Source: an uncultured bacterium
GTDB lineage: Bacteria; Calescibacteriota; Calescibacteriia; Calescibacteriales; Calescibacteriaceae
DNA length: 29,383 nt
NCBI GenBank assembly: GCA_938036315.1
Contig: CALHPK010000014.1
Location: 1 to 29,383 of the forward strand
Direction: 5' to 3'
How positions within the stretch are numbered: position 1 is the stretch's first letter; every line of letters begins with the position of its first letter. A program made the position numbers and the translations under genes. Below the pieces are notes generated by a model. It was not told the origin of the DNA. It did no database searches and saw nothing but the letters and a program-made list of their open reading frames with translations. Below are positions 1 through 29,383 of this stretch, piece by piece.

Positions 1-1
1 A

Positions 2-349
2 GGCAGAGAGAAGGAGGTGTTGAAAGCTATGGAAGACCTTGCAGTCATAGACATAAGAGAGACAGAGTTATTCAAAAGAGGTGAAATGGAAGGGATTAAG
101 AAAGGTAGGGAGGAAGGGATTAAGAAAGGTAGGGAGGAAGGAATCAAGGAAGGGCTAAAGATAGCTAAGAAACTGGTAAAAGAGTGGATTGAGGTAGCTT
201 TGATGACAAAATTTGGACCGAAAAGCAAAGGGCTTATTGAGAAGCTAAAAACAATCGAAGACATAGAGAAGCTCAGGAAATTGAGGAGGGTCTTACTCAA
301 AGCGAAAAGCACCAAAGAAATTGAAAAAATTATCTCAAACTCAAAATAA
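2..349 (+). CDS. C-terminal part of an Rpn-family nuclease / transposase-like protein (5' end outside window)
   Basis: The reading frame is open to the left edge of the window, so this is the tail of a longer gene; the GTG at 17 need not be a real start. The visible part (about 115 residues) is very rich in Lys and Glu. It begins with an AMEDLAVIDIRETELFKRGE segment, followed by repeated GIKKGREE units and a basic helical tail. This layout (charged EG..KG repeats after a catalytic core) is typical of the C-terminus of Rpn/PD-(D/E)XK 'recombination-promoting nuclease' proteins. The catalytic core would lie upstream and is not visible, so activity cannot be judged. The assignment rests on tail composition only and is family-level. 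Confidence 0.55.
   Translation, partial: GREKEVLKAMEDLAVIDIRETELFKRGEMEGIKKGREEGIKKGREEGIKEGLKIAKKLVKEWIEVALMTKFGPKSKGLIEKLKTIEDIEKLRKLRRVLLKAKSTKEIEKIISNSK
92..163 (+). repeat. 24-bp in-frame tandem repeat coding for GIKKGREE
   Basis: Two identical 24-bp copies (92-115 and 116-139) are followed by a degenerate third (140-163). The unit length is a multiple of three, so the copies add eight residues each without shifting frame. Such repeats are common in the charged tail of Rpn-family proteins and could vary in copy number by slippage. Confidence 0.85.
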
Positions 350-471
350 GAACAAAAAGGTGTTAAAAACTTTAAATTTTAGGGCAGATCCAAAAGTAGA
401 AAGTAACAAGATCAAAAAAATCAGCAAATATGTAACTCTTTGATGTTGTAATTATTTATCAAGATTTGGTG

Positions 472-2019
472 ATGCAGAGAAAGCCAATCGAAAAAGTCCT
501 TATTGCTAACAGAGGAGAGATAGCTTTACGGATCCTGAGAACTGCTAAAGAGCTAGGGAAAAAGGTTGTAACAGTATACTCGCCTGAAGATAGGGGAGGA
601 TTATGGCGGTTTCTTGGGGATGAGAGCTACGAAATATCAAATTACCTCAATTTAGAGGAGGTAATAGATGTTGCAAAAAAATCTAAGGCTGATGCAATTC
701 ATCCTGGATATGGATTTTTATCCGAAAGAGAAGATTTTGCCAAAGCTTGCGAGGATGTTGGAGTGATATTTATAGGTCCACCTCCATCAGCTATGTATAT
801 GTCGGGTGACAAAGTTGTTGCAAGGAGAAAAGCTCAGGAGGCAGGAGTTCCGATTGTTCCTGGGAGTGAAGCTATAGATGATCCAAAAGAAGCGCTAAAG
901 ATAGCAAAAAGCATAGGGTTTCCAGTACTTCTGAAAGCGGCGGGTGGCGGTGGTGGAAAAGGAATGAGACCTGTTTACCACGAAGATGATTTTCTCGAGC
1001 TTTTCAGACAGGCATCAGAAGAAGCAAAGGCAGCTTTCGGTGATCCAAGGATATACCTTGAGAAATATATTCAGGAACCAAAACACATTGAAGTTCAGGT
1101 TATAGCTGACCAATATGGCAATTATCTTTATTTATTTGAAAGAGATTGCTCACTACAAAGGAGGAATCAAAAAGTTATTGAGGAGAGTCCAGCACCGCAT
1201 CTACCTCATCCAGTCAGGCTGAAAATATGTGAGTCTGCGGTGAAAATAATGAGACAGATAGGCTACGTTAACGCCGGAACAGTGGAATTCATAGTTGATA
1301 AAGACTGGAATTTCTATTTCATAGAAATCAACGCAAGAATTCAGGTCGAACATCCAGTAACAGAGCTAGTTACTGGCATCGATATTGTCAAGTGGCAAAT
1401 AAAAATTGCCGAAGGTGAAAAACTCAACATTAGCCAAGAGGACATAAAAATTAACGGACATGCAATGGAACTCAGGATCTACGCAGAAGATCCGTTCGGC
1501 AATTTCATGCCCTCTGGAGGGTTCGTTTCTCTTTACAAAGAGCCTAACATTCCTGGGGTCAGATGTGATGGGTGGCTATACTCGGGTTGCTTCGTACCGT
1601 CAAAATACGACCCAATGCTTCTGAAGCTTATTGCTAAAGCTGAAACAAGAGATGAAACCATAAATCGGCTCCTCGTAGCTCTTGATGAGCTGAGAATCCA
1701 AGGAATAAAAAGCAACGTTCCATTCTTCAAGTTTGTCTTAAATCACCCAGTGTTTAGAAAAGGGGAAATAAACACCTGGAGTATGGGACCGATACTTGAA
1801 GAATTCAATAAAAAGTTGCTTGAGGACTCAAAACTAAAAAGGCACCTCCTTGCGCTTGGAGCCTATATTGCTGGTAAGATTCCGGTAATTGAAACTTATG
1901 TATCCTATGACGGACTATTGGCACAGGAGGTTAGGTCCAATGGAAAGTCAGCAGGCGCGGGAGTGTGGAGGAAAATTGGCTGGAAATTTGCAGGAAGATC
2001 ACAACCAAGATTGAGATAG
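472..2019 (+). CDS. Biotin carboxylase subunit of an acyl-CoA (or pyruvate) carboxylase
   Basis: ATP-dependent carboxylation of biotin on the carrier protein encoded next. The N-terminus (KVLIANRGEIALRI) is the classic biotin carboxylase start. The ATP-grasp glycine loop GGGGGKGM lies near residues 158-165. The metal/bicarbonate residues corresponding to E. coli E276, E288, N290 and R292 are present in GTVEF and EINARIQVEHPVTE (Ala replaces the usual Thr in N-T-R). TTG 466, GTG 469 and ATG 472 are adjacent possible starts; I chose the ATG, and no clear Shine-Dalgarno is seen. At about 515 residues it is some 65 longer than AccC. The extra tail (ending in a W..GW.FAG pattern) resembles the region preceding the BT domain of propionyl-CoA carboxylase alpha. 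It ends with TAG, and the same frame stays open into the next gene. No carboxyltransferase gene is in the window, so the acyl substrate is undetermined. Confidence 0.93.
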   Translation: MQRKPIEKVLIANRGEIALRILRTAKELGKKVVTVYSPEDRGGLWRFLGDESYEISNYLNLEEVIDVAKKSKADAIHPGYGFLSEREDFAKACEDVGVIFIGPPPSAMYMSGDKVVARRKAQEAGVPIVPGSEAIDDPKEALKIAKSIGFPVLLKAAGGGGGKGMRPVYHEDDFLELFRQASEEAKAAFGDPRIYLEKYIQEPKHIEVQVIADQYGNYLYLFERDCSLQRRNQKVIEESPAPHLPHPVRLKICESAVKIMRQIGYVNAGTVEFIVDKDWNFYFIEINARIQVEHPVTELVTGIDIVKWQIKIAEGEKLNISQEDIKINGHAMELRIYAEDPFGNFMPSGGFVSLYKEPNIPGVRCDGWLYSGCFVPSKYDPMLLKLIAKAETRDETINRLLVALDELRIQGIKSNVPFFKFVLNHPVFRKGEINTWSMGPILEEFNKKLLEDSKLKRHLLALGAYIAGKIPVIETYVSYDGLLAQEVRSNGKSAGAGVWRKIGWKFAGRSQPRLR

Positions 2020-2040
2020 CTATGTTATCTAGGTAACCAA

Positions 2041-2544
2041 ATGAGATTGAAGATTAAAACAAGATCAGGAGAGAAATTCCAAGCTTATATCATCGAGAGA
2101 GAAAACTCCATTGAAGTTAAGGTGGGTGATGAAACTATAAAATTTTCCTTCATTAGAACTCCCTATAATGATTTTATCGTTCAGGATGAGAATGGAGAAA
2201 AATATAGAATCACTCCTATTTTCTTATCAAAATTCGAAAGAGTTTTTGAGGTTGATGGGAAAGCATTTGTTACCGAAATTGCCACCGAAGACGAAAGCGA
2301 AGATTCAGAGGATATAGCTATTATCAAATCTTCATTCTCAGCATCTATAAGGAAAGTTTATGTCAGCAAAGGAGCTCATGTTAAAAAAGGAGATCTGATA
2401 TTGGATGTGGAGTCTATGAAGATGATAAATAGCATAAAATCACCCATAGATGGCATTGTCAAGGAAGTTTATGTATCGGAGGGAAAATCCGTATCTGCAG
2501 GGGAAAAACTTGTAGTGATCGAAAAAGAAATAAAATCTGTATAA
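2041..2544 (+). CDS. Biotin carboxyl carrier protein with BT-like N-terminal region
   Basis: 167 residues. The C-terminal half (about 92-165) is a biotinyl/lipoyl domain with the attachment motif ESMKM, giving biotinyl-lysine K127. ESMKM replaces the more common EAMKM. The first ~80 residues are beta-rich and hydrophilic and look like the BT (linker) domain that joins biotin carboxylase to carrier in propionyl-CoA carboxylase alpha chains. The gene starts 21 bp after the biotin carboxylase stop codon and in the same frame, so the two together are equivalent to one long alpha chain. An acidic stretch (EDESEDSED) forms the hinge before the biotin domain. It presumably works with the upstream protein and an unlinked carboxyltransferase. 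Confidence 0.9.
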   Translation: MRLKIKTRSGEKFQAYIIERENSIEVKVGDETIKFSFIRTPYNDFIVQDENGEKYRITPIFLSKFERVFEVDGKAFVTEIATEDESEDSEDIAIIKSSFSASIRKVYVSKGAHVKKGDLILDVESMKMINSIKSPIDGIVKEVYVSEGKSVSAGEKLVVIEKEIKSV

Positions 2545-2578
2545 TCCAAGATTCTGGCGATGTAAAATAAGCTATAGG

Positions 2579-3562
2579 ATGAAAGCGGTTATCTTTGAAA
2601 AATTTGGGATTGAGAATTTAAAGGTAGGGAATGTGGATGATCCTGATGTTCCAGAAGGTTATGTTCTTGTTAGGAGCATTCAGGCAACGTTGAATCCAAT
2701 AGATTTGTTCGCTATTGAAGGGAAGAGGAAAGTAAGCCCTTTACCACATATTCCCGGAGTTGAGTTGTACGGCGAGGTTGTAGATGGATATAATAAAGAC
2801 ATCCGCAAGGGTGCAAAGATAATTGTTTATCCAAGGCTTTTTTGTGGCAAGTGTATCTTCTGCTTTTCTGAAAGGGAGATGATTTGCACTGGGGAACTTT
2901 TCGGAGTTTCATCGCAAGGGGGATTTGCTGAACTTTGCATTGTACCCGCACGTAACATCTTTGAAATTCCTGATAGTATACCTCCAGAAGTTGCTTCGAG
3001 TCTGCCAGTCGGAGCACTTACCGCATTTCATGCGTTATCGTTTGCTGAAGCAGGCAACAAAGTTGCTGTAGTGGGTGCTACAGGACATACGGGAATCTTC
3101 TCAGTCCAGATAGCAAAACTCAAAGGATGCGAAGTTATAGCCATATCAAGGAAGAAAAATGTGAAATGGCTTTTAGAATTCGGAGCAGATGAGATTGTAT
3201 CTTTTGATCAAATCCATAGATTCAGAGAATATTGCGATTTAGTTATAGATCCACTTGGCAGTCAGACCTTTTCGGAATCTATTAATCTTGTTAGGAAGGG
3301 GGGAAAATTTGTAACATTTGGAATTATGACCGGGGGAGATGCTTACGTTAATCTTTTTGATATCTACTCGAAGCATATATCTATTTGCGGGGTGACAGGT
3401 GGGAGTAGGAACGAGCTTTATAAGTTAATAGAGCTTGCAAAAAAGGGAAGCATTAGAACAAAGGTTTGGAAAGAGTTTAAGTTGGAAGATATTCATATGG
3501 CTTTGAGAGAACTGAAAAATCCAATGAGAGAAGGGAAGATCTCAATAGTGATTGGAAACTAA
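2579..3562 (+). CDS. Zinc-containing medium-chain dehydrogenase/reductase (quinone/enoyl reductase type)
   Basis: 327 residues of the MDR (alcohol dehydrogenase-like) superfamily. It has an N-terminal GroES-like domain with a complete structural zinc site (C89, C92, C95, C103; CxxCxxCx7C). A Rossmann domain with VVGATGHTGIFS near residue 164 should bind NAD(P)H. The catalytic zinc ligands of alcohol dehydrogenases are missing: the usual first Cys is Asn (LNPID, N39) and the GHE motif reads GVE. That combination is seen in quinone oxidoreductase, enoyl-CoA or acryloyl-CoA reductase-like members rather than true alcohol dehydrogenases. It lies 34 bp after the carrier protein gene and may be co-transcribed. 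ATG 2579 is preceded only by a weak TAGG. Substrate unknown; a reductase linked to acyl-CoA metabolism is an inference from the neighbours. Confidence 0.85.
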   Translation: MKAVIFEKFGIENLKVGNVDDPDVPEGYVLVRSIQATLNPIDLFAIEGKRKVSPLPHIPGVELYGEVVDGYNKDIRKGAKIIVYPRLFCGKCIFCFSEREMICTGELFGVSSQGGFAELCIVPARNIFEIPDSIPPEVASSLPVGALTAFHALSFAEAGNKVAVVGATGHTGIFSVQIAKLKGCEVIAISRKKNVKWLLEFGADEIVSFDQIHRFREYCDLVIDPLGSQTFSESINLVRKGGKFVTFGIMTGGDAYVNLFDIYSKHISICGVTGGSRNELYKLIELAKKGSIRTKVWKEFKLEDIHMALRELKNPMREGKISIVIGN

Positions 3563-3563
3563 T

Positions 3564-4688
3564 CTAACCTGTGACTACCGCTCGCGTTTTTGTCAGGACG
3601 TCGTGGATTAGAGAGAATTTTCTGTATATTATAATTGACAGGATAATTCCTAATCCTGCTGGCAGAACAAGAACTACAAGTAGTATGGCGCGAAGAAGAG
3701 CTGTTCCTAATCCTATTCTGTCTCCGTTTTCTTTTTGGACTTTTATTTGAGCAATCCACTCCCCCGGTGTTCTACCCCACAGGTACCAAAATAGTGCAAG
3801 ATATAGAGCAAAGAAGATTACCTGTACTCCACCTATACTGAGGTATGTTATTTGGGCGACTTTGCCTTCTTCTGTCTTTATTTCTATTTTCCCTGTTTCC
3901 GCTTTTAATTCCCCTTTTTCAGTTTTTATTTCCACTTTTCCTCTACCGGCAGCTATTTCCCCAATGGGAGTTTGAATTTCAAAAAACTTTTCATCTTTTT
4001 TGTTTATGGCATTTTTGCTAGCAATTTCTCTAGCTACGATGCCTTTGACTACAACTCCGCTCAGAATACCAATTGTCAAAGAGAATATAGCTATATCTGC
4101 ATAAAAGGATACAAGCCTTTGTATAGGATTAGCTTCCTTGATCAAGAATTTGACATTATCTGTTTCAACAATGGAACTTTTACTACTACTTTTTATGTAT
4201 ATTTTCACTGGTCTATCTACACCTTTTACTTTGAGTTCTGGTGATTCCACAAATCCTTCCTTATTTCTAATAATCAGGTAGAGAGGTTCTGAAATGGCTA
4301 TTGTTCCTCCCTTTATTGCTTCGATCATTCTAAAGGCAAAGTTCACATGGTAACCAAATATGTCATTGGGGGTAAGAACTACTTCCCCGATGTGAAGGAA
4401 TATTTTGGCTTTAGGGTTTGTAAAATCCTTTTGCAACTTTTCAGCAATTTCTAAAGGTTCTTTTTCTTTATCAAATAATGCAAGAAATCCATCTCCCATA
4501 TATTTGATGATTTTCCCTCCATTATCTTCTATAAGTTTTGATGTTTTTTCTTGGAAGTCTTTCATAAAGCTTTCGAAATTTTCAGCATCAGTACTGGATG
4601 AAAATTTAGTGAACCCTTCCAGATCCAGCAGGAAGATTATGCATAATTTTCTGTTTGTTTCTTTTTCCTCCTGTGCTACTTTACCCAT
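3564..4688 (-). CDS. Class III adenylate cyclase domain fused to an RDD-family membrane domain
   Basis: 374 residues. Residues 14-165 form a class III nucleotidyl cyclase domain with metal aspartates D22 (FLLDLEGFTKF) and D66 (KYMGDGF), and transition-state residues N116 and R120 (VNFAFR). Substrate-selecting K62 and D109 (NDIFG) point to ATP, so cAMP is the expected product. Residues 188-374 are an RDD domain: R..FYADI in TM1, a WGRTPGEWIAQIKV segment, LLRAILL, and the closing IHDVLTKTRAVV. There are about three membrane helices (roughly 195-218, 286-304, 332-354). Between the first two sits a ~60-residue hydrophilic loop with two copies of GK(V/I)EIKTE(K/E)G. The start overlaps the end of hemW by 8 bp, so the two are translationally coupled. 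The stop is TAG, one base from the stop of the convergent reductase gene. The cyclase residues look intact; the RDD role (transport or sensing) is unknown. Confidence 0.88.
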   Translation of the reverse strand: MGKVAQEEKETNRKLCIIFLLDLEGFTKFSSSTDAENFESFMKDFQEKTSKLIEDNGGKIIKYMGDGFLALFDKEKEPLEIAEKLQKDFTNPKAKIFLHIGEVVLTPNDIFGYHVNFAFRMIEAIKGGTIAISEPLYLIIRNKEGFVESPELKVKGVDRPVKIYIKSSSKSSIVETDNVKFLIKEANPIQRLVSFYADIAIFSLTIGILSGVVVKGIVAREIASKNAINKKDEKFFEIQTPIGEIAAGRGKVEIKTEKGELKAETGKIEIKTEEGKVAQITYLSIGGVQVIFFALYLALFWYLWGRTPGEWIAQIKVQKENGDRIGLGTALLRAILLVVLVLPAGLGIILSIIIYRKFSLIHDVLTKTRAVVTG

Positions 4689-5847
4689 TGGTTTTTAGAT
4701 CCATGTATTTTTCAGCTAAGATCATCAACTCAACTGTAATTGCATCTATATAATATATATATTTTTGTTTCAGACGTAGAAATTTTGGATTCCCATCTTT
4801 ATCTGCTGAAAGCTCTAAAAATTTACCGAATCTTTTTAAAGCTGACTCTAGAAAACCTTTTACATCTAAAAATTTCTGAATTTGACTGATGTCAATGCCT
4901 TCGCCTATTTTTCTTAGTCCTAAAAATATAATTTCTTCGATTTTTCTGTGGACATCCAGACTCTCGTGGAACGAGATTGGAAGTTTGTTCTCACTTAGCT
5001 TAGATATGTAATCTTTGATGTTTTTTGTGTTTGAGAATCTTGTATCTCCAATTTTTGACCATGCTGAAAGACCGAATCCTAAAAAGTCTTCCCTGTTCCA
5101 GTAGATAAGATTGTGTCTACACTCAAAATTAGGGATAGCAAAGTTTGAGACTTCATATCTTTTGAAATTTTTATCTTCGAGAAATTTTTGGACTTCAAAA
5201 AATTTGGATATATCGTTTGGTAGTTTGATCATTCCTTTTTTTACTGCCTTGCCGAAAGGAGTCTCCTCGTATGGGGTAAGCATATATGCTGATATGTGAT
5301 TTGCTCCAAGATCAACGGCTCTTTTCAAATCATCAAGGTGTTCCTGCGGTGATTGTCCTGGGAGAGCGAACATAATATCGATATTTGTAGATTTGAATTT
5401 AGCTACCGCTCTTTTTATACTTGTTATGGAGTCCTGCACAGTGTGTGTTCTGCCGAGGATTTTTAGATATTTCGGTGAGAAAGTTTGAGCACCGAGGGAC
5501 ACTCTGGTTGCGAATTCAAAGTGGGACGGGTTAAAATTTCTCTGCGGGTTTATTTCAACGGTTACCTCTTGGATTTTTGGGCAAAGTCTTTGTAAGAGCT
5601 GGAAGACTTCCTCTAATTTTTTTGGGAAAAGACTCGGGGTCCCACCACCAAAATATAAAGTTTCACAATCTTCAAGATTATATAGATTAGATTGTATAAG
5701 GATCTCTTTTTTTAGTGCTCCGAAGTACTGTTCTACTATATTTTCATCTGGAGGGATACCAGATATAAAGTCGCAGTATGGACATTTTGATATGCAAAAG
5801 GGTATGTGTACATATATTCCTTTTATGGTTGTAGCATTGGAGCTCAT
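4681..5847 (-). CDS. hemW: HemW-like radical SAM protein (heme chaperone; coproporphyrinogen oxidase-like)
   Basis: The radical SAM motif CxxxCxxC occurs in YVHIPFCISKCPYC, followed by CDF, as in the HemN/HemW family. A GGGTPSLF glycine motif and the later ISAYMLTPYEETPFGK and FECRHNLIYWNREDFLGFGLSAWS segments are HemW-like. HemW proteins bind heme and insert it into respiratory enzymes; true HemN needs an additional N-terminal extension that is not seen here. An ATG at 5895 would give 404 residues. That would leave only 9 bp between divergent start codons, so I prefer the second ATG at 5847 (388 residues, 11 residues before YVHIPFC). This matches family starts and leaves room for promoters. 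No Shine-Dalgarno is visible for either. The 3' end overlaps the cyclase-RDD gene. Confidence 0.87.
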   Translation of the reverse strand: MSSNATTIKGIYVHIPFCISKCPYCDFISGIPPDENIVEQYFGALKKEILIQSNLYNLEDCETLYFGGGTPSLFPKKLEEVFQLLQRLCPKIQEVTVEINPQRNFNPSHFEFATRVSLGAQTFSPKYLKILGRTHTVQDSITSIKRAVAKFKSTNIDIMFALPGQSPQEHLDDLKRAVDLGANHISAYMLTPYEETPFGKAVKKGMIKLPNDISKFFEVQKFLEDKNFKRYEVSNFAIPNFECRHNLIYWNREDFLGFGLSAWSKIGDTRFSNTKNIKDYISKLSENKLPISFHESLDVHRKIEEIIFLGLRKIGEGIDISQIQKFLDVKGFLESALKRFGKFLELSADKDGNPKFLRLKQKYIYYIDAITVELMILAEKYMDLKTNG

Positions 5848-5904
5848 TTTGAGATAAAAATTTGTCTTTTTGATATTTTTTGTGAGGGCGGGCATATTAT
5901 TCGT

Positions 5905-6675
5905 ATGTTCAACATTGCATTAAGAGATCTCCGATCGCTTTTTACATCCCCTATAGGTTATGTTGTCTTAGCGATATTTGCTATAATTACTGCATACTTT
6001 TTCATAAACATTGTAGCTTTATATACAATCCTGAGTCTCCAAGCTCTTAGAATGCCCTGGATTGCAGACAGGATCAACATGCAGGAGCTTGTAATAAGAC
6101 CATTCTTTGGAAATATAGGGATTATTCTCCTTTTTGTTATTCCTATGGTGACTATGAGAGCTTTTGCTGAGGAAAAGAAATCTGGAACTTTTGAACTTAT
6201 CTACACATCGCCGGTAACTACAGCAGAGATGGTGATGGGGAAATTCTTTGGGTTATCTGGTATGGTCTTTTTTCTTATTCTTCTTTCCGCGCTATTTATG
6301 ATTCCAATTTTGAAGTTTGGAGAGCCAGATAAAGGTGTTATCCTGACATCTTACTTAGGGCTGACTCTTATGGCCCTTGCTTTTGTTTCTGCGGGTATTT
6401 TCGCATCATCGATAACCGAAAATCAGATTATATCTGTTATAGTGTCTTTCGGGATACTTCTTCTTTTCTGGGTTCTCGGATGGGTAAGAGGTACTCTTGA
6501 GGGGACTTTGAAAGAAGTATTGTCATACCTTTCTTTTATGGATCATTACCAAAATTTCACAAGAGGAGTCATAGATTCAAAAGATATAGTTTATTATTTG
6601 TCATTTATTGGGTTTTTCTTATGGGCAACGATAATGTGGCTCGATTCTCGCAGATATAGAGGGAAAGCTGGGTAG
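5905..6675 (+). CDS. ABC-2 type transporter permease
   Basis: 256 residues from ATG 5905 (MFNIALRDLRSLF). The frame extends upstream to 5806, but that part lies inside hemW and is unlikely to be translated. The sequence has six predicted membrane helices, an SPIGYVVLAIF first helix, and the AFAEEKKSGTFELIYTSPVT cytoplasmic loop that marks ABC-2 permeases of the GldF/NosY-like group. Such proteins pair with a separate ATPase, often encoded immediately upstream, and sometimes with a GldG-like auxiliary protein. Neither is in the window, because both neighbours are on the other strand and unrelated. Substrate unknown. The 3' end is 6 bp from the convergent phosphoesterase gene. Confidence 0.85.
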   Translation: MFNIALRDLRSLFTSPIGYVVLAIFAIITAYFFINIVALYTILSLQALRMPWIADRINMQELVIRPFFGNIGIILLFVIPMVTMRAFAEEKKSGTFELIYTSPVTTAEMVMGKFFGLSGMVFFLILLSALFMIPILKFGEPDKGVILTSYLGLTLMALAFVSAGIFASSITENQIISVIVSFGILLLFWVLGWVRGTLEGTLKEVLSYLSFMDHYQNFTRGVIDSKDIVYYLSFIGFFLWATIMWLDSRRYRGKAG

Positions 6676-6681
6676 TTCAGA

Positions 6682-7446
6682 TTATCTCCCGACAAAAAGT
6701 CTTGCTGATAGGATCTCTGGGAGTCCTGCTTCGCGAATCTTTTTCGATGCTGTTTCAATATCGTACTGAACTCTGAAAACTGTGTATATATTATCCTCGA
6801 GGATACTAAAAGCCAGCCGAGGGTCTCTGTCCCTAGGTTGTCCGACACTTCCAACGTTTATACACAAAGTTTCAAAATCGTCAAGGTTTATGGATTCGGG
6901 AGCTCCAACATATAGGTTTTTATCTTTTTGTTTTTGTGTTGCAAATATGTAGGTTATGTGAGCATGTCCACAGAATCCGGCTTTGAATCCCGAAGCTTCC
7001 AAAAACTTTAGCGACCATACTGCGCTTTCAGAGGACACAAGATAAATAAAGTCCTCAGGTGAGTATGGAGCTCCATGAGAGAAGAATAGATCCCCTTCTT
7101 TATGTATGAGAGGAAGTGACATAAGCCATTGGATATTCTCTTCTTTCAGGACTCTTCGGGTCCACTTTGCAGATTCCTGAGCATATGGAGAGAAATAATC
7201 GGCAATATTGCTGTCAAACACTGCTACATCATGATTCCCCAGAATACTGACATCGCAGTGTTTTCTCACAAGTTCACAGCATTCATTTGGGTTTGCTCCA
7301 TACCCCACAACATCGCCAAGACATATCAATTTATCTGGTTTAAGTTTTTCTATTTCCTTAAGAGCTGTAGTTAGGGCTTCAAGATTTGAGTGTACATCAG
7401 CTATAAAAGCTATCTTCCTCCCTCTTGTAGTTTTGCTTATTTCCAC
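6682..7446 (-). CDS. Calcineurin-like metallophosphoesterase (YfcE/MJ0936-type)
   Basis: 254 residues with the full binuclear metal site of the family: D17 and H19 (FIADVHSN), D45 (CLGDVVGYGANP), N71-H72 (LGNHD), H in FFSHGAP, and the closing CGHAHITY. The C-terminal VGSVGQPRDRDPRLAF segment is typical of small YfcE-like phosphodiesterases. The start is GTG at 7446, with no in-frame ATG before the first motif and no clear Shine-Dalgarno. The biological substrate cannot be read from sequence; family members hydrolyse phosphodiesters, including cyclic nucleotides in some cases. Its location two genes from an adenylate cyclase is suggestive only. Monocistronic, convergent with the ABC permease. 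Confidence 0.9.
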   Translation of the reverse strand: MEISKTTRGRKIAFIADVHSNLEALTTALKEIEKLKPDKLICLGDVVGYGANPNECCELVRKHCDVSILGNHDVAVFDSNIADYFSPYAQESAKWTRRVLKEENIQWLMSLPLIHKEGDLFFSHGAPYSPEDFIYLVSSESAVWSLKFLEASGFKAGFCGHAHITYIFATQKQKDKNLYVGAPESINLDDFETLCINVGSVGQPRDRDPRLAFSILEDNIYTVFRVQYDIETASKKIREAGLPEILSARLFVGR

Positions 7447-7607
7447 TTATTTATACTCAATTTAATTTTTTCTTCCCTAAAATGCGATTTTTAGCTATTT
7501 TCTCTTTCTATATTTCTACTTTAGGAATTTTTTCATTACAGTCAATAGATAATGTGCTGATTTTAAAATATGAAAAAAATAACTGGAGAGACTAAAATAA
7601 ATGCGAT

Positions 7608-9530
7608 ATGGGAGTGAGACCTCTTCAGCCAATCCTAACATGGAAAAATAGGGCAGAAATAAGGAACATTCCTGAGCTGTTTATGGAAAGATGCAACCGC
7701 TCGTGGGGATCCTTAGCCTACAAGTACAAGGAAGGAGGGAGATGGGTTGAGGTGAGCTGGGGAGAATTTGCAAAATCAGTAAATTCTCTTACAACGTACC
7801 TTATAAAATACGGGATTAAAAGGGGGGATAAGGTTGCAGTTCTATCAGACACTCGCCCTGAGTGGTGCTTAGCAGATCTATCTATACTATCAGCTGGGGC
7901 CGTAACTGTTGGGTTATACCCGACTATCTCTACATCACAAATAGAATTTCTGCTCAATCACTCAGATTCGAGGATTCTTTTTATTGAAAATTTGGAGAAA
8001 CTTGAAAAAGCATTGCCAATCATAAAAAACACGAAAGTAGAAAAGATTATCCTTTTTGACGAAAGAAACTGTGAAAAATACTTTGATATATATAGTATAG
8101 AGAAATTGAAAGATTGTTTGAAAACTCAGCCGGATGAGAGGCTGATAAAGGAGAGAGTATCTCAAATAGGGAGCGAAGATATAGCTTTGATAGTGTATAC
8201 ATCTGGAACGACAGGAGATCCGAAAGGGGCTATGATAAGCCATGGAAATATAATATCTTTTCTCTCATCATTTGATGATTTTAACGAAGCTTTGAAGCTT
8301 ACAGAAGAAGATATAAGCTATCATTTTCTTCCTATGGCTCATGTGGCTGAGCATGTTGCTGGATTTTTCGGAAGAATAAATTTAGGGCTTCCGGCAGCAT
8401 ATGCAACGAGCATAAAGGCAGTTGTTGATGAGATAAAGGATGTAAAGCCGACAATTTTCGGGGCAGTTCCCAGAATCTTCGAGAAAGCCTACTCACGAAT
8501 AAGGGAAGAGGTTGCTAAACTCCCGCCCAGAAGACAGAAAATATTTAGATGGGCTGAAAAGGTAGGTAGAGAATATGTAAAATATCTGAACGATAGAAGA
8601 AAAATTCCTCTCTCGCTTAGGATAAAATATGAAATAGCATATAATCTTGTACTGAAAAGAATAAAGGACGCATTCGGTGGGAGAGTAAAATATTTCATTG
8701 TAGGTGCAGCACCAATATCTTATGATATACTAGAATTTATGTGGGCTTGTAAACTTTACATATATGAGGTCTATGGACTTACAGAAGCAACAGTCGTAAC
8801 TCACGGAAATACTCCGCAGGACTTCAAGCTCGGAACTGTAGGGAAAGCAATAAAATCAGTAGAATGTAAATTGGCAGAGGATGGAGAAATACTTATAAGA
8901 GGTCCTACAGTGTTCAAGGGATACTACAAGAATGAGAGAGCAACTGCCGAAGCAATAGATAAAGAAGGTTGGCTACACACTGGTGATATAGGAGAAATAG
9001 ATAAAGACGGATTCCTTAGAATAATAGATAGAAAAAAACATATTATAATAACCTCTGGAGGGAAGAATATATTCCCAGCTGAAATAGAAAATAAAGTAAA
9101 GTTCCAAGATACTATTATATCACAGGTGTTTGTATACGGGGATAAACGACCATACCTTGTTGCTCTCATAACCATCAATCCATCAGAGGCTCTTGAACTT
9201 GGGATAAAGGAAGGGATATTCACAGAGGAAGAGAAGGAAAAAGCAAGGAGAGTTTTAGATGAGCTTACTGAAAAACCTCTGTCGCGCCCAGAGGGTTTGG
9301 AAGAGCTTATGAGGAAGGTCTCAAAGCACCCAAAACTTTTTGAAAGAGTACGTTCGGCTGTTGATAAAGCGAATATGGAGCTTGCCAGGGTTGAAAACAT
9401 AAAGAAATTTAGAATACTTGAAAGAGACTTTTATATAGAAGAAGGCGAAATAACACCAACACTCAAAGTCAAAAGGAAAGCAATAGAGGAAAAATACAGA
9501 GCTATCCTTGATGAAATGTATCAAGAATAA
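7608..9530 (+). CDS. fadD: Long-chain fatty acid-CoA ligase (AMP-forming)
   Basis: 640 residues of the adenylate-forming superfamily, activating fatty acids to acyl-CoA through an acyl-AMP intermediate. Core motifs are all present: the P-loop-like YTSGTTGDPKGAMISHGN (around 197-214), YGLTEATVVTHGN, GWLHTGDIGEIDKDGF, and IDRKKHIIITSGGKNIFPAEIE leading to the C-terminal lid. The lid holds the insertion typical of long-chain (FAA1-like) ligases. The length matches the ~600-650 residue family. ATG 7608 is used; a GGAGAG lies about 18 bases upstream, farther than usual. Soluble or membrane-associated. It is monocistronic with a 161-bp upstream gap, and the nearby biotin-dependent carboxylase could belong to the same lipid/acyl-CoA metabolism. 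The gene symbol marks the family, not proven orthology. Confidence 0.92.
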   Translation: MGVRPLQPILTWKNRAEIRNIPELFMERCNRSWGSLAYKYKEGGRWVEVSWGEFAKSVNSLTTYLIKYGIKRGDKVAVLSDTRPEWCLADLSILSAGAVTVGLYPTISTSQIEFLLNHSDSRILFIENLEKLEKALPIIKNTKVEKIILFDERNCEKYFDIYSIEKLKDCLKTQPDERLIKERVSQIGSEDIALIVYTSGTTGDPKGAMISHGNIISFLSSFDDFNEALKLTEEDISYHFLPMAHVAEHVAGFFGRINLGLPAAYATSIKAVVDEIKDVKPTIFGAVPRIFEKAYSRIREEVAKLPPRRQKIFRWAEKVGREYVKYLNDRRKIPLSLRIKYEIAYNLVLKRIKDAFGGRVKYFIVGAAPISYDILEFMWACKLYIYEVYGLTEATVVTHGNTPQDFKLGTVGKAIKSVECKLAEDGEILIRGPTVFKGYYKNERATAEAIDKEGWLHTGDIGEIDKDGFLRIIDRKKHIIITSGGKNIFPAEIENKVKFQDTIISQVFVYGDKRPYLVALITINPSEALELGIKEGIFTEEEKEKARRVLDELTEKPLSRPEGLEELMRKVSKHPKLFERVRSAVDKANMELARVENIKKFRILERDFYIEEGEITPTLKVKRKAIEEKYRAILDEMYQE

Positions 9531-9649
9531 AGTAAACAAAGTTTAAAAGGTCGTAGGTGAAGATTAGGATATAATGGATAGAACCTTGGGGCTAACTTTA
9601 CTGAAAGTGGCAGACTAAACTCAGAGGAGAGAGACAAAATGGTGTAAGA
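9531..9649 (+). other. Intergenic stretch with a TATAAT box and an RBS followed by a two-codon ORF
   Basis: Between the convergent fatty acyl ligase and pstC. It holds a perfect TATAAT (9570-9575) without an obvious -35 box, and a small inverted repeat (ACTTT/AAAGT). A strong GAGGAGAG (9624-9631) lies 7 bases before ATG GTG TAA (9639-9647). It may be the scar of a deleted gene or a short transcript; no function is claimed. Confidence 0.3.
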
Positions 9650-10552
9650 TCACTTTCCAAATTTAGCGCTTACCCTTTCCTTGAGAATAAAGGCGGCGGT
9701 GTTAAAAAACAGGGTTATAACAAAGAGGGTAAGTCCGACAGCGAAAATTGTCGCGTACTCAAAGGTACCGTGTGGGACATCTCCCAGGGCAACCTGCACT
9801 ATATAAGCTGTCATAGTTTGTACAGGTTCAAAGGGATTCAAAGTAAGTTGTGGTAGCATACCTGCTGCTATAGCAACTATCATTGTCTCACCGAGAGCCC
9901 GAGATATTCCGAGAATATATGCAGCGGATATCCCTGGGAAGGCTGCGGGTATAACGATCTTAAATGCGGTGTAAAGTCTTGTAGCACCAAGAGCATACGA
10001 GCCTTCCCTTAGCGATTGTGGGACTGATCTCATTGCATCCTCACTTATCGATATAACATAAGGTAAAATCATAATGCCCACAACTATCCCAGGAGAAAAA
10101 GCATTAAAGGTCTCAAGGTTAGGGAATATCTTCTGCAAAGTTGGTGTAAACCATAGCAGAGCAAAATATCCATATACGACTGTTGGGATTGATGCCAGAA
10201 ATTCAATGAATACTTTTACAATTTCGCGCACACGCGCGGGAGCTATTTCACTTACATATATTGTAATAGCAACTCCAAAGGGTACTGCAACAGACAAAGC
10301 GACTATAACAATAAGAAATGTCCCGCAAACCAAAGGTAAAATCCCATACTTTTTTGTCACAAAGAGCGGAGTCCATTCCGTATCTGTCAAAAACTTGAGG
10401 ATATTGATATCACGAAAGAAAGGCAAGGAATCATTTATCAGAACGAAAATTATTGCTACAGTAATAAAGATTGAAAATATACCGAAAATCGAAAGAATTA
10501 TTTCGGAAACCTTATCAAATACTAATCTTTTCAAATATGTTCTGCTTTTCAT
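9650..10552 (-). CDS. pstC: PstC-like phosphate ABC transporter permease
   Basis: 300 residues with about six membrane helices. Diagnostic segments are WTPLFVTKKYGILPLVCGT near the N-terminus, ISEIAP-like YVSEIAPARVREIVK, FLASIPTVVYGYFALLWF, and the permease loop SEDAMRSVPQSLREGSYALG. The periplasmic W.P..G.LP pattern and the closing FFNTAAFILKERV fit PstC better than PstA. It is a binding-protein-dependent permease subunit, presumably importing phosphate. Its ATG overlaps the secF stop (ATGA), so translation is coupled to secF. PstA, PstB and PstS are not encoded nearby, so the complex must be completed from elsewhere in the genome. Confidence 0.88.
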   Translation of the reverse strand: MKSRTYLKRLVFDKVSEIILSIFGIFSIFITVAIIFVLINDSLPFFRDINILKFLTDTEWTPLFVTKKYGILPLVCGTFLIVIVALSVAVPFGVAITIYVSEIAPARVREIVKVFIEFLASIPTVVYGYFALLWFTPTLQKIFPNLETFNAFSPGIVVGIMILPYVISISEDAMRSVPQSLREGSYALGATRLYTAFKIVIPAAFPGISAAYILGISRALGETMIVAIAAGMLPQLTLNPFEPVQTMTAYIVQVALGDVPHGTFEYATIFAVGLTLFVITLFFNTAAFILKERVSAKFGK

Positions 10553-11676
10553 ATTCTTTTCTTCATAAGTAGATTTATATCATATGCTAGTGCTGCTACT
10601 ATAAAAATTGATGAATATGTGCCAAATATTGATCCAAACAAAAAAACCGTACCAATACCTTTGAGAACTTCTCCGCCCAGGAAGATAAGGCAGAACACAG
10701 GTATTAGTATTGTTAGCACCGTCAGTATGGTTCTTGGCAGAGTTTCACTTATAGCTTTGTTAATTACATCTTCGTTAAGAACTCCGCGCATAATTTGAAC
10801 TTTCTCTCTTATTCTATCTGAAATTATAATTGAATCATTTACAGAATATCCTGCCAGAGCCAGAAGTCCCCCGAGTGTTACCAAAGACAGCTCTACATCA
10901 AAAAGTGACATAAGCCCTATTGTTACTACAATATCATGGACAACTCCCACGATTGCTCCAACAGCGAATTTCCATTCGAATCTGAAAACAATGTAGAGAA
11001 ATATACCTATGAAGCTCAGAATGAAGGCATAAACTCCGCTCTTACGAAGCTCCTTCCCCGAAACACTTCCTACAGATTCTACTTTAAGAATTTGAAACTC
11101 GCCAACTTTTTTTAGATTTTCGGAAAGTAAACTGGATGCATCTTTCCCCAAAGCTTTTGCTTCCTCTACAAAACTCAGGGGGAGCCTCAAGAGAAAGTTT
11201 CCATCTCCAAAATCCTGCACGAACACCCCAGGAAATACTGCTCGCAGATCATCTATTTTCACTTGTTCAGTTCTTGTACTTTTTACGTTAGCGACAACTC
11301 CACCTTTGAAATCTATTCCTAATGGCACCTTACCTGAAAATATGAAGAACAGTGAAAGAGCGAAAAGTAATGATGAAAATAGATAAGATATTTTTCTAAA
11401 TTTCATAAAGCTTATAATTTTATTGCGGGGGAAGAAGGAGACAAATTTGGGAGCTTCTACAGAAGGAGGCGCTACTGCTCGCTGGCGGATTTGTGAAGGA
11501 GCAGAAGGAGTAGGTTGGGGCTGATGTTGTAATGTAACTACCTCAGGTTTAGGTTTCACAAGTTCGGGTTCCGAGGTTTTTGCTGTTCCATCACCTTCTA
11601 TTCGCACACCTTTTAACCCGGAATCTTTCGATGCTTCCTTGTATATCTTTTTTTTAAGTTTATCTTTGTCAGACAT
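10549..11676 (-). CDS. secF: Protein translocase subunit SecF
   Basis: 375 residues. SecF forms a membrane complex with SecD that uses proton-motive force to help protein export. The core begins near residue 90. It has TM1, the GIDFKGGVV strand of the first periplasmic domain, and the C-terminal six-helix RND-like bundle with TLGGLLALAGYSVNDSIIISDRIRE. The first ~80 residues are a hydrophilic Lys-rich then Pro/Gln-rich extension not found in typical SecF. The start is supported by AGGGAG about 8 bases before ATG 11676. The gene is 12 bp after secD and overlaps pstC by 4 bp. Confidence 0.95.
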   Translation of the reverse strand: MSDKDKLKKKIYKEASKDSGLKGVRIEGDGTAKTSEPELVKPKPEVVTLQHQPQPTPSAPSQIRQRAVAPPSVEAPKFVSFFPRNKIISFMKFRKISYLFSSLLFALSLFFIFSGKVPLGIDFKGGVVANVKSTRTEQVKIDDLRAVFPGVFVQDFGDGNFLLRLPLSFVEEAKALGKDASSLLSENLKKVGEFQILKVESVGSVSGKELRKSGVYAFILSFIGIFLYIVFRFEWKFAVGAIVGVVHDIVVTIGLMSLFDVELSLVTLGGLLALAGYSVNDSIIISDRIREKVQIMRGVLNEDVINKAISETLPRTILTVLTILIPVFCLIFLGGEVLKGIGTVFLFGSIFGTYSSIFIVAALAYDINLLMKKRI

Positions 11677-11688
11677 AGATATCTCCCT

Positions 11689-13338
11689 TTATATCACATT
11701 CTTTAACTCTCTTTTTGGAAGAAGAAGCCACTCCATCAAAACCTTTGAAGAGTAAACCGAACCGAAAATTGCTCCGAGTATCCCAATAGATAATGTTAGG
11801 GCAAAGCCTCTTATTGGTCCCGTTCCGAATTGGAAAATAAATAATGCTGCGATCAGAGTTGTTATATTCGCATCAAGAACAGTTCTCATACCAAGTTTGT
11901 GCCCAATTTCGATGGCGGGTTTCAGAGAAAGTCTCTTTATGAGCTCTTCTCTTATTCTCTCAAATATTATTATATTGTTGTCAACAGCCATTCCTGCAGT
12001 CAGAGCTATTCCTGCTATTCCCGGTAGAGTCAGGGTTGCTCCGAATATGGAAAGGACTGCCAATGTGAATAGCAAGGTTACTACAACGCCGAAAACTGCC
12101 AGAACCCCGGAGATCCTATAGTAAAAGCTCATAAATACCGCAACAAGAGTTGCACCAAGAACAGATGCAACTATTCCTTTCTTTATTGAATCTTCTCCCA
12201 ATGTCGGACCTATTGTTCTTTCCTCTTCAAAGTCCATAGGAGCTGGAAGAGCTCCAGCTCTCAGAATTGCTGCGAGTTCCCTTGCTTCATCGATTGTGAA
12301 TCTCCCTTCAATACTCCCTACTCCACCACTAATTTTCTCTCTTATAACCGGTGCGGAAAATATTTTTCCATCAAGAACTATAGCCAATTTTTTCCCCACA
12401 TTCTCAGAGGTAATCCTCTCAAAAATCTCAGCGCCAGTTGAATCAAACCTTATTATAACGTAAGGCTCATTTGTTGTGGGATTCATCCTGACCCTTGCAT
12501 CTTTCAGAAATTCCCCGGTAAGTTGTGGAATGGATTCAACAATAAATGTCCTCCACGTATTTTCTCTTCCTATTCTTCCTATCAAAATTGTCCTTCCAGC
12601 TGGCAATGATATAGATTGAACAAAATTAGCAAGTTTTTCATAGTCCTTATCATATGTCCAATAATATGTTATGCTTTTACCTCCGGCTCCTGCTTCCGTT
12701 CCTTTGTAAATACCCTCAGGTGGCAATCTGACTTGGGAAAGATAATCAAATTCTTCATCTACTAATCTGAACTCTAAGAGTGCGGTTCTCCCTATCAGAC
12801 TTTTAGCTTTAGCTGGATCTAAAAGTCCTGGAAGTTGAACCATTATTTGCGATTCACCTTGTCTTGCTATCAATGGTTCTGCTACGCCAAATTCGTCAAT
12901 CCTATTTCTCAGGACCTGAATGGCTTGACTCACTGCGAACTCTCCCACTTCCCTGATATCTTCTTTCCTGACCTCAAAATGATGATAGTTTACACCTCCG
13001 AGGAGATCTTTCCCTTTATAATCTACAGGGAATTTTTTTTGAACCTCCTTTACGAAATCTTCAGGAGCATCTTCAACAACATAGATACTTGAGTCAACAA
13101 AAACAACTGGGGACTCCACCTGAATAGATCTATCTGAGTACTTCTCTTTATATATTGAAAGAATTTCTCCTGCGAGTCTTTCGACGTATTTTTGAACTGC
13201 TAAATCTTTCCTCACATTCAGGATAAAATATGAGCCTCCTTTTAGGTCTAATCCAAGTTTCATCCCGCGCCACGCAATCACAGAAATGAAAATCACAGTG
13301 GACAGAAAAACCAAAATTAATCTTATTCTCAGACCCAT
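11689..13338 (-). CDS. secD: Protein translocase subunit SecD
   Basis: About 549 residues from ATG 13338 (MGLRIRLILVFL); a TTG three codons upstream (13347) is possible but less likely. It has an N-terminal membrane helix, the MKLGLDLKGGSYFIL signature, and a large periplasmic P1 head with FRLVDEEFDYL and RFDSTGAEIFE segments. The C-terminal six-helix bundle includes LPGIAGIALTAGMAVDNNIIIFERIRE. It partners with SecF encoded directly after it. The promoter probably lies in the 13348-13478 divergent gap shared with nuoCD. Confidence 0.95.
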   Translation of the reverse strand: MGLRIRLILVFLSTVIFISVIAWRGMKLGLDLKGGSYFILNVRKDLAVQKYVERLAGEILSIYKEKYSDRSIQVESPVVFVDSSIYVVEDAPEDFVKEVQKKFPVDYKGKDLLGGVNYHHFEVRKEDIREVGEFAVSQAIQVLRNRIDEFGVAEPLIARQGESQIMVQLPGLLDPAKAKSLIGRTALLEFRLVDEEFDYLSQVRLPPEGIYKGTEAGAGGKSITYYWTYDKDYEKLANFVQSISLPAGRTILIGRIGRENTWRTFIVESIPQLTGEFLKDARVRMNPTTNEPYVIIRFDSTGAEIFERITSENVGKKLAIVLDGKIFSAPVIREKISGGVGSIEGRFTIDEARELAAILRAGALPAPMDFEEERTIGPTLGEDSIKKGIVASVLGATLVAVFMSFYYRISGVLAVFGVVVTLLFTLAVLSIFGATLTLPGIAGIALTAGMAVDNNIIIFERIREELIKRLSLKPAIEIGHKLGMRTVLDANITTLIAALFIFQFGTGPIRGFALTLSIGILGAIFGSVYSSKVLMEWLLLPKRELKNVI

Positions 13339-13478
13339 AAAAAGCAATAGTAAAAGCCAAAATTACCAGTTTTCAAAATTACAGTTTTCTTTCCTATTGA
13401 TAGTCTCAGGGCTTTTCTGGCTTAAAAACTGAAAAAAACCAAAATTATTCTGCGATATGAAAATTTGAAAGATAGAAA

Positions 13479-15233
13479 ATGGGGCGAAAAACAAATCAGG
13501 AAATCTTCGAAAAGATATCGCTGATATGCAAGGGATTATTTACAAAATCCAGAGTTAGAGATATCCCAGAATTTGTTGTCCCAAAAGAAAATATTATTGA
13601 ATTAGAGAAGAGATTGAAACAGGATGGATTCAATATGATTTTAGATCTATTTGGCGTAGATTTTTATGATAATCAGAAATTGAAGGATTACGCAGAAGTG
13701 AATTCAAGATTTGCAATAATATATCACTTTCTAAAAATTCCCGATAATGAAAGGATAAGGGTAATAGTACCGGTGGAAGATGGGGAAAGTGTACCATCTT
13801 CTTGTTCACTGTTTATAGGTGCAGATTGGTTTGAAAGAGAAGTATTTGATCTTTTCGGGATAAAATTTGATGGACATCCGGACCTCAGAAGGATATTCTT
13901 GCCGGAAGATTATGAGGGATATCCGCTCAGAAAAGATTTTCCTACAAAAGGAGTAAAAGAATACATAGGTACAAAGTACACTCCTAATTTTGTAAGGCTT
14001 AAAGATAGAAACAAAAAGCATACTGAACCTTTGGACCCTTTTGAAGAAGGCTCGAGGATGGTAGTAAATGTTGGTCCAACTCATCCGGCAACACATGGCA
14101 CATTCAGAATGATATTTGAACTGGAAGGAGAAGACATAGTAGGAGTGGATCTAGAGATAGGTTATCTCCACAGAGGGGTTGAAAAAAATTCTGAAAACAT
14201 GAGATGGGAAGATTTCATACCTATGACCGATAGGCTCAATTATCTTTCAGCATACCTTAACAATATGATCTATACAGAGATGATTGAAAGGTGGTGTGGG
14301 ATCTGGGATGATGTTCCTGCTAGAGCAAAATTCATAAGGGTTATACTTGGGGAACTTTCAAGAATAGCAGACCATTGTGTATCGATCGGGACAATGGCTG
14401 TTGATCTTGGGGCTCTCACACCATTTTGGTACCTATTCAGATTAAGGGAGGAGATCTATACAGTTTTTGAGTGGGCAGTTGGTGCCCGCTTGACGACCTC
14501 TGGAACAGCATTTGGAGGTGTAAGAAAGGATCTCGATGAGAAAACAATAAACCACATAAATTACATCGTTGATAAACTTGTTCCAGAAGTCATAAGGGAT
14601 GTAGATGGCTTACTTACAAAGAACAGAATATTTATAGATAGAACTCGTGGTGTGGGGAAGATCTCAGCTCGGGACGCTATAGAATGGGGGTTCACAGGCC
14701 CATCTCTGAGAGGTTCAGGGGTTGCGTGGGACATCCGCAAGGTAGCACCATACGGATTGTACGAAGAGTTTGATTTTGATGTCCCAGTGGCTACAGAAGG
14801 TGATGTCTATTCAAGATACCTTGTTAGGATGGAAGAGATGCTACAAAGTGCAAGAATAGTAAAGCAAGCACTGAAGAATCTCCCAGATGATGGTATAATG
14901 ATAAAATCAGATAAATTTGCGAATATCCCCAGGCTTCCTGAGAAAAAATATGTGTACACTCAAATTGAACCTTTAATTCATCACTTTAAGGGGATGGTTG
15001 AAGGGGTGGTTCCACCATTCGGATGGTATTACTTCGGCGGTGAGGCGGCGAATGGGGAACTCGGCTACTTTGCTATATCTTATGGCAAAAGAACCCCGTG
15101 GCGCATAAGAATAAGACCCCCATGCTTTGCAATATATCAAGCATTCAGACATATGGTTCTTGGACACAAACTCGCTGACTTTGTTGCGGTTTTGGGAAGT
15201 ATAAACGTAATAGCCGGAGAACTTGATAGATAA
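13479..15233 (+). CDS. nuoCD: NADH-quinone oxidoreductase, fused subunits C and D
   Basis: 584 residues. Residues 1-170 are NuoC-like (AIIYHFLK, then ADWFEREVFDLFGIKF and LPEDYEGYPLRKDFP). From about 190 the protein is NuoD-like and ends with the typical GSINVIAGELDR. The quinone-site loop VGPTHPATHGTFR holds the conserved H202 and H206. The fused form occurs in enterobacteria and several other lineages. It belongs to the peripheral arm of complex I, next to the membrane. No other nuo gene is in the window: upstream is divergent secD and downstream is a DUF1015 gene. The ATG at 13479 follows AT-rich sequence without an evident Shine-Dalgarno. Confidence 0.95.
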   Translation: MGRKTNQEIFEKISLICKGLFTKSRVRDIPEFVVPKENIIELEKRLKQDGFNMILDLFGVDFYDNQKLKDYAEVNSRFAIIYHFLKIPDNERIRVIVPVEDGESVPSSCSLFIGADWFEREVFDLFGIKFDGHPDLRRIFLPEDYEGYPLRKDFPTKGVKEYIGTKYTPNFVRLKDRNKKHTEPLDPFEEGSRMVVNVGPTHPATHGTFRMIFELEGEDIVGVDLEIGYLHRGVEKNSENMRWEDFIPMTDRLNYLSAYLNNMIYTEMIERWCGIWDDVPARAKFIRVILGELSRIADHCVSIGTMAVDLGALTPFWYLFRLREEIYTVFEWAVGARLTTSGTAFGGVRKDLDEKTINHINYIVDKLVPEVIRDVDGLLTKNRIFIDRTRGVGKISARDAIEWGFTGPSLRGSGVAWDIRKVAPYGLYEEFDFDVPVATEGDVYSRYLVRMEEMLQSARIVKQALKNLPDDGIMIKSDKFANIPRLPEKKYVYTQIEPLIHHFKGMVEGVVPPFGWYYFGGEAANGELGYFAISYGKRTPWRIRIRPPCFAIYQAFRHMVLGHKLADFVAVLGSINVIAGELDR

Positions 15234-15296
15234 CAAACAAAATAGGTAAAAAAATAATAATAAAACAAAAATTCAAAGTAAAGGTAAAATAAATAT

Positions 15297-16436
15297 ATGA
15301 ATGTTAAACCTTTTGCTGGTTTCCTCTATTCTCAAAAATTCAAAAGTGAAATAAGCTCTATAATCTGTCCTCCATATGACATAATAGATGAAAAACTCCG
15401 GCAAGAACTTATGAAAGCACACGACTTCAACTATGTGAAAGTTGTCCTTTCTCCATATGGCAATGATGAAGCATCCAAAATTTTAAAATCTATGATCAAA
15501 AATGGAATAGTATGTCAAGATGCTGGTGAAAATATCTATATTCTTGAACAAAGCTTTGAATATAATAATGAAAAAGAAGAGACTATCGGAATTATAGCTT
15601 TGGTATCTTCAGATGCAGAAATTTTCGCGCATGAACAGGTACAGAATAAGGTTGTGGAGGATAGGATAGAACTCCTTGAAAAAACTGGGTTTAATACTTG
15701 TCCGATAATGATGGTCAGTGAGAATTCTAATATTCTGGGGTGGTATAATAGTCTCAAGGAAGCGGAAGAAATTTTCAGCTTTTCTTATCTTTCGACGGAA
15801 TATGGAATCCGCATAAGTGGGAGGTTACTAAGGACGCAAGATTTCCGGATTCTTGAAGAGCTTAACAAAACCAGATTTTTCATAGCTGATGGTCATCATA
15901 GATTTACAGCCATAAAGAGTGTATATAAATCTAAAGGCGAGAAATATTTTATGGGTTATATATTAGATAAAAGCTCGGGAATAAAGATATTCCCAATTGC
16001 AAGACAAATACCTTCTGAGCATAAAAAGACTATAATGGAGAAAATAGAAAAGTTCTCAGTTGAAGAAATACCTTCGGGAGATGTCAATCCGACTTCATTT
16101 ATCAGGATGGGTTATGACGCTACTATTTTATTTTCTGACAGAGCTTTAAAGGTGGATTTCAAGTTGGCAAACTTTTCAGAAAAAACCCACCTTGAAATTA
16201 TCCATAATTATATTCTGAACAATATCCCCGTTTCTTTTGAGCATAATATGTATAGAGCTTTTGAGAAATTAAAAAGGGGGGAAATAGGTTGTTTGATTAT
16301 TCCAAAATCTTTTACTATAGAAGATATATGGGAACTGACAAAAAAGGGATGCATTATGCCGCCAAAATCAACCTACTTTTGGCCCAAACCCCCATCAGGT
16401 TTAGTACTCAACAAAACTTCATTCTACAGATCCTGA
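15297..16436 (+). CDS. DUF1015 family protein (PF06245-like HTH/nucleotide-modifying protein)
   Basis: 379 residues matching the widespread but poorly characterised DUF1015 family. The recognisable motifs are VKPFAGF at the start, ICPPYDII (about 23-30), FAHEQV...VEDRIELL (about 110-127) and the most conserved RFFIADGHHRFTA (193-205). Members are usually slightly longer (about 400-430 residues) and sometimes sit beside serine or 3-phosphoglycerate metabolism genes, which are not seen here. Soluble, with no signal peptide or membrane segment. It begins 63 bp after nuoCD on the same strand. No molecular function can be stated. The family name is from memory of the motif pattern. Confidence 0.82.
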   Translation: MNVKPFAGFLYSQKFKSEISSIICPPYDIIDEKLRQELMKAHDFNYVKVVLSPYGNDEASKILKSMIKNGIVCQDAGENIYILEQSFEYNNEKEETIGIIALVSSDAEIFAHEQVQNKVVEDRIELLEKTGFNTCPIMMVSENSNILGWYNSLKEAEEIFSFSYLSTEYGIRISGRLLRTQDFRILEELNKTRFFIADGHHRFTAIKSVYKSKGEKYFMGYILDKSSGIKIFPIARQIPSEHKKTIMEKIEKFSVEEIPSGDVNPTSFIRMGYDATILFSDRALKVDFKLANFSEKTHLEIIHNYILNNIPVSFEHNMYRAFEKLKRGEIGCLIIPKSFTIEDIWELTKKGCIMPPKSTYFWPKPPSGLVLNKTSFYRS

Positions 16437-16546
16437 AATCCACAATAGCAATAAACAGAATAAGGATCCTTTACAATTTTCTCTCAGATAGGCTCCGGCG
16501 CTAAGGTCACATCATATTAAGTCAACTTCCTAATACCTCAAATAAA

Positions 16547-16552
16547 GGGAGG
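16547..16552 (+). promoter_or_regulatory. Strong ribosome binding site for the radical SAM gene
   Basis: A GGGAGG-type Shine-Dalgarno lies about 9-10 bases before ATG 16562. It stands out because many genes in this window have none, and it fixes the start of the radical SAM/SPASM gene. Confidence 0.7.
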
Positions 16553-16561
16553 TATACCACC

Positions 16562-17644
16562 ATGAATATGGAAAACATAGGTATAACACCACATAATCAA
16601 GGAAAATGTCGGCAAACATATCAAGCAGAAGCGGAAAAGGTTGCGGATTTATATCATCTAAAATACCTTGAAATAGAAATAACTTTGCGATGCCCTTTGA
16701 GGTGTATTCACTGCAGTGTGAACGGAGGAATTGGAAAATTAGACATACCTATTGAAAAATTCAAAGAAATTGTTGATGACTGTGAAAAACTCGGCGTTGA
16801 AGTACTAGATATCATAGGAGGCGAACCACTTGCATATCCAAATATATACGAAGCGATTGAGTACGCATTACAGAAAATTCCCAAAGTTTATCTGAGTACT
16901 GCTGGCTATTTCATAAATGGCAAAATGATAGAGAAGCTGAAGAAAACAGGAATAAAGAATATATTCGTAAGTATAGATGGTCATAACAAGCAATTGCATG
17001 AAATGGTAAGGGGATCAGGAACCTTCGAAGCCACGTGCGAAGCTGTAAAGAATCTATCCGATGCTGGATTTGATGTGACTATATCTTTTGTTGCCAACAA
17101 TTTGAACTACCAGTATATAGACAAAATGATTGAGCTTTCAGAAAGTTTGGGGGCAAAAAAACTGTTCGTGATAGCGCTTATACCTGAGGGAAGAGGTAAA
17201 AACATCTCGCAACTTACTCTAAATGAAGACGCGATAAAATATCTCCTTGGAAAATACAGGCATCATAATGGAACTATTGAGTTAGAATTCGATTGTTCTT
17301 TGAAGACAAATTTTTCTGATATGCCGAAAGCATGTAAGATATGTCCTGCCGGAACAACATTCGCAACAGTAGCGGTAAACGGTGATGTTTTCCCATGTGG
17401 ATTCCTGCGCGACCACAAGTTCTTTAAAGCCGGAAATATATACGAAGAAAGCTTATATAACATATGGAAAGGTGACAATATACCTTCATTATCATACTTT
17501 AGAAAATCGTTTGCAGGATGTGATGGATGTCCTATATATTTTGAATGTAGAGGAGGGTGCCAAGCTCTAAAAAGAGGTAAAGCTTGTAACGGCAACCCTC
17601 AGGAAAGAATAGAGTTATTCAGAAAACTGGAAATTATCAGCTGA
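16562..17644 (+). CDS. Radical SAM protein with SPASM domain
   Basis: 360 residues. The radical SAM cluster motif is C44-P-L-R-C48-I-H-C51, followed by a GGEPLAYP substrate/SAM loop and FVSIDGHN. The C-terminal SPASM region has CKICPAGTTFATVAVNGDVF-PCGF, then CDGCPIYFECRGGC and a last KACNG, enough cysteines for two auxiliary [4Fe-4S] clusters. This architecture is used by enzymes that modify ribosomal peptides or protein side chains, and by some cofactor maturases. I found no convincing precursor peptide in the 125-bp upstream gap or the 15 bp downstream, so the substrate is unknown. The start is fixed by GGGAGG upstream. It is convergent with the acylase gene. Confidence 0.9.
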   Translation: MNMENIGITPHNQGKCRQTYQAEAEKVADLYHLKYLEIEITLRCPLRCIHCSVNGGIGKLDIPIEKFKEIVDDCEKLGVEVLDIIGGEPLAYPNIYEAIEYALQKIPKVYLSTAGYFINGKMIEKLKKTGIKNIFVSIDGHNKQLHEMVRGSGTFEATCEAVKNLSDAGFDVTISFVANNLNYQYIDKMIELSESLGAKKLFVIALIPEGRGKNISQLTLNEDAIKYLLGKYRHHNGTIELEFDCSLKTNFSDMPKACKICPAGTTFATVAVNGDVFPCGFLRDHKFFKAGNIYEESLYNIWKGDNIPSLSYFRKSFAGCDGCPIYFECRGGCQALKRGKACNGNPQERIELFRKLEIIS

Positions 17645-17659
17645 AATTGCTCCTGAAAT

Positions 17660-20317
17660 TTACTGCTCAGATTTTGCTCCAGAAAGAATCAAAACATTTG
17701 TAAATTTGTCTCCGAAGCTCACATAACTTTCACCAAAAAATGTTGGAAGTAGATCGGTAAAGTGAGATTCTTTGTGTGGCTTTTTCAAAATCTTTTCGCC
17801 ATTCTTTTGCCCGAATCCATTTATCCCCCCAGGTAAAGCAAAGGAGACCTTAAATTTACTCTCATCCGGGGTAGCGATCATGCGCAGTGACGGACCACCG
17901 GTCATAATAAATCCTTCTGATATTTTATCATGTAGTAGGTTCACCCATGCGACAGCTGGAGAAATGGGTCCAAGATCGATTGGGAAAGGTCCCATATCAA
18001 AGATTGCAAGATTTGCTTGCGAAATGAAATGATACAATTTCATTTTTCCGATTTTTCCCCACAGCCACTCGGCAGGAACGGGAGAAATTTGAGATGAAAG
18101 ATAAGATACTGCTTCCTGAAAACTATTGAGTATTATTTCGCTATCTGTTTCGATTCTATTTGTTGTTCTTATATCATCAAAAAAGTCTAATTGTTGTTCT
18201 CCTTTAACATAAAAGTAAATATGTTTTATAGCGAAATCCTCTACTAAACTTGAGAAGCTATCACCAAGGTTATAATACTCGAACTCATCGTAGAACGAAT
18301 TCTTAATAAGCCTTGAGACAAAAACCCAAAAAATCGTGCATCCTGATGAGTTCTTCCTTAAAGATTCATCCGATACTTCAGAAAATCTCAGCTCCTCCAA
18401 ATCCTCTAATTTGTATCCAGATTTACAGGTCATATCCCAGTCCTGAAGAATACTTAGAGCCTCCTTCTCCACCTTATTCATATTATCTGATTTCTCCTGT
18501 AATTTTTGCTTTATAAATGGAAAAACTTTGCGAGTCCAGAAAGATACAGTGTCCTCCTGAATCTTCCTCACATCTTCAAAAGATATCTTTGATTTCTGAT
18601 TTATCTTCTCCTGAATCTTATAGGTTATTTCAGCAATTCTGTAGCCGGGATCATAAGACCAGAAAAGATATATCTCGTCATTGAATGGATCACCGTCTTT
18701 TGTATATCCTGGCAAGTCATTATTGGCAGTAACGAAAAAACCTTTTGGTGAGTTCTTGCTGTGCGGAAATCTTTCTTTAGGAATCCATGATCGCCAGTCA
18801 CAACATCCATCTGTAGGTAAGATGGAAATCGGAGGATAACTGTGCTTATCCCAATCTCTTGATGGTATGAGCCCGAATGTTCCATATCCTATATCTCCAC
18901 TAAGATCGGCAAAGACAAAGTTTATCATTGCGACTTCAAATCCTGATATTGCTTTCATAAAATCATCAACTGTTCTTGATTCTAAGATGTTAAGAAAATA
19001 CAGGACTTCTCTTGATATCTCCATTCCGGTCCATCTGAATAAAACATATTTTTCTCCGTCTTCAAGCTTCGGTTCTTCGGGGATAACTCCGCTCAGGACT
19101 TCATCGACTTTTCCCAAAATTGATCCATGTTTTGTACAATAGTATACTTTTACTTTCCCGCGCGTTTTGCTTCCGATGCTCACATCTGATAGCTTAACAC
19201 ACTCATCATCCTGCGTATCAGATAAGTTGTGGACGAATTTGAATCCAGATTGACAGCTTGGGTCTGCTTTTATTTCCTCTTCATATAAATCTAGAGAATC
19301 AAAGCCAGGATTCGTAGCTCCCCATGCTACCGCTCCGTTAGTTCCGATGAGAATTCCCGGGATCCCTATTAATGCAAAGCCTTCTATGTATAAGCCACCC
19401 ATCTTAGCTTTGTATGGGAACCACAAAGGCGGATTTATAAGGGGGAGATGAGGATCATTAGCAACTATGGGTTTGCCGGTAGATGTCAAAGTCGCGGATA
19501 TTACCCAGTTATTGCTACCGACTTTGGCTCTTTCAAGTGGGAAGAATAAAAAATTTGCATAGACAAATTGTGAATATGAAGGTGCCGGTAGAGTGAATAT
19601 ATCAATTCCAGCTTGTGAAGTCAGGATCTTTTGAAAGGTTGGGAACAGACTTTCACCGATTCTCCTTTTTATCTTAGACATAAGTCTATCGAATGCTATA
19701 TCGCTTTCTCCAGTCAGATACCACTCTAAGAATCTCGCCATAGCGAGAATATCTTGTGGTGAAAAATAGAACTTACCTTTATTATTCTGCGGATTTCTTA
19801 CTGCCAAAACAGATTCGTACTCCGGTGGCAGTATCTCATCTCTATCTTCCAATCTTTTTATGTAGAAATTTATTCCATCTACAAAAGCTTGGAATACTCC
19901 AGCAAGCTTAGGATTTTCTTTCTCTATCAATTCAACCTGCTTTTTAGTTACTAATTCTCCTGTTTGAAGATTCACGAGCCTCCTTGCGGTCAGGGAATCA
20001 ACTTTTCTTGCTTCCTCTATGTCGAGAATTGATGAAACCGCCGCTGTTGAGATAACTCTGAGAAGATCAATTTGGGTATATCTTGATTTTGCCATAATGT
20101 AGCCAAGAGCAAATACTCCTTGTTCCAAAGTATCTGACTCAATATAAGGGATTCCATTTTCATCTATAAAGATCTTTGCATTAGCGCCGGGGGTTTGTAT
20201 TACTTGAGATGGTATACTCAATCTTTCAGTCTCTCCTGTTTTTTTCTGGCAAGAAAAAAAGAGAAAAACCGCAGGTACTAATAATCCTTTTGAAAACTTT
20301 GAATTAAACCATTTCAT
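17660..20317 (-). CDS. Penicillin acylase-family Ntn hydrolase, predicted lipoprotein
   Basis: 885 residues. A lipoprotein signal peptide ends in the lipobox LFFSC, with C23 as the lipidated residue. The family precursor is cut autocatalytically to free an N-terminal nucleophile: here S268 in AKVGSNNWVIS, within the GSNNW motif common to penicillin acylase, acyl-homoserine lactone acylase and related amidases. Downstream, NDPHLPL and the IGIPGILIGTNGAVAWGATN segment are typical. Hence an alpha chain of about 245 residues and a beta chain of about 618 are expected. It should act at the outer membrane or in the periplasm on an amide substrate; possible targets (acyl-homoserine lactones, beta-lactams, other amides) cannot be told apart. 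Monocistronic. Confidence 0.92.
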   Translation of the reverse strand: MKWFNSKFSKGLLVPAVFLFFSCQKKTGETERLSIPSQVIQTPGANAKIFIDENGIPYIESDTLEQGVFALGYIMAKSRYTQIDLLRVISTAAVSSILDIEEARKVDSLTARRLVNLQTGELVTKKQVELIEKENPKLAGVFQAFVDGINFYIKRLEDRDEILPPEYESVLAVRNPQNNKGKFYFSPQDILAMARFLEWYLTGESDIAFDRLMSKIKRRIGESLFPTFQKILTSQAGIDIFTLPAPSYSQFVYANFLFFPLERAKVGSNNWVISATLTSTGKPIVANDPHLPLINPPLWFPYKAKMGGLYIEGFALIGIPGILIGTNGAVAWGATNPGFDSLDLYEEEIKADPSCQSGFKFVHNLSDTQDDECVKLSDVSIGSKTRGKVKVYYCTKHGSILGKVDEVLSGVIPEEPKLEDGEKYVLFRWTGMEISREVLYFLNILESRTVDDFMKAISGFEVAMINFVFADLSGDIGYGTFGLIPSRDWDKHSYPPISILPTDGCCDWRSWIPKERFPHSKNSPKGFFVTANNDLPGYTKDGDPFNDEIYLFWSYDPGYRIAEITYKIQEKINQKSKISFEDVRKIQEDTVSFWTRKVFPFIKQKLQEKSDNMNKVEKEALSILQDWDMTCKSGYKLEDLEELRFSEVSDESLRKNSSGCTIFWVFVSRLIKNSFYDEFEYYNLGDSFSSLVEDFAIKHIYFYVKGEQQLDFFDDIRTTNRIETDSEIILNSFQEAVSYLSSQISPVPAEWLWGKIGKMKLYHFISQANLAIFDMGPFPIDLGPISPAVAWVNLLHDKISEGFIMTGGPSLRMIATPDESKFKVSFALPGGINGFGQKNGEKILKKPHKESHFTDLLPTFFGESYVSFGDKFTNVLILSGAKSEQ

Positions 20318-20574
20318 AGATATATAACAAGTATATTCATCTTAAGAAAAATATATTCCTTTGTTCACAAATTTTTTTATGATATGAATTTTGGCTATGT
20401 GGTGATTTGAGAGAATAAAGAGAATAAATCTTAATTGGCAATTTTTCTTATGTTAGATTTTTAGGATGTGAGCTTGACAAAAGAATTTGCAAAATCATTT
20501 TATGAAACTTCTCTTTTGGCTTATAATTTTTACATTACGCTTATATTACTTCCAGAAGAGTAGGGGGGAATGGT
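20318..20574. promoter_or_regulatory. Divergent intergenic region with candidate promoter for the heptose kinase operon
   Basis: This 257-bp AT-rich gap lies between the divergent acylase and heptose kinase genes. On the + strand a perfect TTGACA (20474-20479) is followed after 18 bases by TTTTAT. A separate TATAAT occurs at 20522-20527 with a poor -35 box. A G-rich ribosome binding site (AGGGGGGA) ends about 6 bases before ATG 20575. No small gene is evident in the gap. Confidence 0.5.
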
Positions 20575-21579
20575 ATGGATGAGATAGAGTTAGGTAAAAT
20601 TATTCTTGAAATTCTCGAAGACTTTGAAAATATAAAAGTAAAGTTTTCAAAACTCAGGGTAGCAGTTCTTGGTGATGTGATGATTGACACGTATTATCTT
20701 GGTGATTCAACTCGCATTTCTCCCGAAGCTCCTGTTCCAGTTGTTAATATAGCGCATATATATTCAGTTCCTGGTGGAGCAGCTAACGTAGCGTTGAACA
20801 TAAAAAAAATAGGAAATTGCAAGGTGAAGCTTTTTGGAATAATAGGCAATGATGAAAATGGGAAGATACTCAAGCAGAAGCTACAAGAGTACGGAATAGA
20901 ACCTCTTTTAGCAATCGATGAGAAGCGTCCGACGACATCTAAAATTAGGGTGGTAGCTAGGGGCCAGCAGATAATAAGAATAGATAGTGAAAAGTCGGAT
21001 GAGATTCCCAAGGAAGTAGCAGATAAGATCATTAAGGAGTTTGAAAAAGATGAATTCGACGTTGTTATACTGTCGGACTACGCAAAAGGATTTTTTACAA
21101 AGGAGATATGTGAAAACATAAAAAGCACATATAGTAAAAAATGTGTTTGTGATCCCAAGCCCCAGAACATAGAACTTTTTGAAAATGTTTATGCGATATG
21201 TCCTAATGAAAAGGAAGCGATTGAAATTTTAAAAATATTTGGACTCAAACAAGTTGATGAGATAAAAGAAAAGATCGGAGTAGAAAAGCTTATAATAACT
21301 CAAGGAGAGAAGGGAATAAGTTTTTACTCTGAAAATAAAAGGTTCAGAATCCCGGCTCTTGCAAAGGAGGTTTATGATGTAACAGGAGCAGGTGATACTG
21401 TAACTTCTGCCTTTGCTCTGTGTAGTTTTGCCGGACTTGAAGATGAGGTGTCACTAACCTTTGCCTCAATTTCCGCAGCTATAAAGGTTTCTCATAGAGG
21501 AACGTACGCGCCAGATCAACGGGAAATATACGAAAATCTGAAAATCTTCTCGGAGCTTATGAGATCTAAGCAGAGTTAA
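20575..21579 (+). CDS. hldA: ADP-heptose pathway kinase (HldE/RfaE N-terminal type, PfkB family)
   Basis: 334 residues of the ribokinase/PfkB fold. VAVLGDVMIDTYYLGDSTRI (29-48), SPEAPVPVV, and VPGGAANVALNI are the characteristic RfaE1 sequence for D-glycero-beta-D-manno-heptose-7-phosphate kinase. The anion hole and catalytic base are in DVTGAGDT (268-275, base D274). The adenylyltransferase half of the bifunctional HldE is absent, so this is the single-domain form. Its product feeds LPS inner-core heptose and so implies an outer membrane. It is the first of a + strand group with the arginine decarboxylase and agmatinase genes. Some PfkB relatives phosphorylate other sugars, so the exact substrate is inferred. 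Confidence 0.85.
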   Translation: MDEIELGKIILEILEDFENIKVKFSKLRVAVLGDVMIDTYYLGDSTRISPEAPVPVVNIAHIYSVPGGAANVALNIKKIGNCKVKLFGIIGNDENGKILKQKLQEYGIEPLLAIDEKRPTTSKIRVVARGQQIIRIDSEKSDEIPKEVADKIIKEFEKDEFDVVILSDYAKGFFTKEICENIKSTYSKKCVCDPKPQNIELFENVYAICPNEKEAIEILKIFGLKQVDEIKEKIGVEKLIITQGEKGISFYSENKRFRIPALAKEVYDVTGAGDTVTSAFALCSFAGLEDEVSLTFASISAAIKVSHRGTYAPDQREIYENLKIFSELMRSKQS

Positions 21580-21592
21580 GATAGCTATTGCG

Positions 21593-21616
21593 AGTAAAAA
21601 TAATTGAATTTTTACT
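21593..21616. terminator. AT-rich inverted repeat after the heptose kinase gene
   Basis: AGTAAAAAT and ATTTTTACT form a perfect 9-bp inverted repeat with a 6-base loop, 13 bp after the hldA stop codon. The right arm contains a T-run. It is low in GC, so it is either a weak terminator or an operator for the arginine decarboxylase gene. Confidence 0.35.
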
Positions 21617-21668
21617 TTTGCTTGCAAAACGCATTATCTAAAAGACAAATAGCGATGGAGGTTTAGAT

Positions 21669-22223
21669 ATGAACTTAAATCTTGTTCCGAGAAAGTTTTT
21701 TTTGACAAAGGGGGTGGGATATCACAAAGAAAAATTAGCATCTTTTGAGCTTGCTCTCCGTGACGCAAAAATTGGGCAGTTCAACCTTGTCAATGTGTCC
21801 TCAATAATTCCACCTTCAGCCGAACTTGTCTCTCTTGAAGAGGGCATCAAGGAGTTAAAACCAGGACAGATAGTCTTTTGTGTTCTGTCTCAAAATTCAG
21901 CCAATGAAAAGGGTAGAATTGTAAGTGCATCGGTAGGATTAGCGATCCCAGAAAATAGGAGTATTCATGGGTATCTTTCTGAATTCCACGCATTTGGTAT
22001 TAGCAGTAAGGAAGCCGGGGAGAGGGCAGAGAAAATAGCAGCGTATATGCTCGCAACAACCTTAGGATATGACTACGATGTTGAAGACGATCTTGATAAG
22101 ACAAAGGATATCCTGAAGCTAAATGGATACACCATAAGAACTTCTCATATTTCTGTACATGCTGAATGTATAAAAAATGATGAATGGGTAACTGTTGTCT
22201 CTGCTGCGGTGTTTGTTATATAA
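21669..22223 (+). CDS. pdaD: Pyruvoyl-dependent arginine decarboxylase
   Basis: 184 residues. It converts arginine to agmatine using a pyruvoyl group made by self-cleavage. The processing site is clear: FNLVNVSSIIPP, with cleavage between S44 and S45 so that S45 becomes the pyruvoyl group of the alpha chain, as in the Methanocaldococcus jannaschii enzyme. Later conserved segments are PGQIVFCVLSQ, SASVGLAIP and HGYLSEFHAFG. The length is normal (about 165-195). ATG 21669 is preceded by GGAGG at 7-base spacing. The agmatinase gene follows after 31 bp, which supports the function. This family is common in archaea and patchy in bacteria. Confidence 0.95.
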   Translation: MNLNLVPRKFFLTKGVGYHKEKLASFELALRDAKIGQFNLVNVSSIIPPSAELVSLEEGIKELKPGQIVFCVLSQNSANEKGRIVSASVGLAIPENRSIHGYLSEFHAFGISSKEAGERAEKIAAYMLATTLGYDYDVEDDLDKTKDILKLNGYTIRTSHISVHAECIKNDEWVTVVSAAVFVI

Positions 22224-22254
22224 TCAGATGCATTAATCAGATGCCAGCTTTATT

Positions 22255-23145
22255 ATGAATCACAGGTTTTTGGCTCTTGAATCTAGCTTTGATGAATCTT
22301 ACTTTATCATTATACCTGCGGGAATAGGTGGAACGTCTGTGGGAAACAAGGGTGCGGAAAAGTCCCCAGAAGCAATAATAAAAGCATCTTTTCACCTTGA
22401 AGACATAGACACAGAACTGAAATTTAATTTCACCGAAGCTGGAATTTACACCTTCTCTTCTTGCAGTGATATAAAATCCTTGCAAAGTGCTGTCTTGAGA
22501 GTCATCTCAGAAGGAAAGTTCCCGATCATCATAGGTGGAGAACATTTTATAACTTACGCTGTATTACAGGTTATGAAGGAAATCTTTGGAGAGATTTCTG
22601 CTATATTCTTTGATGCTCATGCGGATATGTTTCAGGAATTTGATGGGAATCCTTTCTCCCATGCTTGCGCTTTGCATTTATCTTTGCCTTACCTTAAGGA
22701 TTTTATATCAATTGGTGTAAGGAATGTAGCGCCAGCAGAGATGGAAGAGATAAAGAGAAGGGGGTTGACCAGAAATTTCCTATTCTTTGAAGATGTGCTA
22801 GATGAGAATCGTCTGAACCTTGAGGTTATAAAAAGAAGATTGAAAGAAATAAAAGACAAAAGTAGGTATATCTACATAAGCTTTGATTTTGATTTTGTTG
22901 ATCCTGCCTTCTTGCCCTCTTTATCAACTCCGGAACCACTTGGATTCTCTCTGAGGGAGACTTTTTCAATACTAAAGGAGACAATCTTTGAATTGTCCGA
23001 ATTAATTAAAGGGATAGATTTTGTTGAATTTTGTCCTCAAGGATTTCTCTATGCAGATATTACAGCATCAAAGATAATAGCCAAATCTATAGCATATATT
23101 TCATTTGCCAACAATATTTCTGGAATTTGTCGCAAATCTTTATAG
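22255..23145 (+). CDS. speB: Agmatinase / ureohydrolase
   Basis: 296 residues of the arginase family with all six manganese ligands: H97 (GGEH), D120, H122 and D124 (FDAHAD), D211 and D213 (SFDFDFVDP). GNPFSHACAL corresponds to the substrate-loop SHA motif. The distance from the GGEH to the SFDFD motif is normal. The preceding arginine decarboxylase makes agmatine, so agmatinase (agmatine to putrescine plus urea) is favoured over arginase. The TPEPLG segment replaces the usual G-T-x-TPEPGG, a mild divergence. No Shine-Dalgarno is visible before ATG 22255; coupling to the upstream gene across 31 bp is plausible. Confidence 0.9.
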   Translation: MNHRFLALESSFDESYFIIIPAGIGGTSVGNKGAEKSPEAIIKASFHLEDIDTELKFNFTEAGIYTFSSCSDIKSLQSAVLRVISEGKFPIIIGGEHFITYAVLQVMKEIFGEISAIFFDAHADMFQEFDGNPFSHACALHLSLPYLKDFISIGVRNVAPAEMEEIKRRGLTRNFLFFEDVLDENRLNLEVIKRRLKEIKDKSRYIYISFDFDFVDPAFLPSLSTPEPLGFSLRETFSILKETIFELSELIKGIDFVEFCPQGFLYADITASKIIAKSIAYISFANNISGICRKSL

Positions 23146-23215
23146 ATTCTTTTTTTGTTTTTTCTTTTTTTTATTTTTACTTTCCATTTTTAATATAGAT
23201 TTTTCCCCTCTTTTT
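23146..23215. other. T-rich convergent intergenic tract
   Basis: This 70-bp gap between the stops of speB (+) and the P1 peptidase gene (-) is made mainly of T-runs on the + strand (several runs of 7-8). It may help end the + strand transcript, but no clear hairpin precedes it. Confidence 0.4.
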
Positions 23216-24205
23216 TTATTTGTTCCAAACTATATCAGATGCAGAGGGGACTCCTCCCAGAGTTTTGGCCATATTTACGGCATTTATAATTGCCTGCTTT
23301 GTTAATCTGTAGAACTCTCCTACAATGTCAAAAAGGTTTGCAGGTTTCAATCCAAGTGATATAGCAAATGAAATATCGCCATCAAAAGGAGTGTGAGCAG
23401 GCTTAACAGAAAAAGATACCCCTGCGTTTAGAGTTTGAGCTAGCATAGAAAGCTCGGGGATGGTGAATATTCCCTCGGTGATTCCAACAGTAAGAACTGT
23501 TGATGAGAAATAATCCTCAGGATACTGAGGTGGATGTAGTATTCCTTTTTCTACAAAATCAAAAAATTCTCTATCTCCTCTTACTCCTGCTATAATTTTG
23601 CCATCAGAGACGATGTTTCCGAAAGCGTTAAGAACAACGAACACTGCGTTTTTTATTTTGATTCCGGAGAATTCTCTCTCTGAAAAAGCAAATCCTAATC
23701 CTGTCTTTGTAGCCTTGGGTATTCCATATAGTTTGCCAACTGTTGCACCTGTTCCGGCACCTATACATCCTTGCTCGCTTTCTTCTATTTTTGCCTTTGC
23801 TTTTTCACACGCTCTGTACACTAATTCATATGAGGGTGCAACAGGGTTACCTATGGTTAGATCAAATATACAGGCTGTTGGGACTCGAGGAACTTTCACT
23901 TTGCCTATTCCAAATCCTTTCCCTTGTTCACGTAAAAAATCTACAACTGGGGTGGCTGAATTAAGTCCGAATGCACTTCCTCCACTAAGAACTAGTGCAT
24001 CTATTCCCAATGATATGTGTGGCGGTAAAAGGGCATCTATTTGCCTTGTCGTTTGAGCACCTCCCCTTTTATCTGCAGCGCATACTACGGGACTGTCAAA
24101 TATGAAAATGGTTGAGCCTGTTATATCCTTTTTGTCCGTAGCATGGGCTACTAAAGTTTTTGGTAGTTCAAATCCCATATCTACCTTCAGCAAGTTGGAA
24201 AACAT
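23216..24205 (-). CDS. P1-family peptidase (DmpA/NylC-type Ntn hydrolase)
   Basis: 329 residues. Conserved parts are VCAADKRGGAQTTR, DALVLSGGSAFGL, GKVKVPRVPTACIFDL, CIGAGTGATVGKL and the C-terminal HTPFDGDISFA. By comparison with NylC and related enzymes, self-cleavage should occur just before T272, which becomes the nucleophile of the small subunit. The family includes D-aminopeptidases, beta-aminopeptidases and nylon-oligomer hydrolases, so the substrate cannot be assigned. There is no signal peptide, so it is cytoplasmic. It starts at ATG 24205, divergent from purH with a 65-bp shared upstream gap. The position of the processing residue is inferred by motif, not tested. Confidence 0.88.
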   Translation of the reverse strand: MFSNLLKVDMGFELPKTLVAHATDKKDITGSTIFIFDSPVVCAADKRGGAQTTRQIDALLPPHISLGIDALVLSGGSAFGLNSATPVVDFLREQGKGFGIGKVKVPRVPTACIFDLTIGNPVAPSYELVYRACEKAKAKIEESEQGCIGAGTGATVGKLYGIPKATKTGLGFAFSEREFSGIKIKNAVFVVLNAFGNIVSDGKIIAGVRGDREFFDFVEKGILHPPQYPEDYFSSTVLTVGITEGIFTIPELSMLAQTLNAGVSFSVKPAHTPFDGDISFAISLGLKPANLFDIVGEFYRLTKQAIINAVNMAKTLGGVPSASDIVWNK

Positions 24206-24270
24206 CTAAAAATTAGGAAAATTAGTATAGTTTATGAAAAATTTCTCCAATCTATAACTATAACTTTAAA

Positions 24271-25779
24271 ATGGTCGAGGTTAAAAATTGCCTTATATCT
24301 GTTTATAATAAGGATGGGGTACTGAAATTCGCATCTGAGCTTTCTAAACTTGGCGTAAGAATTTATGCAACAGATGGGACTGCAAAACATCTGCTAGCAG
24401 GGGGGGTGAAAGTAATACCAATTTCCAAAATCACAGGGTTTGATAAGCTGCTTGATGGGAACATAAAAACTCTTCATCCGGGAATTTTCAAGAGGATCTT
24501 GGCAACAGAAAAAGAAGCCAAAAAATTGAAAACAAAAAGATTTGAGATGTTGGTTGTAAATCTGTATCCCCCAGAGAAGGAGCCAGATATAGGTGGTGTG
24601 TCATTGATACGAGCTGGAATTAAGCGTTGGAATGAAACAGTAGTTGTTGTCGATCCGCAGGATTACGGAGTTGTAGAAAATGGACTAAAACAAGAACGTG
24701 GAGTAGATGATAAAATCAGAGATGAACTCAATAAAAAGGCTGCAATATATGTTTTGAAATACCAGATAGAAAATTATAGGAAATATTACGGTTGGGAGCT
24801 ATTGCCCTACTTGATAGAGATTAAAAAAGAGTTGAGATATGGAACAAATCCATCTCGAAAGGGTTTTGTTGGTTCTGAACTCCCAACTTATAGCTTTGAC
24901 GTTCTGAAAGGTGAAATATCATACAACAATGTTTACGATGCTGATTCTGCCTTAAGATGTGCTCTTGCTCTGCAACGAATTTTCAAAAAGCCAAGCGTAT
25001 GTATAGTCAAGCATGGGAGTCCCTGCGGAGCGAGTGTAGCTGACGATCAATCTGAAGCTATAAGGAGGGCATGGGAGTCAGATCCTATATCCGCTTACGG
25101 AGGCGTAATTGCACTCCCGTTTAAAATAAAGTACCCTTCCGCTGAGCAACTTAAAGGGAAATTCTTTGATGTTATAGTTATGTTGGATTCTGATGCCGAA
25201 TCACAAATGGTTATTTACAATAAGAACGCAAAGATAATAAAGGTAGGAAAGGAAGCCATCGATTCAACGGAAAAGATTATGGAAATAAGAAGTGCTCTTG
25301 GAAGCTACATAATTGAAATTTACTCTGATAATGAAGAGGATATACAGAGCCACAATTTCAAACCGGCTTACACGTTCGATTTTTCGGATTCGGACATCAG
25401 GGAACTTGAATTCTCATATACTGTGGCAAGATTTGTGAAATCAAATGCGGTAGTAGTGTCATCAGGTTTTCAGACTCTGGGAGTAGGAGGGGGTTCTACA
25501 TCTCGTATAGATGCAACAAAATTTGCACTGATGAAAACTAAAGAGTTTCTAAAAAGGCAAGAAGAAAGAGTAGAAAAATTTTATATATCATCAGATGGTT
25601 TTTTCCCATTTCCAGATTCAATCGAAACAATATACGAGGAAATAAGGTCTGTAGTGCCTGATTCTGAAATATTCGTGGCCCAGCCTGGTGGTTCAATAAG
25701 AGATGAAGAAGTAATTAAAGTGGCTGAAAAATTAGGAGTAAAAATGTTCATAACTGGGAAAAGATGCTTTAGGCACTAA
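24271..25779 (+). CDS. purH: PurH: AICAR transformylase / IMP cyclohydrolase (divergent, Thermotoga-like)
   Basis: 502 residues. It should catalyse the last two steps of IMP synthesis. The N-terminal IMP cyclohydrolase domain has ISVYNKDGVLKFA, ATDGTAKHL, TGFDKLLDGNIKTLHPGIF and VVNLYPPE...PDIGGVSLIRAG. The AICAR transformylase part has LRYGTNP, VKHGSPCGAS (Lys-His pair), SDGFFPFPDSIE and QPGGSIRDEEVI, and ends KRCFRH. Against typical PurH there are substitutions: Asp in T-D-G-T, Asn in LDGNIK, Ser in SPCG, and GGGSTSR for GAGQxSR. From memory, several of these (NLYPP, IGGV, SPCG) resemble the short PurH of Thermotoga maritima. All motifs are uninterrupted, so it is probably functional. No other purine gene is adjacent. 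Confidence 0.9.
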   Translation: MVEVKNCLISVYNKDGVLKFASELSKLGVRIYATDGTAKHLLAGGVKVIPISKITGFDKLLDGNIKTLHPGIFKRILATEKEAKKLKTKRFEMLVVNLYPPEKEPDIGGVSLIRAGIKRWNETVVVVDPQDYGVVENGLKQERGVDDKIRDELNKKAAIYVLKYQIENYRKYYGWELLPYLIEIKKELRYGTNPSRKGFVGSELPTYSFDVLKGEISYNNVYDADSALRCALALQRIFKKPSVCIVKHGSPCGASVADDQSEAIRRAWESDPISAYGGVIALPFKIKYPSAEQLKGKFFDVIVMLDSDAESQMVIYNKNAKIIKVGKEAIDSTEKIMEIRSALGSYIIEIYSDNEEDIQSHNFKPAYTFDFSDSDIRELEFSYTVARFVKSNAVVVSSGFQTLGVGGGSTSRIDATKFALMKTKEFLKRQEERVEKFYISSDGFFPFPDSIETIYEEIRSVVPDSEIFVAQPGGSIRDEEVIKVAEKLGVKMFITGKRCFRH

Positions 25780-25837
25780 AGGATCGGAGATTTCCACAAA
25801 GCTGATCTTATTATCTAACAGCAACTAATTTAAGAGT

Positions 25838-26803
25838 ATGACACCGTTTCTGACTTTTGGGCTATTACTTGTAAATATGACGATAAAATTCGCAACGATA
25901 GCACCTGAGGGTACATTTTGGCACAAAACTGCATTGCAGTTGAAAAATTCTGTTGAGAAAGGTGAGAAAATAAGGATGATCATTTACCTTGGAGCATCTA
26001 TGGGTGATGAGGTAGATATAGTCAGAAAACTTAGGATTGGACAGATTCACGGTGCAGCGATTACAAGCCACGGAGCGGAGGTGATCTCTCCTGAAATCAG
26101 AGCTTTTGACACTCCTGGTGTTTTTAGATCATATGAAGAATTTTTTACCATTAGAGAAAAGTTATTCCCTGAGCTGCAAAGAGCTTTTTATGAAAAGGGG
26201 TATATCCTTCTTTCGCATTTTGCTATAGGGTTTGTTTACATATTCTCAAGAAAAGAGAATCCATTGGGAACAAACCTGTGGGTATGGACTGGTGATATTC
26301 TTGCGGAAGCGCAGGCGAAGGAAATGTCTGCAGCCTTCAGGATCATTCCACTACAAATTACAGATGTATTGCAGGCACTTGCCACTGGTATGGTTGAGTC
26401 TGTACTCAATGCCTTCTACGCACTCCAATCATTGCAATGGGGAGGCTTTATAAAGTCATACATACCTGAACCGCTATATCTGTACACGGGAGTAGTCATA
26501 GTGAGAAAAGATATTTGGGATAAAATTCCTATTGCTCAAGAGGAAAAACAAAAAGGCGCAAAAGATATATACAAAAGTATGCTGGACATTGAGAGAGAGA
26601 TAATTAAATTGAATGAACAAGTTGAGAAAGATATCAGAGGCTCTGTGAAAGTCATCCAAGATGAGAAAGTAATAGAGAAAATCAAAGAGCTGAACGAGAG
26701 AGTAAAAAGGAGGATTTTAGATGAGAAGCCAGAAATCAGAAGATTTCATAGCCTAATTGAAAAGGAGTTAGCAGAATTGCGAAGGGAAAGGTCTACGAGG
26801 TAG
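25838..26803 (+). CDS. TRAP-type transporter substrate-binding protein (DctP family)
   Basis: 321 residues. IKFATIAPEGTFWHK, YLGASMGDEVDIVRKLRIGQIHGAAITSHG, FDTPGVFRSYEEFF and LQALATGMVESVLNAFYALQSLQW match DctP/DctP-like receptors. The N-terminus (MTPFLTFGLLLVN) is hydrophobic but has no basic residues, so export is uncertain; the ATG at 25880 (MTIKFATI) would remove it. The usual Arg-bearing 'KxR' strand that binds carboxylates reads LGTNLWVWTGD, so the ligand may differ from a simple dicarboxylate. The last ~90 residues are a highly charged helical extension. No DctQ or DctM membrane subunit is nearby. It follows purH by 58 bp on the same strand. Confidence 0.82.
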   Translation: MTPFLTFGLLLVNMTIKFATIAPEGTFWHKTALQLKNSVEKGEKIRMIIYLGASMGDEVDIVRKLRIGQIHGAAITSHGAEVISPEIRAFDTPGVFRSYEEFFTIREKLFPELQRAFYEKGYILLSHFAIGFVYIFSRKENPLGTNLWVWTGDILAEAQAKEMSAAFRIIPLQITDVLQALATGMVESVLNAFYALQSLQWGGFIKSYIPEPLYLYTGVVIVRKDIWDKIPIAQEEKQKGAKDIYKSMLDIEREIIKLNEQVEKDIRGSVKVIQDEKVIEKIKELNERVKRRILDEKPEIRRFHSLIEKELAELRRERSTR

Positions 26804-26812
26804 ATTTTCAAA

Positions 26813-28036
26813 TTACAAATTTTTTTTCAAATCCCAAAGGACGTCCAAGAATAGATCAATTTCTTTTTTTTGAATAACAAGTGGAGGAAGAATTCTTATT
26901 CTGATGTCTCCTTTATATGATTTTAGTACATTAGCTATTATTCCGCGCTCTATAAGAAATTGATTTATGTCTGTAGGCTTTTTTTTCAGATTGTTTTCAT
27001 CGCCCAAAGTTATCCCGAGCATAAGTCCTTTCCCATCTACACCAAAGCCAATTTCTTCTTTTATTTTTTTTGCAAGGTAGTTACCCTTCACGGCAACTTC
27101 CCGGAGAAATTTCTCCCTCCTTACTCTGCTTATAACATAGGTGCCAGCAACGCAAGACAGGGGATTTCCTCCAAAGGTTGAAGCATGGAGACCTGGCTTT
27201 ACGCACTCGGATATTTCCTCAGATACCGCTGTGACACCTAATGGTAAACCTCCGCCAATTGCTTTTGAGGAAGTCAGAATGTCAGGAAAAATGCCGTCCC
27301 ACTCAAAGCACCAGAATTTTCCAGTCTTTCCAACTCCGGTCTGAATTTCATCAACAACAAGAAGGGTTTCTGTTCTTTTACATAGGTTGGCAAGCTCTTT
27401 GAGAAATTCTTTTGGAGGAGTGATGACGCCTGATTCTCCCTGAATTGGTTCCACGATGACCGCTGCATATTTGCCGGTTTTGAGTTCTGCTTCTACCGCT
27501 TCTAAATCTCCGTAATTTACAAAGTTAAAACCTTCAAGGAGGGGGTAAAATGGTTTTTTAAATTCTTCTTTCCAAGTGGCTGATAGTGCACCTGTGGTTC
27601 TGCCGTGGAAAGCTCCTACAAAACATAAGAAATTCATTTTCTTCCCTTGGAAGAATAATCTGGAGAACTTTATTGAGGCCTCTATGGCTTCTGCGCCAGA
27701 ATTGGACAGGAAAATCTTGTACTTTTTCTGAAGAGTTTTCAGAAATTCCTCTCCGAATTTTATCTGGCTTTTGTCATAAAGAAGGTTTGAGACGTGTAGA
27801 TATAGCTTTATCTGTTTTCTAAGAGCTGTCAGGAGTTCTGGAACTGAATGTCCTAAGACCATCACACCGATGCCAGAGATCATATCAAGGTATTTTTTTT
27901 TACCGGAATATATGAAGCATCCCGATGCTCTGTCAACAGAGATCGGATACTTTGAGTATGTGTTGAGAAAATAGTTGTGGTATTTATTATGCACCGGTTT
28001 ATAGAAAATTTCTTTTTGAATTCTTTGGCTATGCAA
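26813..28036 (-). CDS. argD: Class III aminotransferase, acetylornithine/ornithine type
   Basis: 407 residues of fold-type I PLP enzymes. Motifs: YLDMISGIGVMVLGHSVPEL, FLSNSGAEAIEASIKFSR (PLP phosphate loop), FHGRTTGALSAT, VEPIQGESGVI, LLVVDEIQTGVGKTGKFW and ILTSSKAIGGGLPLG, where the Lys of SSKAIGGG binds PLP. These fit acetylornithine aminotransferase (ArgD) best, but ornithine, succinylornithine or putrescine-type aminotransferases are close. The start is uncertain: TTG 28036 gives 407 residues. GTG 27994 (13 bases after a weak purine stretch) gives 393 residues and aligns better with the usual YLLNTYNRYP-like start. Convergent with the TRAP gene, 9 bp apart. Confidence 0.88.
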   Translation of the reverse strand: MHSQRIQKEIFYKPVHNKYHNYFLNTYSKYPISVDRASGCFIYSGKKKYLDMISGIGVMVLGHSVPELLTALRKQIKLYLHVSNLLYDKSQIKFGEEFLKTLQKKYKIFLSNSGAEAIEASIKFSRLFFQGKKMNFLCFVGAFHGRTTGALSATWKEEFKKPFYPLLEGFNFVNYGDLEAVEAELKTGKYAAVIVEPIQGESGVITPPKEFLKELANLCKRTETLLVVDEIQTGVGKTGKFWCFEWDGIFPDILTSSKAIGGGLPLGVTAVSEEISECVKPGLHASTFGGNPLSCVAGTYVISRVRREKFLREVAVKGNYLAKKIKEEIGFGVDGKGLMLGITLGDENNLKKKPTDINQFLIERGIIANVLKSYKGDIRIRILPPLVIQKKEIDLFLDVLWDLKKNL

Positions 28037-28062
28037 ATTTCAGTTTTTATTTTATTTTTATA

Positions 28063-28153
28063 TTCCTTTTATTTTGTGCTTGATTTTCTGATGAAAAACT
28101 GGTTTTCCTTCTGTTTATTGATTAACCGATTAAATTGGTAGGATATGGAAAGG
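28063..28153. repeat. Direct repeat, copy 1: duplicate of the htpX leader and first codons
   Basis: About 91 bp nearly identical to 28768-28859, from TTCCTTTTATTTTGTGCTTG through ATGGAAAGG. Differences are clustered in the middle: copy 2 has TTGACA where copy 1 reads TTCTGATGA. An imperfect dyad CCGATT-A-AATTGG (28126-28138) and the TAGGAT before the ATG are shared. The two copies are 705 bp apart and in the same orientation. Confidence 0.93.
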
Positions 28154-28291
28154 ATTAAATTGGTTAAAAATATGGATTTCTGGCGATTCAGCTGGAGTTG
28201 GGATAAACGAAATAGTTCATCTGCACCCCCAAAATGGGATAGAAAGCAAAGTACTTTGTATATGACCGATTCATCTGCCCATTGCGTGTAG
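28145..28291 (+). CDS. Possible 48-residue Trp-rich peptide starting in the repeat (uncertain)
   Basis: An ORF starts at the ATG that corresponds to the htpX start in repeat copy 1. It has the same TAGGAT leader, shares MER.K with HtpX, and then diverges completely. The remainder contains four tryptophans (W13, W17, W19, W31) and many Ser/Lys residues, has no membrane helix, and ends in AHCV and TAG. It may be an expressed small protein using the duplicated leader, or a chance frame after a duplication breakpoint. Other frames are also partly open here. Coding status cannot be decided from sequence. Confidence 0.25.
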   Translation: MERIKLVKNMDFWRFSWSWDKRNSSSAPPKWDRKQSTLYMTDSSAHCV

Positions 28292-28331
28292 AGAAAGGGG
28301 AATTTATGAAAGAATGTAAGGAGACAAAGAT

Positions 28332-28622
28332 ATGACAAAGAAAAAAAGGATGAATTCGAAATTTAAGGGGTTGGTTTTCTTGCTTTTAAGGCTATTTTTT
28401 GTATTCATGATCTTCATAGTTTTCTCTATTTACGGTTGCGGTGAAGTAACAACGCCTACCAAACACTGTACTGACCCCGATTACCCATTATGGTGTCCTG
28501 ATCATCGCTGGTGTTGTCCTTCTGGTTTCCCAATATCCTGCGGTGGTCTATGCTACAAAACAAGAGAAGATGCCGTGCGTAACTGCAGTGCGTCAATAGA
28601 TACCTGCGAGCCTGAAAAGTAA
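28332..28622 (+). CDS. Small cysteine-rich lipoprotein
   Basis: 96 residues. A basic N-terminus (MTKKKRMNSKFK), a 20-residue hydrophobic core and the lipobox IYGC make C36 the lipidated residue. The mature 61-residue part has eight more cysteines (46, 55, 61, 62, 70, 74, 85, 92). Their spacing is C-x8-C-x5-CC-x7-C-x3-C-x10-C-x6-C, enough for four disulfides. The segment LWCPDHRWCCPSGFPISCGG, then LCY.T...A...C, resembles small extracellular Cys-rich repeats I recall from delta-proteobacterial secreted proteins. AAGGAG lies about 8 bases before ATG 28332, so it is probably well translated. It sits between the two htpX-leader repeats. Function unknown: a disulfide-stabilised surface knot, binding module or inhibitor are all possible. 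Confidence 0.8.
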   Translation: MTKKKRMNSKFKGLVFLLLRLFFVFMIFIVFSIYGCGEVTTPTKHCTDPDYPLWCPDHRWCCPSGFPISCGGLCYKTREDAVRNCSASIDTCEPEK

Positions 28623-28649
28623 AAGTCTCCCACCCCTTGGATGGGACTT
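28623..28649 (+). terminator. Hairpin after the Cys-rich lipoprotein gene
   Basis: AAGTCTCCCA and TGGGACTT pair as an 8-bp stem with one bulged T and a loop of about 9 bases, starting right after the TAA. The T-run after it is poor (TATCTT), so termination may be partial. Confidence 0.45.
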
Positions 28650-28767
28650 ATCTTAGATAATTGCAGAGGATGCCACCTATTACACCGTAGATATCATTTT
28701 ATGAAAGTTTTATCTTTCGGAATTGATTTTGAGTATATGCTGTTGTGATCCACAATTTATTATATTG

Positions 28768-28859
28768 TTCCTTTTATTTTGTGCTTGATTTTGACAAAAA
28801 AAACTGATTTTCCTTCTGTTTATTGATTAACCGATTAAAATTGGTAGGATATGGAAAGG
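28768..28859. repeat. Direct repeat, copy 2: htpX leader and first codons
   Basis: About 92 bp matching 28063-28153. This copy leads into the intact htpX frame. It has a TTGACA (28791-28796) absent from copy 1 and the dyad CCGATT-AA-AATTGG (28831-28844) just before TAGGAT and the htpX ATG, a plausible operator or leader element. Confidence 0.93.
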
Positions 28860-29383
28860 TTTAAAACATTTCTTCTGCTGACTGTTTTGACTGCAATCCT
28901 TCTTTTTATGGGGCAATTAATAGGTGGTAGAACTGGACTCACGATAGCTCTTGCTTTGGCTGGGGTTATGAACTTTATAGCATATTTTCTATCTGACAAG
29001 ATTGTCTTAGCTATGTATGGTGCGAAAGAGCTCTCCGCAGCTGAAGCTCCTTCACTTCACAGGATTGTGGAGGAGCTCTCCGTATCGGCAGGGATTCCAA
29101 AACCTAAGCTTTACATTGTTCCTTCGCCTTCTCCAAATGCCTTTGCTACCGGGCGTTCGCCTTCTAATGGAGTAGTAGCGGTAACACAGGGTTTATTGAG
29201 AATTCTGAATGAAAACGAAGTAAGAGGAGTAATAGCGCACGAACTTGCACATATAAAAAATAGAGATACGCTTGTTCAGGTTGTTGCTGCAACAATAGCA
29301 GGAGCAATAATGTACCTTGCTAATATGCTGAGATGGAGCTTGTTTTTGTTTGGTCCAAGACACAGTGATGAAAGGGAGGGGGG
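28851..29383 (+). CDS. htpX: HtpX-type membrane zinc metalloprotease, N-terminal part (runs off window)
   Basis: 177 codons are present and the frame is open at the right edge. MERFKTFLLLTVLTAILLFM starts a first membrane helix, followed by a second (about 28-47, ALALAGVMNFIAYFL). Then comes the DKIVLAMYGAKELS linker, PKLYIVPSPSPNAFATGR and the catalytic HELAH (130-134) in GVIAHELAHIKNRD. This order is that of HtpX, an M48-family inner-membrane protease for damaged membrane proteins, often heat-inducible. The third zinc ligand lies beyond the window. ATG 28851 follows TAGGAT. The upstream region is repeat copy 2. Confidence 0.93.
   Translation, partial: MERFKTFLLLTVLTAILLFMGQLIGGRTGLTIALALAGVMNFIAYFLSDKIVLAMYGAKELSAAEAPSLHRIVEELSVSAGIPKPKLYIVPSPSPNAFATGRSPSNGVVAVTQGLLRILNENEVRGVIAHELAHIKNRDTLVQVVAATIAGAIMYLANMLRWSLFLFGPRHSDEREG

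Follow-up and report, generated by a model that had tools for sequence, protein, structure and literature searches.

A local duplication of the htpX promoter region and start codon, with a small orphan gene between the copies

The region immediately upstream of the heat-shock membrane protease gene htpX, together with the start codon and first codons of that gene, is present twice in this genome, as direct repeats that derive from htpX and are confined to its locus within the assembly. The window, by which we mean the whole 29,383-nt stretch of DNA analysed, corresponds to the entire contig C14 and stops within htpX, where there is a poly-G run (29370–29383). The repeats and the gene lie as follows.

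28051–28159, plus strand: copy 1 of the repeat (htpX promoter and start), adjoining a divergent aminotransferase gene (alignment and shuffles).
28756–28865, plus strand: copy 2, which spans the promoter region of the intact htpX and its codons 1–5 (alignment).
28851–29383, plus strand: htpX, N-terminal part of an M48 membrane protease (Pfam match), with its remainder opening contig C16.

In a gapped alignment of copy 1 (109 nt) with copy 2 (110 nt), 98 of 110 columns are identical (89%), with 11 mismatches and a single 1-nt gap. The repeat scan reported the same relationship as two blocks, one of 84 nt at 88% identity (28051/28756, spacing 705) and one of 28 nt at 96% (28132/28838, spacing 706). 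The copies align with a score of 85, against 17.5 ± 2.9 for dinucleotide shuffles (maximum 29, n = 2000), so the repeat is far beyond chance. The initial annotation had described direct repeats of about 91 bp, 705 bp apart, spanning the region before htpX and its first codons; the repeats are real and their content is as described (htpX upstream region, ATG and codons 2–5), the reported length being slightly short. An assembly chimera of two loci or strains appears extremely improbable. The assembly is a draft and the contig does end within htpX, but the copies share at most about 30 nt of exact identity, too short a run, and are too diverged overall, to mislead assembly, and the contig breaks off roughly 500 nt beyond, at the poly-G run and away from the repeat. 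Because the first bases of contig C16 (L133:1-325) take up htpX again, with a few codons missing, the two contigs are adjacent in the genome. C16 also carries a gene (L133:6135-7808) whose N-terminus (SRPRRFGKSLFLDTIKQAF), judged from reading the translation, resembles AAA-ATPase-like proteins; these are often present in many copies in anaerobes.

The identity of htpX is clear from its match to Peptidase_M48 (PF01435; E 7.9e-24, 84.9 bits against a cut-off of 20.3) and from the sequence HELAHIKN, the HExxH motif by which M48 membership is judged, and the protein is approximately 79% identical to HtpX from one genome of the same family. HtpX proteins of four same-family genomes open with MV(E/Q)RLKTF, while the starts encoded here are MERFK in copy 2 and MERIK in copy 1. 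Since copy 1 keeps MER-x-K, like the family HtpX starts, the unit originates from htpX, as had been supposed, and copy 1 is the displaced duplicate. A class-III aminotransferase gene on the minus strand (26813–28036) diverges from copy 1 and adjoins it, and because copy 1 stays beside this gene, the original arrangement probably ran from the aminotransferase through the leader to htpX.

Across the 1.87-Mb assembly (32 contigs, ~85% complete) the 110-nt unit occurs in these two places only, both at the htpX locus; the genome-wide search for further copies that the initial annotation had called for thus found the unit confined to it within this assembly. The unit is absent from the four same-family genomes, in which the matches are to the htpX coding region only, at 71–75% DNA identity. 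With two copies in the assembly and none in these relatives, a dispersed genomic repeat is ruled out. A 35-bp match in one relative (G001, contig C10) falls in AT-rich sequence and was taken as chance, and IMG/VR contains no exact counterpart of the unit's longest shared core (32 nt). Comparison of the locus itself drew on the same four genomes (G001–G004), the next level of kinship in the list being the domain. Their htpX genes adjoin genes for MazG-like (G004), galactokinase-like (G002) and glyA-like (G001, G003) products, named from translations alone, and since these neighbours differ from those seen here, neither an empty site nor a duplication is visible in the relatives. A single-leader htpX locus lacking the roughly 700-bp segment, which had been proposed as the informative comparison, is therefore not found among the four. 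Our search of the literature found no matching case.

The segment between the copies is 596 nt long and holds one orphan open reading frame; it gives only chance-level matches in the neighbouring contig, the family loci and the rest of the window.

28332–28622, plus strand (28332–28619 and stop): orphan ORF of 96 aa for a small Cys-rich putative lipoprotein, with AAGGAG, a signal peptide and SIYGC.

The ORF has an AAGGAG ribosome site shortly before its ATG, and its product begins with a basic n-region (KKKRMNSKFKG) and a long hydrophobic helix (residues 9–34), followed by a lipobox-like SIYG-C and eight further cysteines. Tyr at position −2 is unusual. The earlier description of a small Cys-rich lipoprotein gene with its own ribosome site between the copies accordingly stands as regards a separate ORF and its AAGGAG, the lipoprotein assignment being putative. 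No convincing homologue of the protein was found among 386 genomes, where the weak matches look like chance once aligned, and a search of 60 genomes likewise gave only weak, chance-like matches; plasmids, phages, IMG/VR, Pfam, NCBIfam, PHROGs and PDB yielded no credible match, and its own assembly holds no relative. A structural model comprises an N-terminal helix and a small beta/alpha domain, at low confidence (pLDDT 68, pTM 0.30). The synonymous codon score of the ORF is lower than that of all 78 equal-length segments of window genes. A separate codon score, at −0.061 per codon, lies below the first percentile of equal-length gene segments (−0.007), an effect that partly reflects a Cys/Trp-rich composition. 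Its codon choice would fit a foreign or very young gene and would also be compatible with a non-coding frame. A candidate terminator 3′ of the gene was not convincing (hairpin z −0.7).

These properties bear on two other ways in which the arrangement might have arisen. A cassette that brought in the lipoprotein gene along with an htpX promoter and start of its own could have integrated upstream of htpX, through homology-assisted or site-specific entry, to leave attL/attR-like ends. An orphan gene with atypical codons, standing alone between direct repeats beside an htpX left intact, is in keeping with such entry, and a diverged incoming copy would explain the 11% difference between the copies without great age. 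We nonetheless consider it unlikely: no integrase or other recombinase gene, no transposase and no terminal inverted repeats are found in the 596 nt, the 110-nt unit recurs nowhere else in the assembly, the orphan protein occurs neither elsewhere in the assembly nor in phage, plasmid or viral collections, and 110 nt far exceeds the duplications known from transposition. The segment thus lacks the marks of a transposable or integrative element, and the suggestion that the repeats are the footprint of an inserted element finds no positive evidence. The second alternative, a tandem duplication of the whole of htpX in which nearly all of the body of the first copy was lost and overwritten by the orphan segment, draws on the htpX start codon and codons in copy 1, by which the duplicated unit reached into the gene. 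It seems very improbable to us, as the 596-nt segment contains no trace of the htpX body, its 3′ end or the downstream gene, and no second piece of htpX is found elsewhere.

The sequence following copy 1 has features of its own.

28145–28291, plus strand: 48-codon open frame, whose opening is the copied htpX start (MERIK) and whose remainder has diverged (ORF list).
28154–28176, plus strand: the end of the leader (ATTAAATTGGT..ATATGGA) copied again, partially and imperfectly, at the close of copy 1 (P 0.004 against shuffles, noted post hoc).

The 48-codon frame has no family match and its codon scores are not gene-like; it is probably a relic. Near-repeated words within it (28146–28291), WDKRNSS / WDRKQST and TTCATCTGC, the latter occurring twice, possibly reflect another small internal duplication. 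The re-copied leader end hints at slippage or template switching at the copy 1 junction.

We then consider what the unit contains. The presence of TTGACA in copy 2 only (28791–28796) had been read as a −35-like element of regulatory meaning, but no −10 lies 16–18 nt after it and the promoter scan lists nothing there, so that TTGACA is ruled out as the −35 of copy 2. A different layout appears to apply.

28836–28841, plus strand: TAAAAT, which ends 9 nt short of the ATG and is probably the −10 element of htpX (leaderless layout).

Start-codon statistics were drawn from 111 genes with free upstream sequence, in the window and about 185–195 kb of further stretches of the same genome. The pattern TA[ATG]AAT ends 6–13 nt before the start codon in 15 of these genes, where ~4 are expected from gaps of 15–49 before the start (Poisson P ~3e-5), and SD-like sites precede 18 of the 111, compared with 3 in the shuffled control. 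The small number of SD-like sites and the enrichment of −10-like hexamers before starts, over ~220 kb, suggest frequent leaderless transcription in this lineage. Similar boxes precede htpX in the family, with TATAAT-N10-ATG in G001 and TATTAT-N10-ATG in G002. A leaderless 'TA-led' class of genes, in which a −10-like TANNNT stands about 10–12 nt before the start codon without an SD, has been described, and such signals were read as marking leaderless genes (Zheng et al. 2011, PMC3160421). At htpX the box stands close to 10 nt before the start with no SD (TAAAAT-N9-ATG), and the gene is, on this statistical evidence, most likely TA-led, with a leaderless mRNA from TAAAAT. Given the enrichment before starts, the boxes of the family genes and the TA-led precedent, the duplicated unit would amount to a complete leaderless promoter and start codon. 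Copy 1 has lost one A, a 1-nt deletion that changes TAAAAT to TTAAAT (or TAAATT), and its promoter, if active, is for that reason probably weaker.

Conservation of a dyad and of TAGGAT between the copies had also been taken to point to regulation. Both copies contain the dyad, ACCGAT-TAAA-ATTGGT, where its fold shows no advantage over shuffles (z +0.5 and +0.8), and no conserved RNA structure or Rfam element was found. If 13 differences (the real count is 12) were spread evenly over 110 positions, 29 or more consecutive identical bases would turn up in 19% of cases. The conservation does not, then, bear out selection, which two copies by themselves cannot demonstrate.

Taken together, the evidence leads us to favour, as somewhat more probable than otherwise, an old local duplication of the htpX promoter and start, followed or accompanied by acquisition of the orphan gene. 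The promoter region, start codon and first codons of htpX would have been duplicated locally some time ago, leaving copies that are now 596 nt apart with one small, probably acquired, lipoprotein-like gene between them. Copy 2 would still drive htpX, most likely through a leaderless mRNA starting from TAAAAT nine bases before the ATG, while copy 1 keeps most of the promoter, less one base of that box. Transcription from copy 1, if it is active, would run through the truncated MERIK relic into the orphan gene, where translation would start at that gene's own Shine-Dalgarno site. Equally, the 11% difference between the copies could have been there from the outset, for example because one copy derived from another strain. 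The initial proposal of a tandem duplication that moved a new gene under an htpX-like leader is therefore upheld in that the unit is htpX-derived and local and has a separate gene between its copies; the regulatory evidence offered for it is unsupported. A more far-reaching possibility, in our judgement quite unlikely, is that the ready-made unit copied here was a leaderless stress promoter with its start, and that it now drives, alongside the envelope protease HtpX, a Cys-rich envelope lipoprotein newly acquired or newly born. If the copied promoter did drive the orphan gene in this way, a new gene would have been caught joining an envelope-stress response. The locus is a modest and fairly ordinary example of a bacterial gene that ends up beside a copied promoter, involving by itself no new mechanism, and it points to leaderless transcription as a common mode in a lineage that is poorly sampled.

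That bacterial promoters can be duplicated or moved is known. The present case is similar in placing a copied promoter ahead of a gene other than its donor, and differs in being one event at one locus, with a copy that includes the donor's start codon and four further codons. Compared with known M48 membrane proteases, HtpX matches in its Peptidase_M48 domain, the sole unusual feature here being the duplication of its promoter and start. With the TA-led genes (PMC3160421) htpX shares a −10-like box without an SD, of a kind enriched in this genome; it differs in that here a whole leaderless promoter and start, recognised from the DNA sequence, appear to have been duplicated.
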